A DNA stretch of 64,000 bases. Source: Bryobacterales bacterium (GTDB lineage: Bacteria; Acidobacteriota; Terriglobia; Bryobacterales; Bryobacteraceae). Each line of letters begins with the position of its first letter. Within the stretch, counting starts at the first letter, position 1. Position numbers and translations under genes: made by a program. The stretch is taken from positions 62,001-126,000 of the forward strand of contig DAIDHC010000110.1 of the NCBI GenBank assembly GCA_027452065.1, written 5' to 3'. Of this stretch, positions 1 to 64,000 are shown piece after piece. The notes under the pieces were generated by a model. The model did no database searches, had not been told where the DNA came from, and saw only the letters and a list, made by a program, of their open reading frames with translations.

Positions 1-496
1 CCAGCAGATTGTCTTCGTAAGGCTCGCCCCTCATGCCGGCGCCGACAATGTTCAGAAACGCAAGGACGCGCGTCTTGGAGCGGTCGATGATGCGCTGTTT
101 GAAGTCCTCGAAGCTCCGCCAGCCGGACGAACCGGCATCGGCCACCGTCGTTACGCCGGCACGGAACGTAAAGCCGTCCGGCGGCACGCTGTTGTCCCCC
201 GCGTAGGAATTGCGCTCGCCGGTGCCCGTGTAGACGTGCACATGAATATCCACCAGTCCCGGCGTCACATAAAGGCCGCCGACGTTGACCGTTTTCAGCG
301 CCTTCGACGCATCGATGTGCTCGGCGACTTCGGCGATTTTTCCGTTCGCAATCGCCACGTCGCGCACCGCGCTGATGCCGTTCTTTGCGTCGATCACGTG
401 CCCGCCCTGCAGCAGCAGGTCATACTGCTGCGCCTCCGCCATCCCGGAGCCGGCCACGAGAACCATCATCCACCGCCAATATTTGAGTTTTGTCAT
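1..496 (-). CDS. Amidohydrolase/deacetylase-family metallohydrolase, partial
   Basis: Only the first 165 residues are in the window; the gene runs off the left edge. The ATG at 496 is followed by a short hydrophobic export signal ending near AEAQ. The amidohydrolase fold start is clear: GGHVIDAKNGIS, then the metal motif TPGLVDIHVHV with HxH, then GVTTVADAGSSGW. The family hydrolyses C-N bonds of cyclic amides or N-acyl compounds, and related members (EF_0837 type) sit beside SelA/DgaE-like PLP enzymes, as here. It is the last visible gene of a minus-strand run starting near 6578, 8 bp behind its neighbour. The family is sure; the substrate is not known. Confidence 0.85.
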   Translation of the reverse strand, partial: MTKLKYWRWMMVLVAGSGMAEAQQYDLLLQGGHVIDAKNGISAVRDVAIANGKIAEVAEHIDASKALKTVNVGGLYVTPGLVDIHVHVYTGTGERNSYAGDNSVPPDGFTFRAGVTTVADAGSSGWRSFEDFKQRIIDRSKTRVLAFLNIVGAGMRGEPYEDNLL

Positions 497-504
497 GTTC
501 CGTT

Positions 505-1437
505 TCACCGCGATAAGTCGATAACCGCGTACATTTTGAGTTCTGCCAACGTAAATTCTGTCGCGTCGCTGTCGAGCGTGTAATCAAGAACCTTCGATCC
601 GGGCAGCCCGGAAGCTAACAGTGCCGCCTCCCGGTAGCGCCCCAGCACCCGCACCCGCAGCCCGACCACCGGCCGCTTGGCTCCGGCATAATTCAGCAGG
701 TGCAGCCGCGCCCGTGTGCCGTCGCTTTCCAGCCGCGCAATCACCACTTCGCTCCCGTAAATCCGTACGAGCCGCTTGTCATCCGTCAGTTCCTGCCGGA
801 TCTTATGCGCCATCATATCCGGATTCTCCGCCTCGGCCACGGGAAATTGGGCCGAACCGATCTTCACATTCAGATCGAGCTTGGGATCGGGCGCCTGCAC
901 CAGCCGGAACAAGAGGTTTCGGCGCACCAGCAGGTTCATCACTTCTCCCGACTTTGCCGATCCATCGTCCTGGTAGCCGATGTTGGCCGCAAGCGGTAGG
1001 CTCGCCTCTGGCACACCGCCCAGAAAGGCGAGCATCTCTCCCAGCGGTCCGAGTCCCTCCGCGTCGGTGTGTATCTCGCCCCGTGCCCCGTAAGCGAACA
1101 CTTCCGCGGCCGCGAGCGCCGCCGCCTTACCCGGCGCATCATAGACGAACCGCGCCCCGGGCTCCCGCAGAATTCGCCACCCGTTGCTGTCCACCCAGGG
1201 CGCCGTCGAAGCCGACGCCTCGTCCATCCGGTAGCTCACCGCCGGCGTGGCCAGTTTCACGCCCGGTTGCCCGGTCGGCGCCTTTACGTCAATCCCTGGC
1301 ACCCCACGCCACGCCGCGACATTCTCGGCCGGCACCTCGATGCGGGTGATCCGGGCCTCGCGCAGCGCTGGCGCGGTCTCCGGCCCTCCTTCCCAATACA
1401 GGGAAGGCAATACAACCGCGAGCGCCAGGAGCATCAC
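505..1437 (-). CDS. Conserved hypothetical secreted protein
   Basis: I do not recognise a named family. The protein is 310 residues, begins with a short hydrophobic segment (MMLLALAVVLPSLYW) that could be a signal peptide, and is otherwise soluble. Its middle part (GARFVYDAPGKAAALAAAEV) and the ending with a Glu/Asp-rich beta pattern suggest a folded beta-rich C-terminal domain. The start GTG at 1437 overlaps the stop of the upstream DUF362 gene (GTGATG arrangement), so the two are translationally coupled; ATG at 1434 is the alternative start. Its place between a DUF362 protein and an amidohydrolase suggests the same exported catabolic unit. Function unknown. Confidence 0.7.
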   Translation of the reverse strand: MMLLALAVVLPSLYWEGGPETAPALREARITRIEVPAENVAAWRGVPGIDVKAPTGQPGVKLATPAVSYRMDEASASTAPWVDSNGWRILREPGARFVYDAPGKAAALAAAEVFAYGARGEIHTDAEGLGPLGEMLAFLGGVPEASLPLAANIGYQDDGSAKSGEVMNLLVRRNLLFRLVQAPDPKLDLNVKIGSAQFPVAEAENPDMMAHKIRQELTDDKRLVRIYGSEVVIARLESDGTRARLHLLNYAGAKRPVVGLRVRVLGRYREAALLASGLPGSKVLDYTLDSDATEFTLAELKMYAVIDLSR

Positions 1438-2549
1438 AGCTCGACTGCCTTCAGCTTGATCTTCTCGATGTCATAGTCGCCCAGGCCCAGGCCGGCGGCG
1501 TACTCAATGTGGCCCGGTTCCCGAATGAAGATGTTGTGCTGCGGATCCAGTTGGCGGCTCCTCCACAAATGCTCCTTCGAGCGGTCCCACAACGACGGCG
1601 CCCCCTCCTGCTTTCGCTTCGCCTCGATCACTTCCAGCAGCATCCTGTCCATCGCCACCGGATCGGTTCCAAACTGCATCATCTTCGGATAAAAGCGGTA
1701 CTTTTTGTCGCGATTGAACGGACCTCCATGCCACACGCCCCGCAGGCCGTCCATCACGCTCAGCACCGTTCTCGATCGAAGCGGCTCAACCGATGCCAGC
1801 GTTCCGATAAAGGAATATGTGTTCGTCTTCTCAAACCGGTGCGAGCGAGCTACGTTCGAAAAATCCCCATACGCGATGTTTTTCAAACAGCCCGTCACTC
1901 CCGCCGCCTGGTGTTCCTTCATATTCGGGACATTGATGATTTTTGTGAAGCGTTCCGACACCATCCGCACCAGGTTCGATCGAGTGTCGTCCTCGCCGAA
2001 GAAATCCACCTCCACGTAGGTGTATGGATCGTAGCCGATGATCGCGCCCCGCTGTCCTTCCACTCCGGCCACGTTCACTTTCGCCGGAACGTACTTGCCG
2101 TAATTCACCGTCTCCATCTGGTCCGGAAATCGCTCGTAGATCGTGATCCTCTCCGGCGCCACGCCGACGCCCATCACGTTTTCCACGATGCCCGCCACCA
2201 CCTCCGGACTCGACATGATGCGCGGTGCGCCCGAGCAGTTCACCTTGATCCCGACCACATCGTCCGGCGACAGGAACTTCGCCCACGCGTCCCGGGCGTC
2301 CCGCTCCCCGGTAAGCTCCTTCATCCCGGCGGCCAGCATTTCCTTCACTCGCGCCGGGTTCGCCGTATCGGTGTCGACGTCCAGGGCGCCCTCGGAGTGC
2401 ACCCGCGCCACCTGACCCCGATACGGCCCGGGCATGCCCTGTCCCGGCACCGCCTCATACTTGCTGACAATTCGATATGCGGGAACCTTCGGCTCGTTGC
2501 CAAGCAGAGGAGTTGCCGCGACAAGAGAAAGAAAGCCGCGTCGATCCAT
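1434..2549 (-). CDS. DUF362 domain-containing exported protein
   Basis: 371 residues if started at the ATG at 2549, which gives an N-terminus MDRRGFLSLVAATPLLG, a Tat-like or Sec-like export signal. The next part carries DUF362 features: VGIKVNCSGAPRIMSSPEVV, a later RFTKIINVPNMKEHQAAG and the ending HIEYAAGLGLGDYD. DUF362 proteins are often fused to or found with 4Fe-4S proteins, but no CxxC cluster motif is present here. An upstream in-frame ATG at 2561 would spoil the signal, so 2549 is preferred. It is coupled by overlap to the unknown gene downstream. The biochemical role of DUF362 is not settled. Confidence 0.8.
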   Translation of the reverse strand: MDRRGFLSLVAATPLLGNEPKVPAYRIVSKYEAVPGQGMPGPYRGQVARVHSEGALDVDTDTANPARVKEMLAAGMKELTGERDARDAWAKFLSPDDVVGIKVNCSGAPRIMSSPEVVAGIVENVMGVGVAPERITIYERFPDQMETVNYGKYVPAKVNVAGVEGQRGAIIGYDPYTYVEVDFFGEDDTRSNLVRMVSERFTKIINVPNMKEHQAAGVTGCLKNIAYGDFSNVARSHRFEKTNTYSFIGTLASVEPLRSRTVLSVMDGLRGVWHGGPFNRDKKYRFYPKMMQFGTDPVAMDRMLLEVIEAKRKQEGAPSLWDRSKEHLWRSRQLDPQHNIFIREPGHIEYAAGLGLGDYDIEKIKLKAVEL

Positions 2550-2660
2550 GAATGAAAACATGATGATATAACAACCCGTGCGGGATTCTCGCCGCATTCA
2601 ATCGTCTGGCGCCTGGCCAGGCCGCGGCTTAAGCCTCTCCAGAACCGGCGGTCGCGGGGC

Positions 2661-3605
2661 TCACCTAGTTACCGCGTGCCGGGAAATGTAATCCTCCATT
2701 TCAGGATCCGGCCCGATGTAGTGAAACTCCTCCGCCGCCTCCAGCCCGTGCTTCTTTCCGATCGCGGCGTCCCGCCGTTCGAATGCCAACCGGATGTACT
2801 CCTCCATTGCCTTGTCTCCGCCCTGATCGAGCTCCGGCAGACGGAGTTTTCTTGCCGCCAGGTCGGCATTCAGATCCTCGACCATGTGATCGATCATCGT
2901 CCGGCAGGAACGAATTGCCGCGAATTTCTCTTTCCGCGTTCCCGATATGTCCACTACCCGGTTCACCAGTTGCGGACCGCGGGCGAAATAGTATTTCTCG
3001 CGCACGCCGTGCGGCCGCAGCCCCGCCGCCTCGTGCTCCGGAAAGTCCAGCCTCCCACCTGACATCCAACAGGCCGCCTCAACCGCCTGCGCCGTCACGT
3101 AGTGGTCCGGGTTTTCCTCGTAATGTCCCCAGGGATCGTAGCTGAAAACCGTGTCTACCTTGAGAAGCCGGAACAGGAAGATCAGCCGGCCGCGAAGCTC
3201 AGTCCGCGCCACGTCGTCCATGCGATGATTCCGGTAGCTCAGGTCGAACACCCGCTTCATTCCAATCGTCTTGACGAATGTCTCCGAGTCTCGCTCGTTC
3301 GCCAGAACCGTCTCGCCCAGGCTCATCGCGTACGAGTCCTTCTCGTCGTTGCTCGTGCGGATAAAGTACCCGGTGTAGCCTTCTTTCAGCAGCTTCGCCA
3401 CTGTGCCGCCCGCAAAGATGGGCCCGTCGTCCAGGTGCGGCGTGACCAGCGCCAGCGTCTTGCCCGCATGCGGCGTCCCGTTTGCCGCGCGCTCAATCCT
3501 GACCTCGCCGCCCGTCTCCCCAGCCACGCTGGTCTGGCCTACAGCTTGCGCCACCGGCAGCAGCCCGCCCGCCATCACCCCGCCGAAAAATTCGCGTCGG
3601 TCCAC
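2661..3605 (-). CDS. PIG-L family deacetylase, exported
   Basis: A 314-residue LmbE/PIG-L zinc deacetylase. Members remove N-acetyl groups from amino sugars such as GlcNAc derivatives. The metal motif is PHLDD at residues 56-60 (family norm PHPDD), and the later third ligand region NPDHYVTAQAV is present. The N-terminus MDRREFFGGVMAGGLLP is a twin-arginine-like export signal, so the enzyme probably acts outside the cytoplasm. It starts with GTG at 3605, 12 bp after the stop of the PLP enzyme, which fits an operon. A deacetylase beside a DgaE/SelA-like lyase and an amidohydrolase suggests amino-sugar breakdown (inference). Confidence 0.88.
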   Translation of the reverse strand: MDRREFFGGVMAGGLLPVAQAVGQTSVAGETGGEVRIERAANGTPHAGKTLALVTPHLDDGPIFAGGTVAKLLKEGYTGYFIRTSNDEKDSYAMSLGETVLANERDSETFVKTIGMKRVFDLSYRNHRMDDVARTELRGRLIFLFRLLKVDTVFSYDPWGHYEENPDHYVTAQAVEAACWMSGGRLDFPEHEAAGLRPHGVREKYYFARGPQLVNRVVDISGTRKEKFAAIRSCRTMIDHMVEDLNADLAARKLRLPELDQGGDKAMEEYIRLAFERRDAAIGKKHGLEAAEEFHYIGPDPEMEDYISRHAVTR

Positions 3606-3617
3606 GGTCGCCCGCCC

Positions 3618-4880
3618 CTACGCGCTCGCCGCTTTCGTCAACACTTCTTTCAGCCGCCGCCCCACAATCACGTCCTCACCCGGCTGCAGCATCCATACTC
3701 CCACCACGATGGTGTTCTCATCCGATGGCAGATCCTGGTCTCCGTTCCGTCCGGTGTACGGATTCAGCTCGATCGGCGGATTTCCCTCCCTCAGCGTCTT
3801 GGCTACCTCGCGCGGAGAAATCTTCACCCGCTGCTGGTCATATTTCAGCAACAGGTGCGGAACGTGGTTTGCCACCGGAGAAATCGCGATGGACGACTCG
3901 AGCGTCGGAATCCCCTTCACGTGCGCCGCAATCCGGTCAGCCGTCCGCCGGAACTCGGCTTCCATGCCGGCATCGGTCTGGCTGAGGAACCAGTCCACCG
4001 CCGCCACCATGCCTACAATCTGCTCCTTGGCCACCTTCATCCCGCGGCCGACGGTATCGCCGTTGGGATTGTTGTTCTTCGCCGCCAGTTCGATCAGGTC
4101 CTTGCGCCCCAGCAGCAGTCCCGCGTTCTGCGGACCCCGTATCCCCTTGCCGCCCGAAAACGTCACCAGGTCGAAACCCATCTTCGTGTAGTTCCACAGA
4201 TTGGAAATCGGCGGCACGTCGGCCGCGGCGTCGTTGAAGCACGGCACGCCGTGCGCGTGCGCTACCCGGATCCAGTCCTCTCTGCCGATCTCGCCATGCT
4301 GGGCCGCGTTGAAAAAGTGCGTCATCACGGTCTTCGAGGTGAACGCCTTCTCGTAGTCGTCCATGGTCTCCACCTGGACGAACGTGATCCCGCAGTTGCG
4401 CAGCGCGTGGTCGTACTCATACCGGTGCGCCTTCTGCACAATCACCTCGTTCTTCATCCCCTCCATTTCGGTAGGCATCGCGTGCGTCGCCCCGGGATTG
4501 GCCAGCGCCATGCACGCCGCCGTCCCCAGCGTCAGCGCCGACGCCGCGCCCGCCGACACCAGCGCCGCCTCGCAGTGCAGTTTCTCCGCGAGGTACTCGC
4601 CGGCCTTCCGCTGCAGTTCTTCCAGACGCACCGGATGCCGCGCCGCGGCCAGCACCGCCGCCCGCACCGGAGGCGGCATCACCGCTGCCGTCAGGAACGT
4701 GTACGTCCCGGCGGCATTGATGATCTTGGTGACGCCGAGCTTGTCGTAGTAATCCTCACCCTCCGGTTCGCGGCCCGAAGTCGCCGGAGCGGCTTCCACC
4801 CCGCCGGCCGCCAGCCCGCCCACGGCCACCAGACCCCGCGCCCAGCCAAAAAAATCCCTTCGCGTCTTGAATGCGTCCAT
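3618..4880 (-). CDS. SelA/DgaE-like PLP-dependent enzyme with export signal
   Basis: A fold-type I PLP enzyme of the SelA-like group that includes D-glucosaminate-6-phosphate ammonia-lyase. The PLP lysine sits in FSGGKGIRGPQNAG (Lys245) and the cofactor Asp in CFNDAAADVPP (about 217). The ribosome site AGGAGG lies 7 nt from the ATG at 4880 but only 1 nt from an upstream ATG at 4886, so 4880 is chosen, giving 420 residues. The N-terminus KTRRDFFGWARGLVAVGG is a twin-arginine signal, which is odd for a PLP enzyme of this group. A deacetylase follows 12 bp downstream. The fold is sure; the substrate is inferred only from neighbours. Confidence 0.82.
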   Translation of the reverse strand: MDAFKTRRDFFGWARGLVAVGGLAAGGVEAAPATSGREPEGEDYYDKLGVTKIINAAGTYTFLTAAVMPPPVRAAVLAAARHPVRLEELQRKAGEYLAEKLHCEAALVSAGAASALTLGTAACMALANPGATHAMPTEMEGMKNEVIVQKAHRYEYDHALRNCGITFVQVETMDDYEKAFTSKTVMTHFFNAAQHGEIGREDWIRVAHAHGVPCFNDAAADVPPISNLWNYTKMGFDLVTFSGGKGIRGPQNAGLLLGRKDLIELAAKNNNPNGDTVGRGMKVAKEQIVGMVAAVDWFLSQTDAGMEAEFRRTADRIAAHVKGIPTLESSIAISPVANHVPHLLLKYDQQRVKISPREVAKTLREGNPPIELNPYTGRNGDQDLPSDENTIVVGVWMLQPGEDVIVGRRLKEVLTKAASA

Positions 4881-4994
4881 GACCATGCCTCCTGTAATTG
4901 TCTAGAACTCTCTACTTCATCACAGTCGCATGGGCCATGCAAACGCGAGCGCGGGTTTTGGCCGGTCTCGCGCCTTCCAAACGTTGTGTGGGCC

Positions 4995-6578
4995 TTACGG
5001 CGCCGTCCGCCCTGCCGACGCGGTCACAATGCCGTACATCAGCACCTGCCCCGACGTCGTGGCCACGTACGCTTTGCCGCCCACAACCATCGGCGGCACG
5101 AATTTTGTCGCCGTCCCCACTCCATCCCGCGAAGGGTTCATGTCGCTGTTCCACAGCTCCACAGCCACGTCGCGGGCATCGTAGGCATGCAGCGTCCCGG
5201 GCAGCGTCATGGCCCAAACGATGGCCGTGCCCGCCGTATCGGCGTTCGAAGACACCGTCATAAACCCTCCCGGGTAGCCGGCGATTTCGGAGCCCATCGA
5301 GGCGGGCGTCGTCGCCAGATATCCCTTTGACGACATGTTGAATGCCCGCATCACGTCCCCAACGCCCCAGATATACAGCTTCGGTGTCGTCAGGCTGCCC
5401 CAAAACGCAATCCCCCGAATCTGGTAACAGCCCGAATACACTGCCGTTCCGCATGGCGGCGTTGCCTGAAACCGCTGTCTCGGCACGGTAACCTGGCCCT
5501 GGATGCCCGACGTCGGCAGCGTGAACAACACCCCGTACTTGCCTCCCCCTACCACCTGACCGTAGCGCGGTAGCAGAATCGGCCCGCTCGATCCGAGATC
5601 GAGATCTTCGTTATCGAGCAGCGCGAGATTCGCTGGCGTGAACCATCCCGTCACCGTCCCCTGGCCCGACATCTTCACAAAACTCTCCCCCAGGTTCGGA
5701 TTTCCTTCCGTCGTCACCGGCGCGTTCCCGGTCATGAAATACAGTGACCCCTGCGCGTCGGCCGCTATGCCCCGGCCCGACTGCCAGACCGCGCCCTCCC
5801 CGCCGTTCGCCGTCGTGTTATACACCTCCACCTGCTGTTGAATGTTCTGGCTGTTGTATCCCACTACCCACCCGTGATACGGCGCCAGGTCGGGTCCACA
5901 GCTACCAAACCCCGCGTAGATCGTGCCATTGGCCTCGAGCAGCGCCGGCCGCTGCATATGCCGCGTCGTGTTCATCGGCACGATTCCGCCGACTTCGTCC
6001 CACCCTGTCCCAGGCACCGAGGCTGTGATCGTCGTCGAGCCTCCCATCTTCGGTTGCCCGGTCGCCAGATCGAGCGCGAATATCATGTGGACGTAGTTGC
6101 CCGTTCCGGCCGGCGTTGCCGCCACCACGTATATCGTGGAAGTTGCCGGGTCGATCACCGGTGTGCTGAGTATGCCCAATTGGGATCCGGTAGTGCCCAA
6201 GTCCGGGCACGGTCCCGCCCATCCACTCGGCACCGCAGGTGCGAGATTTACGCTCCACAACGGCGGCTGCGTCGCGTCGTCGGCATTGAAAGCGTACACC
6301 GTGTTGTTCATCGTCGCCACGTACAGCACGTTCACCGGCGTCCCCTGAATCGACACCGCCGGCATGTAGAGCGGCTGGGCGAATACAATGCCGTCTACCG
6401 GAAAACTACCGATCTTGCCGAAAGTCGTGGGCCCTACGTTGGAAACCGTTAGAATCTTCTCGCTCGCGTTCCACGCGTTCCGAGAGTTGTTGTACTGGCC
6501 GGTGGTGACCGGCGGCGTCTGCGCAATTAATCCGGCTGCGCAGCCAATGCCGGCTAAAACGTGCCAAGTGATCTTCAT
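4995..6578 (-). CDS. Secreted PQQ-like beta-propeller repeat protein
   Basis: 527 residues with a signal peptide (MKITWHVLAGIGCAAGLIAQ). The body has repeated blades of the quinoprotein/PQQ_2 type, with recurring pairs such as VLYVATMNNTVYAFNADD, TSTIYVVAATPAGTGNYV and HAYDARDVAVELWNSD. Soil acidobacteria carry many such proteins, some true PQQ dehydrogenases and many without a catalytic site. I see no cytochrome c motif and no clear dehydrogenase signature, so an enzymatic role is not claimed. It is the first gene of the minus-strand run, with a GGGAGG site about 10 nt before the ATG. It is separated from the next gene by 114 bp and may be transcribed with it. Confidence 0.78.
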   Translation of the reverse strand: MKITWHVLAGIGCAAGLIAQTPPVTTGQYNNSRNAWNASEKILTVSNVGPTTFGKIGSFPVDGIVFAQPLYMPAVSIQGTPVNVLYVATMNNTVYAFNADDATQPPLWSVNLAPAVPSGWAGPCPDLGTTGSQLGILSTPVIDPATSTIYVVAATPAGTGNYVHMIFALDLATGQPKMGGSTTITASVPGTGWDEVGGIVPMNTTRHMQRPALLEANGTIYAGFGSCGPDLAPYHGWVVGYNSQNIQQQVEVYNTTANGGEGAVWQSGRGIAADAQGSLYFMTGNAPVTTEGNPNLGESFVKMSGQGTVTGWFTPANLALLDNEDLDLGSSGPILLPRYGQVVGGGKYGVLFTLPTSGIQGQVTVPRQRFQATPPCGTAVYSGCYQIRGIAFWGSLTTPKLYIWGVGDVMRAFNMSSKGYLATTPASMGSEIAGYPGGFMTVSSNADTAGTAIVWAMTLPGTLHAYDARDVAVELWNSDMNPSRDGVGTATKFVPPMVVGGKAYVATTSGQVLMYGIVTASAGRTAP

Positions 6579-7265
6579 GGCCCAAAATCCTCCCGATGCC
6601 GCATCTTGCCTGTGTTCCTCGCTGCGGCGATCACCTCCGATCCACCGCGTGTCTGTCCTTTCGGAGCAGCACGTTTCCAGCCGCGCAACGGCAGCCCGTC
6701 GGGTTCCTCACCGACCCGCCGGGCCGCACCAGTACGTGGCCGGCCTGCCGGAGAACAAAAGCTGGTTCGAGTGTGAAGCGGCGAAATAGTGCCGTCAAGG
6801 ACTAGAACGTACATCCGCCAGTACCACTTCGGTGGCACAGCATCGCCTCTCCTGACCCCCGCGGATCCGGCTACCGCCCGCGTGTTGGATACAAACCGAA
6901 CAAAACAAAAATGTTAGCCGCTATATGGGGAGCCCGCTCTCCGTCGCAGGGCGTGATGAGCACGGCGCAGAACCGCCGATCGTCAATGACAATGGTGGAG
7001 TGATCAGATCGGCGGGCACAAGCCCAAGGCCGCTTAAGGATTTGCGATTAGTACGGCATCGGGGAGGGTCCTGCTCGCATCGGAGTTTGCCAACTCTGGC
7101 AGTTCAATCCGCAGCCTGCACAGAGGCAGTGTGCATCGACCCATCGAAGAAACTACCCTCGGGCGCCTCGCGCCTTCGGGCGAACCGATTTACGGCCGGG
7201 AAGAACCGGGCAAACCGAAACCCGATGGACGAGACTCGGTTTGAGGTCCCTTGTTCAGCATCCGG
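6579..7265. other. Gene-free interval of 687 bp
   Basis: No convincing gene, RNA or repeat. Short open frames here lack ribosome sites and family features. One frame ends in a protein-like tail (QYVAGLPENKSWFECEAAK, ending near 6789) that could be the decayed C-terminus of a lost gene, but nothing upstream supports it. The right part must hold control signals of nothing obvious, because the flanking genes at 4995-6578 and 7266-8114 are both on the minus strand; the left end contains the 5' region of the beta-propeller gene. Confidence 0.4.
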
Positions 7266-8114
7266 TCAGCGAACTTTACCGGCCGAGTTCTCCAGCACAA
7301 CATGGGACAGCACCGCGGAATCGATCTTGTCCGGCAGATGCGAACAAAACCCGATACCCACGTAAAAGGACCCGTCGATGCGCACAGTGATCGGTGGGCC
7401 GAACTGGTGCATCGGTTCGCCCTCCACGCTGACAAAGAGCGCGAAGGAGTCGCCGTGCTTCTCAATGCCGATCCGCCTGGCCATGACGTTGACCAGACTG
7501 TCGGGAGTGGCGCCGCCCGGCCGGCCCCGGCCACCTATTCGAAACTCCATGTCCTTCACGCGGACATTTTTTTCCGCCCGCTGACCCAGTTGAATCATGC
7601 CCAGGCCATGCAATGCGGCAATCGCCTCTTGGGAATCGTCATCCAGGTCCTGGCGAATGATCAGCACAGCCTTCCGGTCGCCGTATCCGTTCGGGTCGGG
7701 GAACTCGATATCGGCCGCAAGGGAAACGTCGCCCGACATCCTCTTCCAGAGGTAGCGGAACTCATCCCGGGTGTACCAGACGTTATATCCGGCCGAGTGG
7801 ATGGTGTAGCGCCCCGTGCCGGCGGCGTAACTGGCGCTGCCCGGCAATACCGCGCTTCCGATGTCGGACTGGCCCTCGAAAATTCCGATGGGCGTATCGA
7901 AGTTCCTGCTCGGCCTGTGAAAGTCCGCCGGCGGAGCGACCTGAACATGGGTTGCCGAACCAGGCTGTGCCCAGGCCGGTGCAGCGGGCTTCGGTTTTTC
8001 GCTTGCGTTGGTCTCTTGGGCAAGGTCCGGATACGGCGCGGCGCTCAGGAGAATCGCCAGAACCGATGCCCGGCCGCCTCGTTTCAGCAGGAATGGAACG
8101 TTGTGTATGCCCAT
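7266..8114 (-). CDS. DUF1349-like (concanavalin A-like fold) secreted protein
   Basis: The open frame extends upstream to 8462, but the ATG at 8114 gives a clear signal peptide (residues 1-33, ending DLAQ), so 282 residues are annotated. The mature part resembles the domain found in front of TolB-like propellers in acidobacteria: GIFEGQSDIG, GYNVWYTRDEFRYLWKRMSG, DVSLAADIEFP, RKAVLIIRQDLDDDSQ and a closing FYVGIGFCSH. This DUF1349-like lectin/enolase-regulator fold is thought to bind carbohydrate. Here it stands alone, without the propeller. No operon partner is apparent. The fold call is moderately sure; the ligand is unknown. Confidence 0.7.
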   Translation of the reverse strand: MGIHNVPFLLKRGGRASVLAILLSAAPYPDLAQETNASEKPKPAAPAWAQPGSATHVQVAPPADFHRPSRNFDTPIGIFEGQSDIGSAVLPGSASYAAGTGRYTIHSAGYNVWYTRDEFRYLWKRMSGDVSLAADIEFPDPNGYGDRKAVLIIRQDLDDDSQEAIAALHGLGMIQLGQRAEKNVRVKDMEFRIGGRGRPGGATPDSLVNVMARRIGIEKHGDSFALFVSVEGEPMHQFGPPITVRIDGSFYVGIGFCSHLPDKIDSAVLSHVVLENSAGKVR

Positions 8115-8631
8115 CGTGGAGATCCTCGCGCCCGAACAGGGAACCGCTTCGGCATCGCTTACTTTTACTTTGAGCCCCGCGTTCAAGGACCGTGACAGCA
8201 TACCACCGATGCCCCTCTCGTCCGTTCCATCCGCTGAATCCAATATCCCCAAGGCGCCGCGGGCAGGCCGGGTCAAACGCACGCGCTTCTGAGGGCTACC
8301 TGCGGAGCCCGAACTTGCGTGGGAGCGCGCGGAACCCAGTGGGTGGTTTGACCCAACGGTTGCGCCTTGGCGTCCGAACGAGCTAGCACAGCCTGATTCG
8401 CCCGAAAGCTCGAAGACGGTAGAAATTGCCGCCTGTGTGCGAGAGGACGCGCGCCCCGTCAACAGACGGGCGCTTTAGCGCACAGCCGAAGGCAAATCTG
8501 GGGTTCTGGCGCGTTCCCGTTGCGGCTGGGCTCAGGCTTGCTGGGAATGGGGCGCGTTCCAGCGAATCCGGCGGACCGAAACCGCGCGGGGCGGAGTCGG
8601 CCGCCGGCGCTGGAGGCCAGGAGGTGGAAAA
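8115..8631. other. 517-bp divergent intergenic region upstream of the hydrogenase operon
   Basis: It separates the minus-strand DUF1349-like gene from the plus-strand hydrogenase genes and holds no gene I can support. A near-perfect hairpin lies at about 8449-8473 (GCGCCCCGTC / GACGGGCGC with a four-base loop) and is followed by TTT. The sigma-54-like element at 8527-8542 is annotated separately. The in-frame upward extension of the minus-strand gene across this region has no recognisable protein. Confidence 0.5.
8527..8542 (+). promoter_or_regulatory. Sigma-54-like -24/-12 element before the hydrogenase operon
   Basis: TGGGCTCAGGCTTGCT carries TGG at 8527-8529, then GG-N10-GC spacing to TTGC at 8538-8541, then T. 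This is the core of the RpoN consensus (TGG...TTGCW). A start near 8553 would give a leader of about 80 nt. Two similar elements lie in the hyp region. Inference from motif only. Confidence 0.4.
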
Positions 8632-9756
8632 GTGCTCTCCCAGTTCGAGACACTGCCCGATGCGCTCCGAAGCCGCGGGGTGAGACGGCGGCAGTTTCTG
8701 AAATTCTGCAGCGCGATGGTGGCGACTCTGGCTTTGCCGGACCGGTATTTCGGCCAGGTGGTGGCGGCGCTCGAGGCAAGGAAGCGGCCGGTGCTGGTGT
8801 GGCTGGAATTTCAGGACTGCGCCGGCAACACTGAGTCGATGCTCCGGTCGGGGCATCCGACGGTGGCCGAGACAGTTCTCGAGCTGCTGTCCTGGGAGTA
8901 TCACGAGACCATCATGGCCGGGGCCGGCAAGCAGGCCGAGGCGGTGCTCGACCGGATGGTGAAAGAGCACCGCGGCGAGTACCTGGCTGTGGTGGAGGGC
9001 TCCATCCCGATGGGGGACGGAGGCGTCTACTGCACGATTGGCGGGCGGACAGCCCTCGATATCGCGCGGGGTGTGTGCGGGGCGGCCAAGGCCACCATCG
9101 CCGTGGGGGCATGCGCCTGGGACGGCGGCCTGGTGGCGGCGCGGCCGAATCCCACCGGAGCTGTGGGCCTCGAAGAGGCCGTGCCTTCTGTGCCGGTCGT
9201 GAACCTGGGCGGCTGCCCGCACAATCCCGCCAACACGGCGGCGGTGCTGGTGCATTATCTGACGTTCGGTGAAATGCCGGCGCTCGACCAATACAACCGG
9301 CCGCTGTTCGCCTACGGCAAGCTCATCCACGATCAGTGCGAGCGGAGGGCGCATTTCGACGCCGGCCGCTTCGTGCAGGACTGGGGTGACGAGGGCCACC
9401 GTAAAGGCTGGTGCCTTTACAAAATGGGGTGCAAGGGGCCGGAGGCGACCTTCAATTGCCCCTCGGTGCGGTGGAACGACGGAACAAGCTGGCCGGTGAA
9501 AGCCGGGCATGGGTGCCTGGGGTGCGCCTCGCACCGGTTCTGGGACACGCGATCGCCGTTTTACGAGCGCCTGCCGCACGTGGCGGGCTTCGGCGTGGAC
9601 GTGCCGGCGACGAGTATCGGCATGGGGCTGGCGGGGGTGGTGACGGCGGCGACGGTGGCACACGCTGTTGGCAGCGCTGTGCGGGCCAAGGTCAGGCCAG
9701 AGGAACCGGAGCCGCCGTCCGGTGAGGGAGCCGGCCAGGGTCCGGCGGGAGCCTGA
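8632..9756 (+). CDS. [NiFe]-hydrogenase small subunit, group 1, Tat-exported
   Basis: 374 residues from a GTG with AGGAGGTGG a few bases upstream. It begins with the twin-arginine signal RRRQFLKFCS (18-27), so the folded heterodimer is exported, and ends with a hydrophobic anchor (about 328-350) and a charged tail. It carries the Fe-S relay from the NiFe site to cytochrome b. Proximal cluster ligands by alignment: Cys63, Cys161 (GACAWDGG) and Cys195 (GGCPHNP). The fourth position, normally Cys in CxxC, is Asn66 in DCAGNTES. Distal and medial motifs are intact (HDQC, GWCLYKMGC, FNCP, GCLGC). It lacks the extra Cys pair of standard O2-tolerant enzymes. Subgroup (1f-like?) cannot be fixed by eye. 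Confidence 0.95.
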   Translation: MLSQFETLPDALRSRGVRRRQFLKFCSAMVATLALPDRYFGQVVAALEARKRPVLVWLEFQDCAGNTESMLRSGHPTVAETVLELLSWEYHETIMAGAGKQAEAVLDRMVKEHRGEYLAVVEGSIPMGDGGVYCTIGGRTALDIARGVCGAAKATIAVGACAWDGGLVAARPNPTGAVGLEEAVPSVPVVNLGGCPHNPANTAAVLVHYLTFGEMPALDQYNRPLFAYGKLIHDQCERRAHFDAGRFVQDWGDEGHRKGWCLYKMGCKGPEATFNCPSVRWNDGTSWPVKAGHGCLGCASHRFWDTRSPFYERLPHVAGFGVDVPATSIGMGLAGVVTAATVAHAVGSAVRAKVRPEEPEPPSGEGAGQGPAGA

Positions 9757-9769
9757 AGGAGACAAAACC

Positions 9770-11482
9770 ATGCCACGCATCGTAGTGGACCCGGTGACAA
9801 GGATTGAGGGGCATTTGCGGGTGGAGGCGCAGGTGGAGGGAGGCGCGATCGCCGACGCCTGGAGCTCCGGGACGATGTTCCGCGGAATCGAGATCATTCT
9901 GCGCGGGCGCGACCCGCGGGAGGCCTGGATCTGGACGCAGCGCATCTGCGGCGTTTGCACGACGGTGCACGCCCTCACCTCGGTGCGCGCGGTCGAGGAT
10001 GCGCTCGGCATCGAGGTTCCCGATAATGCCCGCATTATCCGGAACCTGATCGCCGGCACGCAGCTCGTGCAGGATCACGTAATCCACTTCTACCATCTGC
10101 ACGCGCTCGACTGGGTCGACGTGACGCTGGCGCTGAAGGCCGATCCGGGCAAGACGTCGCAGTTGGCCGAATCGATCTCGACCTGGCCGAAGTCGAGCCG
10201 GAATTATTTCAAGGCGGTGCAGGACCGGGTGAAGAAGCTGGTGGACAGCGGGCAGTTGAGCCTGTTTGCCAGCGGCTACTGGGGCCATCCGGCTTACCAT
10301 CTGCCGCCGGAGGCAAACCTGCTGGCGGTTGCTCACTATATCGAGGCACTGGAGTTCCAGCGGGAGTTCATTCGGATTCACTCGGTGCTGGGGGGAAAAA
10401 ATCCCCATCTGCAGACCTACCTGGTGGGAGGGATGGCGTCCTCCATGGACGCCAACGAGCCGGGAGCGACGATCAACACCGAGCGGATCACCCAGCTTCG
10501 GGAGCTGGCGCGGTCGGCTCGGAGTTTTGTCGAGCAGGTGTACGTGCCGGACGTGCTGGCAGTGGCCGGCTTCTATAAGGATTGGTTCGGCCGCGGCGAG
10601 GGGCTCGGGAATTTCCTGGCTTACGGCTGCTACCCCATGGGTTCCATCAAGGACCATGCAAAGTTCTTTCTGCCCCGCGGCATTGTCTTGAACCGCGACC
10701 TGACCCAGGTGCATCCGGTCGATCCGGCCAACATTGCCGAATATGTGAGCCATTCCTGGTATGAGTACAGCGGCGGGGACGCTCAGTCCAAGCATCCTTT
10801 TGACGGCGAGACGAACCCGAAGTACAGCGGGCCGAGGCCGCCGTTTCAGCAGTTGGACACCGAGAAAAAGTATTCGTGGCTCAAGTCCCCGCGCTATCAG
10901 GACCAGCCTATGGAAGTTGGTCCGCTGGCGCGGATGGTGGTTGCCTACGCCTCGGGGCACCAGGAGGTGCGGACGCTGGTGGACGGAGTGCTGGCGAAGC
11001 TGGGAGCGCCGCCGGCGGCTCTGTTTTCGACGCTCGGCCGGGTGGCGGCGCGGGCGATCGAGACCGCGCTGATGGCTCGTCACCTCGAAGGATGGGTCAA
11101 TGAGCTCGACGACCGGATGAGCCACGGCGACGTGCGGATCCACGACGGGCGGCTGTGGGATCCGGCGAGCTGGCCGCGGGAAGCGCGGGGATTCGGCACC
11201 CACGAGGCGCCGCGGGGCGCGCTCGGGCACTGGATCGAGATCGAGGACAAGGCGATCAAGAACTACCAGGCCGTTGTTCCGACGACGTGGAACGCGGGGC
11301 CGCGGGACGCGAAGGGCCAGCGCGGGGCCTACGAGGCGGCGCTGCTGAAGACGCCGGTCGCCGACGGAGAGCGGCCGCTCGAGCTGCTGCGCACGATTCA
11401 CTCCTTCGACCCGTGCCTGGCCTGCGCCGTGCACGTGGCTGACGCGCGCGGCAACACACTGGCGCATTTGCAGGTGGACTGA
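9770..11482 (+). CDS. [NiFe]-hydrogenase large subunit, group 1
   Basis: 570 residues from the ATG at 9770, with GAAGGAG just upstream; the longer open frame from 9668 overlaps the small subunit and is rejected. It binds the NiFe(CN)2CO centre. The L1 motif RICGVCTTVHAL supplies Cys60 and Cys63; the L2 motif DPCLACAVH supplies Cys549 and Cys552. Fifteen residues follow the final His (VADARGNTLAHLQVD), the tail that the maturation protease encoded two genes downstream removes after nickel insertion. The N-terminus VDPVTRIEGHL is typical. It lies 13 bp after the small subunit gene, so the two are cotranscribed. No sign of damage. Confidence 0.97.
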   Translation: MPRIVVDPVTRIEGHLRVEAQVEGGAIADAWSSGTMFRGIEIILRGRDPREAWIWTQRICGVCTTVHALTSVRAVEDALGIEVPDNARIIRNLIAGTQLVQDHVIHFYHLHALDWVDVTLALKADPGKTSQLAESISTWPKSSRNYFKAVQDRVKKLVDSGQLSLFASGYWGHPAYHLPPEANLLAVAHYIEALEFQREFIRIHSVLGGKNPHLQTYLVGGMASSMDANEPGATINTERITQLRELARSARSFVEQVYVPDVLAVAGFYKDWFGRGEGLGNFLAYGCYPMGSIKDHAKFFLPRGIVLNRDLTQVHPVDPANIAEYVSHSWYEYSGGDAQSKHPFDGETNPKYSGPRPPFQQLDTEKKYSWLKSPRYQDQPMEVGPLARMVVAYASGHQEVRTLVDGVLAKLGAPPAALFSTLGRVAARAIETALMARHLEGWVNELDDRMSHGDVRIHDGRLWDPASWPREARGFGTHEAPRGALGHWIEIEDKAIKNYQAVVPTTWNAGPRDAKGQRGAYEAALLKTPVADGERPLELLRTIHSFDPCLACAVHVADARGNTLAHLQVD

Positions 11483-11495
11483 GCGGGAGGCGGCA

Positions 11496-12227
11496 ATGGC
11501 ACCCAGGATTGCATCCACGGGCGGGAAGGTAATCTTCCACCGGGCTTCGACGCCGATGAGGCGGGTGTATGTGTGGGAACTGCCGGTGCGGATCTGGCAT
11601 TGGGTGATGGTGGTGTCAATGGCCGTACTCGCCGCCACCGGCTGCTACATCCACGATCCGTTTCTGGTGACGCATGAGGCCGGAAGCTGGACGATGGGCA
11701 CCGCGCGGTATGTGCACATCATTACCGGGTTCATCTTCGCCGCCGGCTTCCTGCTCCGGCTCTACTGGTTTTACGCCGGCAACCGGTGGGCGCGGTTTCA
11801 GGCGTTTCTGCCCGTCGGGCCCGAGCGGCACCACACGCTGCGCGAAATGCTGAAGTATTACACCTTCTTTCGCTGGCGGCCGCCCGCGCAGATCGGCCAC
11901 AATACTCTGGCCGCGCTGTCGTATCTGGGCGTCTACACTCTGGTGGCTGTCGAGATCGTGATCGGCCTGGTGCTGCTCCGGCAGCCGATGGGGCACGGCC
12001 TGCTGGCCTTCACTCTGGGCTGGCTGCCGCGTTGGATCGACATTCAGTGGCTGCGCACCATTCACTACTTCATCATGTGGGCGTTCGGAATTTTCTTCAT
12101 CCATCACATCTACTCGGCGATCGTCGTCTCGGCGGAAGAGAAGAGCGCGCTGCTGGACAGCATTTTCACGGGATACAAAAGCATTGAGGAAGAGCATTTG
12201 AAGCACGGCGGGCTATTACAGGATTAA
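11496..12227 (+). CDS. Hydrogenase b-type cytochrome subunit
   Basis: 243 residues with four membrane segments (about 32-52, 72-93, 138-162, 190-212). It takes electrons from the small subunit and passes them to the quinone pool; the genome fragment also encodes menaquinone synthesis (mqnP, mqnE). Candidate heme ligands are His35 (RIWHW), His74 (YVHIITG), His190 (TIHYF) and His203/204 (FIHHIYS), as in the HyaC/HupC family. It follows the large subunit by 13 bp. Family members are about 220-250 residues, so the length is normal. Its presence argues for a respiratory uptake enzyme rather than a soluble one. Confidence 0.93.
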   Translation: MAPRIASTGGKVIFHRASTPMRRVYVWELPVRIWHWVMVVSMAVLAATGCYIHDPFLVTHEAGSWTMGTARYVHIITGFIFAAGFLLRLYWFYAGNRWARFQAFLPVGPERHHTLREMLKYYTFFRWRPPAQIGHNTLAALSYLGVYTLVAVEIVIGLVLLRQPMGHGLLAFTLGWLPRWIDIQWLRTIHYFIMWAFGIFFIHHIYSAIVVSAEEKSALLDSIFTGYKSIEEEHLKHGGLLQD

Positions 12228-12236
12228 GGAGAAAAC

Positions 12237-12785
12237 ATGGCGGGAATGCCGGTGGAGATCGTGGTCTTCGGAATCGGGAACGTGCTGCACGGCGACGACG
12301 GCGCGGGAGTGTACGCGCTGGAGCGCCTCAAGAAAGATTTGCGGGTCGGGCGGGGCGTTCGCCTGGTGGACGGGGGAACGCTGGGGCTGGAACTCCTCGA
12401 TTATGCGCGCGGCGGCTCGCACCTGCTTTTTCTGGACGCGGTGGACGCCGGCCAGGAACCCGGGACGCTCGTGCGCTTGCGGGGTTCGCGGCTGGGAGCT
12501 CTCCGGACCAAGGGGGACGTGCATCAGTTGGGGATCGCGGATCTGCTGGGGGCGCTCAGACTGGTGTCGAGGCGCCGCCGCGCCATCGTGCTGATCGGCG
12601 TGCAGCCGTCCAGCACGGATTGGGGGACGGCGCTGACCGAACCGGTGCACGCGGCGCTGCCCCAGATGGTAGAGGCGGCGGTGGAGCAGTTGGAGCGCTG
12701 GGGGCAGAGAACGCGTCGCGTCGTGGTTCCTCAGGTGCGCGAGGGCGGCCTCAGGCAGCGCGTGGGAGTGCGCTTCGGAGACTGA
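12237..12785 (+). CDS. Hydrogenase maturation endopeptidase (HyaD/HupD family)
   Basis: 182 residues. It cleaves the C-terminal tail of the large subunit once nickel is in place. The family signature GIGNVLHGDDGAGVYALERL is at the N-terminus, with the nickel-sensing Asp/Glu positions, followed by VDGGTLGLELLDY and LFLDAVDAG. The middle Asp and a later His (DVHQLG) match the known metal-sensing set. It is the last gene of the structural operon, 9 bp after the cytochrome gene with an AAGGAG site. Its 3' end overlaps the end of the convergent membrane-protein gene by 35 bp. The C-terminal 25 residues are basic and not conserved in the family. Confidence 0.94.
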   Translation: MAGMPVEIVVFGIGNVLHGDDGAGVYALERLKKDLRVGRGVRLVDGGTLGLELLDYARGGSHLLFLDAVDAGQEPGTLVRLRGSRLGALRTKGDVHQLGIADLLGALRLVSRRRRAIVLIGVQPSSTDWGTALTEPVHAALPQMVEAAVEQLERWGQRTRRVVVPQVREGGLRQRVGVRFGD

Positions 12786-13107
12786 AGCCGGTCAGCGCGG
12801 CAGTCACGATACAGTTCACCAGCGGCCGGAAGTCAAGCAGGTTTCCGATCAGGAAGCCGAACCAGAGTGCGAAGCCGATCCAGGCCAGGCATCCGGCGAA
12901 ACTGATCCAGGCCAAAGCCCTGTCACCATGGCGCGAGGCCCGGAGAATGTTGATCGCGGCCAGCAAAAAGACGGCCAACGAAGCCGACAGCGCCCACAAC
13001 AGGCTCATCGGCTCGGCCCGATAGACCCGCCAGGAGCCGAGTGCATGTCCCAGCCCGCCGAGAGCGAGCAGGATGCCGAAAGCGCGGTCGAGGGTACGCA
13101 GGGTCAT
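12751..13107 (-). CDS. Small four-helix membrane protein, unknown function
   Basis: 118 residues when started at the ATG at 13107 (MTLRTLDRAFGILLALGG); the open frame runs further up to 13164 without a better start. Four hydrophobic segments fill almost the whole length, with short basic loops between (ILRASRHGDRALAW). The overall pattern recalls small DoxX-like or DUF-type membrane proteins, but no signature residue fixes a family. It is convergent with the hydrogenase protease gene, overlapping its 3' end by 35 bp, and follows the 1164-residue membrane protein gene on the same strand by 40 bp, so it may be in that transcript. Function unknown. Confidence 0.65.
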   Translation of the reverse strand: MTLRTLDRAFGILLALGGLGHALGSWRVYRAEPMSLLWALSASLAVFLLAAINILRASRHGDRALAWISFAGCLAWIGFALWFGFLIGNLLDFRPLVNCIVTAALTGFSLRSALPRAA

Positions 13108-13147
13108 TGGATGAAACGATAACGCAATACGGGGCCGCGAGGCGTGG

Positions 13148-16100
13148 TTAGCGAAGGTTCTCAATGGTAGGCGCTACCCAGGACATGAGTGTATCGCCGA
13201 GCGAGGGGAACAGGTGGTAGAGGACGCCGAGGAGCGGGAGGACGCCGAGGGCGGTGACGTGGAGGTAGAACTCCCAGTTCAGTTTGCCGGGCCGGGTGCC
13301 GGAGATGCGGCTGAGAATGCGGTTGCGTTCCAGGCTGGCAAAGGCGCGGACCACGAAGAAACCGAGCACGAGGAAGGCGGCGGCCAGGAGGCGGCCGACG
13401 GTTTGGGGCGCCTGGGGTGAGTAGGTATTAAAGGCGACCAGGAGGACCAGGAGGGTGACCGAGAGGGTCCAGGCGATCTGCTGGAGCTGGGCGGCCACAT
13501 AGATGACGTAGCGGGCGATCTGGAGGGCGACGTAGTCGGTGGCGGCGTTGCGGGAGGCGTCCTCGGGAGGGACTCCGGCGGCGGAGGTGGGATCGGGCCG
13601 TTCGGACACGACGTGCGTGGTCCAGTATTGGTAGAGCTCGCCCTGGAGCAGTTCGGCGCCGATGCGGGCGCGGACGGCGCGGAAGGCGCGGCGGGAGGCG
13701 AAGAAGCCGGGCTCTTCAATGAGCGACTGCGCGGCATCGCGGGTGTTGAGATACGCCTTGCGGAAACGTTCGAACTGGGAAGCGGCGGCGGGAGCGACAG
13801 CGAGGACCTTGCGGTTGTGGAGGGCGATGAGCGATTGGCGCGCGAAGGCGGGATCATTGAAATGGCGCTGCGTCGGCCAAAGGGCCCAGATGGCGCGGCG
13901 GGGCCAGCCGCGGGTGACGCGAATGAAGCCGGTCATGAGCGGAGAGGCGTCGAAGTTGGTGAGGAATTTTTCAAACAGCGCCCAGAGCTGGACGAAATCG
14001 TAGGTGCCGAGGCAGAGGAAGCAGAATAGCGCGAGTTCACTCGAGATGAGGAGGAGGTTATAGGGTATGGACTCGAACGAGGACAGATACTGCCCTCGGT
14101 GAAGCAGACCAAGCGCGGCGCCGGCGATGAGGATGCAGTACAGAACCCTGAGGCGCCACTGGGTTTTGTCCAGGTGCAGAGGGCTGAGGATCTGAAGGTT
14201 GATGTCGTGGTATTGGCGGGCCAGGGCGCGGTTGTTTTCCTTTTTGCCGATGGGGAGGCGCGGACGATCGACGCCGGCGGCGGTGTGCCGGCGGAGCAGG
14301 CTCCAGGCGATGACGAAAAATCCGAGCAGGAGGACCAGGACGGGGACGGCGGGAGAAAGGCCGGAGTAAAGCTCGAAGGAACGGAAGCGAAAGAATCGGC
14401 CCTGCCATCGGATGTCCTTGTTGGGCGCCGGCGGATCGCAGGAGAACCACCATGCCGCGGCGATGAGGACCGAAGCGGCCGAAACAGCGAGGACGGCGAG
14501 GGTGCTTTGGGTGCGGGCGCCGGCAAAACGAGGCCGCCAGGCGAAGGCGACGAAGCCGGCGGCGATGATGGGGGCGAGGAAGGCTGCGGCGCCAAGGGCG
14601 GCGAAGCAGGGGACGGCCAGCCGGTTGTCCGGTGCGAATTCTTTGGCGGATAAGGTGATCCAAAGGGGCAGCGCGAGAACCCACTGGGCGAGGGCGAGCA
14701 ACAGGAGCAGGGCAATGAGGCTGAACCAGCGCGGAGGGAAGGCGGCGTTGCCATAGGCGAGGTTGAGCCAGCGGGGGCGATGGCGCTCGGAGCCGGAACG
14801 GTTCGCCCGCCAGACCGCGGCACAGGCAAGGAAGGTGAAAAGCGCCAGCAGGAGTTCCAGAAAGAACCAGCTTCGGGGAGGGCGGAGCGCGTAGAACAGG
14901 GCGGAAGAGGCCGGAACACGGGTGAGGAAGCCCTCGTGGAGCGAGTGGTCCGGGTGAAAGATCTCCAGTGGGAGGAAGCCGTAGCGGCTGACGGTCATGA
15001 GCCACAGGGGCGGATGATCGGATTGCGGATCGCTGGGATCTTTATAGTCCCGGAGAGTGAACGGAGTTCTGATCAGGCCAAGGTCCTTGAGCAACAGGCC
15101 GGTGACGTTGTACAGGCTTTCTGACGCCATGGCGGGGAAAACCGTGTGGTCTTCGTAGCGCGCCTGGGAGTCGAGAAAGACGGTTATCGGGTAGGTGGAC
15201 AGGAACAGCGTTCCGGTGAGCGCCGACGAACTGGTAGCGGCGATGAACATCACGTCGGCGTCGGGGACTAGCACGCGGGTGTCGGGACTGCGCTGGCGGA
15301 TGACCCGGGCAAGGAACAGCTCATCGAGAACATTGGTGGCGACAAGATTGACCAGGCGGATGCCGCGGCGGCGAAATTCGGATGCCAACTGGTCGACGAC
15401 GGCGTTTTGAGACTGGGGCGTTTGCTCCCGGGAAAAGGACGGGACGCTATCCTCGCCGGTGGTTGGGTCCTGGAGGGTGAAGGCCGGGCCCTGAAGAGGC
15501 ATCCCGCGCATGGGCAAAGTCTGCCCGGTCTCCTCGCGATAGGCGTTTCGGAGGTGGGCGACGTCGCGGGAGTAGTGGTACATGGGGATGTCGCAATTCG
15601 GGACGCGCTGGGACTGTGATTTTTGCTCGGCGTCTTGCTTTCCCGGCTCGCGGTTGAAGAGGCCGCCGAACGCGGTTTCGTCCTCGGTCAGGTAGGCGGC
15701 ATCGACGGCGGAGATTCGCTGCTGGACGAGCAGTTCGCAGAAAGCCGCTTTGGAGGTAGCAGAGTTCTGAATGCCGGACGCGAAGGGAACCCCGGTGGCT
15801 TTGGTGAAGCTCAGCGCCCGCTCCTGGCTGGCGGGCGTTCCGCCGCGGACGAAGACGCGGCCAGTGTCGAGACCCTTGGGCAAGGTCTGCATCAGTCGCG
15901 CCAGGGAGTCGAAAGAACCCGAAAAGCTGGGTCCGAGGACGCCAAGCGAGGCTCGCGGCGGCAGAAGCGGCGAGGCCAGACGGAGGGCCGATTCGAACGC
16001 CTGGGGGCTGACGCCGGCCGTTGGCGTCTCGCCCGCGACGAATACGATCAGCCATCCATCTGCCGGAACTTCGCCTGAGCGGCGGAACAAAAGCAGCCCG

Positions 16101-16642
16101 GGAAGCTGCTGCTGGGTGCGGAGCGTTTCCCGTTCGGCGAGGCGTTCGCGAACATCGGCTTCGGCGGGGTCGGCGACGTCGTTCCAGGGGAGCCATTGGG
16201 AGACGAAGTCCCAGCCGCCGGCCTGGAGGGCGCGCTCGATGGCTTCAATCTGACGGTCGGCGAAGAGTGCGAGGCGGGAGTGAATCGGGTCGGCGACGGT
16301 GGCGATGATGACGTGGACTTCGGCGCCCCGGGGAAAGCCAAAGAGATCGAAAACGGCCTCGCCGGTCAGGCCGGGAGCTTTGGGGTCGCAGAAAGGGTAG
16401 AGGCGGCCTTCGTCCGCGCACGTTGGCATGGCCGGTTCCGGACGGCCGAAGACGGGGCGCGTGGCGGTCCATGGGCCTTCGAAAGGGATCGACTCGTGTG
16501 ATTGCTCAGCCTTATGGGCGGCCGCGGATTGCTCTTTCTTTACGGACACGGGAGCGGGCGCCGATTCCGGCACCAGGGCAGTGTGGACGATGACGCCGAT
16601 GAGCGCCAGGAGGCCGGCGGAGGTGGCCAGTTCGTTCTTCAT
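13148..16642 (-). CDS. Unknown 1164-residue membrane protein with periplasmic-binding-like domain
   Basis: I do not recognise a named family. Residues 8-26 form a first membrane segment. Residues 27-590 are predicted extracytoplasmic and look like a type-1 periplasmic-binding fold (ASLGVLGPSFSGSFDSLARL, a two-lobe rhythm, and SSALTGTLFLSTYP late in the domain). About ten membrane segments follow (about 591-611, 640-664, 678-702, 713-733, 763-783, 830-848, 861-889, 1044-1072, 1083-1103, 1126-1146), with a soluble helical insert at 890-1043. No kinase, cyclase or transporter motif is visible. It sits between the hydrogenase operon and hypF on the hypF strand. It could be a sensor or channel; this is not established. 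Confidence 0.75.
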   Translation of the reverse strand: MKNELATSAGLLALIGVIVHTALVPESAPAPVSVKKEQSAAAHKAEQSHESIPFEGPWTATRPVFGRPEPAMPTCADEGRLYPFCDPKAPGLTGEAVFDLFGFPRGAEVHVIIATVADPIHSRLALFADRQIEAIERALQAGGWDFVSQWLPWNDVADPAEADVRERLAERETLRTQQQLPGLLLFRRSGEVPADGWLIVFVAGETPTAGVSPQAFESALRLASPLLPPRASLGVLGPSFSGSFDSLARLMQTLPKGLDTGRVFVRGGTPASQERALSFTKATGVPFASGIQNSATSKAAFCELLVQQRISAVDAAYLTEDETAFGGLFNREPGKQDAEQKSQSQRVPNCDIPMYHYSRDVAHLRNAYREETGQTLPMRGMPLQGPAFTLQDPTTGEDSVPSFSREQTPQSQNAVVDQLASEFRRRGIRLVNLVATNVLDELFLARVIRQRSPDTRVLVPDADVMFIAATSSSALTGTLFLSTYPITVFLDSQARYEDHTVFPAMASESLYNVTGLLLKDLGLIRTPFTLRDYKDPSDPQSDHPPLWLMTVSRYGFLPLEIFHPDHSLHEGFLTRVPASSALFYALRPPRSWFFLELLLALFTFLACAAVWRANRSGSERHRPRWLNLAYGNAAFPPRWFSLIALLLLLALAQWVLALPLWITLSAKEFAPDNRLAVPCFAALGAAAFLAPIIAAGFVAFAWRPRFAGARTQSTLAVLAVSAASVLIAAAWWFSCDPPAPNKDIRWQGRFFRFRSFELYSGLSPAVPVLVLLLGFFVIAWSLLRRHTAAGVDRPRLPIGKKENNRALARQYHDINLQILSPLHLDKTQWRLRVLYCILIAGAALGLLHRGQYLSSFESIPYNLLLISSELALFCFLCLGTYDFVQLWALFEKFLTNFDASPLMTGFIRVTRGWPRRAIWALWPTQRHFNDPAFARQSLIALHNRKVLAVAPAAASQFERFRKAYLNTRDAAQSLIEEPGFFASRRAFRAVRARIGAELLQGELYQYWTTHVVSERPDPTSAAGVPPEDASRNAATDYVALQIARYVIYVAAQLQQIAWTLSVTLLVLLVAFNTYSPQAPQTVGRLLAAAFLVLGFFVVRAFASLERNRILSRISGTRPGKLNWEFYLHVTALGVLPLLGVLYHLFPSLGDTLMSWVAPTIENLR

Positions 16643-16756
16643 CGCGAGCCCGCCGATGATGTATTAATGAAGTCAAGCGTTCCACCGAATCAGGGTAAAG
16701 GCCAAAATTATCAAGTAATTGAGTAAGTTCGAGAGTAATATGGATTACTTCTCAAG
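16643..16756 (-). promoter_or_regulatory. AT-rich 5' region of the large membrane protein gene
   Basis: This 114-bp gap after hypF is clearly richer in A and T than the flanking genes and lies directly before the ATG at 16642 on the minus strand. It probably contains that gene's promoter, but no hexamer pair with good spacing stands out, so no precise site is claimed. Confidence 0.35.
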
Positions 16757-19069
16757 TTAGAGCTGGGAGCCGGCGATGAGTGCCTGGCCGAGCGCGATGC
16801 CTCCGTCGTTGGCCGGGACGCGGGAGTGCAGAAACACTTCCATTCCCTGGCGGCGCAGGGCGGCGGTTGTGCGTTCGAGTAAGTAGTGGTTCTGAAAGGT
16901 TCCGCCGCTGAGGCACACCCGGCGAAGGCCGGACTCGCGGGAAAGCGTGGCGCAGACCGAGGCAGTGAGCGACGCGAGCGTGTTGTGAAAGCGGGCCGAA
17001 ACGAGCGGCACCGGTGCGCCGCGGGCGAGGTCCTCGGCGATCGCTCGAATGGCCGGGCGTAGGTCAACGACGCGCGGCGAGGGAGGGCCGACGTCCCAGG
17101 GGTAGCAGTCATCGACGCCGGAGGCGGCCGCGGCTTCCAGTTCGATAGCCGCCTGGCCTTCGTAAGTGACGGCGTGGCGGAGCCCGCACAGCGAGGCGAC
17201 GGCGTCAAACAGGCGGCCGCACGACGAGCTGAGGACAGAGTTGACTCGCCGCTCGATCATCTGAACGGCGAGCCGCACGTCGCCGGGCGGAACGGCGGAA
17301 TACAGGGGGAGGCCGGCAGGCGCCCGCCCGCTGTCGAAAGCGTCGTGGAGATAGGCGAGAGCCATGCGCCAGGGCTGCCGCACGCTCGTGTCGCCGCCCG
17401 ACTGGACCGTGTAGCGCAAGTGCGCGGCCCGCGTGAAGCCGGAGTAATCGCAGACCAGGAACTCGCCGCCCCACAGATTACCGTCGGCCCCGTAGCCGGT
17501 ACCGTCAAAAGCCACGCCGAGGACGGTGCCCTCGAGGCCGTTGTCCGCCATGCAGGAGGCAATATGCGCATGGTGGTGCTGGACCGGGATCGGAGGCAGG
17601 CCGGACATTTCGCGGGCGAAGCGTGTCGAGAGGTAGCCCGGATGGAGGTCGTGAGCCGCGGCGCGGGGCCTGAGCCGGAAAAAGCGCTTCATGTGATCGA
17701 GCGTTTCCTCGAAAAAGCGCAACGTTTCGAGGTTTTCAAGATCGCCGATGTGCTGGCTGAGCACGGCGTAGCGGTCCCGCGTCAGGCAGAAGGCGTTTTT
17801 CAGGTCGGCGCCACAGGCCAGCAGTTCCGGCGCCGGGGCGTGGAGGGCGATCGGCGCCGGAGCGTAGCCGCGGGCGCGGCGGATGAGGCGCTCGCGGCCC
17901 TCAAAGACACGCACCACGGAATCGTCCAGGCGGGTTGCGATCGGCCGGTTGTGGACGACGATCGCGTCGGCGATCGAGTTGAGACGGTCGAAGGCTTCCT
18001 CGTTGCCGCTCACGATGGGTTCTTCGCTCAGGTTGCCGCTGGTCATGACGAGGACCTGCGGCGGCGGAGACTCTCCCCGCGCTTCCTCGAACAGGAGAGC
18101 GTGAAGAGGAGTGTAGGGCAGGAAGAAGCCCAGCAGATTCGTTCCCGGCGCGATGCCGGGCGCCAGCGGCACCGGGGAGTGGGGGCGGAGCAGGATGATC
18201 GGCTTGCGCGGGCTGAGGAGCGCCGCGCGTTCGGCAGCGGTGACGGGGGCGAGCGCCTCGATAGCCGCGAGATCGCGCGCCATGAGGGCAAAAGGCTTGT
18301 CCGACCGGCGCTTGCGGTCGCGCAGCCGAGTGACGGCCGAAGCGTTGGCGGCGTCGCAGCAAAGATGGAAGCCCCCGAGCCCTTTGATCGCGAGGATACG
18401 GCCGGCCCCCAGCAGGGCGCGGATGCGAACCAGCACCTCCGAAGCCGGACGTCGGGGTCCGGGCTGGCCGGCGGCGTCGAGCAACGATAGCCAGGGCCCG
18501 CACACCGGGCAGGCATTGGGCTGCGCGTCGAGGCGGCGGTTGGATGGATCGACGTATTCCGCCTCGCAGTCCGGGCACATCGGGAAATCGGCCAGGGTGG
18601 TGAGCGGCCGGTCGTACGGCACGGCGCGGACGATCGAGTACCGGGGTCCGCAGTTGGTGCAGTTGATGAACGGGTACCCGAACCGGCGGTCGGAGGGATC
18701 CGCCAGCTCCCGGAGGCAGTCCGGGCAGACGGCAGTGTCGGGAGGGATGAAGGTGAAGGCGCCCGGTTCGGCGACACTCGGGAGAATGTCGAAGCCGCGG
18801 GAGCCCTCCACCGGAATGCCGGCGACGGAGAGTGAATCGATCGAGGCCAATGTGGGGGCTTCCAAGGGCAGCCGGGTCACGAACTCGGTCATCGCGGCCG
18901 CAGGGCCCTCGATTTCCACCACCACGCCCGAAGTTTGATTCCATACCGCACCGGCCAAACCCAGCGACTGGGCGAGCCGCCACAGAAAAGGGCGAAAGCC
19001 GACCCCCTGGACAATGCCCGTGACGACGATCCGCTGACGCAGCGTGGCTGGCGGCTTCACTACCGTCAC
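16757..19069 (-). CDS. hypF: Carbamoyltransferase HypF
   Basis: About 770 residues from GTG at 19069 (GTG at 19060 is the alternative); the open frame upstream to 19498 crosses the hypC gene and is rejected. HypF makes the carbamoyl group that HypE turns into the cyanide ligands of the NiFe centre. Domains in order: acylphosphatase-like (RIVVTGIVQGVGFRPFLW), two zinc-finger repeats (CPDCLRELADP...CTNCGPRYS and CPDCEAEY...CPVCGP), YrdC-like (ILAIKGLGGFHLCCDA) and Kae1-like (PVQHHHAHIASCMADNG). The length is normal for the family. It is transcribed away from hypCDEAB, with a shared 228-bp control region. Confidence 0.96.
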   Translation of the reverse strand: MTVVKPPATLRQRIVVTGIVQGVGFRPFLWRLAQSLGLAGAVWNQTSGVVVEIEGPAAAMTEFVTRLPLEAPTLASIDSLSVAGIPVEGSRGFDILPSVAEPGAFTFIPPDTAVCPDCLRELADPSDRRFGYPFINCTNCGPRYSIVRAVPYDRPLTTLADFPMCPDCEAEYVDPSNRRLDAQPNACPVCGPWLSLLDAAGQPGPRRPASEVLVRIRALLGAGRILAIKGLGGFHLCCDAANASAVTRLRDRKRRSDKPFALMARDLAAIEALAPVTAAERAALLSPRKPIILLRPHSPVPLAPGIAPGTNLLGFFLPYTPLHALLFEEARGESPPPQVLVMTSGNLSEEPIVSGNEEAFDRLNSIADAIVVHNRPIATRLDDSVVRVFEGRERLIRRARGYAPAPIALHAPAPELLACGADLKNAFCLTRDRYAVLSQHIGDLENLETLRFFEETLDHMKRFFRLRPRAAAHDLHPGYLSTRFAREMSGLPPIPVQHHHAHIASCMADNGLEGTVLGVAFDGTGYGADGNLWGGEFLVCDYSGFTRAAHLRYTVQSGGDTSVRQPWRMALAYLHDAFDSGRAPAGLPLYSAVPPGDVRLAVQMIERRVNSVLSSSCGRLFDAVASLCGLRHAVTYEGQAAIELEAAAASGVDDCYPWDVGPPSPRVVDLRPAIRAIAEDLARGAPVPLVSARFHNTLASLTASVCATLSRESGLRRVCLSGGTFQNHYLLERTTAALRRQGMEVFLHSRVPANDGGIALGQALIAGSQL

Positions 19070-19081
19070 GATAGCGCGGGA

Positions 19082-19101
19082 ATTGGGTGAAACAGCCCAA
19101 T
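19082..19101. promoter_or_regulatory. Inverted repeat in the hypF/hypC divergent region
   Basis: ATTGGG at 19082-19087 and CCCAAT at 19096-19101 form a perfect 6-bp dyad with 8 bp between. It lies 13 bp upstream of the hypF start on the minus strand, so it could be an operator or a leader hairpin of hypF mRNA. Confidence 0.3.
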
Positions 19102-19129
19102 CCGCCCGCCGACTGCTGGGTGAATCCGC

Positions 19130-19144
19130 GCAACTGCGTGACCG
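19130..19144 (-). promoter_or_regulatory. Weak sigma-54-like element before hypF
   Basis: On the minus strand CGGTCACGCAGTTGC has GG-N10-GC spacing and a full TTGC, but lacks the leading T of TGG and the trailing A/T. A start near 19118 would give a leader of about 50 nt. It is weaker than the hypC and structural-operon elements. Confidence 0.25.
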
Positions 19145-19207
19145 AGGCATGAAACCGAAGACCGCCGACGGGACCGGAGGAGCACGCCTGGGCCCAGAGC
19201 GGGCGTT

Positions 19208-19223
19208 TGGACGGCGGCTTGCA
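19208..19223 (+). promoter_or_regulatory. Sigma-54-like -24/-12 element before hypC
   Basis: TGGACGGCGGCTTGCA: TGG at 19208-19210, GG-N10-GC spacing, TTGC at 19219-19222, then A. This matches the core RpoN consensus. A start near 19233 leaves about 65 nt of leader before hypC. hyp and hydrogenase operons in several Proteobacteria use sigma-54, which supports the call but does not prove it here. Confidence 0.4.
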
Positions 19224-19264
19224 ACAAAGGGCGAATGGCCAGCCGGGCGCGCTTGCAAGAAAGG
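19217..19264 (+). repeat. Direct repeat GCTTGCAA(C/G)AAAGG before hypC
   Basis: Two copies, 19217-19230 and 19251-19264, differ at one base and start 34 bp apart. Each contains the palindrome TTGCAA. The first overlaps the -12 box of the sigma-54-like element. They could be binding sites for a regulator of hyp expression. Confidence 0.35.
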
Positions 19265-19297
19265 CGGGAGGAGACGGTGGGAGCCAGGGAGGTCGGT

Positions 19298-19570
19298 ATG
19301 TGTCTGGCGATACCGGGCAGGATCATCGAGAAACAGGCGCTCGCCGGGGAGACGGAAGCGCGTGTGGCAATGGTCGAATTCGGCACCATCCGGCGACCGG
19401 TGTATCTGGATCTGCTTCCCGAGGCCGAAGTCGGAGATTACGTCCTCGTGCACACCGGGTTCGCGATCAGCGTAGTCGACGGAGAAGAGGCGCGGCATAA
19501 CTTCGCGGTGCTCGAAAAGCAGGGGCGGCTGGAGGAGGAAGGGCTGGCGGAGAAAGCGGAGGGGGCGTGA
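19298..19570 (+). CDS. hypC: Hydrogenase assembly chaperone HypC
   Basis: 90 residues from the ATG at 19298, chosen because the family always starts MC; the open frame from 19235 is too long. HypC carries the Fe(CN)2CO unit with HypD, using Cys2 in MCLAIPGRI. The conserved [21 protein letters not shown] and FAIS segments follow. The C-terminus ([18 protein letters not shown]) is a short charged helix slightly longer than usual. First gene of the hypCDEAB operon; its stop overlaps the GTG start of hypD by 4 bp. A GGGAGG-type ribosome site precedes it. Confidence 0.95.
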
Positions 19571-20673
19571 AATACCTCGACGAGTACCGGGACCCGGAAT
19601 GGGCCCGGCGGCTGGCCGGGATGATCGCCGAGACGGCGACGCGGCGCTGGGTGGTGATGGAGGTGTGCGGGGGACAAACGCACACTCTGATGCGCTATGG
19701 CATCGACGAAATGGTGGGTGGCCAGGTGGAACTCGTGCACGGGCCGGGCTGTCCGGTGTGCGTGACGCCGGTCGAGGTGGTGGACAAAGCGGTGGCTATC
19801 GCCGGCCGGCTGGGCGTAATCTTTGTTTCCTACGGCGACATGTTGCGCGTCCCGGGGACGCGGTCGGACCTCTACCGGGTGAAAGCCGAGGGCGGCGACG
19901 TGCGCGTTGTGTACTCGCCCATGGACGCGGTGGAACTGGCGCGGCGCAACCCGGAGCGCCGGGTCGTGTTCTTCGGGATCGGCTTCGAGACAACGGCTCC
20001 CGGCAACGCGATGGCCGTGTGGAAGGCGCGCAGGGAGGGACTGACGAATTTCTCGATGCTCGCCTCCCACGTGCTGGTGCCGCCGGCGATCGACATGATT
20101 CTGGCGTCTCCGGGCAACCGGGTGCAGGGCTTCATCGGACCGGGCCATGTGTGCACCGTGACCGGGTATGCGGACTATGAGGGGCTGGCGGCGAAATACC
20201 GGACGCCGATCGTTGTCGGGGGGTTTGAACCCGTTGACCTTCTGGAGGCCATCCTGATGCTGGTTCGGCAACTGGAGCAGGGGCGGTGCGAGGTGGAAAA
20301 CCAGTACGCGCGGAGCGTGAAGCGGCTGGGAAACGCGGCCGCGCAGAAAGTAGTTGCCGAAGTGTTTGAAGTGGCGGACCGGCCGTGGCGGGGGATTGGG
20401 ACCATACCGCGCAGCGGGCTGAGGATACGCCAGGAGTACGTGCCCTGGGATGCCGAGCGGGTCTACGAAGTGGAGGATATCGGAGGTCCGGAACCGGAGG
20501 GCTGCATCAGCGCCGAAGTGTTGCAGGGGCGGAAGAAGCCGGAGGAGTGCGCCGAATTTGGCCGCGGTTGCACGCCGGCTCATCCGCTGGGAGCCCCGAT
20601 GGTGTCGTCCGAGGGGGCTTGCGCGGCGTTCTATCTCTACCGCCGTCGCACCGGGTTCGGGAGCGCGGCATGA
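19567..20673 (+). CDS. hypD: Hydrogenase formation protein HypD
   Basis: 368 residues from GTG at 19567. HypD is the 4Fe-4S scaffold on which, with HypC, the Fe(CN)2CO moiety is built. Conserved motifs are all present: [15 protein letters not shown] with the iron-binding Cys, [35 protein letters not shown], and the Cys-rich C-terminus [17 protein letters not shown] and [20 protein letters not shown] that binds the cluster. Length is normal. It overlaps hypC by GTGA and hypE by ATGA, so the operon is tightly coupled. No anomalies. Confidence 0.97.
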
Positions 20674-21716
20674 GCGGGACCGGGCTGGCATGCCCACTGC
20701 CTCTGGCGCTGCCGGGCCGCGTGGTACTCGGCCACGGCAGCGGCGGCCGGATGAGCGGCGAATTGATCCGGGACCTCTTTCTTCCGGCCTACGGCAACGC
20801 CATGCTGGGGCGGATGGAGGACCAGGCAGTGGTCGGGATCGGCGGCTGCCGTCTGGCGATGACGACGGATTCGTTCGTGGTCAAGCCGCTGTTCTTCCGC
20901 GGCGGCGACATCGGGTCTCTCGCCGTCCACGGGACCGTCAACGATCTGGCGATGGGCGGGGCAAGGCCGCTCTATCTGAGCGCGGCGTTCATTATTGAGG
21001 AAGGGCTCGAGATGGAGAGCCTGCGGAGGATCGCCGGCTCGCTGGGGCGCGCGGCGGCGCGCTGCGGAGTGGAAGTGGTGACCGGGGACACCAAGGTCGT
21101 CGAGAAGGGGAGCGGCGACGGCGTCTTTATCAACACCACCGGGATCGGCCTGGTGCGCGAGGGCGTGAAGCTGTCGGCGGCGGGGGCCCGGCCGGGCGAC
21201 GCCGTTTTACTCAGCGGACCCATCGGTGAGCACGGCATCGCCATCCTGTCCGAGCGCGAAGGGCTGGAGTTCGAGGGCGAGATGGTGAGCGATTCGGCGC
21301 CGCTCGACACACTGGTGGCGGCGATGCTGGCCGCCAGCCGCGAGATCCATTGCCTCAGGGACCCGACACGCGGCGGGTTGTCGAGCGCGCTCAACGAGTT
21401 GGCCGCGCAGTCCGGCGTGGGGATCGAGATCGAGGAAGGGGCGATCCCGGTCAGGGAGTCCGTGCGGGGCGCCTGCGAACTGCTCGGCCTGGATCCTCTC
21501 TATGTGGCCAACGAAGGCAAGCTGGTGGCGATCGTCGACGAGCGCGCGGCCGGGGCGGTGCTGGAGGCCATGCGGTCGCACCCGCTGGGCGCGGAAGCGG
21601 CACGGATCGGGCGCGTCAGCGGCGAGGACCGCGGGTGGGTGCGGATGAGGACCACCTTCGGGACCACCCGCGTCGTGGACATGCTGCCCGGGGACCAGCT
21701 TCCGCGGATCTGTTGA
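20670..21716 (+). CDS. hypE: Hydrogenase expression/formation protein HypE
   Basis: 348 residues from the ATG at 20670, which overlaps the hypD stop as ATGA; the frame open from 20385 is inside hypD. HypE dehydrates its own carbamoylated C-terminal Cys to thiocyanate and donates cyanide. The C-terminus ends PRIC, the modified Cys motif. The PurM-like ATP fold is visible: [54 protein letters not shown] and [16 protein letters not shown]. Eleven bases separate it from hypA. Normal length and complete. Confidence 0.97.
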
Positions 21717-21727
21717 AGGAGCGCCGG

Positions 21728-21979
21728 ATGCACGAGCTCTCGATTGCAGCCTCGATTCTGGAGACGGTTAAGCGGCAGGCGGCCGCCAACGGTGGCGGAA
21801 GAGTCAAAAAGGCGGGTGTGCGGATCGGGGCGCTTTCGGGCGTCGATACCGAGTCACTGCGATTTTGCTTCGGAGCGATAGTTGCAGGAACGCGGGAGGC
21901 GGGCTGCGAGCTGGAGATTGAATTCGAGGCGGCCGGCGAGGCCTTGGATCTGGCCTGGGTGGATCTGGAGGACGGATGA
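21728..21979 (+). CDS. hypA: HypA-like nickel chaperone lacking the zinc-finger domain
   Basis: 83 residues where HypA proteins have about 113. The N-terminal nickel-binding half is intact: MHELSIAASILETVKRQAA with the Met-His-Glu ligands, VRIGALSGVDTESLRFCF and GCELEIEFEA. It stops where the family's two CxxC zinc motifs would begin, and the next gene (hypB) starts in the overlapping ATGA, so no zinc part remains in any frame. HypA passes nickel to HypB and the large subunit; the zinc domain is structural and takes part in dimer and partner contacts. It may be a natural short form helped by another protein. Good GGAG site upstream. Confidence 0.88.
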   Translation: MHELSIAASILETVKRQAAANGGGRVKKAGVRIGALSGVDTESLRFCFGAIVAGTREAGCELEIEFEAAGEALDLAWVDLEDG

Positions 21980-22662
21980 AACGGCTGGTGCTTGAGAAGA
22001 AGGTGCTGAGCGAGAACGATCGCATTGCGGCCCGGCTGCGCGCTCAGTTTGCCGAGCACGGGATTTATTGTCTGAACTTCATCAGTTCGCCCGGCTCGGG
22101 CAAAACGTCGCTGCTCGAGCGCACGCTCGAGCGGATGCCGCCGGGCCGCCGCGTCGCCGTGCTGACCGGCGACATCCAGACCGACAACGACGCCCGGCGC
22201 CTGGCCCGGTTCGGCTTTCCCGTGAAGCAGATCACAACGGCCGGCGCCTGCCATCTGGACGCCTCGATGATTGAGCGGGCGCTGGCGGACTGGTCGCTCA
22301 ACGATCTGGACCTGCTGCTGATCGAGAACGTCGGCAACCTGGTGTGCCCCACCAGCTACGACCTGGGCGAGCACGCCAAAATCGTCGTCCTCAGCGTCAC
22401 CGAGGGAGAGGACAAACCGCTCAAGTATCCGGCGACGTTCCACAAGGCGTCCCTGATGATCCTGAACAAAACGGACCTGCTGCCGCACGTTCCGTTTGAC
22501 TGGCGGCTGGCGCGGAGTTATGCATGGGAGGTGCATCCTACCCTCGAAGTGATCCTGGTCTCCTGCCTGAACGGCGAAGGGCTGGGCGAGTGGTGCGAAT
22601 GGTTGGATCGTAAATGCGGCGAGTCCGCCGTCGTTGCGGCGGGGGAAGCGTCGGCTAGATGA
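21976..22662 (+). CDS. hypB: Hydrogenase nickel incorporation GTPase HypB
   Basis: 228 residues. HypB is a SIMIBI GTPase that drives nickel insertion with HypA. P-loop SSPGSGKTSLLERTL, the metal/dimer motif TAGACHLDASMIE with Cys-His, the ENVGNLVCP motif with the third metal Cys, and the G4 motif NKTDLL are present. The His-rich stretch and the N-terminal CxxCGC nickel site of some HypB proteins are absent, so nickel storage is not expected. It overlaps the short hypA by 4 bp and is the last hyp gene. The tail after the G domain ends in about 15 Ala/Ser/Arg residues without family similarity. Confidence 0.96.
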   Translation: MKRLVLEKKVLSENDRIAARLRAQFAEHGIYCLNFISSPGSGKTSLLERTLERMPPGRRVAVLTGDIQTDNDARRLARFGFPVKQITTAGACHLDASMIERALADWSLNDLDLLLIENVGNLVCPTSYDLGEHAKIVVLSVTEGEDKPLKYPATFHKASLMILNKTDLLPHVPFDWRLARSYAWEVHPTLEVILVSCLNGEGLGEWCEWLDRKCGESAVVAAGEASAR

Positions 22663-22685
22663 GCAATTGCACGCAGGGTTGGGTG

Positions 22686-22705
22686 GGGCGGCCCATTGGC
22701 CGCCC
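22686..22705 (+). terminator. Perfect 8-bp hairpin after hypB
   Basis: GGGCGGCC-CATT-GGCCGCCC forms a perfect 8-bp stem with a 4-base loop 23 bp after the hypB stop. No T-run follows, so it may slow or process transcripts rather than act as an intrinsic terminator. Confidence 0.4.
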
Positions 22706-22735
22706 GAGTGCTATAGGATTTTGAGGAGCCTCGAC

Positions 22736-22861
22736 ATGTCTCAAAGCGAATCGGCCGCTTGCGGTGGGCATGGATGGGGCAAACGGGTTCGGGGCCGGAG
22801 CGAACCGGATGGAATTGATGGGGAAAGAGAAGCAAGTAGCTCTTTGGAGAGGGAGATATGA
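22736..22861 (+). CDS. 41-residue upstream ORF coupled to the decaheme cytochrome gene
   Basis: ATG at 22736 follows GAGGAG by 7 nt. The frame encodes 41 mostly polar residues (starts MSQSESAACGGHGWGKRVRG) and its stop overlaps the start of the decaheme gene as ATGA. It has no signal peptide, membrane segment or cofactor motif. It could be a regulatory leader peptide or simply a frame that feeds ribosomes to the next start; the next start also has its own GGAGAGGGAG site. Translation is likely, function unknown. No homologue known to me. Confidence 0.45.
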   Translation: MSQSESAACGGHGWGKRVRGRSEPDGIDGEREASSSLEREI

Positions 22862-25137
22862 AGGGCGAACAGTCTTATTTCAGTAGAATATTGAGCAAAC
22901 GGAATCTTTTTATCGCGCTGCTGCTGGGGGGCGTCATGGTATCTCCGGGCAGCGTACGCTCGAATTTCAACAAACATCAGAAGGCGTACTATCTGGACCC
23001 CGCGGTCGCTGTCTTTGTGCGGCCGGGCGTGGTGGTGACGGTGACCGGGGCGAAAATTGACTCCAGCGGGACGATGAGCGTGAGCTTCAATGTCACCGAT
23101 CCCGAGGGCCTGCCGCTGGACTGGAGCGGCGTGACGACGCCGGGCGCGATGCGGGGCAGCGCGACGCTGTCGGTGCTGCCGCACGGCAAGAACCAGTATG
23201 TGAATTACGTGACGAGCACGACGACAAACCAGACGACGGGCGCGACGGCGGTGACGCCGGGCGACGAGGACCTGGTGCCAGCGCAGATGACCACGCAGGC
23301 GACCGGTTCGTATACCTTCACGTTCCAGGCCAAGGCACCGGCCGGGTTTGACGCCACGGCGACACACACGGTGGGAATTTACGTGGGGCGGGACCTCACG
23401 TCCTTCAACCTGGGCAGCTACACCGCCGACAACGTATTCAGCTTCATTCCGGCGGGCGGGCTGGTGACCGAGTATCACGACGAAATCCGGACGCAGACCT
23501 GTAACAAGTGCCACGCGCCGCTGGCGGCTCACAGCCTGCGGCATACGGTGGCGTTGTGCGTGCTGTGCCACACCAATGGCGCGGAGGACGTGAACACCGG
23601 AAACACGGTGGACTTCAAGGTATTCATCCACAAGATCCACATGGGCTCCAGCCTGCCGAGCGTGCAGGCGGGCAAACCGTACCAGATCATCGGCTTCCAC
23701 GGCGCTGTCGATTTTTCGGACGTCGTGTTCCCGGCCGATGCGCGCAACTGCACCATGTGCCACGAGGGCGGAACTGTGCAGCCGCCGAACTCGGCGCAGC
23801 CGGGGCAGGGCGGATACGGCGCGGCGGCCGAGACGACGATCACGGCGAGCGGGAATCCGGCGCCGGAGAATGCCGGCGCGACGACGGGAACCGGCACGGC
23901 GCTGGTGAACCCGGCGGGCGCGGCCTGCGGGAGCGCGGGGAATCCGGGCTGCAATCCGGAGTTGATGCCGTGGCCGCCGAAAGGCGCCGACTACTGGAAT
24001 CAGCATCCGAGCGCGGCGGCCTGCGGGTCCTGCCACGACAACGTAAACCTCGCCAGCGGAGTGAACCATGCGGGCGGGCCGCAACCGGACGACAGCCAGT
24101 GCAAGAACTGTCACCAGGTGCAGGGCGAGCTGCCGTTTGACGCCTCGATCGTTGGTGCGCACACCATTCCGCAATTCGCTCCGGGACTTCCGGGCATTGT
24201 GTTCAAACTGCTGAGCGTGACCGGCGGGACGGCCGGGACGGCGCCGACAGTGACCTATACGCTGAACGACAAATCGGGCAAGCCGCTGAATCCGGCGACC
24301 ATGGGCCGCCTCACCATGACCATGGCGGGTTCCACCGGCGATTACCAGAACGCGATTTCCGAGGATATCCGCAAAGGTTCGACGGGCGCGAGCGGGACGT
24401 ATCAGTACACGTTCACCAACACCGTGCCGGCCGGAGCCACCGGGAGCTTTAGCATCGGCATTGAAGGCTACAATAGCGTCACTCTACTGGCGGGAACGAC
24501 CGCGCAGCAGACGGTGCGCGACGTGGGCTTCAACGACGTGATCAGCTTCTCGGTGGACGGCTCGACGGTGGCTCCGCACCCGGTGGAGATCAGCCAGGCG
24601 CAGTGCAACGCCTGCCATTTCGCGATCTCGCTCCACGGGACGATCCGGCAGAACGTTCAGTACTGCATCATGTGCCACAACCCCACGGCGACCGATAGCT
24701 CGCAGCGTCCGGCCAACGCGGGCCCTGCCCAGACCATCGACTTCCCGATCCTGGTGCATCGCATCCATTTGGGTTCGCAGGCGGCCTCGATGGCGGGCGG
24801 AGAAAACGCCCAGTATCAGCCGTTCATCGTATGGGGCTTCGGCCAGTCGAAGGTCGATCTGAGCAACGCCGCGTTCCCGGGCAACCTGGAGGCCTGCCAG
24901 AAGTGCCATACCAACGGCTCGCAGGAACTGCCGCTTCCCTCTACCCGGATCGCAGTGAACACGCCTCAGGCGTTCATCAATCCGGCGCCTCCGACGGTGG
25001 CGGCCTGCACGGCCTGCCACATCGCGCAGTCGGCTTCGGCTCACGCGCTCGGGAACCTGAACTCCCTCGGCGAGAGCTGCGACGTATGCCACGGGCAGGG
25101 CGCGGCCTTTGCGGTCGACCAGGTCCATGCGCAATAG
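22858..25137 (+). CDS. Decaheme c-type cytochrome, OmcA/MtrC family
   Basis: 759 residues with an N-terminal signal-like segment (about 17-32) and ten CxxCH heme sites: CNKCH, CVLCH, CTMCH, CGSCH, CKNCH, then CNACH, CIMCH, CQKCH, CTACH, CDVCH. The two pentaheme halves alternate with beta domains (about 40-200 and 440-560), the order seen in OmcA/MtrC surface cytochromes that pass electrons to metals or partners outside the cell. No lipobox Cys is obvious, so anchoring is uncertain. It follows the hyp operon on the same strand and precedes a tetraheme cytochrome by 7 bp. No mtrA or mtrB porin genes are in the window. Confidence 0.93.
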   Translation: MKGEQSYFSRILSKRNLFIALLLGGVMVSPGSVRSNFNKHQKAYYLDPAVAVFVRPGVVVTVTGAKIDSSGTMSVSFNVTDPEGLPLDWSGVTTPGAMRGSATLSVLPHGKNQYVNYVTSTTTNQTTGATAVTPGDEDLVPAQMTTQATGSYTFTFQAKAPAGFDATATHTVGIYVGRDLTSFNLGSYTADNVFSFIPAGGLVTEYHDEIRTQTCNKCHAPLAAHSLRHTVALCVLCHTNGAEDVNTGNTVDFKVFIHKIHMGSSLPSVQAGKPYQIIGFHGAVDFSDVVFPADARNCTMCHEGGTVQPPNSAQPGQGGYGAAAETTITASGNPAPENAGATTGTGTALVNPAGAACGSAGNPGCNPELMPWPPKGADYWNQHPSAAACGSCHDNVNLASGVNHAGGPQPDDSQCKNCHQVQGELPFDASIVGAHTIPQFAPGLPGIVFKLLSVTGGTAGTAPTVTYTLNDKSGKPLNPATMGRLTMTMAGSTGDYQNAISEDIRKGSTGASGTYQYTFTNTVPAGATGSFSIGIEGYNSVTLLAGTTAQQTVRDVGFNDVISFSVDGSTVAPHPVEISQAQCNACHFAISLHGTIRQNVQYCIMCHNPTATDSSQRPANAGPAQTIDFPILVHRIHLGSQAASMAGGENAQYQPFIVWGFGQSKVDLSNAAFPGNLEACQKCHTNGSQELPLPSTRIAVNTPQAFINPAPPTVAACTACHIAQSASAHALGNLNSLGESCDVCHGQGAAFAVDQVHAQ

Positions 25138-25144
25138 CAGCGGC

Positions 25145-26257
25145 ATGAAACGGCTCGCCCTTCAGGCGGGCTGGTTGTGGGCGGGCGTCCTTATCTGGTC
25201 CGGCGCGGGCCGGGCCTATGACGGGGACGCCCGCCGCGGGGCAGCCCTGATTCAGGATCAGGGCTGCACTCATTGTCATTCGATCGCCGGACAGGGCGGC
25301 AACTCCGCGCCCGATCTGGGAAGCCGGATCGCCCGGCAGTACACGCCGGCTTCGATGGCGAGCGTGATGTGGAACCACGCCCCGGCCATGTGGTCCGCAA
25401 TGGGATCCCAGGGAATCACCGTGCCGCAGATCGACCGCGCCGGCGCCGAGGATCTGTTCCTGTATCTCTATTCCGTGCGGTTCTTCGAGCAGCCGGGCGA
25501 AGTGGAGCGGGGCAAAAAGATCCTCGAGTCGCGCCATTGCGGCGACTGTCATTCGCTCAAGGGCGGCGGCGGTGGACCGGGCAAGCCGATCTCGGAGTGG
25601 ACTAATGTCACCGATCCGATCGCGCTGGCACAGCAGATGTGGAATCACTCCTCAAACATGAAAGAGGCCGTGAAAAAGAAGAAGTACAACTGGATTCTGC
25701 TCAGCGGGCAGGACCTTACCGATATTGCTTTGTACGTGCGCAAGGGGCCCGCGGCCTCGCAAGCGCTGCCCGATATCCGGATGGGGGGCGCGGCCGAGGG
25801 GGCCAAGCTGTTTCAGGAGAAAGGCTGCTCCGGATGCCATAAGGGCTCGCGGGCGCTCGACCGGTTGCTGTCCAACCAGTCGCTCACTGACATCGCGGCC
25901 GACATGTGGAATCACGCGCCGCGGATGACCGGCGTAACCCCGTTGAGCCTGGACGAAATGCGGGCTCTGCTCGGCTATGTGTGGGAGCAGCAATATCTGG
26001 GCACCCCGGGTGAAGCGCGCCGGGGGAGCACGTTGTTTCAAAAGAAGCATTGCTCGGACTGCCATGACGCCGCCGGCTCCGATGTGCCCCGTCTCGACGC
26101 CAGCAAGAAGCCCTACACGCCCACTGGAATGGTGGCCGCCTTGTGGAAGCACGGGCCGGCGATGCTCGATCGCATGAAGTCGAAACAGATCCCGTGGCCC
26201 CGGCTTTCGCCGTCCGACATGGCGGATCTGATCGCCTATCTGAACTCACGGACCTGA
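25145..26257 (+). CDS. Tetraheme cytochrome c made of four repeated domains
   Basis: 370 residues from the ATG at 25145 with a signal peptide (1-24). Four class-I-like cytochrome units follow, each starting with a heme site (CTHCH, CGDCH, CSGCH, CSDCH) and each carrying the same motif about 35 residues later: MWNHAPAM, MWNHSSNM, MWNHAPRM, LWKHGPAM. The conserved Met (or His) there is the likely axial ligand. The repeats show growth by duplication. It is 7 bp after the decaheme gene, so both are probably cotranscribed and form one electron-transfer path. The exact partner is unknown. Confidence 0.88.
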   Translation: MKRLALQAGWLWAGVLIWSGAGRAYDGDARRGAALIQDQGCTHCHSIAGQGGNSAPDLGSRIARQYTPASMASVMWNHAPAMWSAMGSQGITVPQIDRAGAEDLFLYLYSVRFFEQPGEVERGKKILESRHCGDCHSLKGGGGGPGKPISEWTNVTDPIALAQQMWNHSSNMKEAVKKKKYNWILLSGQDLTDIALYVRKGPAASQALPDIRMGGAAEGAKLFQEKGCSGCHKGSRALDRLLSNQSLTDIAADMWNHAPRMTGVTPLSLDEMRALLGYVWEQQYLGTPGEARRGSTLFQKKHCSDCHDAAGSDVPRLDASKKPYTPTGMVAALWKHGPAMLDRMKSKQIPWPRLSPSDMADLIAYLNSRT

Positions 26258-26381
26258 ATCAGGGCGGCGGGCCAAATCCTCGCGTACGCCGGAACACTCC
26301 CGGCGCGGTGGCACGCCTCTGCCTCCTTGCGCTCCAACAGCGTGGCAGGCCGGATGCAGAAACAGGAGTGCGAGGGACAGG

Positions 26382-26744
26382 ATGCCGCCGTCCGAGCTGA
26401 TTCGAATCGCCGTTGCCGCCGTGTGGATCTACGAGGGATTCTGGTGCAAAATCCTGGGCCGGATGCCGCACCAGGAAAAGATCGTCGAGGGCGTACCCGC
26501 GATGGGCCCCGCCTCGGCCGAATTTGTTCTGATGTTGATCGGGTGGGTGGAGTGCGGCATCGGCGTCTGGGTGCTGGCGGGCTGGCAGGCCTGGTGGGCG
26601 GCCGCGATGCAGACGGTGTTGTTGGTGTCCATGAACACCGCCGGGCTGATCTGGGGCCGCCGCCACATCCACGATCCGGCGGGGATGGTGGTGAAAAACT
26701 TCGCCCTGCTGGTGCTGGCCTGGGTGGCGGCCTATCGTGTCTGA
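26382..26744 (+). CDS. DoxX-like family membrane protein
   Basis: 120 residues, four membrane helices filling the protein, with DoxX-like features: an early WIYEGFWCKILGR, FVLMLIGWVECGIGVWVLAG, VSMNTAGLIWG and HDPAGMVVKNFALLVLAW. DoxX relatives are quinone-linked or of unknown role. The upstream 124-bp gap contains a small CGCCGG/CCGGCG hairpin (26287-26305). Its 3' end overlaps the start of the DUF3419 gene by 8 bp, so the two are coupled. The family is moderately sure; function unknown. Confidence 0.75.
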   Translation: MPPSELIRIAVAAVWIYEGFWCKILGRMPHQEKIVEGVPAMGPASAEFVLMLIGWVECGIGVWVLAGWQAWWAAAMQTVLLVSMNTAGLIWGRRHIHDPAGMVVKNFALLVLAWVAAYRV

Positions 26745-27651
26745 GGACGCCGAAGGGACGGCCTGGAGCGCCGGGCGGCTGGACGGACGCGCCGGGCCGG
26801 GTAAGCTGCTCTTCGGGCGGATGTACGAGGACTCAGCGATCGAGGAGCGGGCATTCGCTCCGGGCTCCAGGGTCTTTTGCATCGCCTCGGCCGGATGCAC
26901 GGCGATGAGGCTGGCCGCGGGCCGCCAGGTGACGGCGGTGGACATCAATCCCGTGCAACTGGAGTACGCCAGGGCGCGCGCCGCGGGCGGAGCCATCAGA
27001 GCCGGCGCGGCCGAGAGGCTGATGGCGCCGGGGCGGGCGCTGCTGAAGCTGGCGGGTTGGAGCCGGGCGGCCGTCGAGAAGTTTCTGGACCTCGCCCGCG
27101 CGGACGAGCAGATCGCGTTCTGGCGCCGGCGTCTGGATACCCGGCGGTTCCGCATCGGGCTGAACCTCGTCATGGCGCCTCGGTGGCTGCGGCGGTTCTA
27201 TTCAGCGCCGATGATCGACTCTGTGCCCGCGCGTTTCGACGCCGTGATGCGGCGGCGGATGGAGCGCTGCTGGGCGACGCATCCGAACCGCGGCAACGAG
27301 TACGCTCGCGCGCTGCTGGCCGGAGATCTCGAGGCAGGCGGAGCGGGCCGCGCGCATGCCGTGACCGGCATCAGTTGGGTCTGCGCCGACGCGGCGGCAT
27401 TTCTGGAGAGTTGCGCGCCGGCAAGCTTCGACGCCTTCGCTCTTTCGAACATCCTTGATGGAGCCGGCCTTGGCTACCGGTCCCGCCTGACGGCGGCGGT
27501 GCGGCACGCGGCCGCGCCCGGCGCGGTGATGGTCAGACGGAGCATCGCCGAGCCGAACGTCCCGGCGAGGGGGAATCTCGCGGCACAGGACCGGTCGTTC
27601 TTGTGGGGTGTTGTCGAGGTGGGTCCGGCGGCGGAGCTTTCCGCGGAGTAA
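26737..27651 (+). CDS. DUF3419 (BtaA-like) aminocarboxypropyl transferase
   Basis: 304 residues from GTG at 26737. DUF3419 proteins resemble BtaA, which moves the 3-amino-3-carboxypropyl group of S-adenosylmethionine to diacylglycerol for betaine lipid. SAM-binding signs are FCIASAGCTAMRLAAG and VTAVDINPVQLEYARA; a later DAFALSNILDGA matches the second half of the fold. The typical N-terminal LLFGRMYEDSAIE and HPNRGNEYARALL are present. No BtaB methyltransferase is in the window, so the final lipid is unknown. It overlaps the DoxX-like gene and precedes a UbiA gene by 10 bp. Confidence 0.82.
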   Translation: MSEDAEGTAWSAGRLDGRAGPGKLLFGRMYEDSAIEERAFAPGSRVFCIASAGCTAMRLAAGRQVTAVDINPVQLEYARARAAGGAIRAGAAERLMAPGRALLKLAGWSRAAVEKFLDLARADEQIAFWRRRLDTRRFRIGLNLVMAPRWLRRFYSAPMIDSVPARFDAVMRRRMERCWATHPNRGNEYARALLAGDLEAGGAGRAHAVTGISWVCADAAAFLESCAPASFDAFALSNILDGAGLGYRSRLTAAVRHAAAPGAVMVRRSIAEPNVPARGNLAAQDRSFLWGVVEVGPAAELSAE

Positions 27652-27661
27652 GGAGATCGAG

Positions 27662-28636
27662 ATGACGAATGCGGGAACGGGCGTGCCGGTCTGGACCAAT
27701 GCCGCGGCCGGGAGTCGCGCGGCGGACGGGCGGAATTTCTGGCGCGGCTTGTGGCGCCTGGCGGACCCGAGGCTGACTCTGGCCTCGCTCAGTTCGATCC
27801 TGTTGGGGGCGGCGGCTGCCTGGGCGCACGGCGGCCTGAGCTGGGCCTGGCTGGGAGTGACGGTACTTGGCATCTGCTGCATCGAGGTGGCCAAGAACGC
27901 ACACGGGGAGATTCGCGATTTCGATTCCGGCGCCGATGCAGGCGTGGCGGACGAAGACCGGAGCCCGTTCTCGGGCGGACGTCGCGTGCTGATCGAAGGG
28001 ACTCTGAGCCGGCGCCAGACGGCGGCGATCTGCGCGGCCGGCTATGGCCTGGGAATCGCGGCCGGCCTGGCGATTGTGTCCTTTCGGGAGCCTTCGGTTT
28101 TCTGGGTGGGGCTGACGGGTGTCGCTCTGGCGTGGTTCTACTACGCGCACCCGGCGCGGCTGGCTTACCAGGGGCTCGGCGAGGCGGCCGTGGCATTAGC
28201 CTACGGGCCGGTGATCTGCTGCGGAACCTACCTGTCGCAGACGGGAGCGATTTCGCGCGAGGCGATGCTGCTGTCGGTGCCGCTCGGGTTGATGGTGTCG
28301 GCGTTTCTCTTGGTAAACGAATTTCCGGACTACCGTGCCGACCGGGCGGCGGGAAAGCGGAACCTGGTCGTGAGGATGGGGCGGGTTCGGGCGAGCCGCT
28401 TGTACGCGGGCATGGTTGCCGGGGCGTTTCTGCTGCAAGCCCTGCTGCCGGGGTTGGGGTTCAATCCGCTGTCGTGGCTGGGATTGTGCGGTCTGCCGCC
28501 GGCAGCGGCGGCGGTCCGCCGCCTGATGCGGTGGCCGGAGACCACGGCGCTGGTGATCGCGGCGCAGCGCTGGACGCTGGAAAGTTTTGTTCTGATGGCC
28601 GTCGGCGCCGGAGTCGGAGTGGCTCTGTCAGGGTGA
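27662..28636 (+). CDS. UbiA-family prenyltransferase
   Basis: 324 residues from the ATG at 27662 with AAGGAG upstream. Eight or nine membrane helices and two Asp-rich motifs of the UbiA superfamily are visible: NAHGEIRDFDSGADAG and NEFPDYRADRAAGKRNL, the second close to the MenA type. UbiA enzymes attach an isoprenoid chain to an aromatic or other acceptor. MenA is the nearest match by eye, but the window also encodes MqnP of the futalosine pathway, so this enzyme may serve another quinone or lipid. Location after the DUF3419 gene suggests a membrane-lipid role (inference). Confidence 0.82.
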   Translation: MTNAGTGVPVWTNAAAGSRAADGRNFWRGLWRLADPRLTLASLSSILLGAAAAWAHGGLSWAWLGVTVLGICCIEVAKNAHGEIRDFDSGADAGVADEDRSPFSGGRRVLIEGTLSRRQTAAICAAGYGLGIAAGLAIVSFREPSVFWVGLTGVALAWFYYAHPARLAYQGLGEAAVALAYGPVICCGTYLSQTGAISREAMLLSVPLGLMVSAFLLVNEFPDYRADRAAGKRNLVVRMGRVRASRLYAGMVAGAFLLQALLPGLGFNPLSWLGLCGLPPAAAAVRRLMRWPETTALVIAAQRWTLESFVLMAVGAGVGVALSG

Positions 28637-28666
28637 GGCCGGACGGTCAACGGGGGCCGTCCGGCC
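28637..28666. terminator. Strong hairpin between convergent genes
   Basis: GGCCGGACGG (28637-28646) pairs perfectly with CCGTCCGGCC (28657-28666) across a 10-base loop. It lies just after the UbiA stop and before the stop of the opposite-strand surface-protein gene. There is no T-run on either side, so it is a hairpin barrier rather than a textbook terminator. Confidence 0.5.
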
Positions 28667-28673
28667 GAAATGC

Positions 28674-30761
28674 TTAGTTGACGGTGAACACGGCGCCGCC
28701 GCCGAACATCATCATGACGAATCCCTGGCCGGTGGACAGGTAGATCTGGCGCGTTCCCGTGGCAGCCGCTGAGAGCACCTGAACGGTAGCGGTAATCACG
28801 GTGCCCGCGGAGTTGACCTGGAAATTGCTGACGTTGATGTTGGGGTCGATCCGCGACGTGAAGCCTCCGCCCATCATGCCTCCTCCGAAGCCGTTCCCGC
28901 CCATGCCTCCGCCCATCATGCCTCCTCCTGTGCCGGTGAGAGCGCCGGGGACGAGAAACTGCAGGCTGGTGACGGACTGGAGATTCGAGCCGTTAATCGT
29001 AATCGTGAAAGCCGCTGAGCCCGGCGCGGCCTGGGCCGGAGTAACGCTCGAGATGACCGGGTAGTTCCATGTTCCGGAGCGATTGGAGGCGCCGGCGTTG
29101 AAGCGCGTGACGAGGTGGTGATCGGCGAGGCTCATCAGATCCACCACGCCGGTGCCTTCGCAAAGAACCACAAGCTGGCCTCCGGTGGGATCAACGGCGA
29201 GCGAGCGCGGGCCGGGATCGACCGGGAACGTCGCCGTAATGGCGCCGGAGCCGAGGTCGAGCATGGAAACGCTCGATGCCATCTGATTCCCGATGAACAC
29301 GAAATTCTGGTAAGCCGCCAGCGAGCCCGAGCCCATCGGCGTGGCCGACGGTATCGAGATCGAGGTGAGGTTCTTGGTGGTGAGGTTGAGCAGAAACAGG
29401 GCGCCTGTCATCGGCGCCGAGACGACGGCGACATTTTCCTGCGTCGAGATCGCGACCTCATGCGGCCGTACGCCGGCGGGCAGCGCGATGGTGGAGACCG
29501 AGTAATCGCTCAGGTTGATGAGCGAGAGCGAGCCGGCCTGCATGTTGGCCACCACCGCCGTGCCATTGGCGGCGTCGATGCCGACCGGCCCGAAGCCCAC
29601 GTTGACCGTATGCGTAAGAGCCAGAGCCGTGGTGTCGATAACGGAAACGGTGCCCGTCGAGGCGTTAGTGACCAGCAGCGTCGATCCGGTGAACTTGAGC
29701 CGTGCCGGATAGCCGCCGGTATTGATGACGGTGACCGCGTTGTTGGAGTTGAGGCTGATGACAGCCACGGCGGCGCGGGCGGTCAGCGCCACGGCGGCCA
29801 GAGTACCCGAGTCGTTCACAGCGACGGCCTCGGCTTCCGAACCCTGCGGAAGAGTGATAGTGGACACCACCTGCCGCGTGTCGAGCGAGAGGATGCGAAG
29901 AGCGTCGTCGTTGGCGTCGGAGACAACAATGGTGTGATTGGAGGAATTGAGCGCCAGCGTGCTCATCTCCCGCGCCCGCGGCATATCCTCGTCGATCATC
30001 ATTCCCGAGCCCCATCCGGGCATGCCCTGCATCATCGAATTGGTGGGGAGCAGAAGCATGTTGGTCACGTTGCTCACCTGGCCGGCCGAGGTCACAACCA
30101 CCGGCACGCGGCCCGCCCCCGCCATCTGCGGCGTGAGCTGAAAGTTGATCTGCTGCAGGCCGGCAAGGCCGGGTGCGTTGCCGAAATAGGTGACCATGGC
30201 GGACATCCCGCCCACCGAAACCGTCGGCGTACCGGAGAGATTCATCCCGGTGAGAAACATCGACACCGGCGTGGCCGCGCCGTTCGTCGTGACGCTGAAC
30301 GGTCCGGCTTTCCAGCCCATCATCTGGTTGACCATGGCTCCGTTGCCCATGCCCATGCTGTTGAGCGCGAAGACGCCGGGAGCGGCGCCGGCGATGCCCA
30401 TCGAGCCGTGAAACGTCTGGCTGCCGTTATTCACGACGATCGCTGCGTTGCCGGAGCCAAGCGAAGCCGGCACGATGAAGTTGATCTGGCCCGGCGAGAC
30501 GAACTGCATCATGGCCGGCGTTCCGTTGACCGTGAGCGAACAGCCGCCAAGCGTCGTCGGTAGCTGGCCGGGAGAAATAAAGGAGCCGTACGCCTGTTGT
30601 TGACACAAATTCGAGCCGAAGGCGCTGGCGAACGAGCCGGGAGCCATCGGCTGCCCGGGGGCATATGAAGCTCCATTCACTATGACGACTTGAGCCGTGA
30701 GCGGGGATAAGCTGAGCAGGAGCGCGGCGAAGAAGGACGTTCTTGTCAATTTTGCAAACAT
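28674..30761 (-). CDS. TIGR03437-type surface protein with beta-propeller and IPT domains
   Basis: 695 residues with a signal peptide (1-23). The first part (about 25-240) contains the TIGR03437-type domain typical of Solibacter relatives: VNGASYAPG, LTVNGTPAMMQFVSPGQINF and a repeated IPT-like segment with INFQLTPQMAGAGRVPV. A YVTN-type propeller follows (about 265-555) with LSLDTRQVVSTITLP and VSVIDTTALALTHTVNV. Then comes an IPT/TIG domain near VISSVTPAQAAPGSAAF, with a Gly-Met-rich loop (about 612-632). The paralogue family is large in these genomes; its role is probably at the cell surface. An AGGAAGG site precedes the ATG. Confidence 0.85.
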   Translation of the reverse strand: MFAKLTRTSFFAALLLSLSPLTAQVVIVNGASYAPGQPMAPGSFASAFGSNLCQQQAYGSFISPGQLPTTLGGCSLTVNGTPAMMQFVSPGQINFIVPASLGSGNAAIVVNNGSQTFHGSMGIAGAAPGVFALNSMGMGNGAMVNQMMGWKAGPFSVTTNGAATPVSMFLTGMNLSGTPTVSVGGMSAMVTYFGNAPGLAGLQQINFQLTPQMAGAGRVPVVVTSAGQVSNVTNMLLLPTNSMMQGMPGWGSGMMIDEDMPRAREMSTLALNSSNHTIVVSDANDDALRILSLDTRQVVSTITLPQGSEAEAVAVNDSGTLAAVALTARAAVAVISLNSNNAVTVINTGGYPARLKFTGSTLLVTNASTGTVSVIDTTALALTHTVNVGFGPVGIDAANGTAVVANMQAGSLSLINLSDYSVSTIALPAGVRPHEVAISTQENVAVVSAPMTGALFLLNLTTKNLTSISIPSATPMGSGSLAAYQNFVFIGNQMASSVSMLDLGSGAITATFPVDPGPRSLAVDPTGGQLVVLCEGTGVVDLMSLADHHLVTRFNAGASNRSGTWNYPVISSVTPAQAAPGSAAFTITINGSNLQSVTSLQFLVPGALTGTGGGMMGGGMGGNGFGGGMMGGGFTSRIDPNINVSNFQVNSAGTVITATVQVLSAAATGTRQIYLSTGQGFVMMMFGGGAVFTVN

Positions 30762-31010
30762 CAGTATGATTCCTTCCTGACAATTCCTTTAGATGCGAAA
30801 TACGAGCATCACGGGGCACGCGTCCTGCCAATCGGCGCGAGGCCACAAGTGAAGTAGCGGCGAACACGTTCACGGGAACGGGAAGACGATCGGGTCTGAA
30901 CGAGCACCATGGAGTGGGCATTTGGCGCATGCTGCGTCATTTTGCGCAGTGATTTCCCAAGATGCCGGAGCGCTGATTGTTACACTGAAAGACAGAAGCG
31001 TAGCACGACA

Positions 31011-31970
31011 ATGGCGACACCAGTGGCGGCGCGGAACACCGGACAAGGGCGGCGGAGCGCGGCGGCGGGGGCGGAATTGGCCCGGATCGCCGGCGAGGCT
31101 GCGGCGCGGCTGGAGGCGTGGGCGGCCGGGGAGATTGAGCGTGAGCGGCGCGGCCTGTCCGAAAGTCTGAACCAGGGCGTCCGGAGAATGCGTCACGCCG
31201 GCGGGGAATCGGAGTGGGGCTCGGCACTGGTGGAGGCGGCAGGTCTCTATACGGAGCGCGCGGTGGTGATGGCGGTGGAAGACGGGCGTCTGCGTCTCGT
31301 TGCGGCGCGGGGCCTGGACGGCGCGCCCGCGGGCTCGTCGGCGAGCCTGGCTGCGGCCCCGGCGCTGGCCGGCGTCGTCGAGACCGGCGAACCGGTGGTG
31401 GCGGCGCGGAGCGCCGGGGAGATGGGGAAAGAAGTGGCCGCCTGGATGGGCGGAGGGGGAGACGGGCGCATGCTCCTTTTCCCTGTAGAAGCCTACGGCA
31501 GGGTGGCGGCGATTCTCTATGGGGAGGCGGCGACCGGTGAAGTGGAGACTGCGGGCCTCGAGATGCTCGCCTCGGTGGCCGGGGCGATGCTGGATAGGAA
31601 GGCGGCGCGGAGGCGAAGCGGATCCGGGTTGGTCGGCATCGGTGGAGCGGCGCCGGGCGCACACGGGAGGCGATGGGAGGACCTGTCGGGCCCAGAGCGC
31701 GAGCTGCATTTGCGCGCCCAGCGGCGGGCTCGGGTTTTGGTAGCCGAAATGCGGCTATACCGCGAGGAGGCGGTGCAGGCGGGCCGGCAAGAACACGATG
31801 TTTACCGGCACTTGCAGGGGGAAATTGATGCGGCGCGCGAGGAGTTTTCGCGTGATTTTGTGAAGTCGGCGCCGACGATGGTCGATTACTTACATGTCGA
31901 GCTGTTGCGGGTATTGGCCAACGATGAAGACGAAATGCTGGGTGCCGGGTATCCCGGTCCGCTGGCTTAG
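31011..31970 (+). CDS. GAF-like domain protein, unknown function
   Basis: 319 residues from the ATG at 31011; the frame open from 30909 has no support. A helical N-terminus (1-75) is followed by a GAF-like domain (about 80-210; GSALVEAAGLYTERAVVMAV to GRVAAILYGEAATG and ETAGLEMLASVAGAML). A conserved-looking helical tail follows (RARVLVAEMRLYREEAV to DYLHVELLRVLANDEDEM). No output domain is present, so it may be a small sensor or adaptor. Its last 47 bp overlap the start of the lytic transglycosylase gene. Fold moderately sure; role unknown. Confidence 0.65.
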   Translation: MATPVAARNTGQGRRSAAAGAELARIAGEAAARLEAWAAGEIERERRGLSESLNQGVRRMRHAGGESEWGSALVEAAGLYTERAVVMAVEDGRLRLVAARGLDGAPAGSSASLAAAPALAGVVETGEPVVAARSAGEMGKEVAAWMGGGGDGRMLLFPVEAYGRVAAILYGEAATGEVETAGLEMLASVAGAMLDRKAARRRSGSGLVGIGGAAPGAHGRRWEDLSGPERELHLRAQRRARVLVAEMRLYREEAVQAGRQEHDVYRHLQGEIDAAREEFSRDFVKSAPTMVDYLHVELLRVLANDEDEMLGAGYPGPLA

Positions 31971-34311
31971 AGCCGCGGTTTGGGTCCTGCTGGTGGTGCT
32001 GGCGGTCGGGGCGTCGAGCTCCCTCCGGGCGGCCACCACCTCGAAGAAGCACAAGAAAACATCCGCGGCGAAGTCTTCGCCGAAAAAGACGAAAAAGAAG
32101 ACCGGGACGGCGCGGAAGAGCGCTCGGGGCAAGAAGATTGCCGCGCCCGCGGCGCCGAAGGTGGTAACGGCGGAGGCGGGGACGCTGGCGGCGCTGGGGC
32201 AGGGGTATCGCTTGAAGCCAACGGTGGCGGCAGCGGCGGCACTCGAGCGGTACGGGGCGGCTCACCGGGGCGCGGAGTCCGAAGGACTGGCCGACCTGGC
32301 GCTCGCGGCATACGGAAGCGGACTATCGGGCGCGCCGGCGGTGGCCCAGCGCGCGGAAACGGCACGGAAGCGCGTGCCCGCGCTGGCCGATTACGCGGCC
32401 TATTTTGAGGCCAGCGCCGAGGAAGCGAGTAAGGACCACAGCGGAATCCCCGCGGCGGTGCAAAAGGTCTATGAGGCGGAGCCGTCGTCGCCGCTGGTGG
32501 GCCGGGCGGCATTGCTGGAGGCGCGGGTCGCCGTTTCCGACGGCCAGCCGAAGCGGGCGCTGGAAACACTGGAGGCGCACGGGCCGGAGGCGCCGCCGGC
32601 CGGCGTTGCCCTGGTTCGGGGCAGGGCGCTCGAGGCGTTGGGGCGCGCGGCTGAGGCGGCAGAGCAATATCGGAAAGTCTTTTATGAGTCGCCGATGGCG
32701 CCGGAGGCCGGCGATGCGGCGCAGGGCCTGGCGCGCCTCCGCGACCGCCCGGAGGTGCCGGCCGTGAGCGCCGAACGAATCCTGGCGCGGGCGGCGCGGC
32801 TCATGGACGGAGGGCAGTACGGGCAAGCGCGTGAGTTTCTGCGCCAGGAGCTGGGGCGCCTGGAGGGGCCGGCGCGGGACCATGCCCAGGTGGAAGAGCT
32901 GGGAGCGCGGCTCATGGCCGGAGACGCGCGAGAGGCGGCCACGCTGCTGAAACAGTTGCGGGTCGAGGACCCGGAGGCCGATGCCGAGCGGCTTTATTAT
33001 TCGGTGCGGGCGGCGTCGCGGCTGGACCGGGAACCGGAAATGGACGCCGCGGTCGACCAGTTGAGCAAGGCGCATCCCGGCTCCCCTTGGCGGCAGCGGG
33101 CCTTGATTGCCGTCGGCAACCGGTATCTGGTGGAGAACCAGCCCCAGGCCTACCTGCCGCTGTTCCGGGCCTGTTATGAGAGTTTTCCCGACTCGCCCGA
33201 CGCCGCTTACTGCCACTGGAAGGTGGTCTGGCGGGGGTACCTGGAAAACCGGGACTCGGCCGAAGACGCTCTGAGGACGCACCTGGTGAACTATCCGCGC
33301 ACCAAAAAGGCCGACGCGGCGATGTACTTCCTGGGGCGGATTGCCGAACAGCGTGGGGAGCGGGGTCAGGCCGGAGCCTGGTACGGCACGATTTTGAAGC
33401 GCTATCCAAACTCGTACTACGCGATCCTGGCGCGGGAGCGGATGAAGGACAAAGGGCTAATCGGGGCCGGGGACGCGCCGGAAGTGAAGGCGGTGGTGGA
33501 GAAACTGCCCGGGGCGGCGAGGCCGGCGGCGATGGATTTTTCGGCTGACGGCGTCATGAAAGCACGTATTAGCCGGGCGCGGCTGCTGGCTTCGGCCGGC
33601 ATGGACGACTACGCCGAGGCGGAGCTGCGGTTCGGGGCCGAGCATGACGGGCAGCCCGAGGTGGCGGCAATGGAGTTGGCCTCGATCGCCCACCAACGGG
33701 ACGCCGCCGACCAGGCGATCCGCTATATCAAGCGTTATGTGCCGGGGTATCTGTATTTACCACTGGCCGATGCACCGGTGCGGTTCTGGCAGTTTGCGTT
33801 CCCGCTGCCCTACCGGAAGGCGCTCGAGGGTTACAGCGAACAGCACGGGCTGGATCCGTACCTGGTGGCCGCGCTGGTGCGCCAGGAGTCGGAGTTCAAT
33901 CCCCGGGCGGTGTCGGTGAGCCGGGCGCTGGGTTTGACCCAGGTCGAGCCGGCTACCGGGAAATACCTGAGTAGGAAGGTGGGAATTACCCGCTACCGTA
34001 CGGCTTTATTGTTTCAGCCGGAGGTGAACTTGCGGATCGGGACTTACTATCTTAGGACGCTTCTGGACGGGCTGCGAGGGAGTCCGGAGGCGGCACTGGC
34101 CTCTTACAACGCGGGTAAGAGCCGGGTGGAACAGTGGCTCACCTGGTCTGAGTACCGGGAACCGGCGGAGTTCGTCGAGTCGATACCATTTACCCAGACT
34201 CGGGACTATGTAGAGATCGTGCTGCATAATGCAGACATTTATCGGCGGATCTATGGGAATTCGGAGCTGCAGGCACAACGCCGGCAAGCAGAGTTTGAGA
34301 AAAAGTTCTGA
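31924..34311 (+). CDS. Soluble lytic murein transglycosylase with TPR-like region
   Basis: 795 residues from the ATG at 31924, inside the end of the previous gene. A signal/anchor segment (about 14-36) is followed by a Lys/Ala-rich linker (TSKKHKKTSAAKSS), a long helical TPR/Slt70-like region (about 80-600) and a C-terminal SLT domain. The catalytic Glu is in VAALVRQESEFNPRAVS and the domain continues with GLTQVEPATG, NLRIGTYYLRTLLD and ALASYNAGKSRVEQW. It cleaves peptidoglycan glycan strands in the periplasm. The length suits the Slt70 group. The start may be shifted slightly, since the overlap with the GAF-like gene hides the ribosome site. Confidence 0.9.
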   Translation: MKTKCWVPGIPVRWLRAAVWVLLVVLAVGASSSLRAATTSKKHKKTSAAKSSPKKTKKKTGTARKSARGKKIAAPAAPKVVTAEAGTLAALGQGYRLKPTVAAAAALERYGAAHRGAESEGLADLALAAYGSGLSGAPAVAQRAETARKRVPALADYAAYFEASAEEASKDHSGIPAAVQKVYEAEPSSPLVGRAALLEARVAVSDGQPKRALETLEAHGPEAPPAGVALVRGRALEALGRAAEAAEQYRKVFYESPMAPEAGDAAQGLARLRDRPEVPAVSAERILARAARLMDGGQYGQAREFLRQELGRLEGPARDHAQVEELGARLMAGDAREAATLLKQLRVEDPEADAERLYYSVRAASRLDREPEMDAAVDQLSKAHPGSPWRQRALIAVGNRYLVENQPQAYLPLFRACYESFPDSPDAAYCHWKVVWRGYLENRDSAEDALRTHLVNYPRTKKADAAMYFLGRIAEQRGERGQAGAWYGTILKRYPNSYYAILARERMKDKGLIGAGDAPEVKAVVEKLPGAARPAAMDFSADGVMKARISRARLLASAGMDDYAEAELRFGAEHDGQPEVAAMELASIAHQRDAADQAIRYIKRYVPGYLYLPLADAPVRFWQFAFPLPYRKALEGYSEQHGLDPYLVAALVRQESEFNPRAVSVSRALGLTQVEPATGKYLSRKVGITRYRTALLFQPEVNLRIGTYYLRTLLDGLRGSPEAALASYNAGKSRVEQWLTWSEYREPAEFVESIPFTQTRDYVEIVLHNADIYRRIYGNSELQAQRRQAEFEKKF

Positions 34312-34329
34312 TTAAAGTACTTTCATTCG

Positions 34330-34450
34330 AGATGCAAGCGTGAGAGACTGAAGCTAGCGGGGGCTGACGATTCCGCAGACTCCCGTAGCGGGCGTGGGCA
34401 GCGCGCCACGAAGCAGGAGCCCTTCGCGGTTCAATAGGAATCCCGGGAGG
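34330..34450 (+). ncRNA. Possible structured leader RNA before the small protein gene
   Basis: The 143-bp gap before 34455 contains a chain of short hairpins: CCCG-TAG-CGGG at 34382-34392, GTGG-N8-CCAC at 34394-34409, GAAG-N8-CTTC at 34410-34425, all enclosed by GATTCC (about 34369-34374) and GGAATC (about 34437-34442). The layout recalls a multi-branch riboswitch or attenuator. I could not match it to a named family. Low confidence. Confidence 0.3.
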
Positions 34451-34454
34451 TTGT

Positions 34455-34850
34455 ATGTGTCCATTAACACTGGTTCCGGAAACCATCGCGCAAGCCGATG
34501 GAGCGGGACCTGTCGTCGAATTACCTCCTAATGGAAACAGATTATTTGTTTTCACCCTGGAAATTAACAGAGCGGTCGAGCAGGAGAGCCTGGAGGTGGA
34601 AATCTGGGGCTCCGAAGACCAGCAGGACTGGGGCGACAGGCCGGTCATGACCCTGCCGCGGAAGTTTTACTGCGGCGTGTATTCGGCGCTGGTGAACCTG
34701 TCCAGCCGGCCGGAAGTCCGATTTCTGCGCGTGAAGTGGCGGGTGCAGCGGTGGGCGCGGGGGCGCACCGAGCCGCTGTTCGGATTTACCTCCTTCATGG
34801 AAGAATCCGGGGCGCGGCTGGTGGCGGCATCCATGGCCTCAGTGGCCTGA
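34455..34850 (+). CDS. Small conserved-looking protein, unknown function
   Basis: 131 residues with a GGGAGG ribosome site 5 nt before the ATG. No signal peptide or membrane segment. The body is beta-rich (NRLFVFTLEINRAVEQ, LEVEIWGSEDQQDWG, KFYCGVYSALVNL, VRFLRVKWRVQRW) and looks like a compact beta-sandwich. I do not recognise a named family. It has its own possibly structured leader and stands alone, convergent with the PIG-L gene. A short GGGCG/CGCCC hairpin follows it. Confidence 0.6.
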   Translation: MCPLTLVPETIAQADGAGPVVELPPNGNRLFVFTLEINRAVEQESLEVEIWGSEDQQDWGDRPVMTLPRKFYCGVYSALVNLSSRPEVRFLRVKWRVQRWARGRTEPLFGFTSFMEESGARLVAASMASVA

Positions 34851-34858
34851 AACGAAAG

Positions 34859-34874
34859 GGGCGTTTCGACGCCC
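34859..34874. terminator. Short bidirectional hairpin between convergent genes
   Basis: GGGCG (34859-34863) pairs with CGCCC (34870-34874) across TTTCGA, between stops at 34850 (plus) and 34887 (minus). On the minus strand a TTTCGTTT run follows the stem, so it may end transcription of the PIG-L gene. Confidence 0.4.
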
Positions 34875-34886
34875 CTGAATCCTTTA

Positions 34887-36260
34887 CTACTGCGGCATCG
34901 AACCGGCCGACAGGTTCACGCGCATCGGGAGTTTGAGCGATGGTTGGCCCGGTGCTTCGACGTTGACGGTAATCGTCTGCCACACCGGGTCCGACGTCGG
35001 GGGCGTGGTGAGGAATATCTGGACCGGGACATCCTGGCCGGCGTCGGCCGGATACAGGCCGGGCCCGTGAACTGCTTTCCAGCCCGGCGGCATCGACAGC
35101 GTCACCGACACCGACAGCGCCTGCGCGGTGTTGTTGTGAACCAGCACCGGAAGATGCAGCGGGCGGTTGACGCTGACGTTAACCTCCGGGCTCAGTAGAT
35201 TTTGGGGATCCCCAATGCCGTGTGCCGGCCAGAACTTTCGGTAAAACGCCCAAGGACCGCCGAACTCAGCCGAGAGACCTTCCGTGGCGCGCGCGCGGTA
35301 GCCAGGAGCGGGCGAGAACGGAATGGGTCCGGAGACGACGCCTTTGAAAACCTCGTCGGTGACGCCCGATGGCACGTTCGATTTGCCGAAAACTAGGCGG
35401 ACGGGCTCGGCGAAGAAGCGGTAGTCGTTGTCTTCGAGCCCTTTTTTCGCCATTTGTCCGCTGTCGCCCTGCGTGAGGTGGTAGCTCATCTCCTCCGTGG
35501 CCAGACGGGCATAGCTTTTGTGCTGTGACGGCGAGGTTTCAAGGCTGGCATAGCGCGGGCCCTTGCCGTCGAGGAACTCCAGGTGGTTGGCATCGGAGAA
35601 GAAATAAAGCTTCTCGGCCTGCCAGGGGTGGAGGCCCTCGGTGAGGTTGCCGATGTCGTTCTGGTCGCGCGGAGCGGCTACCTGTTCCGGGAAGAAAGTG
35701 GGGTCGCCGGCCAGATCGAATGCTTCGGTGGCGATCACCGAGGCGGCCTGGTGGTCGCCGTGATTCTCGCCCGAGGCATAGAGCGGGAGCCAGGTCATGA
35801 TGACCGAGGGTCGGGTGAGGCGGACGATGCGAACGGCCCGCCACAGGGCGTTGCCGTGGTTCCAGGTTTCGAGCGAGCGGAGCACGTCCTGGCCGGGCGT
35901 ATCGGGTCCGCCGAGGAACCAGACGTTCATGATGCCCCAGGACGCCAGGGCACGGCGGGCTTCGATCTCGCGGACTGCGCCCAGAGCGGCGGCCTGCTCC
36001 AGGCCGACGGCGTTGCCGCCGCCGTTGCCTCGGGTGCCGTAAACCACGGCGACGCGCTTGTGCTCATCGAGAATCGCGCGGGCCAGATAGGGGCCGATCT
36101 CGGTTTCATCGTCCGGGTGGGCGACGATGACCAGAATGTCGGCTTTGTAGCGTTCGTCCGGCGGGGGCGTCCGAGGCTCTACCGGCAGTCCATCGGCGGC
36201 CAGGCCGAGCGAAGCGATCAGCGCGGCGCAGGCCGCGAGGCGGAACGGGGAGAAGGCCAT
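34887..36260 (-). CDS. Secreted PIG-L deacetylase with C-terminal NEW3-like domain
   Basis: 457 residues from the ATG at 36260, which gives a signal peptide (1-22); the frame open to 36473 has no support. The zinc motif VIVAHPDDETE is near residue 42 and the glycine-rich VVYGTRGNGGGNAVG follows, typical of PIG-L deacetylases acting on N-acetyl sugars. The C-terminal about 100 residues (PLHLPVLVHNNTAQAL, SVTLSMPPGWKAV) match an NPCBM-associated NEW3-like beta domain, which binds carbohydrate in glycosidases. It is 20 bp downstream of the TonB receptor gene on the same strand, hinting at a shared glycan substrate. Confidence 0.87.
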   Translation of the reverse strand: MAFSPFRLAACAALIASLGLAADGLPVEPRTPPPDERYKADILVIVAHPDDETEIGPYLARAILDEHKRVAVVYGTRGNGGGNAVGLEQAAALGAVREIEARRALASWGIMNVWFLGGPDTPGQDVLRSLETWNHGNALWRAVRIVRLTRPSVIMTWLPLYASGENHGDHQAASVIATEAFDLAGDPTFFPEQVAAPRDQNDIGNLTEGLHPWQAEKLYFFSDANHLEFLDGKGPRYASLETSPSQHKSYARLATEEMSYHLTQGDSGQMAKKGLEDNDYRFFAEPVRLVFGKSNVPSGVTDEVFKGVVSGPIPFSPAPGYRARATEGLSAEFGGPWAFYRKFWPAHGIGDPQNLLSPEVNVSVNRPLHLPVLVHNNTAQALSVSVTLSMPPGWKAVHGPGLYPADAGQDVPVQIFLTTPPTSDPVWQTITVNVEAPGQPSLKLPMRVNLSAGSMPQ

Positions 36261-36280
36261 ATAGTGAGTAGTCTTCACGA

Positions 36281-39200
36281 TCAGAATGAGAAATGTAAGC
36301 CGAACTGCATCTGGCGCATTTGAGTGGCGGTGGAGGTGATCTGGCCGGCGCCGGAGACGTCGATGGTGCTGTTGGGATTGGACAGGTTGGTGTAGTTGAA
36401 AGTATTGAACGTCTCCCAGCGCAGTTCGAGCGACTTGGTCTCGCTGATGGCGAAGGCCTTCGACAGGGCCCAATTCGCTTCGAACATGCCGGGGCCTCGC
36501 AGCGAGTTACGGGAGGCGGTGCCGTCGCGATACGGCTGCTGGGGCTCGGTAAAGGCCGCCGGGTTGAACCAGAGATTGGCGTTGGGGTTGGAGACACCGG
36601 GGTTGCCGATGATGTCGGCGCGGACGCTGTTGAAATCGGCGTTTAACAGGGGGGCGTTGGCGACGAAGGCGGTAAACGGAGCGCCGCTGAGGATGGTGGT
36701 CACGCCGCTGAAACGCCAGCCGCCGGCGACCATATCCAGGACCCGGTTGCCCCCGAAGTCGAAGCGCTGGCCTTTGCCGAAGGGGAGGTCCCAGTTGTGG
36801 GTCATCGTCACCGCCTGAGTGCGATCCCAGCTCATGGGGCCGTAGCTGGCGGCGATGTTGTAGTTGTTGTCCCAGCCGCCGCCGCCCTCGGAGGTTCCAA
36901 GAGCTTTGGAGTAAGTGTAGGTCAACAGAAAATCGAGGCCGTGGGAGAGGCGTTTCTGGAGCTTCACCTGGAGGGCATTGTAGCTCGACGTATCGCAGTT
37001 GCAAACCGAATACAGAGGCTGTTCCAGGCCGAACGAGTTGTAGAACGGCCTGCGGGAATCGTAGCTGCCGGGGCCGGGGATGGCCTGATTGACGTTGGGA
37101 TTTTCGTATAAGTGGCGGCCTACGTTGCCCACGTAGGCGGCCTCGAAGGCGAGCGTGGAACTGAACTGGTGCTGGATGGTGGCGTTCCAGAAATCGACTT
37201 CGGGAATGCGGTAGGAGCTGAGCGGGCTGACGAAATAGTAGACGCTCAGTCCATCGGGCAGCGGATAGCGGCCGCTCGCCGGAATGACGGGGCTGGGGAT
37301 GGGCGGAGGCCCGTTCAATAAGTTAAACGCCGCGAAATACGGGCTGTTCTGGTTGACGCTTTGAGGCAGCAGGATCGGGGGATCGTAGTCGAAGCCCTGG
37401 CCGAAGACGGAGCCGAGGCCGGCGGGATTGAAGCTGCGGCCGTAGCCCATCCGGAGGACGGTATCCAGTCGCGCCTGGTACGCAATGCCGATGCGCGGTG
37501 CGAAGTCGCCGTTGTAAGGCTGGATGCCGACGTTGGATGGGACGGTGCCGATGCCGGCGGCCAGGACGTCGCCCGTGGCGGGATCGAAGCTGCCGGCGCC
37601 GCCGGGCTTGGCCGCGGTTTGTGGCAGGTAGTCTTCCCAGCGGAGGCCGTAGGAGATGGTGAGTTTCGGCGTGGCGCGCCAGGTGTCCTGGATGAAGAAG
37701 AACATGCGCGTCTGGCGAATGCCGGGGTAAAGACCCGGGGGGGTGAAGTACCGGGCGAAGTTGGATGGCTGGCCGAGGAGGAACGAGCCGAGAGCGGCGC
37801 CGGTGCTCGCGTTGCCGTTGGCCGCGGCATCGACTTCGGGGTTGCCGGTCGAACTGTCGTTAAACGTGATTTCTCCCGACCGGTGGGAATCGCTCGGGAC
37901 ACGCTGATTTTGGGCACGCCGGACGTCGGCGCCGAACTTGATGCTGTGGTTGCCGTATTCCTTGGTCCAGTTGTTCACCCACTGGAAGTGATTTTCGGTT
38001 TCCTTGAGCGGGCAGTTGCATTGATTGACGCCGAGGGCATAGCCGAAATTGAAGCCGCCGTTGCCGTTGATGTAGAAGGCGGGCATGCCGCTGGTCGCCG
38101 TTGTGCCGGTGTTCAATCCGGGGAGGCCGGCATCGGTGGCCGGAGTGGTGCCCACGCCGTTGGGTTGGGTGCGGACGCGGTAGCGGTAGAATCCCATGCG
38201 GAACTCGGCGATCAGCGACGGACTGAAGGCATGGTCGATGCCGGCGGCGGCGCTCTGGTTGCGGTCCAGCGCCGACCCGGCAAAACCGAACGCCGATGGC
38301 CCGCCGGCTTCGGCTCCATACGCCCCGGGTGAGTTGCGGTTGAAATCGGCGATGCTATAGCGTGCGAAGGCGTGCGTGCTCGGCGAGATGGTGTAATCGA
38401 CGCGGCCGTCGTATTGATCGACGTTAAAGACCTGTGACTCGCTTGAAATGTAATTGTTGTAGATGCCGGAGCCGAAATTGGGCAGGGGCAGATAGTTCAG
38501 CAGCTTCTGCATGGGAGCAGCCACGGGGATGACATTGACCTGGCCGTTGGTCGAAAAGACCTGGCGGCCGGCGCCGGTGTTGGGGTCGCCCGTATTGGGG
38601 TTGAACACCATGCCGGCTTGCGCGGGCACCTGGTTGCCTTGGGTGGTGGTGACCATGACGGGGTTGGCGCAGGGGCCGGCGGACACCGCGCCGCCGTTGC
38701 AGATGTAGTTGCCGAGCAGGGAGCGGAGGTCGCCGGAGCGCTCGGCGGCGGTGGGCACAGTGGTGATGAGCGAGCCGCCGTCGATGCGGCGCGTACCCTG
38801 GTAGTCGAAGAAGGCGAACAGCTTGTCCTTCACGATGGGTCCGCCGATCGATCCGCCGAACTGGTTCCAGCGCAGCGGAGGATTGAGGCCCGTGAAATGG
38901 TCGGAGGCGTTGGCGATGTTGTTGCGAAGGTATTCAAACAGCGAGCCGTGATACTGATTCGTGCCGCTCTTGGTCGTTGCCTGGAGCAAAGCGCCGGAGA
39001 CCGAGCCGAACTCGGCGTCGTAGTTGCTCGTGGTGATTTTGAAATCCTGAAGCGAGTCGAGATTCGGGTTGATCACCGCGATGCCGAGGATGGCGCTTTC
39101 ATTCTCGGTGCCGTCGAGGAGGAAGCCGTTGGAGGTGAAGAACTGGCCGTTGACATTGATCTGGAAGCCGCCCTGCGGATTTTCGCTGGCGGCGTGCTGC

Positions 39201-39703
39201 CAGGAGTTCAACTGCGCGCCGGGAACGACCAGGAGCAGGGAAGTGAGGTTGCGGTCCAGAATCGGAAGCTGTTCGACTTCGTGGCCGGTCAGGGAGGTGC
39301 TGACGTCGGCGCGGTCGGTTTTCAGCAGCGGGGTTTCATCGGTGACGGTGATCGTGCTTTGGGCCTCGCCCACTTTGAGGGCGGCCTCGATCCGGGTGGC
39401 GGCGTCTACCTGGACTTCCGCGGTGGCGACAAAGGTGGTGAAACCGGGAGCCTGAACCCGGACTTCATAATGGCCCGCCAGCAGGTGGGTTTGGGCGAAG
39501 TTGCCGGCTTCGTTGGCAGTGGATTCGAAGATGGTGCCTCGGTCACGGTCGGTGATGCTGATTTTGGCGCCGGGAACGGCGGCGCCCGCCGGATCCGTCA
39601 CAGTGCCGATGATGCTGCCCGAAACTGCCTGGGCATGAACAAGCGAATGAGATACCAACGCCAGAACCACGGCGAAAACTGCGAAACGAACCCAATACCG
39701 CAT
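36281..39703 (-). CDS. Oar-like TonB-dependent receptor with CarboxypepD_reg domain
   Basis: 1140 residues with a signal peptide (1-24). An N-terminal carboxypeptidase-regulatory-like domain (about 29-110; GTVTDPAGAAVPGAKISITD) is followed by a plug-like part (SLTGHEVEQLPILDRN) and a long outer-membrane beta-barrel ending in Phe (FGLHFSF). This architecture is abundant in acidobacteria and is thought to import large ligands or act as a surface protein; no classic TonB box is visible. GGGAGG lies 7 nt before the ATG, and a promoter is annotated about 75-100 bp upstream. Probably cotranscribed with the PIG-L gene that follows. Confidence 0.9.
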   Translation of the reverse strand: MRYWVRFAVFAVVLALVSHSLVHAQAVSGSIIGTVTDPAGAAVPGAKISITDRDRGTIFESTANEAGNFAQTHLLAGHYEVRVQAPGFTTFVATAEVQVDAATRIEAALKVGEAQSTITVTDETPLLKTDRADVSTSLTGHEVEQLPILDRNLTSLLLVVPGAQLNSWQHAASENPQGGFQINVNGQFFTSNGFLLDGTENESAILGIAVINPNLDSLQDFKITTSNYDAEFGSVSGALLQATTKSGTNQYHGSLFEYLRNNIANASDHFTGLNPPLRWNQFGGSIGGPIVKDKLFAFFDYQGTRRIDGGSLITTVPTAAERSGDLRSLLGNYICNGGAVSAGPCANPVMVTTTQGNQVPAQAGMVFNPNTGDPNTGAGRQVFSTNGQVNVIPVAAPMQKLLNYLPLPNFGSGIYNNYISSESQVFNVDQYDGRVDYTISPSTHAFARYSIADFNRNSPGAYGAEAGGPSAFGFAGSALDRNQSAAAGIDHAFSPSLIAEFRMGFYRYRVRTQPNGVGTTPATDAGLPGLNTGTTATSGMPAFYINGNGGFNFGYALGVNQCNCPLKETENHFQWVNNWTKEYGNHSIKFGADVRRAQNQRVPSDSHRSGEITFNDSSTGNPEVDAAANGNASTGAALGSFLLGQPSNFARYFTPPGLYPGIRQTRMFFFIQDTWRATPKLTISYGLRWEDYLPQTAAKPGGAGSFDPATGDVLAAGIGTVPSNVGIQPYNGDFAPRIGIAYQARLDTVLRMGYGRSFNPAGLGSVFGQGFDYDPPILLPQSVNQNSPYFAAFNLLNGPPPIPSPVIPASGRYPLPDGLSVYYFVSPLSSYRIPEVDFWNATIQHQFSSTLAFEAAYVGNVGRHLYENPNVNQAIPGPGSYDSRRPFYNSFGLEQPLYSVCNCDTSSYNALQVKLQKRLSHGLDFLLTYTYSKALGTSEGGGGWDNNYNIAASYGPMSWDRTQAVTMTHNWDLPFGKGQRFDFGGNRVLDMVAGGWRFSGVTTILSGAPFTAFVANAPLLNADFNSVRADIIGNPGVSNPNANLWFNPAAFTEPQQPYRDGTASRNSLRGPGMFEANWALSKAFAISETKSLELRWETFNTFNYTNLSNPNSTIDVSGAGQITSTATQMRQMQFGLHFSF

Positions 39704-39778
39704 ACCAAACCTCCCTCAATGGTTGGAATTATGCCGAATCGACTTGGAATACCGTCGCGGCCCCCGTTGCCTTTGGGT

Positions 39779-39806
39779 ATTCTACACGAACTTGATCGCT
39801 TTACAA
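39779..39806 (-). promoter_or_regulatory. Sigma-70-like promoter of the TonB receptor gene
   Basis: On the minus strand TTGTAA (39806-39801) and TAGAAT (39784-39779) are 16 bp apart. A start near 39772 leaves a leader of about 69 nt before the ATG at 39703. Confidence 0.5.
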
Positions 39807-39883
39807 ACCGACGTATCGATTTTCGTTTTTCTGAGCGAGTCGACGGGAAGTGGTTCCGGTTCCGGCTCTGAAGGAGAAGCGAG

Positions 39884-40324
39884 TCAGACGCGGAAGTGGT
39901 CGGGACGCCAATTGCTTATGGCCTTCTTGATGTCGGCCGGGGCGAGGTTTTCCTCCAGGGCGCGGCGGACCAGGGCGGGAGCCTCGGCGTCGGAGGCGAA
40001 GCGGAGGGCGACGAACTGGCCGGGAGTAAGGCTGGAAAGGCGGGCGGCGAGCTCGGCCGGGAGCAGAGGCGTGAGCCGGAGCGTTTCCTCTAGCCGGATC
40101 AGACGGTCCTGCACGCGCAGAGGATAGGTCCGGAGCTTGAACAAAGCCAACACGAAGGCCACGGCGAAGATGACGTCGAGGGCGGAGCCGTACGCGGGCA
40201 TCTTCACGAGGGCGTAAACGGCGCGCAAGAGGTTCAATAAAGCAATTGGTATCAGAAAAAAATGATACGGGGGATCCAGTCGCGTGTGGTTCGAATAGGT
40301 TTGCTGGCTTGGGGTGTTGGGCAT
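39884..40324 (-). CDS. DUF6526 family protein
   Basis: 146 residues. The N-terminus QQTYSNHTRLDPPYHFFLIP is typical of DUF6526, followed by two membrane helices (about 22-41 and 49-66) and a soluble C-terminal helical domain (RVQDRLIRLEETLRL to NWRPDHFRV). Function is unknown; the membrane hairpin plus cytosolic tail is the family norm. It is followed by no gene on this strand for 180 bp, and precedes nothing obvious; larB lies 27 bp upstream on the same strand, so the DUF192-larB-DUF6526 genes may form one transcript. Confidence 0.75.
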   Translation of the reverse strand: MPNTPSQQTYSNHTRLDPPYHFFLIPIALLNLLRAVYALVKMPAYGSALDVIFAVAFVLALFKLRTYPLRVQDRLIRLEETLRLTPLLPAELAARLSSLTPGQFVALRFASDAEAPALVRRALEENLAPADIKKAISNWRPDHFRV

Positions 40325-40351
40325 AGTGAGTTTGGAAGTGGGCGGAGAGTC

Positions 40352-41098
40352 TCAGACGCGGTTGATCAGGGCGGCGACAAAGCCGGCGCCGAAGCCATTG
40401 TCGATGTTGACCACGGTGACGTTGCTCGAGCAACTGTTGAGCATGCCCAGGAGGGCGGCGAGGCCGTGGAAGCTGGCGCCGTAGCCGACGCTGGTAGGGA
40501 CGGCGATGACCGGGGCCTGGACGAGTCCGCCGACGGCGCTGGGCAGAGCGCCTTCCATCCCGGCGCAGACGACCACAACTTTGGCCTGCTGGAGGCGGGC
40601 GGTGTGGCTCATCAGGCGGTGGATGCCGGCGACTCCGACGTCGTGGATGGAGTCGACGGTGTTGCCCATCACCTCGGCGGTGAGGGTTGCCTCTTCAGCC
40701 ACGGGGATATCGCTGGTGCCGGCGCAGACAACGGCGATCGAGCCCTTGCCGCGGAGCTGGCGGTCGCGCCAGACGCGGACGACGCCGGACAGCGGGAAGA
40801 ACTCGGCCTCCGGGCAGATGGCGGTGACCAGAGCGCCAACGTCTTCGCTGGTGCGGGTGATGAGCAGGTTGGCGGAGCGTTCGAGAAGTTTCTCGGCAAT
40901 CGCGGCCGTTTGGCCGGGGGTCTTGCCCTGGCCGAAAATGACCTCGGTCATGCCTTGTCGCAAGGCGCGGTGGTGGTCGAGTTTGGCGAAGCCGAGGTCT
41001 TCGAACGGAAGATGGCGAAGGCGGTCGAGGGCGTCGTCGATGGGGAGGGCGCCGGAGCGGACATCCTCGAGAACGGCTTTGAGCTGGCCGGAATCCAT
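40352..41098 (-). CDS. larB: Nickel-pincer cofactor biosynthesis carboxylase LarB
   Basis: 248 residues from the ATG at 41098. LarB carboxylates and hydrolyses nicotinic acid adenine dinucleotide, the first step toward the nickel-pincer cofactor of lactate racemase. The C-terminal half has the PurE-like fold: [44 protein letters not shown] and [23 protein letters not shown] in pieces. The N-terminal half ([20 protein letters not shown]) matches LarB. No larC, larE or larA is in the window. It sits in a three-gene minus-strand group with DUF192 and DUF6526 genes. Confidence 0.9.
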
Positions 41099-41115
41099 GG
41101 TCGATTTCGAGGATA

Positions 41116-41568
41116 TCAGAAGGAAAGCTGGTCGCCGGTTTTGAGACCGTAGCGAGCGGCCATGCCGCCGGCCAGCTCGAGCACATACTGCGAGTTCTGA
41201 TTGCCGCCGTAGTGGGGGCAGTCGCCGGGGGCGGAGCGGCAGGGGGGCGTGTTGGCGGAAATTTCGACGATGCGGCGGTCCTTGTCCATCCAGATGATGT
41301 CGAGAGGGATTTCGCAGCGGTACATCCAGAAGCTGAGCTTGCCGGACTGCGGGAAGACGAAGAGCATGCCGTGGTCGGGGGCCAGCGAGGTGCGGTACAT
41401 GAGACCGCGGGTGAGGTCGGTCCGGGTGATGGCGACTTCGGCTTCGACAACCTGGCCGCCGGGTAGGCGTATGGACTCGGAATTGAGGGCGCCGCTGGGC
41501 GCGGGTGAGCAGGCCGAGGAGGCGAGGAAGGCGCCGAGGCACAGCAGAAGAAGAACGGGGCGGGGCAC
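41116..41568 (-). CDS. DUF192 family lipoprotein
   Basis: 150 residues from GTG at 41568. A lipoprotein signal ([14 protein letters not shown], lipobox Cys about residue 20) precedes the DUF192 fold: [10 protein letters not shown]-like start, [39 protein letters not shown] and [16 protein letters not shown]. The role of DUF192 is unknown. It is divergent from mqnP across only 45 bp. A TATACT hexamer ends 8 nt before the GTG, suggesting a very short leader. The larB gene follows 17 bp downstream. Confidence 0.85.
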
Positions 41569-41576
41569 TAGAAAAG

Positions 41577-41582
41577 AGTATA
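41577..41582 (-). promoter_or_regulatory. -10 hexamer TATACT close to the DUF192 start
   Basis: On the minus strand TATACT ends 8 nt before the GTG at 41568, so a transcript starting 6-8 nt later would be almost leaderless. See the finding on short leaders. Confidence 0.4.
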
Positions 41583-41599
41583 GGCGAAGGGCGAGCGGC

Positions 41600-41605
41600 T
41601 AGAAT
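41600..41605 (+). promoter_or_regulatory. -10 hexamer TAGAAT close to the mqnP start
   Basis: TAGAAT ends 8 nt before the ATG at 41614, predicting an almost leaderless mqnP mRNA. It lies 17 bp from the opposite -10 of the DUF192 gene. Confidence 0.4.
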
Positions 41606-41613
41606 GAGAGTTC

Positions 41614-42513
41614 ATGACGCGGTGGAAGCGGATCCGGCTGACGCTGGAGATGATCAAGTTCGAGCATTCGATATTCGCGCTGCCGTTCGCCTTGACCGGG
41701 GCGATGCTGGCCTGGCGCGGGACGGCCGATTCGGGGCGCGCGATGGCGTGGAAGCTGCTCTGGATCGTGGTGTGCATGGTGAGCGCGCGGTCGGCGGCGA
41801 TGACGTTCAACCGAATTCTGGACGCCGACGTGGACGGCAAAAATCCGAGGACGAAATCCCGGCACATTCCAGCCGGGCTGTTGAGCGCGGGCTTCGCCTG
41901 GGTGTTCACGGGGGCGGCGATTCTGGTGTTTCTGCTGGCCGCGCGGGCGCTGAACCGGCTGTGCCTGGAACTGGCTCCGGCGGCGCTGGGCGTGTTGTTT
42001 TTTTATTCTTTTACCAAGCGCTTTACGGCGCTGTCGCACCTGGTTCTGGGCTTTTCGCTCGGGATGGCGCCGGCGGCGGCCTGGATCGCCATCCGGGGCT
42101 CGCTCGATGCGCGGATTCTGCTGCTGACCGCGGCGGTGACGCTGTGGACGGCGGGCTTTGACGTCATTTACTCCTGCCAGGATTACGAATTCGACAAGAC
42201 GGAAGGTCTGCACAGTCTGCCGCGGCGGCTGGGGATTGCCGGGGCGCTGTGGGTGGCGCGGGTGTTTCATCTGGGAATGGTGGCTTGCCTGGTGGCTCTG
42301 GTGGCGGCCTTCGGGCTGGGATGGCTGAGCATGGCGGGGGTGAGCGTGGTGGTGGCGTTGCTCGCCTGGGAGCACAGCCTGGTGAGAGCGGACGATTTGT
42401 CGCGCGTAAACGCAGCGTTTTTCACGGTTAACGGCTATGTGAGCGTGTTATTCTTTCTCTTTTGGGCGGCCGATCTTTACCTTCTCCCCGTGAGGACTCC
42501 GATATGGAAGTGA
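41614..42513 (+). CDS. mqnP: Menaquinone prenyltransferase MqnP (UbiA family)
   Basis: 299 residues, about eight membrane helices. UbiA-type Asp motifs are present: FNRILDADVDGKNPRT and YSCQDYEFDKTEGLHSLP. The N-terminus KFEHSIFALPFALTGAMLAW is typical of the MqnP/UbiA-like enzymes of the futalosine route, which prenylate the naphthoate precursor. The call over generic UbiA rests on the aminofutalosine synthase gene that follows with a 10-bp overlap. Menaquinone is the expected electron acceptor for the hydrogenase cytochrome b. Start ATG lies 8 nt after a -10-like hexamer. Confidence 0.87.
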   Translation: MTRWKRIRLTLEMIKFEHSIFALPFALTGAMLAWRGTADSGRAMAWKLLWIVVCMVSARSAAMTFNRILDADVDGKNPRTKSRHIPAGLLSAGFAWVFTGAAILVFLLAARALNRLCLELAPAALGVLFFYSFTKRFTALSHLVLGFSLGMAPAAAWIAIRGSLDARILLLTAAVTLWTAGFDVIYSCQDYEFDKTEGLHSLPRRLGIAGALWVARVFHLGMVACLVALVAAFGLGWLSMAGVSVVVALLAWEHSLVRADDLSRVNAAFFTVNGYVSVLFFLFWAADLYLLPVRTPIWK

Positions 42514-43622
42514 CCATCGAAGATGCGCGTCTGAGGCCGGTGCTGGAAAAAGTGGAGGCGGGCCGCCGCCTCGACCGCGAGGACGGGGTGGCGTTGTACC
42601 GTTCGGCCGACATTCTGGCAGTCGGACACATGGCCAATTTGGTGCGGGAGCGCAAGCACGGGAACGTGACGTACTTCAACGTCAACCGGCACGTGAATCC
42701 GACCGACGTCTGCGTGGCGCAGTGCAAGCTATGCGCTTTCGGCAAACGGGCGCGCGATCCGAAGGCTTACACGTGGTCGCTCGAAGAAGTGTGGCATCGC
42801 GCCGGGGAAGGCTGGAGCGAGGCGGTGACCGAGTTCCATATTGTCGGCGGGCTGCACCCGGAGCTGACGCTGGACTGGTATTGCGAGATGCTGCGGGGGT
42901 TGAAGGAGCGGTTTCCGCAGGTTCACCTGAAGGCGTTCACGATGGTGGAAGTCGGATACCTGGCGCAGCGGGCGAAGCTGACCATCCGGCAGACGCTGGA
43001 GCGGTTGAAAGAGGCCGGCGTGGATTCGATGCCGGGCGGCGGCGCGGAGATTTTCAGCGAGCGCGTGCGGCGGATCATCTGCGACCACAAGATCGACGGG
43101 CGGCAATGGCTGGAGGCGGCGCGGACAGCGCACGAGCTCGGGCTGAAGACGAACTGCACGATGCTTTACGGCCATATCGAGACCGAAGAAGACAGGGTGG
43201 ATCATCTGCTGGCGCTGCGGGAACTGCAGGACGATACGGGCGGATTCCAGACGTTCATTCCCCTGGCGTTTCATCCGGCCAACACGGCCATGGAGCACGT
43301 CGGGACGACCACCGGGTTCGACGACATCCGGAACATCGCCGTGGCGCGGCTGCTGCTGGATAATATCGAGCACATCAAGGCGTACTGGATCATGATGACG
43401 CCGCAGATCGCGCAGATCGCGCTGCGCTTCGGCGCCGACGACATCGACGGAACGGTGGTGGAGGAAAAAATTTACCACGACGCGGGAGCGACGACGTCGC
43501 AGAACCTGCGCCGGGGCGACCTGCTGCGGCTGATCCGGGCGGCGGGCCGTGAGCCGGTGGAGCGGGACACGCTGTACCGTCCGGTGAGCAGGACCGAGTC
43601 GGCGTTCACGGTACTGGTGTAA
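42504..43622 (+). CDS. mqnE: Aminofutalosine synthase MqnE (radical SAM)
   Basis: 372 residues from the ATG at 42504; the frame open from 42462 lies in mqnP. The radical SAM cluster is CVAQCKLC (CxxxCxxC) in NRHVNPTDVCVAQCKLCAF. Other conserved parts are EFHIVGGLHPELTLDWY, SMPGGGAEIFSERVR and FIPLAFHPANTAMEH. MqnE joins enolpyruvyl-aminobenzoate to adenosyl to give aminofutalosine in menaquinone synthesis. MqnC has similar motifs but the GGGAEIFSERVR and HVGTTTGFDDIRNIAVARL pattern favours MqnE. It overlaps mqnP by 10 bp and converges with the acyltransferase gene, overlapping its end by 17 bp. Confidence 0.92.
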   Translation: MEVTIEDARLRPVLEKVEAGRRLDREDGVALYRSADILAVGHMANLVRERKHGNVTYFNVNRHVNPTDVCVAQCKLCAFGKRARDPKAYTWSLEEVWHRAGEGWSEAVTEFHIVGGLHPELTLDWYCEMLRGLKERFPQVHLKAFTMVEVGYLAQRAKLTIRQTLERLKEAGVDSMPGGGAEIFSERVRRIICDHKIDGRQWLEAARTAHELGLKTNCTMLYGHIETEEDRVDHLLALRELQDDTGGFQTFIPLAFHPANTAMEHVGTTTGFDDIRNIAVARLLLDNIEHIKAYWIMMTPQIAQIALRFGADDIDGTVVEEKIYHDAGATTSQNLRRGDLLRLIRAAGREPVERDTLYRPVSRTESAFTVLV

Positions 43623-45417
43623 CCGCCGCGGCGTGGCGGGCGAGGAAAGCGCGGGCGGGGTCCCTGCCCATGTAGCGCTCGAGAACGGGGGCATCGGTCC
43701 GGGCGAGATCGACGACAATCAGTCCGTCGAGCGAGTCGGCAAATTCCCGGTCCACGTTGAAGCAGACCAGCTTGCCGCCGAGCTTGAGGTATTGGCGCAG
43801 CAGGACGGGGACGCCTTTGCTGTCGGTCTCGATGTCGGCGATGAGGGCCGAAAGGTCGTCGAGGGAAGTGGCGCCGCCGGGCGAGTCGAGCGAATCGGCG
43901 CGGGGGGCGTGGAACGGGTTGCGGGCGCGAACAAGCGGGGCGAGTTCGCCGGCGCGGCAATAGGCGGCGAGGAAGCGAACCATGAGGCGGCGCGAGGCGG
44001 GGGAGTAATCGTTGCTGATCGAGACCGGTCCGAACAGGACGCGGGCCGTGGGGTGGGCGGCGACAAGAGCGCCGATGGCTTTCCACAAGAGAAGAAGCGG
44101 GGCGTAGCTGCGCTGGTATTCGGCGCGGACGAAGGAGCGGCCGAGTTCAACCGCCGGGCCGAGGTGATCGAGAAAGGCGCGGCCATAGGAGAAGACGGTG
44201 TTGGTGTAGAGTCCGCGGAGGCCGTGGGCGCGAACAATGCCGGAAGCGAAGGCGAGGCGGTAGGCGGCCGCGATTTCGCAGGAGGCGCGATTCCAGACGT
44301 AGAGATGGGTGTAGGTGAAATCGAACGAATCGATGTCGGAGGCTTTGCCGGTGCCTTCGCCGGCCTGGCGGAATGTGGTCTCGCGGAGGCGGCCGATTTC
44401 GGCGAGAATGGCGGGCGTTTCCGAGGCGAGTGACCAGTAGGCGGCGAGCGGGCCCTGCCCGGCGAGGAGGCGGGAGGGAGCGAGCGCGGAGATTTCGGCT
44501 TCCAACGCAGCCGGCGCAACGGGAGGCGCGATGGGGCGCGGAGCGGGACGCCGGGGAATGGGGAAGCGAAGACGGGGCGCGGGGTGGGCGGCGGGGGCCA
44601 GGGCGTGAGCGCGGCGGCGGAGATAAGCAGTGACGGCGCCGTCGTTGGGGAAACCGGCGAGCTGCGAGGGCGGTATCGGGTGGCCGATGCGGAGGCCGAC
44701 GGTTGTGTGCCGCTTGTTGAGAAATTCGCGGGGCAGCAGAGCGGTGCGAACGCGGGGATGAAGGAGTCCGAGGAAGTGGAAGAGGGCGCTGTTGCCGCCG
44801 TGGAAGTAGAGCGGCACCACCGTGGCGCCCGTGAGGCGCACGATGCGGGCGATCGACGGGTTCCAGGCGGGATCGGCGATGGACCGTCGTTTGAAGTCCA
44901 TGTGGGCCACTTCGCCGGCGGGGAAGGCGACCAGCATTCCGCCGGCGCGCAGCCAGGCGATCGAGTCCTTGAGAGCTTTGACGTTGGCGCGGGCGGCCGA
45001 GGGTCCGCCGAACGGATTCACCAGAATGCAGTAGCGGCTGATCTCGGGCGCCGCGCCGAGCAGCGAGTTCGCCAGGATGCGCAGGTCGGCTCGCAGAGGC
45101 AGAAGGACCGAGCCGAGCACCGGCCCTTCGAGGAGACCAAAGGGGTGGTTGGCGACAGCGACGACCGCGCCGGCGGCGGGAATGCGGGCCAGATCGGCCG
45201 CGGCGACGTCAAGGCGGACGCCGAGCAGGTGGAGAAGACGGTCGAAGATGGAGCCCGGGTCGAGGCGGGCGGCGTCGTAGACCTGATGGAGGCGGTCAAG
45301 GCGCAGGAGGCGCTCGACGGCGGATTCAAAAGGCGGCGGCAGCGGGCGGGGCAGAAGGGTATGGAGGGCGGGACGGAAGGAGTGCCGATCAGCGTCGAGT
45401 CCGAGGGCGGAAGGCAT
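43606..45417 (-). CDS. OlsF-like bifunctional acyltransferase (PlsC domain plus GNAT)
   Basis: 603 residues from the ATG at 45417 (a TTG at 45429 is the upstream alternative). The N-terminal half is a PlsC/OlsA-type lysophospholipid acyltransferase: AVANHPFGLLEGPVLG carries the HxxxxD-like site (His with Gly-Leu-Leu-Glu in place of Asp), and FPAGEVAHMDF is the second block. A Pro/Arg-rich linker (about 290-312) leads to a GNAT-like OlsB-type domain (about 325-600; IDSFDFTYTHLYVWNRAS, LGRSFVRAEYQRSYAPL, GPVSISNDYSPASR). Together these make ornithine lipid in OlsF enzymes. The acyl acceptor here is inferred. Confidence 0.82.
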   Translation of the reverse strand: MPSALGLDADRHSFRPALHTLLPRPLPPPFESAVERLLRLDRLHQVYDAARLDPGSIFDRLLHLLGVRLDVAAADLARIPAAGAVVAVANHPFGLLEGPVLGSVLLPLRADLRILANSLLGAAPEISRYCILVNPFGGPSAARANVKALKDSIAWLRAGGMLVAFPAGEVAHMDFKRRSIADPAWNPSIARIVRLTGATVVPLYFHGGNSALFHFLGLLHPRVRTALLPREFLNKRHTTVGLRIGHPIPPSQLAGFPNDGAVTAYLRRRAHALAPAAHPAPRLRFPIPRRPAPRPIAPPVAPAALEAEISALAPSRLLAGQGPLAAYWSLASETPAILAEIGRLRETTFRQAGEGTGKASDIDSFDFTYTHLYVWNRASCEIAAAYRLAFASGIVRAHGLRGLYTNTVFSYGRAFLDHLGPAVELGRSFVRAEYQRSYAPLLLLWKAIGALVAAHPTARVLFGPVSISNDYSPASRRLMVRFLAAYCRAGELAPLVRARNPFHAPRADSLDSPGGATSLDDLSALIADIETDSKGVPVLLRQYLKLGGKLVCFNVDREFADSLDGLIVVDLARTDAPVLERYMGRDPARAFLARHAAAVTPVP

Positions 45418-45541
45418 GTCTGCGGCCAAGGTAACGCGCCAGGATGAAACGGCAATGACGGCGTGATTTCACGGCGGTGAAGATGGGGAAATTCGAAGAG
45501 GGCGGCGGGTGTAGACTGTCCAGAATTGGGAGGGATTTTCC

Positions 45542-46693
45542 ATGTGCCGGCATGCAACATCGCGCCGCGGCTTTTTTCGTGACATCGTTTTGGGCTCGGC
45601 GGGGGCTTCGATTCTCGAGCTTGCCGCGCGCCGTGCCGCCTGGGCGCAGGCCGCGGGTCCCGCTTCCACCGCCGACCTGTTTGAGATTCAGAATGTCGCC
45701 GACGGGGTGTACTTTGCCTACGCGCTGCCGCAGGCGGTGGGCAACTGCAACGCGGCCATCTTTGTGAACTCCACCGATGTGCTGGTAGTGGACGCGCACT
45801 CGAAGCCTTCGGCGGCGTCGTCGCTGATCGCGCAGATCAAAAGACAAATCACGCCGAAGCCGGTGCGCTACCTGGTGGACACACATTTCCACTGGGACCA
45901 TGCGCAGGGCAACGCCGGCTATCGCGACGCCTTCGGCAAGGACCTGAAGATCATTTCGAGCGCCACGACGAGGAAGCTGGAGGCCGAGTTGTTAGAGCCG
46001 CGGTTGCGGGCTTCGCTCGATCCGCATGGTCATCCTTTCTCGTCGCAGCCGCACATTCCGGTGATGCTGGACGCCGCGCGCCGGCAATTGGGCGCGGCCA
46101 GCACGGAAGCCGAAAGGGCGCCGATTGCCGAACGCATCCGGCAACTGGAAGCCTTCGAGCGGGAGATGCGGAACTTCACGCCCGTGCTTCCCACGGTGAC
46201 TTTCGACAAGACGTACGTGATTCAGGACAAGGCGCACGATCTGCATGTCGAGTTTCACGGCCGCGCGCACACGGCGGGCGACGTCGTCGTGTATTGCCCG
46301 CAGAAGCGCGTGGTGGCTACCGGCGACATGGTGCTGGGCACGCTGCCGTTTTTGGGGGACTGCTATCCGAAGGAATGGCCGAAGACGATCGACTCGGTGG
46401 CGAAGCTGGATTTCGATCGCGTTTGCGGCGGCCACGGTACGGTGGGCCAGGGCAAGCAGCGGATGATGAACCAGCGCAACTACATTGCGGAACTGGCCGA
46501 GAGAGTGGAGAAGGGAAAGACGGCGGGCCAGCCGTTGGCCGAGATCCAGCGGAGCATGCCGCTTGCCTCGATCAAAGCGTTCGCGGCCGGCGATTACGGC
46601 AAGCTGATGACGGCCGGCCGCGATGAAGCCGCGATGCAGGCGGCGGTGAACGCCAACATCGAGCACGTCTACAACCGGCTGGGGAAAAGCTAG
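45542..46693 (+). CDS. Exported MBL-fold metallo-hydrolase
   Basis: 383 residues. The N-terminus SRRGFFRDIVLGSAGASI is a twin-arginine signal, so the folded enzyme is exported. The metallo-beta-lactamase fold shows the metal motif VDTHFHWDHAQGN, a later GRAHTAGDVVVY with His, ATGDMVL with Asp and VCGGHGTVG with His. The family ranges from lactonases to glyoxalases; the substrate is unknown. GGGAGG lies 8 nt before the ATG. It is divergent from the acyltransferase gene and is followed 44 bp later by the cyclophilin gene. Confidence 0.85.
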   Translation: MCRHATSRRGFFRDIVLGSAGASILELAARRAAWAQAAGPASTADLFEIQNVADGVYFAYALPQAVGNCNAAIFVNSTDVLVVDAHSKPSAASSLIAQIKRQITPKPVRYLVDTHFHWDHAQGNAGYRDAFGKDLKIISSATTRKLEAELLEPRLRASLDPHGHPFSSQPHIPVMLDAARRQLGAASTEAERAPIAERIRQLEAFEREMRNFTPVLPTVTFDKTYVIQDKAHDLHVEFHGRAHTAGDVVVYCPQKRVVATGDMVLGTLPFLGDCYPKEWPKTIDSVAKLDFDRVCGGHGTVGQGKQRMMNQRNYIAELAERVEKGKTAGQPLAEIQRSMPLASIKAFAAGDYGKLMTAGRDEAAMQAAVNANIEHVYNRLGKS

Positions 46694-46723
46694 CAGCCGG
46701 TAGGCATCGGCGGGCGAAGCGGC

Positions 46724-46729
46724 TATAAT
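46724..46729 (+). promoter_or_regulatory. -10 hexamer TATAAT close to the cyclophilin start
   Basis: A perfect TATAAT ends 8 nt before the ATG at 46738; a start 6-8 nt later would leave almost no leader. The GAGGA just before the ATG is too close to work as a normal ribosome site. Confidence 0.45.
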
Positions 46730-46737
46730 TTTGAGGA

Positions 46738-47436
46738 ATGAAAACGCTGGCGATAGTAACGATGATGGCGGCGGCCGGTTGGGCGCAGACCGCGCCGGGG
46801 ACTCCGAAGCCCGCGCCGGCAGCTACGGCGCAGACGGCGGCGCCGGCCCAGGAGCCGGGTCTTTACGCGACGATTCAGACGTCGATGGGCAACATTGTTT
46901 GCAAGCTGTACGAAAAGGAGGCGCCCATTACGGTGCGCAATTTCGTCGGCCTGGCGATGGGGACCAAGACGTGGACCGATCCGAAGACGAGAATGCCGGT
47001 GAAGCGGCCGTTATACACCGGGACCTCGTTTCATCGCGTGATTCCGGACTTCATGATTCAGGGAGGCGATCCGAAAGGCGATGGGTCGGGCTCGCCGGGC
47101 TACAAATTCAAAAACGAGGACAACCAGTACGTTTTCGATAAAAAGGGCGTGCTGGCGATGGCCAACGCGGGCCGGGACACCAACGGTTCGCAGTTTTTCA
47201 TCACCGTGGCCCCGTATCCGAGCCTGAACGGGGGCTATACGGTGTTCGGCCAAGTGATCGAAGGGCAGGAGGTGGCGGACGCGATCTCGAAAGTGCCGCG
47301 GGATCCCAACGACAAGCCGCTGACGCCGGTGAAGATTGTGCGCATCGCGATCAAGCGCGTGCGGGCTCCGGGCGAAGCAGTGCCGGCGAAGAAGCCGGTG
47401 CCGCACCACACAGCGGCGCCAAAGAAGGCGAGCTGA
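46738..47436 (+). CDS. Secreted cyclophilin-type peptidyl-prolyl isomerase
   Basis: 232 residues with a signal peptide (1-16) and an Ala/Pro-rich linker (to about 38). The cyclophilin fold follows: TGTSFHRVIPDFMIQGGDP with the catalytic Arg, GVLAMANAGRDTNGSQFFIT and HTVFG-like GGYTVFGQVIEGQEV. It helps fold exported proteins in the periplasm. The C-terminal 25 residues are basic and Pro/Ala rich. It is convergent with the unknown gene at 47443, with 6 bp between the stops. Confidence 0.94.
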   Translation: MKTLAIVTMMAAAGWAQTAPGTPKPAPAATAQTAAPAQEPGLYATIQTSMGNIVCKLYEKEAPITVRNFVGLAMGTKTWTDPKTRMPVKRPLYTGTSFHRVIPDFMIQGGDPKGDGSGSPGYKFKNEDNQYVFDKKGVLAMANAGRDTNGSQFFITVAPYPSLNGGYTVFGQVIEGQEVADAISKVPRDPNDKPLTPVKIVRIAIKRVRAPGEAVPAKKPVPHHTAAPKKAS

Positions 47437-47442
47437 GCCGGG

Positions 47443-48063
47443 CTATCGGGACGCCGGAGCCTCCAGCGGAATCTCGAAATAAATAATGCCCTTGCCGGTG
47501 CGTGCGCCCTGCATGCCGGTGAGATAGATGCCGGCGCCGGGCAGCAGCCGGGTCTGGAAATAAAAGAAGCCCTGGGCGGACTCGTGCGGCGGCAGCATCT
47601 GCGCCGTGAAGGAGCGCCCTTCGATTTCCCATCCCGAGAGCGGATTCTTGTGTTTCGGCAGTGGAATGGGGAGACGGGGACCGGGGGCGCCGGGGCCTTC
47701 CTTGGGCTCGCGGGCGGAGATGGAGGGGACATCGGCGGGCGGGATGGACTCGATGTGACGGCCGTCGGCGTGGATGAACTGGGCCTGGAGGGCGCTGAGG
47801 CGGAGGGGTTCGTCGAGATCGTTCTGGACGATGACCAGGACGGGCAGGATGCCATACTGGTTGGGATTATGTTTGCCGAAGGCGGCGCGGACCTGGTCGT
47901 CGGAGGTGAAAGGGACGGCGGCGACGGTGACATGGTCGTTGGTCTGGCGGGTCGCGTAGGAGGAAGCCGGGCCGGGGTCGAACTTTCGGTCGTCCTTCTT
48001 GTCGCCGAAAGCAAGGGCGAGGCACGGGATGAGGACAATTAACGCGGCGGAAGACGGTCTCAT
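47443..48063 (-). CDS. Secreted protein of unknown function
   Basis: 206 residues with a signal peptide (1-19; CLALAFG). A mature beta-rich domain (DHVTVAAVPFTSDDQVRAAFG, ILPVLVIVQNDLDEPLRL, FIHADGRHIESIP) is followed by a Pro-rich loop and a beta ending (GIIYFEIPLEA). I do not recognise a family. AAGGAGTG 4 nt before the ATG supports the start at 48063. This start lies inside the 5' end of the divergent waaA-lpxK gene, an overlapping divergent arrangement. Confidence 0.65.
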   Translation of the reverse strand: MRPSSAALIVLIPCLALAFGDKKDDRKFDPGPASSYATRQTNDHVTVAAVPFTSDDQVRAAFGKHNPNQYGILPVLVIVQNDLDEPLRLSALQAQFIHADGRHIESIPPADVPSISAREPKEGPGAPGPRLPIPLPKHKNPLSGWEIEGRSFTAQMLPPHESAQGFFYFQTRLLPGAGIYLTGMQGARTGKGIIYFEIPLEAPASR

Positions 48064-50458
48064 TTCACTCCTTCACCTGGGTCTGCGGGTGCTGGCCTTT
48101 CCCCTGCTGGTAGTGTATTTCCTTTCCCGGGTGCTCGGGGACCGCAGGTATTTAGGGACGCTGGGGCAGCGGCTGGGGTTTCTCCCGTCCGCGATTCGTA
48201 ACATCGGGGGGGACGCGATCTGGCTGCATGCGGTATCGGTGGGCGAGGTGCTGTCGTCGGTGCGCCTGGTGGAGGAGCTGAAGAGGCAGCAGCCGGCGCT
48301 GGCGGTGTATGTATCGACCGCGACGGTGGCCGGCCAGTCGGTGGCGCGGCAGAAACTGGAGGGGAAAGCGGCTGGGGTGTTCTATGCCCCTATCGACTAC
48401 GCCTTCGCGGTGCGCCGGGTGCTGCGGCGGATCCAGCCGGCGGCGGTGATCATTCTCGAAACCGAGATCTGGCCGCTGCTGTACCGCGAGGCCAAGCGGC
48501 ACGGCTGCGCGCTGGTGGTGGTGAACGGGCGCATCTCGGACCGGGCGCTGCCGCGGTATCAGGCGCTCAAGATTTTCTTTCGCTGGGTGCTCAGCCTGCC
48601 GGACGCGATTTACGTGCAGGGGCCGCAGGACAAGGAGCGGTATCTGAGCCTGGGGGCGCCGGCGCGGCGGGTGGAGGTGCTGGGGAATCTGAAATACGAC
48701 ACGGCGGGGCTGGAGGCCGAGCCGCCGCAACAGGTGCGGGAGCTGGTGGCGAAACTGACCCCGTCCCGCGTGTTGATTGCCGCGAGCACGATGCCGGGCG
48801 CCGGGCCGGAGGACATCGACGAGGACGATCTGACGGTGGAGACATTCGCGTGGCTGGCGGCGAGGGTGCCGGGGCTGCTCATGATCTACGCTCCGCGGAG
48901 GCCGGAGCGGTTCGAACTGGCGGCGCAGAAGCTGGAGCGGGCCGGGGTACGGTACCTGAGGCGCAGCCGGATGGGCGAGGCGGCGGGGCTGGAGCTGCCG
49001 GGAGTGCTGCTCGTGGACACGCTGGGAGAGCTGGCGAGCATCTTCGAGCTGGGGGACGTCGTGTTTCTGGGCGGGACGGTGGCGCAGAGGGGCGGGCACA
49101 ATCTGCTGGAGCCGGCGGCGGCGGGAAAGGCGGTGGTCTGCGGGCCGCACCTGGAGAACTTTCCGGCGATCGCGAAGGAGTTTCGCGACGCGGGCGCGAT
49201 CATGGAGATCGCCACGGCGGCCGGGCTGGGGCCGGCAATCCTGAAGCTGATGGAGGAGGAGGAACGCAGGGCGAGCTATGGCCGCAAGGCCAAGGCGCTG
49301 GCGGAGGCCAAGCGCGGGGTGACGGCGCTGGCGGCGAGGAAGCTGCTGGAAGCGATGGATGAAGCAGTGCCGATGTTCGGAAGGCGGGGGATTGGGCCGG
49401 GGATATTATGGGGGCTCTCGCGGATCTGGGTGCTGGGCGCGGCCGTAGACCGGCACCGGGAAACGGCGAGGGCGCGGAGCCTGGGAGCGCCGGTGGTCAG
49501 CATCGGCGGGCTGGCCATGGGCGGTGTGGGGAAGACGCCGTTGTGCGCGCACCTGGCCGAGCGCCTGGCGGCCCGGGGATATGCGCCGGCGGTCCTGACC
49601 CGGGGCTACCGCAGGCGGTCGCTCGAAGAGGTGATTGTGGTGGAGGCCGGGGCGCAGGCGCCGGCGTGCATGACCGGCGACGAGGCGCAGATCTTCGTGC
49701 GTTTCGCGCACGCCCACGTGGGGATCGGGCGAAGCCGCTGGACGGCGGGCCAGCTCCTGCGCGAGCGCCTGCCCACGAGCGTTTTTCTGCTGGACGACGG
49801 CTTCCAGCACTACGAGCTGAAACGCGACCTGGACGTCGTGCTGATCGACGCACTGGATCCGTTTTCCGACGGGAGGGTGTTCCCGCACGGCAAGCTGCGC
49901 GAGCCGTTGAGCGCGCTGCGCCGCGCCGGATGTTTCGTCATTACGCGGGCGCAGCCCAATCGGAACTACTCGGGCATCCGCGCGGTGTTGGCCGGCTACA
50001 ACCCGGAGGCTCCCGTGTTTCTGGCGCGTTTGGAGGCAGGGGCGTGGATCAACGAGCGGACCAAGGAACCGCAGGAACTGCCGGATGGGGCCGTTGTTGC
50101 CTTCTGCGGTCTCGGGAATCCGGAGGCCTTCTGGCGCACGCTGCGGCGGCTGGGGATCGAGCCGGTTTTTCAGTGGACGTTCGACGATCATCACACCTAC
50201 GTGCCGAGGGAGCTGAAGCGGCTGGCGCGCCAGGCCCGCGAGCGGGGGGCGCAGGCGCTGGTGACGACGCAGAAGGACGCGATGAATCTGCCCGAGCGGG
50301 CATTTGAGGCGATTGCGCCGCTTGATCTGTTCTGGGTGAAGGTGGATGTGACGCTGGACAAGGAAGAGGAGTTTCTTGACCTGATCGCGGCGCGGATCGA
50401 TGCGCATCGGGAGCGCATCCGGGGAGGCGAAACGGAAGGCGCGGCAGAGTTCTATTAG
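48029..50458 (+). CDS. waaA-lpxK: Fused Kdo transferase (WaaA) and lipid A 4'-kinase (LpxK)
   Basis: 809 residues from the ATG at 48029 (open frame from 47999), in one uninterrupted frame. Residues about 1-440 are WaaA (GT30): an N-terminal anchor, WLHAVSVGEVLSS with the catalytic Glu, YVSTATVAGQ, ILETEIWPLL, LGNLKYD and GGTVAQRGGHNLLEPAA. Residues about 455-809 are LpxK: the P-loop GGLAMGGVGKTPL near 493-505, TRGYRRRS, FLLDDGFQHYELKRDLDVVL and FDDHHTYV. WaaA adds Kdo to lipid IVA, LpxK phosphorylates its 4' position; the two act in adjacent steps. Fusion of them is unusual to me. Confidence 0.92.
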   Translation: MRTINAAEDGLISLLHLGLRVLAFPLLVVYFLSRVLGDRRYLGTLGQRLGFLPSAIRNIGGDAIWLHAVSVGEVLSSVRLVEELKRQQPALAVYVSTATVAGQSVARQKLEGKAAGVFYAPIDYAFAVRRVLRRIQPAAVIILETEIWPLLYREAKRHGCALVVVNGRISDRALPRYQALKIFFRWVLSLPDAIYVQGPQDKERYLSLGAPARRVEVLGNLKYDTAGLEAEPPQQVRELVAKLTPSRVLIAASTMPGAGPEDIDEDDLTVETFAWLAARVPGLLMIYAPRRPERFELAAQKLERAGVRYLRRSRMGEAAGLELPGVLLVDTLGELASIFELGDVVFLGGTVAQRGGHNLLEPAAAGKAVVCGPHLENFPAIAKEFRDAGAIMEIATAAGLGPAILKLMEEEERRASYGRKAKALAEAKRGVTALAARKLLEAMDEAVPMFGRRGIGPGILWGLSRIWVLGAAVDRHRETARARSLGAPVVSIGGLAMGGVGKTPLCAHLAERLAARGYAPAVLTRGYRRRSLEEVIVVEAGAQAPACMTGDEAQIFVRFAHAHVGIGRSRWTAGQLLRERLPTSVFLLDDGFQHYELKRDLDVVLIDALDPFSDGRVFPHGKLREPLSALRRAGCFVITRAQPNRNYSGIRAVLAGYNPEAPVFLARLEAGAWINERTKEPQELPDGAVVAFCGLGNPEAFWRTLRRLGIEPVFQWTFDDHHTYVPRELKRLARQARERGAQALVTTQKDAMNLPERAFEAIAPLDLFWVKVDVTLDKEEEFLDLIAARIDAHRERIRGGETEGAAEFY

Positions 50459-50561
50459 TACTATCGTTCTACGGGAGGGCTGCGCCGCTCCAGGGAATGT
50501 AAGACAGGTCGCCGGACTTTGAGATTATTTTGTAACTTAAAGAAATAAAAGAGCAAACTGA

Positions 50562-50590
50562 TTGACAGCGCGCGGTCGCCCAAGTACTAT
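50562..50590 (+). promoter_or_regulatory. Sigma-70 promoter of the PEP-CTERM gene
   Basis: TTGACA (50562-50567) and TACTAT (50585-50590) are separated by exactly 17 bp; the flanks upstream are AT-rich. A start near 50597 gives a leader of about 46 nt containing the hairpin at 50600-50621. Confidence 0.7.
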
Positions 50591-50599
50591 CAGTAATGC

Positions 50600-50621
50600 G
50601 TCTGCCGGAGGAAAGGCAGAC
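50600..50621 (+). promoter_or_regulatory. Leader hairpin with GGAGGAAA loop
   Basis: GTCTGCC (50600-50606) pairs perfectly with GGCAGAC (50615-50621), exposing GGAGGAAA in the loop. A GGA in a hairpin loop is the CsrA/RsmA recognition form. The true ribosome site (GAGGAGG, about 50627-50633) follows, so a protein or small RNA on this loop could affect translation. Confidence 0.45.
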
Positions 50622-50642
50622 AATCTGAGGAGGATCTGGGCA

Positions 50643-51278
50643 GTGAGAATACTGAGCAAGATGGTCATTCCCGCGGTCGCACTGATGGGCGCGATGAGCG
50701 CGCTCGCCGGCGTGGTGGACGACGGAGTGCAGAACTTCACCGGCGGGGGAACGGTGAGCACGGCGCTGACGTTTGCGCCGTTCAATCCGGCGCTGGGGAC
50801 GCTGATTTCTGTGGAGGTGCTCCCGGTCGGGAGTTCGAGCGGGCAATTGACGGTCACCAACGACAACACCTCGGGACCGGCGGAGACGTTCGGCTACAAG
50901 GTGGACACGGGGCTGTCGATCATGGGCGGCGGGATTATGCTGTCGCTGGATCCGTTTTTCGGCGGACACCTGTCGGTGAGCCCGCAGCAGACGGTGACGA
51001 GCGGGTTGGTGCAAGGCAAAACGGTGACCGATCCGATGACGTTCACCAGCGGCCTGTCGGCGTTCGAGTCGGGGCCGATCGTGTTCGACATCACCGGATC
51101 GGGCGTGGTAGCGACCAAGGGCGGAACGGACCTGACGATCAACGCGACCTCGTCGGTGATGGGATCGCTGGACGTGATTTACAACTACGCGAGCACGCCG
51201 GAGCCCGGTACGGCGGCGATGGTGGGCGGCGCATTGTTCGGGATCGGGCTGCTGGGGCGGAAGCTGCGGCGGCAGTAA
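50643..51278 (+). CDS. PEP-CTERM-sorted exported protein
   Basis: 211 residues from GTG at 50643, 8-9 nt after GAGGAGG. The signal peptide (about 1-21) is followed by a beta-rich, low-charge body (about 25-185) with no enzyme motif (GGGIMLSLDPFFGGHLSV, FDITGSGVVATKGG). The C-terminus TPEPGTAAMVGGALFGIGLL plus RKLRRQ is a PEP-CTERM sorting signal, cleaved by an exosortase. Such proteins are surface or exopolysaccharide related. The gene is a stand-alone unit with its own promoter, leader hairpin and terminator. Confidence 0.85.
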   Translation: MRILSKMVIPAVALMGAMSALAGVVDDGVQNFTGGGTVSTALTFAPFNPALGTLISVEVLPVGSSSGQLTVTNDNTSGPAETFGYKVDTGLSIMGGGIMLSLDPFFGGHLSVSPQQTVTSGLVQGKTVTDPMTFTSGLSAFESGPIVFDITGSGVVATKGGTDLTINATSSVMGSLDVIYNYASTPEPGTAAMVGGALFGIGLLGRKLRRQ

Positions 51279-51326
51279 AGGCTCCGGAGCCGGAAACGAA
51301 GCCGAATCGGAACTGAAATCGTGTTG

Positions 51327-51359
51327 AACGGGCCGCGCCGGAGCGGCCCGTTTTTTTTT
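51327..51359 (+). terminator. Intrinsic terminator after the PEP-CTERM gene
   Basis: CGGGCCGC (51329-51336) pairs with GCGGCCCG (51343-51350) around a 6-base loop, followed by nine T residues (51351-51359), with two A before the stem. A textbook rho-independent terminator. Confidence 0.9.
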
Positions 51360-51428
51360 GCATCCGGCGGATGGGAACAAAAGCAGGGCAGGTTGTTTGA
51401 AAGGGCGGGCCGTCCGGCAAGAAGCTGT

Positions 51429-51437
51429 TGCTATAAT
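51429..51437 (+). promoter_or_regulatory. Extended -10 element before ispH
   Basis: TGCTATAAT matches the extended -10 (TGnTATAAT). It ends 13 nt before the ATG at 51451, so the leader would be only 5-7 nt. It probably drives the hopanoid operon. No good -35 is seen at the normal distance. Confidence 0.45.
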
Positions 51438-51450
51438 AGGAGATCCTGTT

Positions 51451-52434
51451 ATGTCGCCAATCAAACTGGAGTCCGGGCCCGGGGCCGGCAAGAAGATTAT
51501 TCTATTGCGGCCGCGCGGATTCTGCGCCGGGGTGGTGCGAGCGATCGACGTCGTGAAAATTGTGCTGGATCTGTATGGTCCTCCAGTTTACGTGCGCAAG
51601 GAGATCGTGCACAACCGGCACGTGGTCGACGAGCTGAGGCGCGCGGGGGCGGTGTTTGTCGAAGAGTTGAGCGAAGTGCCGGAGGGAGCGCGGGTGATCT
51701 TCAGCGCGCACGGAGTCTCGCCGGCGGTAAGGCAGGAGGCGCGGGAGCGCAAGCTGCAGGTGATCGACGCGACATGCCCGCTGGTTACGAAGGTGCATCT
51801 GGAGTCGGTGAAGTTCGCCCGGCAGAGCTACACGATCATCCTGATCGGGCACTCGGGCCACGATGAGGTGATCGGAACGCTGGGCGAGGCGCCGGAGTCG
51901 ACAGTGCTGGTCTCGACAGTGGAAGACGTGGACCGGCTGGAAGTTGCCAATCCCGACAAGATGGCGTATCTGACGCAGACCACGCTGAGCCTGGACGAGA
52001 CCAAGGACATCGTGGAGCGGCTGAAGCAGAGGTTCCCGGCCATTCAGGGGCCCAAGTCTCAGGATATTTGTTACGCCACCGAGAACCGGCAGTTGGGGGT
52101 GAAGGCGGTGGTGCCGCTGTGCGACATGCTGCTGGTTGTGGGTTCGCAGAACAGTTCGAACTCGCGGCGGCTGGTGGAGGTTTGCCAGAAGGAAGGCGTG
52201 CCATCGTATCTGGTGGACGACGGGGAGGAAGTGAAGGCGGAATGGCTGAAGGGCGTGCGGACAGTGGCGGTGACGGCGGGGGCGTCGGCGCCGGAAGTGC
52301 TGGTGGAGGATCTGATCCGGCGGCTGCGCTGCGATTACGGTTTTGAGGCGCTCGAGGAAATGGAGTTAAAGGAAGAGGACGTGCGATTCCAGCTTCCGGT
52401 GATCGGGGGGAGAAGCGCGGAACTGAGGGCATGA
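51451..52434 (+). CDS. ispH: 4-hydroxy-3-methylbut-2-enyl diphosphate reductase IspH
   Basis: 327 residues from the ATG at 51451; the frame open from 51358 is rejected because it starts within the terminator region. IspH makes IPP and DMAPP in the non-mevalonate pathway using a 4Fe-4S cluster. The three Cys ligands are in RPRGFCAGVV, DATCPLVTKVH and AVVPLCDMLLVVG, and the conserved HGVSPAVR and VGSQNSSNS are present. First gene of the hopanoid operon: its stop overlaps the shc start as ATGA. It feeds the isoprenoid flux that hpnC, hpnD and shc use. Confidence 0.96.
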   Translation: MSPIKLESGPGAGKKIILLRPRGFCAGVVRAIDVVKIVLDLYGPPVYVRKEIVHNRHVVDELRRAGAVFVEELSEVPEGARVIFSAHGVSPAVRQEARERKLQVIDATCPLVTKVHLESVKFARQSYTIILIGHSGHDEVIGTLGEAPESTVLVSTVEDVDRLEVANPDKMAYLTQTTLSLDETKDIVERLKQRFPAIQGPKSQDICYATENRQLGVKAVVPLCDMLLVVGSQNSSNSRRLVEVCQKEGVPSYLVDDGEEVKAEWLKGVRTVAVTAGASAPEVLVEDLIRRLRCDYGFEALEEMELKEEDVRFQLPVIGGRSAELRA

Positions 52435-54359
52435 GCCAGACGGTACAGGTAGTGGACGCGCTGGCGTCGGCGGCCTCGCGGGTGGCCAGGCGGGCGGCGG
52501 AGTGGCTGGTGGAGCGCCAGCACGCCGAGGGCTACTGGTGGGGGGAACTGACGGCCGACAGCACGCTCGAATCGGACTGGATTCTGCTGCAGTTATGGCT
52601 GCACCCTCCGGTGGGAGGAAGCTGGAATCCGCCCGGGCGGGCGAGAATTGAGCGGGCGGCGCGGTCGATCCTGGCGCGGCAGTTGCCTGACGGGGGCTTC
52701 AATACTTACCCCGGCGGACCGTCGGATGTGAGCGCGACGGTGAAGGCATACTTCGCGCTGAAGCTTTCCGGGCTGGAGGGATCCGGAGACGCACTGGGCC
52801 GGGCGCGGGAGCGGATCCTGGCGCTGGGCGGAATCCAGGCGGCCAATAGCTACGTAAAGATCAACCTGAGCCTGTTCGGGCTGTTCCCGCGTCATCTGGC
52901 GCCGACGGTGCCGCCGGAGCTGATGCTGCTGCCGTTCCGGTTCATCTACCAGATGTCGTCGTGGACGCGGGCGATCGTCATCCCGCTGTCGATCGTGCAT
53001 GCGATGGACCCGATGCGGCCGGTGCCGGCGGGATTCCATCTGGACGAGCTTTGGGCCGGGCGCGGCAGGGCGGGCTACCACTACGACGCACGGCCGTTCA
53101 CCTGGCGGAACGTATTTTACGCGGCCGACAAATTCTTGAAATGGTGGGAGCGGCGGGGGCCGAAAGGCCTGAGGCGGAAGGCGATCCGGAAGGCGGAGGC
53201 GTGGATTCTGGAGCGCACGCGCTATACCGACGGGCTGGCGGCGATCTATCCTCCGATGATGTACGTGATCATGGCTCTCGATCTGCTTGGCTATGGGCCC
53301 GAACATCCCGAGCGGGTGGAAGCGCAGCGGCAGTTTGACCGGCTGATGGTGGACGACGAGCGGGGATTTTATTTCCAGCCGTGCTTCTCGGTGGTCTGGG
53401 ACACGGCGATCGCGGCGCATGCTTTGGGCAGCGGCGCGGGGGCGCCCGAAGCCGCGCTCGCTCGCTCGGCCGACTGGCTGTTGACCAAAGAAGTGCGGCG
53501 CAAGGGCGACTGGTCGGTGAAGCGGCCTGATACGGAGCCTTCGGGGTGGTACTTCGAGTTCGCCAACGAATTTTATCCGGACATCGACGATACGGCAATG
53601 GTGCTGCTGGCGCTCAGCGGGGCGCGGGCCTCCGATGCGGAACGCCAGAGCGCCTGCGAGCGGCGGGCTGTGAAATGGCTGCTGGACATGCAATCGAAAG
53701 ACGGCGGATGGGCGGCCTTCGATGTGGACAACAACTGGCAGTCGCTGAGCTACGTGCCGTTTGCCGACCACAACGCGATGCTCGATCCGACTTGCCCGGA
53801 CATTACGGGGCGGGTGCTGGAGGCGCTGTGTGCGGCGGGCGTGGACCGGTCGCATGCCGCGATCACGCGGGGTGTTGAGTTCCTGCTGAAGGCGCAGCGG
53901 GAGGATGGAAGCTGGTACGGGCGCTGGGGCGTGAACCATACCTACGGGACGTTTCTGGCCCTGCGGGGTCTGGCGGCGGCCGGGGTGAGCGACCGCGAGG
54001 CGCCGGTGCAGCGCGCGCTCGAATGGGTGCGGGCGAATCAAAACTTCGACGGAGGCTGGGGCGAGAGCTGCTCCAGCTACGACGAGGACCGGTTCGTGCC
54101 GGCGCCGAGCACGCCGTCGCAAACGGCATGGGCGATTCTGGCATTGCTGGCCGGGGGCGACACGACGAGTACGAGCCTGAACGACGGCGTCGAGTTTCTG
54201 CTGAAAACGCAGACCGGCGAAGGAACATGGGACGAGGACCTGGCGACGGGGACGGGATTTCCCAGGGTGTTTTATCTCAGCTATCACTTGTACCGGCACA
54301 GTTTTCCGTTGCTGGCGCTAAACGCGTTTCTGCGGTCGCGAAACCCGGCCCGTGGTTAG
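52431..54359 (+). CDS. shc: Squalene-hopene cyclase
   Basis: 642 residues. It cyclises squalene to hopene at the membrane. The catalytic DxDD is DIDDTAM at 384-387. QW-type repeats are spread through the protein (QLPDGGFNTY, QSKDGGWAAFD, QREDGSWYGRWG, NQNFDGGWGESC, QTGEGTWDEDL), and CPDITGRVLEAL and YDEDRFVPAPSTPSQTAW are class-II terpene cyclase blocks. The length matches SHC enzymes. It overlaps ispH by 4 bp. The next gene is the small frame at 54382 and then hpnA. Confidence 0.96.
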   Translation: MSQTVQVVDALASAASRVARRAAEWLVERQHAEGYWWGELTADSTLESDWILLQLWLHPPVGGSWNPPGRARIERAARSILARQLPDGGFNTYPGGPSDVSATVKAYFALKLSGLEGSGDALGRARERILALGGIQAANSYVKINLSLFGLFPRHLAPTVPPELMLLPFRFIYQMSSWTRAIVIPLSIVHAMDPMRPVPAGFHLDELWAGRGRAGYHYDARPFTWRNVFYAADKFLKWWERRGPKGLRRKAIRKAEAWILERTRYTDGLAAIYPPMMYVIMALDLLGYGPEHPERVEAQRQFDRLMVDDERGFYFQPCFSVVWDTAIAAHALGSGAGAPEAALARSADWLLTKEVRRKGDWSVKRPDTEPSGWYFEFANEFYPDIDDTAMVLLALSGARASDAERQSACERRAVKWLLDMQSKDGGWAAFDVDNNWQSLSYVPFADHNAMLDPTCPDITGRVLEALCAAGVDRSHAAITRGVEFLLKAQREDGSWYGRWGVNHTYGTFLALRGLAAAGVSDREAPVQRALEWVRANQNFDGGWGESCSSYDEDRFVPAPSTPSQTAWAILALLAGGDTTSTSLNDGVEFLLKTQTGEGTWDEDLATGTGFPRVFYLSYHLYRHSFPLLALNAFLRSRNPARG

Positions 54360-54381
54360 GGAAGGCCGGAGGGAGGAAGCG

Positions 54382-54477
54382 ATGAGAGGTGGAGCGGAAA
54401 CTCGAGGCGAAGGCTGGCGGCAGCCGGGCGGGGGGAAACTGCGGGCGCGGACGGGGCGGCGAGAGCGGCAACTGTGA
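54382..54477 (+). CDS. 31-residue Arg-rich upstream ORF coupled to hpnA
   Basis: ATG at 54382 follows GGGAGGA by 5-6 nt, the best ribosome site in the shc-hpnA gap. The frame encodes 31 residues (MRGGAETRGEGWRQPGGGKL then an Arg-rich end) and its stop overlaps the hpnA GTG start as GTGA. hpnA itself lacks a clear site, so coupling by this frame would explain its translation. No cofactor or membrane motif. It may encode no functional peptide. Confidence 0.4.
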   Translation: MRGGAETRGEGWRQPGGGKLRARTGRRERQL

Positions 54478-55457
54478 AGCCGGTGCTGGTGACGGGGGCG
54501 ACGGGATTTCTCGGCTGGCATGTCGCGCGGCTGCTGGGGGAGCGGGGCTACCGCGTGCGGGCGCTGGCGAGGCCGGCGAGCGCGCTGCGGGAACTGGATG
54601 CCGAAAGGGTGGAGGGGGATCTGCGCGATGCCGCATCGCTCGATCGGGCGGTGGAGGGCTGCGGGCTGGTGTTTCACGTGGCGGCCGATTACCGGCTGTG
54701 GGCCAGGGACGAGCGGGAGATGTACCGCTCGAACGTCGACGGCACGCGGAACCTGCTACAGGCGGCCTGGAAGGCGGGCGTGGAACGGGTTGTGTACACG
54801 AGCACGGTGGGCTGCATCGGGATTCCGGCTTCCGGGCTGGGCGACGAGGAGACGCCTGTCAGCCTGGAGGACATGGCCGGGGCGTACAAGCGATCGAAGT
54901 TTCGGGCCGAGCAGGTGGCGCTGGAACACGCTGGTCAGGGGATGCCGGTAGTAATTGTGAATCCGACGGCCCCGGTCGGGGATCATGATTTCAAGCCCAC
55001 GCCGACCGGGCGTATCGTAGTGGATTATCTGACCGGGCGGATGCCGGCGTACGTGGAGACGGGGCTGAACGTAGTGGACGCGCGGGACACGGCGCTGGGG
55101 CACGTGCTGGCGGCCGAGCGCGGGCGCGAGGGACAACGCTATATCCTGGGCTCGGAGAATTTAACGCTGCGGCGGATCCTGGAGCTTCTGGCGGAGTTGA
55201 GCGGAGGGAAGGCGCCGCGGGTGCGGATACCGTACCTGGTGGCATATGCGGCGGGAATGGTGAGTACAGGTTGGGCGCGGGTGACCGGCGGGGAGCCGCG
55301 AGCGCCGCTGGACGCCGTGCGGATGGCGAAGAAGAAAATGTGGGTGAGCTGGGAGAAAGCGCGGCGGGAGCTTGGGTTCGCGCCGGGCGGGGCGGTGGAT
55401 GCGCTGGGGCGCGCGGTCGAGTGGTTTCGAGCCAACGGATATGCGCCCGGGAGTTGA
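54474..55457 (+). CDS. hpnA: Hopanoid-associated sugar epimerase HpnA
   Basis: 327 residues from GTG at 54474. Extended short-chain dehydrogenase/epimerase: the Rossmann VTGATGFLGWHVARLL is at the start, YTSTVGCIG follows, and the catalytic Tyr-Lys is in GAYKRSKFRAEQVAL (Tyr-Lys with spacing of the family). The NPTAPVGDHDFKPTPTGRIV segment is characteristic of HpnA. Its exact substrate in hopanoid side-chain synthesis is not established in the literature I can recall. It lies between the small frame and hpnG in the operon and is 17 bp from hpnG. Confidence 0.9.
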   Translation: MKPVLVTGATGFLGWHVARLLGERGYRVRALARPASALRELDAERVEGDLRDAASLDRAVEGCGLVFHVAADYRLWARDEREMYRSNVDGTRNLLQAAWKAGVERVVYTSTVGCIGIPASGLGDEETPVSLEDMAGAYKRSKFRAEQVALEHAGQGMPVVIVNPTAPVGDHDFKPTPTGRIVVDYLTGRMPAYVETGLNVVDARDTALGHVLAAERGREGQRYILGSENLTLRRILELLAELSGGKAPRVRIPYLVAYAAGMVSTGWARVTGGEPRAPLDAVRMAKKKMWVSWEKARRELGFAPGGAVDALGRAVEWFRANGYAPGS

Positions 55458-55474
55458 AAAGGACCGGGAAAGGC

Positions 55475-56161
55475 GTGGGAGCGATTTGTTTTGTGGCCGC
55501 CGAGAAAGGCGAGTTGGAGGCGCTGGCGCGGAAGCTCGAAAAGCTTCGGCGCCTGGAGCGGGGCATCGAATACGCGGCCAGCGGGGAGTTGCGGGGGCAA
55601 AAGGTAGTGCTGGCGGCCGATGGACCGGGGCCGCGGCTGGCGCGGCGGGCGGCGGAGGCGGCGGTGTCCGGGGAGTCCGGGCCGGCTCTGGTGAGCACCG
55701 GGTACTGCGGATCCCTCGACGCGTCACTGGCAGTTGGCGATATCCTAGTAGTGACGGGGGTAAATGGCCGGGCAACTCAGATTCCCGAGTGCCGGGCGGC
55801 GCATCAAACGGGAGAACTGGTTTCCGTGGACCGGGTGGTGGGGACTGCGGAGGGAAAGGCAGCGCTATCGGCAACACGGGCGCGCGTGGTAGAGATGGAG
55901 GCTGAGGCCGTGGCGGCGTTCGCCGCCGAGGTTGGGGTGCGCTTTTACTGCGTTCGTGTGGTAACGGACGGCGCTACTGAGAACATGCCACTGGATTTCA
56001 ATTTATACCGGGACGAGGCGGGACGATTCTCGCGGGCGCGGATCGCGCGGGCGGCGCTGGGGCGGCCGCTGACTGTGCTGCCTGCGCTGGTGCGATTCGA
56101 CCGGACTTGCCGACGTGCCTCGCGGGTGCTGGGAGACTTTCTTGCCGATTGCCGATTTTAA
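55475..56161 (+). CDS. hpnG: Hopanoid-associated phosphorylase HpnG
   Basis: 228 residues from GTG at 55475 (TTG at 55454 is an alternative in frame). A nucleoside-phosphorylase-like fold: GAICFVAAEKGELEALA at the start, STGYCGSLDASLAVGDILVV, ARVVEMEAEAVAAFAAEVG with the Glu-Met-Glu nucleoside-site motif and CVRVVTDGA. HpnG removes adenine from adenosylhopane. HpnH, which makes adenosylhopane, is not in the window. It follows hpnA by 17 bp. Call supported by the neighbours and fold. Confidence 0.82.
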   Translation: MGAICFVAAEKGELEALARKLEKLRRLERGIEYAASGELRGQKVVLAADGPGPRLARRAAEAAVSGESGPALVSTGYCGSLDASLAVGDILVVTGVNGRATQIPECRAAHQTGELVSVDRVVGTAEGKAALSATRARVVEMEAEAVAAFAAEVGVRFYCVRVVTDGATENMPLDFNLYRDEAGRFSRARIARAALGRPLTVLPALVRFDRTCRRASRVLGDFLADCRF

Positions 56162-56180
56162 GAGTGCCGGCGGCCCGGGT

Positions 56181-57299
56181 ATGGCGGCCGGCGCGGTGAG
56201 CCAGGAGAGCGAAGCGGGCGGCGGCGCGGTGCCGCAGACCATGCGGGCGGCGGTGTATCTCGGGCACCGGCGGGTGTCGGTGGAGACGATACCGACGCCG
56301 GAGATCGGCCCGGGCGAGGTGTTGATCCGGGTGGAGAGCTGTGGGATCTGCCACACGGACTTGAAAAAGATCGAGTACGATCTGCTGGCGCCGCCGCGGG
56401 TGTTCGGACACGAGACGGCGGGCGTGGTGGCGGCGGTGGGGACCGGGGTGAAGCAGTACGAGCCGGGAGACCGCGTGGTGGTGTTTCACCACATCCCGTG
56501 CATGCAGTGCTTTTACTGCGCGCGGCGGTTGTACGCGCAGTGCCCGGTCTACAAGCGCGTCGGCGTGACGGCGGGCTTCGAGCCGGCCGGCGGCGGGTTC
56601 GCCCAGTACGTGCGGGTGATGGATTGGATTGTGCGGCGCGGGATTGAGAAGATCCCGGCCGGGGTTCCTTTCGAGCGCGCCTCGTTTGTGGAGCCAGTGA
56701 ACACCTGCGTGAAGGCGATCGCGATGATCGGGCCGGGTCCGGGCGACGTCGTGGCGGTGCTGGGGCAGGGTCCGATCGGGCTGATCTTTACGATGCTGGC
56801 CAAGCGGGCGGGGGCGAAGGTGGTGGCCACCGACGCGATGGAGCAGCGGCGCGTGCTGGCGGTGAAGTTCGGAGCGGAGGCTGCCTACCATCCGGGCGAG
56901 GCGAGGCTGGCCGAGCACATTGGGGATCTGACCCGGGGGCGTGGAGCGGACGCGGCTATTGTGGCGGCGTCGGCGCCGGGGATTGCGGCGCAGGCGGTGG
57001 ACACGACTCGGCCGGGGGCGAAAGTGCTGCTGTTTGCGCAGACCTCTCATCAGGAGCGCGTGGAATTTTCCGGGGCCGATATTTGTGTGGGCGAGCGGGC
57101 GATTCTGGGTTCCTACAGCGCTTCGGTGGATCTGCAGCGGGAGTCGGCGGAGCTGGTTTTCAGCGGGCGCCTGCCGGTGGAGGAGTTGATTTCGGATAGC
57201 TTTCCGCTGGATGAGATCGGCGCCGCGATCGATCGGGCGTTGCATCCCGCCGAGGGAAGCCTGAAAATCATGGTGCAGCCTCAGAGGTGGCGGGCTTGA
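56181..57299 (+). CDS. Zinc-dependent alcohol dehydrogenase, MDR family (first)
   Basis: 372 residues from the ATG at 56181; ATG at 56241 (MRAAVYLG) is a plausible shorter start. Catalytic zinc motifs CGICHTD and GHETAGVV and structural zinc CMQCFYCARRLYAQC (four Cys) are present; the cofactor site is GQGPIGL. The substrate is unknown. It lies in the hopanoid operon between hpnG and a second dehydrogenase, 5 bp before the latter. The two share the family but not sequence detail, so they are not a recent duplication. It could act on a hopanoid or bacteriohopane aldehyde or alcohol (inference). Confidence 0.82.
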   Translation: MAAGAVSQESEAGGGAVPQTMRAAVYLGHRRVSVETIPTPEIGPGEVLIRVESCGICHTDLKKIEYDLLAPPRVFGHETAGVVAAVGTGVKQYEPGDRVVVFHHIPCMQCFYCARRLYAQCPVYKRVGVTAGFEPAGGGFAQYVRVMDWIVRRGIEKIPAGVPFERASFVEPVNTCVKAIAMIGPGPGDVVAVLGQGPIGLIFTMLAKRAGAKVVATDAMEQRRVLAVKFGAEAAYHPGEARLAEHIGDLTRGRGADAAIVAASAPGIAAQAVDTTRPGAKVLLFAQTSHQERVEFSGADICVGERAILGSYSASVDLQRESAELVFSGRLPVEELISDSFPLDEIGAAIDRALHPAEGSLKIMVQPQRWRA

Positions 57300-57304
57300 C
57301 TAAG

Positions 57305-58336
57305 ATGAAGGCTGCCGTACTGTACGGCAGAGAAGATCTGAGGATCGAAGAGGTCGCGGTGCCGGACCTGGCGCCGGGAGACATCCTGGTGCGGGTGCGG
57401 ACCGCGTTGACCTGCGGAACGGACGTGAAGGTGTTCCGGCGGGGCTATCATGCGCGGATGATCGTCCCGCCGGCGCTGTTCGGGCACGAGATGGCGGGGG
57501 ATGTAGTGGCGATGGGGAGCGGGCCGAACCGGTTCGCGTTGGGCGATCGCGTGGTGGCGGCGAATTCGGCGCCGTGCGGAGTTTGCTTCTTCTGCCGGCG
57601 GCAGAGCGAGAACCTGTGCGAGGATCTGCTGTTCAACAACGGCGCATACGCGGAATTCCTGAGGGTGCCGGCGCGAATCGTGGAGCGGAACACGTACCGG
57701 ATTCCGGATAGTGCCTCGTATCAGGACGCGGCGCTGGCCGAGCCGCTGGCCTGCGTATTGCGGGGCCTGGACGAGACGGGTGTGAGGGCCGGGGACAATG
57801 TGGTGGTGATGGGGTTGGGACCGATCGGGCTGATGTTCGTGCGGCTGGCCAAGGTTTACGGCACCAGGGTGATCGCCATCGGGCGGCGAAGCTCGCAGTT
57901 GAACAATGCGCGGTTGATGGGGGCCGACGAGCGGATCCTGGCGGCCGACGATAATGCGGTGATCGAGGACCAGGTGCGGGATCTGACCGGGGGCTACGGA
58001 GCCGACGTGGTGATTGAGGCCGTGGGGCGGCCGGAGGCCTGGGAGACGGCGGTGCGGCTGCTGCGGCGGGGCGGGAAGGTGAATTTCTTCGGGGGATGCC
58101 CGGCCGACACGACCGTGTCGCTCGATACGTCGCTGATGCACTACTCGGAGCTGACCTGCACGGCGAGCTTCCACCACACGCCGTCGCACATCCGCAAGGC
58201 GCTGGAGATTGTGGGGCGGCAGGAAGTGACGGCGCGGGATTTCGTGAACCGGGAGGCGCCGCTCGATCAGATCCTGCAGGTGTTCCAGCACCTGATGAGC
58301 CACAACGGCCACATGAAGACCGCGATCATTCCCTGA
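57305..58336 (+). CDS. Zinc-dependent alcohol dehydrogenase, MDR family (second)
   Basis: 343 residues from the ATG at 57305 (GTG at 57287 overlaps the previous gene). Catalytic motifs TCGTDVKVF and FGHEMAG, structural zinc CGVCFFCRRQSENLC, cofactor site GLGPIGL. As with the neighbour, the true substrate is unknown. It is 3 bp before hpnC. The place of two dehydrogenases where other hopanoid clusters carry the flavoprotein hpnE is noteworthy, but MDR enzymes would not be expected to do the HpnE dehydrogenation. C-terminus normal (MKTAIIP). Confidence 0.82.
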   Translation: MKAAVLYGREDLRIEEVAVPDLAPGDILVRVRTALTCGTDVKVFRRGYHARMIVPPALFGHEMAGDVVAMGSGPNRFALGDRVVAANSAPCGVCFFCRRQSENLCEDLLFNNGAYAEFLRVPARIVERNTYRIPDSASYQDAALAEPLACVLRGLDETGVRAGDNVVVMGLGPIGLMFVRLAKVYGTRVIAIGRRSSQLNNARLMGADERILAADDNAVIEDQVRDLTGGYGADVVIEAVGRPEAWETAVRLLRRGGKVNFFGGCPADTTVSLDTSLMHYSELTCTASFHHTPSHIRKALEIVGRQEVTARDFVNREAPLDQILQVFQHLMSHNGHMKTAIIP

Positions 58337-58339
58337 GCC

Positions 58340-59269
58340 GTGACCTTTCCGAGAACATACCCGGCGCCCAAGGACTTTGTGCGCTCCGCCGAGTGGATGG
58401 AGAGGCGATGGACGGCGGAAGAGTCCCTCGGCTACACCCGCTGGCTGGCGACCAACCACTACGAAAACTTCCACGTGGCGAGCGCTCTGCTGCCCAAGCG
58501 GCTGCATCAGGATTTCTACAACGTGTACGCGTTTTGCCGCTGGGCCGACGACCTGGGTGACGAAATGGGCAACGCGGCCGAGAGCCTGCGGCTGCTCGAA
58601 TGGTGGCGGCAGGGACTGGAGATGATGTACGCGGGCCAGACGGAGCATCCGGTGTTTGTGGCGCTCGAAGGGACTGTGAAGCGGCACGGGCTGCCGAAGG
58701 AGCCGTTCGCCGATCTGATCCGCGCGTTTGTGCAGGACCAGACCGTGCAGCGCTACGAAAGCTGGGAGGATGTGCTGGGCTACTGCCGGTATTCGGCGAA
58801 CCCGGTGGGCCGCCTGGTGCTGCGGCTGTGCGGCTACGCGGACGACGAGCGGGACCGGTTGTCGGATGCGACGTGCACCGCGCTGCAGTTGGCCAATTTC
58901 TGGCAGGACGTGGCGGTGGATCTGGACAAGGGGCGGGTATATCTGCCGCTCGAGGTGCTGCGGCGGCACGGCTATAGCGTCGAAGAGTTGACCGCGCTGC
59001 GATTCAACGACGGGTTCCGCCGGGCGATGCGGGAAGCGGTGGGGGTGGCGCGGCGTCTGTTCGAGCAGGGATTGCCGCTGGTGGGGACCGTCGATGGACG
59101 GCTGGCGTTCGACCTGGAGTTGTTCAGCCGCGGCGGGATGAAGGTGCTCGAGAAGATCGAGCGGCAGGACTACAACGTACTGGCCCGGCGGCCGGCGATC
59201 TCGAAGCTGGAGCGCGTCGGACTGCTGGCATCGAGCTTTGTGCGCATCGCCTCGCGGCGCGTGGCATGA
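58340..59269 (+). CDS. hpnC: Squalene synthase HpnC
   Basis: 309 residues from GTG at 58340. A trans-isoprenyl head-to-head synthase of the squalene/phytoene family: first Asp-rich motif WADDLGDE in AFCRWADDLGDEMG and second motif LANFWQDVAVDLDKGRVY. HpnC and HpnD act in turn on farnesyl diphosphate and presqualene diphosphate on the way to squalene. It overlaps hpnD by 4 bp (ATGA). Family length is normal. The HpnC/HpnD assignment rests on gene order and motif details. Confidence 0.9.
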   Translation: MTFPRTYPAPKDFVRSAEWMERRWTAEESLGYTRWLATNHYENFHVASALLPKRLHQDFYNVYAFCRWADDLGDEMGNAAESLRLLEWWRQGLEMMYAGQTEHPVFVALEGTVKRHGLPKEPFADLIRAFVQDQTVQRYESWEDVLGYCRYSANPVGRLVLRLCGYADDERDRLSDATCTALQLANFWQDVAVDLDKGRVYLPLEVLRRHGYSVEELTALRFNDGFRRAMREAVGVARRLFEQGLPLVGTVDGRLAFDLELFSRGGMKVLEKIERQDYNVLARRPAISKLERVGLLASSFVRIASRRVA

Positions 59270-60096
59270 CGGTGTCGCTGGCCGATTCGTACGCCTACTG
59301 CCGGAAGGTGGCACGGAGCCGGGCGCGCAATTTCTATTACTCGTTTCTCCTGCTGGACGCCGAGCGCCGCGCCGCCATGTGCGCCGTGTACGCATTTATG
59401 CGTTACTGCGACGATCTGAGCGATGAGCCGGGGGCGACGGCGGCGGCGATGGACAAGTGGCGACAGCAGTTGGCCGAGGCGCTGGAGGGCCGTTTCAGCG
59501 ATCATCCGGTCTGGCCGGCGTTTTACGATACGGTGCGGCGGTACGGGATTCCGGCACGGTATTTCTTCGACATGATCGAGGGAGTGCGGAGCGACCTGGA
59601 GCCGCGGCGGATCCGGACCTTCGACGAGCTGTACGAATACTGCTACCGCGTGGCGAGCGTCGTTGGCATGACGACGGTGCACATTTTCGGATTCGAAACC
59701 GATGAGGCATTGCGGCTGGCCGAGCGCTGCGGCATCGCGTTTCAACTGACCAACATTCTTCGCGACGTTGGCGAGGATGCAGCCAACGGGCGAGTATATC
59801 TGCCGGAAGAAGACCGGCTGCGGTTCGGGGTGGAACGGCTGGAGGATTCGGCGAATTTCCGCGAGCTGATGCGGTTCGAGAGGGAGCGGGCGCGGCGGTA
59901 CTATGAGGAATCGCGGCCGCTGCTGGAAATGGTAAACCGGCGCAGCAGGCGGGCGCTGTGGGCGCTTATGGAGATTTACCGGCGCCTGCTCGATCGGATC
60001 GAGGCGTCGGACTACCGGGTGCTGGAGCGGCGCGTGAGTCTGCCCGGGTGGGAGAAGGCGTTGATTGTCGCCCGGGCGCTGGTGGCCGCGGGCTGA
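59266..60096 (+). CDS. hpnD: Presqualene diphosphate synthase HpnD
   Basis: 276 residues. Head-to-head isoprenyl synthase with Asp-rich motifs YCDDLSDE and LTNILRDVGEDAANGRVYLP, the latter the classic HpnD/phytoene synthase pattern. It joins two farnesyl diphosphates to presqualene diphosphate. The stop of hpnC overlaps its start. It is the last gene of the hopanoid operon; a gap of 172 bp then leads to the efflux genes. HpnE (the desaturating partner) is absent from the window. Confidence 0.9.
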   Translation: MTVSLADSYAYCRKVARSRARNFYYSFLLLDAERRAAMCAVYAFMRYCDDLSDEPGATAAAMDKWRQQLAEALEGRFSDHPVWPAFYDTVRRYGIPARYFFDMIEGVRSDLEPRRIRTFDELYEYCYRVASVVGMTTVHIFGFETDEALRLAERCGIAFQLTNILRDVGEDAANGRVYLPEEDRLRFGVERLEDSANFRELMRFERERARRYYEESRPLLEMVNRRSRRALWALMEIYRRLLDRIEASDYRVLERRVSLPGWEKALIVARALVAAG

Positions 60097-60124
60097 TGGA
60101 TCTGTAATATGCAGCGCGTATGGC

Positions 60125-60145
60125 TTGATATCCAACAAATATCAA
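60125..60145. promoter_or_regulatory. Palindromic candidate operator before the efflux operon
   Basis: TTGATAT (60125-60131) and ATATCAA (60139-60145) form a perfect 7-bp dyad with 7 bp between, in the only AT-rich stretch of the 172-bp gap before the TolC-like gene. The form suits a TetR- or MarR-type repressor site. No regulator gene is in the window. Confidence 0.45.
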
Positions 60146-60268
60146 TCCATCAATTCTAGCTGCAGCCTCATGGCCGCTGACTACATCTATCCTAAGGTAA
60201 TGAAGGAAGGTTTTGGGACAGCGACAGAGCCGTGGCGGGGTGGGCATCGGGCGGGGAAGGGAACGAGC

Positions 60269-61684
60269 GTGAGACCAGACAAGCACAGGACGAAGCGGTG
60301 GACGGTGCTGGCGATGGTGGCGGCCGGGGCGGCGGCGCAGGCTTGGGCGCAGCAGAGCAGTTCGTTCCAGGGGAGCGTTCCGTCGGGAACGGCCTCCAGT
60401 ACGGCACTATCGTTAACCCTGGAAGACGCCATCCAGCGGGGGCTGAAGTCGAACCTGGGCCTGTTGCTGCGGGACTCCGACAGCCGGGCTTCCCGGGCGC
60501 AGAGGCTGCGGGCGCTGGCGGCGCTGAGGCCGCAGATTACCGCGTCGTTCAGCGAGACCGAGGAACAGTTGAACCTAAGGACGCTGGGCTTCAGTTTTAA
60601 CTTTCCTCCGATTCCCGGCTTCAGCGGCATTCCGGCGATTGTCGGGCCGTTCCATTACACCGACGCGCGGGCCAGCGTTTCGGCGACCATCTTCAATTAC
60701 AACCAATGGAAGACGCTGAAGTCGGCCAAGGAGAGCGAGCAGGCGGCGGCGCTATCTGTGAACGACGCGCGGGATCTGGTAGTGCAGGGGGTGGTGAACG
60801 GGTACCTGCTGCTGATCGCGGACGCCTCCCGGCTGCGGTCACTCGACGTGCAGGAAAAGACGGCGCAGGCGTTGTACGACCGGGCGGTGGACCGCAAGAG
60901 CGCGGGGACCTCGCCGGCGATTGATGTGCTGCGGGCGGCGGTGGAACTGAAGCAGGACCAGCAGAAAGTGCTGGCGCAGCGGAACCAGTTGGACAAAGAC
61001 AAGCTGGGGTTGGCCCGGGTGATCGGGCTGCCCGCGGGACAGGTGTTCGAACTGGCCCAGGACGTGCCGTTTACGCCGATGGAGGCGATCGAGCCGGAGG
61101 CGGCGGTGAGGCTGGCCTACCGGCAGCGGCCGGACTACCAGAGCGCGCGGCGCCAGGTGGCGGCGGCCGAAGAGGCGGTGAAGGCGGCGCACGGGCAGTG
61201 GTATCCGACGGTGGCGCTGAACGGATTTTACGGAGCCAACGGGCCGGCGATGAACGATTCGCACGGAGTGTTCGAGGTTTCCGGCGCGGTGAACTTCAAC
61301 ATCTTCGACGGTGGACGAATCCACAGCGACGAGGAACAGGCGCGGGCGACGCTGAAGCAGCGCAGCGACGAATTGGCGGACCTGGGAGGGCAGATCGACT
61401 ACCAGGTGCGGTCGGCGCTGCTGGACGTGAAGACGGCGGCGGACCTGGTGGCGGCGGCGCGGACGAACCTGGATCTGGCCGACCAGACGCTGGAGCAGGC
61501 GCGGGACCGGTTTTCGGCCGGCGTGGCGGACAACATCGAAGTGGTGCAGGCGCAGCAGTCGGTGGCGAACGCCAATGACAGTCTGATTGCGGCACTGTAT
61601 GCGCACAACGCGGCCAAGGCGGCGGTGGCGCGGGCATTGGGAATGACCGAGCAGGGCATCAAGAAGTACATCGAGGTGAAGTGA
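60269..61684 (+). CDS. TolC-family outer membrane efflux protein
   Basis: 471 residues from GTG at 60269, with GGGGAAGGGA upstream; the frame open from 60065 has no start with a ribosome site. Signal peptide about 1-28 (AQAWAQ). Two repeated OEP domains with long helices: LTLEDAIQRGLKSNLGLLLR, ARASVSATIFNYNQWKTL, then QRPDYQSARRQVAAAEEAV, VNFNIFDGGRI and LDVKTAADLVAAARTNL. It forms the outer-membrane channel of the pump whose inner parts follow. One base separates it from the membrane-fusion gene. Confidence 0.92.
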   Translation: MRPDKHRTKRWTVLAMVAAGAAAQAWAQQSSSFQGSVPSGTASSTALSLTLEDAIQRGLKSNLGLLLRDSDSRASRAQRLRALAALRPQITASFSETEEQLNLRTLGFSFNFPPIPGFSGIPAIVGPFHYTDARASVSATIFNYNQWKTLKSAKESEQAAALSVNDARDLVVQGVVNGYLLLIADASRLRSLDVQEKTAQALYDRAVDRKSAGTSPAIDVLRAAVELKQDQQKVLAQRNQLDKDKLGLARVIGLPAGQVFELAQDVPFTPMEAIEPEAAVRLAYRQRPDYQSARRQVAAAEEAVKAAHGQWYPTVALNGFYGANGPAMNDSHGVFEVSGAVNFNIFDGGRIHSDEEQARATLKQRSDELADLGGQIDYQVRSALLDVKTAADLVAAARTNLDLADQTLEQARDRFSAGVADNIEVVQAQQSVANANDSLIAALYAHNAAKAAVARALGMTEQGIKKYIEVK

Positions 61685-61685
61685 T

Positions 61686-62960
61686 ATGCCGGAGACGAGT
61701 GTGCAGGAAACGACGAATACCGAGGGGCCGGTGGAGCGCGGAACGGTGCCGGCCCGGCGGAACCGGGCGCGGGTGATCGTGCCTGTTGTGCTGTTGATCC
61801 TGGCGGTGGGCGGATATTTTCTGTGGTCGTACATGAGCTCGTACGAATCGACGGACGACGCTCAGGTGGACGGGCACGTGAACGCGATCAGCGCGCGCAT
61901 CGGCGGCCAGGTGCTGCAGGTGATGGTGGAGGACCAGCAGTACGTGAACGCCGGCGACGTGCTCGTGAAGATCGACCCGCGCGATTTCGAAGTGGCGGTG
62001 GCGCAGGCGGAGGCGGAAGTGGCTGATGCCGAGGCGGCGGTGCTCAGCTCGCAGACCGATGTGCCGATCACCTCGATGACCACGGCGAGCACGCTCCAGA
62101 CGGCGCAATCGACCAAAGCGGACGCGGAGGCGGCACTGCTTTCCTCCGAGCGTCAGTTGAACGCCTACAAGTCGCGGCTCGAGTCGGCCGAGGCGCAGGT
62201 CAACGAGGCGGAGGCGAATTACAAGAAAGCGTCCGACGACGTGGAGCGGTACCGGCAATTGGTGAGCAAGGAAGAAATCTCGCGGCAGGAATTCGACCAG
62301 GCGGTGCAGACGGCGGCGGCGGCGAAGGCGACTCTGGCCTCGCGCCGGGCGTCGGTGAGCGAGGCGCAGCAGAACGTGACGGTGGCGCAGGCGACGATCC
62401 AGCAGTCGCAGGCGCGGATCGCGCAGGCAGAAGCCTCCATCCAGTCGGCGATGACCGGGCCCAAGCAGGTGGCGGTGAGCCAGGCGCGGGCGAAGTCGTC
62501 CGAGGCGAAGCTGCTGCAGAAGAAGGCGGCGCTCGACCAGGCGAGGCTGAACCTGAGCTACGCGACAATTACGGCTCCGGTGAGCGGCGTGGTGGGCAAA
62601 AAGACGGTGGAGGTGGGGCAGAACGTTTCGCCGGGCCAGCAGTTGCTGGCCATCGTGCCGCTGGACGACGTCTGGATCACGGCGAATTTCAAGGAGACCC
62701 AGCTCCGGCACATGAAGGTGGGGCAGCGGGTGAAGTTTTCCGTCGATGCCTATGGGCGCGAGTACACGGGGAAGGTGACCGGGATCGGGGGAGCGAGTGG
62801 AGCGCGGTTCAGCCTGTTGCCGCCGGAAAACGCCACCGGGAATTATGTGAAGGTGGTGCAGCGGATCCCGGTTCGGATCGACCTGGACCCGGGGCAGAAC
62901 AGCGAGCATCGGCTGAGGCCGGGCATGTCGGTGGACCCGAAGGTCTATCTGAACAACTAG
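61686..62960 (+). CDS. HlyD/EmrA-type membrane fusion protein
   Basis: 424 residues. One N-terminal membrane helix (about 31-50; VIVPVVLLILAVGGYFLWS) anchors it to the inner membrane. The lipoyl-like DDAQVDGHVNAISARIGG starts the hairpin, followed by a long coiled-coil (about 105-270; repeated Ala-Glu rich helices with QKKAALDQARLNLSY) and the beta-barrel (ITAPVSGVVGKKTVEVG). It bridges the MFS pump and the TolC-like channel. It overlaps nothing; the pump gene starts 35 bp later. Confidence 0.93.
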   Translation: MPETSVQETTNTEGPVERGTVPARRNRARVIVPVVLLILAVGGYFLWSYMSSYESTDDAQVDGHVNAISARIGGQVLQVMVEDQQYVNAGDVLVKIDPRDFEVAVAQAEAEVADAEAAVLSSQTDVPITSMTTASTLQTAQSTKADAEAALLSSERQLNAYKSRLESAEAQVNEAEANYKKASDDVERYRQLVSKEEISRQEFDQAVQTAAAAKATLASRRASVSEAQQNVTVAQATIQQSQARIAQAEASIQSAMTGPKQVAVSQARAKSSEAKLLQKKAALDQARLNLSYATITAPVSGVVGKKTVEVGQNVSPGQQLLAIVPLDDVWITANFKETQLRHMKVGQRVKFSVDAYGREYTGKVTGIGGASGARFSLLPPENATGNYVKVVQRIPVRIDLDPGQNSEHRLRPGMSVDPKVYLNN

Positions 62961-62994
62961 CGGCGGTGCACCGGAACGAACGGGAGAAACGGCT

Positions 62995-64000
62995 ATGAGC
63001 AGTGTGTCCACACCCTGGAAACCGCGGCACAACGTGTGGGCGATCGCGCTGACCGTGACGATGGCCACGTTCATGGAGGTGCTGGACACCAGCATCGCCA
63101 ATGTCGCGCTCCCGCACATCGCCGGGAACTTGTCGGCGGGCCAGGACGAGAGCACGTGGGTGCTGACGTCGTACCTGGTGTCGAACGCGATCGTGCTGCC
63201 GATCAGCGCGTGGCTGGCGACGCGCATGGGGCGGAAGCGGTTCTACATGATGTGCGTGATGCTGTTCGGTATCAGCTCGCTGTTGTGCGGGCTGGCGCCA
63301 ACGCTGGGCTCGCTGATTTTTTTCCGCGTGGTGCAGGGCGCCGGGGGCGGAGGGTTGGCGCCGAGCGAGCAGGCGATTCTGGCCGACACCTTCGAGCCGC
63401 GCAAGAGAGGGCTGGCCTTCGCGGTGTACGGACTCGCCGTTGTGCTGGCGCCGGCGATCGGGCCGACGCTCGGCGGCTACATCACCGACAACTACAGTTG
63501 GCGCTGGATCTTTTTCATCAACGTCCCCGTGGCGCTGATCTCGCTGTTTTTCACCTCGCGCCTGGTTGAGGATCCGCCGTATCTGGCCGAGGAACGGAGG
63601 AAGATCCTGAGCGTCGACTGGACCGGACTGGGGCTGATCGCGGTGGGACTGGGCTCGCTGCAGGTGATTCTGGACAAGGGCGAGCGCGAGGACTGGTTCT
63701 CCTCGGACTTCATCAACGTGTTCGCGGTGCTGACGGTGGTGGGCATTATCGGGGCGATCGTCTGGGAGTATTTTCAGGACCATCCGATCGTGGATGTGCG
63801 GCTGTTCGCCAACCGCACGTTCGCGGTGGCGTTCATGATGATGTTCATGGTGGGGTTCACGCTCTACGGCTCGACGGTGCTGATTCCGCAACTGCTTCAG
63901 ACGCTGATGGGCTACACGGCGCTGAGCGCGGGCATGACGCTGTCGCCGGGCGGGTTCACAATCATGCTGCTGATGCCGCTGGTGGGAACGCTGGTGGCAA
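62995..64000 (+). CDS. DHA2-type MFS multidrug transporter (EmrB-like), partial
   Basis: The first 335 residues are in the window; the gene continues past the right edge (EmrB proteins have about 510 residues, 14 helices). MFS motifs visible: TMATFMEVLDTSIANVALP, motif A-like LATRMGRKRFYM, VVQGAGGGGLAPSEQAIL and motif C-like YGLAVVLAPAIGPTLGGY. It is the proton-driven pump of the efflux operon with the fusion and channel proteins just before it. Substrate unknown. The start ATG at 62995 is 6 nt after GGGAG. Confidence 0.92.
   Translation, partial: MSSVSTPWKPRHNVWAIALTVTMATFMEVLDTSIANVALPHIAGNLSAGQDESTWVLTSYLVSNAIVLPISAWLATRMGRKRFYMMCVMLFGISSLLCGLAPTLGSLIFFRVVQGAGGGGLAPSEQAILADTFEPRKRGLAFAVYGLAVVLAPAIGPTLGGYITDNYSWRWIFFINVPVALISLFFTSRLVEDPPYLAEERRKILSVDWTGLGLIAVGLGSLQVILDKGEREDWFSSDFINVFAVLTVVGIIGAIVWEYFQDHPIVDVRLFANRTFAVAFMMMFMVGFTLYGSTVLIPQLLQTLMGYTALSAGMTLSPGGFTIMLLMPLVGTLVA

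Follow-up and report, generated by a model that had tools for sequence, protein, structure and literature searches.

The window, the whole 64,000-nucleotide stretch of DNA analysed in this study, contains a short hypA gene (21728-21979, + strand) whose 83-residue product, MHELSIAASILETVKRQAAANGGGRVKKAGVRIGALSGVDTESLRFCFGAIVAGTREAGCELEIEFEAAGEALDLAWVDLEDG, is, as judged from its sequence and genomic setting, most likely a working, zinc-independent HypA. Rather than being truncated at the C-terminus, the protein has lost its zinc loop by an internal excision between two nickel-domain strands, and zinc-less short HypA of this kind is rare, yet recurrent.

Excision of the zinc hairpin from HypA

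The 83-residue protein matches the HypA profile PF01155 with 61.3 bits (cut-off 28.9) over profile positions 1-67 of 112, and its 55.5 bits against the HypA equivalog TIGR00100 lie below the cut-off of 88.1 bits. Codons 1-3 (21728-21736) encode the MHE nickel motif, intact as the initial annotation had described it and invariant across short and long HypA in our alignment. At codon 40 (21845-21847) an Asp occupies the alignment position of Asp40, a proposed nickel ligand in Helicobacter pylori HypA, and this residue is invariant in the nine short forms compared; all the nickel-site residues known from the H. pylori literature (His2, Glu3, and Asp40) are present. As to the zinc site, marked in HypA by two CxxC motifs, no CxxC was found in the product, confirming the earlier description of a HypA without a zinc-finger domain. 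No CxxC occurs in any reading frame from 21881 to 22300 either, and thus no frameshift near 21970 could restore the zinc finger. The sequencing error that had been considered at about this position, hiding a CxxC-containing tail, can be set aside on these grounds and because the same form occurs in independent assemblies. A search for a second hypA with PF01155 across the window's genome (90% complete) returned a single match, the short form, and the full-length hypA suspected elsewhere was not found. In total, the protein shares with HypA the PF01155 score, the MHE motif, the alpha/beta nickel domain with its C-terminal strand, and the coupling to hypB and the hyp set, and departs from it in the zinc site and the TIGR00100 score. 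It is a homologous zinc-less variant that probably works like HypA.

The initial annotation had placed the end of the product exactly at the family domain border, with half of the protein missing. Alignment and structure modelling rule out such a truncation. In a same-family alignment, the short ...LEIEFEAAGEALDLAWVDLEDG stands opposite the full-length ...LDLEYCPRRNRC--CxxC loop--GGDELEFAYMEIEET. The final 11-14 residues thus form the C-terminal strand of the nickel domain, and nothing but an internal hairpin of ~35 residues has been lost. Residues 68-83 match the C-terminal strand of full-length HypA. According to alignments and model, the excision point is a turn at codons 68-72 (21929-21943, +), which replaces the CxxC...CxxC hairpin. 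Codons 73-80 (21944-21967, +; LDLAWVDL) encode the retained beta strand, which was assigned by DSSP of the model (E73-80) and superposes on the last residues of 3a43, 5aun, and 6g81. The strand is present in all short HypA forms in the alignments, in which one HypA row (L025) is clipped at the N-terminus and E. coli HypA and HypB served as reference sequences; no conclusion depends on the latter.

The AlphaFold model of the 83-residue protein, a prediction whose input alignment included long homologues, has a mean pLDDT of 94.4 and consists of helix 2-20, strand 26-34, helix 41-52, strand 61-67, and strand 73-80. When compared with solved HypA structures by VIA-align, it gave Z scores of 14.0 (5yxy), 13.8 (3a43), 13.2 (5aun), and 13.0 (6g81), with 81-83 residues superposed at 1.5-2.0 Å; the next unrelated fold reached Z 7.2, and Foldseek was concordant. 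The superposition runs from the first to the last chain residues of the solved proteins (1-136 or 1-117), jumping the zinc domain. Apart from the zinc hairpin, the fold of the short HypA is predicted to be complete.

The hyp set and its hydrogenases

The hypA stop and the hypB start share an ATGA at 21976-21979, as the initial annotation had noticed. The hypB gene (21976-22662, +; TIGR00073, 270 bits) encodes 228 residues with intact CHL and NLVCP metal-site motifs and an N-terminus that is not Cys- or His-rich. On the same strand lie hypC (19298-19570; TIGR00074, 70.2 bits), hypD (19567-20673; TIGR00075, 471 bits), and hypE (20670-21716, start approximate; TIGR02124, 459.6 bits), and hypF is divergent (16757-19030, - strand, start approximate, the listed ORF reaching 19498; TIGR00143, 759 bits). 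All five genes pass the NCBIfam cut-offs, in agreement with the earlier view that the rest of the hyp set is complete. Two genes lie just after hypB: 22858-25137 (+) encodes a multihaem cytochrome whose domains are of the MtrC/MtrF type, and 25109-26257 (+) encodes a product containing several cytochrome c domains. It is possible that these cytochromes (22858-26257) link hydrogen oxidation to extracellular electron transfer.

A [NiFe] hydrogenase, group-1-like by our own reading of hydrogenase motifs (as is the group-3-like label below), is encoded 10 kb upstream of the short hypA. It comprises a small subunit (8632-9756, +, start approximate), identified by sequence and 67% identical to the ORF adjoining the large subunit in L093, and a large subunit (9770-11482, +; PF00374, 778.8 bits) with intact RICGVC and SFDPCLAC nickel motifs. 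These are followed by a cytochrome b-like membrane subunit (11496-12227, +) and a hydrogenase maturation endopeptidase (12237-12785, +), both assigned by sequence and position and both with relatives in other short-HypA hydrogenase operons. The same genome (G000) encodes a second, group-3-like large subunit on contig 71 (L030, G000:C71:7434-8672) with intact nickel motifs, and the one short HypA presumably serves this enzyme as well. Large subunits of genomes with only the short form retain both nickel (Cys) motifs; those seen in G005 and G022 are group-3-like only. Since group-1-like and group-3-like large subunits both occur in short-only genomes, a single short HypA probably serves different hydrogenase classes.

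At most short loci, hypB lies directly 3' of hypA with a 4-nt overlap. The HypB partners of short HypA retain the CHL and NLVCP motifs, and no column of the HypB alignment separates partners of short HypA from those of long HypA. Nothing therefore suggests a rewired HypB partner, and a compensating change in HypB is ruled out as far as the alignment columns go. The HypB match next to the zinc-less HypA of G345 (G345:C4:122276-122908) reads through one TGA.

Distribution, selection, and origin of the short form

The initial annotation proposed comparing hypA lengths in other acidobacterial hyp operons, and this comparison revealed the same short form in Bryobacteraceae and in two other families. 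Within Bryobacteraceae it occurs in the window's genome and three congeneric genomes (G000-G003), and also in G005, G022, G030, G017, and G034; in G019 the hypA locus is cut by a contig end. G017 and G034 carry a full-length copy in addition, as does G345. In G001-G003, G005, G022, G030, and G368, which are 92-99% complete, the short form is the sole PF01155 match, and it is also the sole HypA in five genomes reached via named loci (L091, L093, L095, L101, and L141). A scan of named sequences yielded 80 HypA loci, ten of which are zinc-less with a complete reading frame: nine come from Bryobacteraceae, Bryobacterales or 'Acidobacteria/Acidobacteriia' assemblies, and one, of 80 residues, from Deltaproteobacteria bacterium GWC2_42_11 (L141). 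Three sets of genomes were compared with a short-form profile. Among 396 Acidobacteriota genomes, the window's genome, G368, and G345 alone gave end-to-end matches, G368 and G345 each representing one other acidobacterial family. In the phylum of L141 (247 genomes), the only such matches were in G454 itself and in G659, the latter being of the divergent kind described below. Of 299 Pseudomonadota genomes, 86 matched HypA, none of them end to end. All three counts are approximate, being based on match ranges among the matches listed. G664 (L230) was rejected as a short form, its match range suggesting a short protein but its sequence being full length with CxxC. The weak PF01155 matches L027 and L028 resemble FmdB-type zinc ribbons by eye and were not retained as HypA. 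The HypA of G735 lies at a contig end, and in seven Paraburkholderia/Burkholderia HypA (L155, L158, L159, L161, L162, L164, and L165) a CxC takes the place of the second CxxC (RCLACG...QCECGS).

Among close relatives, dN/dS is 0.12-0.14 (L016-L018) and 0.14-0.16 (L091, L093, and L094), and by this measure the short hypA is kept by purifying selection. The HypA tree, built on 83 columns, was poorly resolved, and the HypB tree (74 rows) was used instead for the question of origin. Explaining the short forms on this tree takes six changes. The AU test rejected all short forms as one clade (p 1.4e-6) and did not reject the Bryobacteraceae short forms as one clade (p 0.19). L064 (G368) is nested among long forms from other families, and L066 (G345) is paired with a long form. 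Given these placements and the rejected single clade, at least three separate losses of the zinc loop took place in Acidobacteriota. If the L141 gene was not transferred, its lineage adds one further loss; L141 has no hypB alongside and is absent from the HypB tree. At this locus (10001-13621) hypC, a large ORF and hypD come after the zinc-less hypA, in this order, with hypB on another contig, and the large ORF looks, by eye, like a CO-dehydrogenase catalytic subunit.

A divergent zinc-less protein, which we call HypA', was found in L020, L021, L229, L261, and L262. Like the short HypA, it starts with MHE, lacks the zinc loop, and keeps the C-terminal strand; unlike it, HypA' belongs to an operon of the order protease-hypA'-hypF-hypC-hypD-hypE, with hypB not adjacent. 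The full order was observed in L238, L287, L288, and L289, and the G020 contig (L290) contains the protease and hypA' only. Positions of hypA' are 7561-7827 in L238, 1501-1761 in L021, 998-1258 (- strand) in L229, ~5369-5626 in L287, and 5409-5669 in L288. A hydrogenase large subunit lies near the operon in G134, G435, and G013, and no HypB above cut-off was found in the whole genomes of G013, G020, and G659. This suggests that HypA' is another way of arriving at a minimal HypA, in this case with no HypB, and its operons possibly represent a HypB-independent route of nickel insertion.

A probable minimal HypA and its relation to known systems

We consider it likely that the 83-residue protein is a functional, minimal HypA. 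The short form is often the sole hypA found, it keeps the C-terminal strand and has a confidently predicted fold, its dN/dS is low, it is coupled to hypB within a full hyp operon, the hydrogenases are intact, the loop was lost repeatedly, and no zinc loop was found elsewhere in the window's genome; together these observations favour the first of the two options left by the initial annotation, namely that nickel delivery would work here without the zinc domain. HypA can probably do its job without the zinc loop, and in the most economical reading the nickel domain alone would suffice for nickel transfer. The short HypA would take nickel from HypB via its N-terminal amine, His2, Glu3, and Asp40, dock on the hydrogenase large subunit, and deliver nickel as an ordinary HypA does. 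It would do without the roles of the zinc loop, that is, loop stabilisation, pH and nickel sensing of the H. pylori type, and an extra ligand of the His98 type. With somewhat less assurance, we favour the broader proposal that the zinc domain is a dispensable regulatory insert in a complete 80-residue nickel chaperone, removed independently several times, and that the resulting minimal HypA needs no zinc to load hydrogenases of both the group 1-like and the group 3-like kind.

The finding that speaks against a functional short HypA comes from H. pylori, in which changing zinc-site Cys to Ala or Asp lowers hydrogenase activity to 9-60% (PMC5557546), indicating that the site matters where it is present. 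A damaged loop may, however, harm HypA more than an absent one, since point mutations may cause misfolding that a clean excision avoids. The need of H. pylori for an intact zinc site could also mean that a partner in trans, such as a zinc ribbon or a SlyD-like protein, unrecognisable as a HypA zinc loop by sequence, supplies the missing function. A profile of the zinc loop alone gave weak matches of 22-26 residues in G001, G003, G005, G030, and G368, but these reach only 19-26 bits, and there was no match at E <= 0.01 in the window's genome, G002, or G022. A zinc loop relocated to another gene of the window's genome is excluded at this threshold, and the second option of the initial annotation, that another protein provides the zinc domain, gains no support from this search or from that for a second hypA. 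Nor did the hyp and hydrogenase queries reveal a common extra gene beside the short-hypA operons, and a partner in trans is unlikely.

That high nickel can bypass the loss of hypAB in laboratory mutants (PMC12134894) is what lends some plausibility to a decaying remnant, with hydrogenases that are either not made or owe their maturation to HypB alone or to ambient nickel; but the low dN/dS values, the conserved strand, MHE and D40, the precise excision recurring in unrelated lineages, and the persistence of the short form across genus and family make this very unlikely. It is more improbable still that the short protein is an extra and that a full-length hypA in the unassembled part of each genome does the work. 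Both forms do coexist in G034, G017, and G345, and a second hypA may possibly lie in the gap of the 90%-complete window genome, but missing the long gene in all of the 92-99% complete short-only genomes and the five reached via named loci is unlikely. Most genomes compared are metagenome assemblies, and yet a sequencing or assembly artefact is barely conceivable, given the same form in many independent assemblies, the absence of CxxC from every nearby frame, and the conserved hypB start at the junction.

The functional reading of the short HypA differs from the current description of the family. According to one review, every HypA protein possesses both a nickel site and a CxxC zinc site (PMC7055735), and the two domains are presented as standard in a review from 2025 (PMC12134894). 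The statement of a universal zinc site and the losses of the H. pylori mutants have so far led to the zinc loop being read as part of the mechanism. We found no earlier report of HypA without the zinc domain in the open-licence papers searched, and a naturally zinc-less HypA contradicts the published statement of a universal zinc site. Such a protein, repeatedly arisen and under selection, would mean that nickel transfer is separable from zinc regulation. It also offers a protein of ~80 residues for work on structure and mechanism. With it, the long-debated function of the zinc loop can be tested directly, by removing the loop or grafting it.

Full-length HypA of Bryobacteraceae/Terriglobia (e.g. 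L107, L106, and L098) are ~40-50% identical to the short form, with hypB directly downstream and a similar C-terminal motif, GDELELAYLEVE, whereas the 37-residue CPRRHRCxxC...CPxCG loop is theirs only. HypA of H. pylori (6g81) has the same nickel-domain fold, and the short form keeps its nickel ligand positions His2, Glu3, and the proposed Asp40 (PMC7055735) but lacks the zinc site C74/C77/C91/C94 that is needed there for full hydrogenase activity. Thermococcus kodakarensis HypA (3a43, 5aun, and 5yxy) shares the N-terminal nickel-domain fold, MHE, and the C-terminal strand, with 82-83 residues superposing at 1.5-1.8 Å; in contrast, both its CxxC...CxxC zinc domain and His98, described in the literature as becoming part of the nickel site when T. 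kodakarensis HypA and HypB form a complex, are missing from the short HypA.
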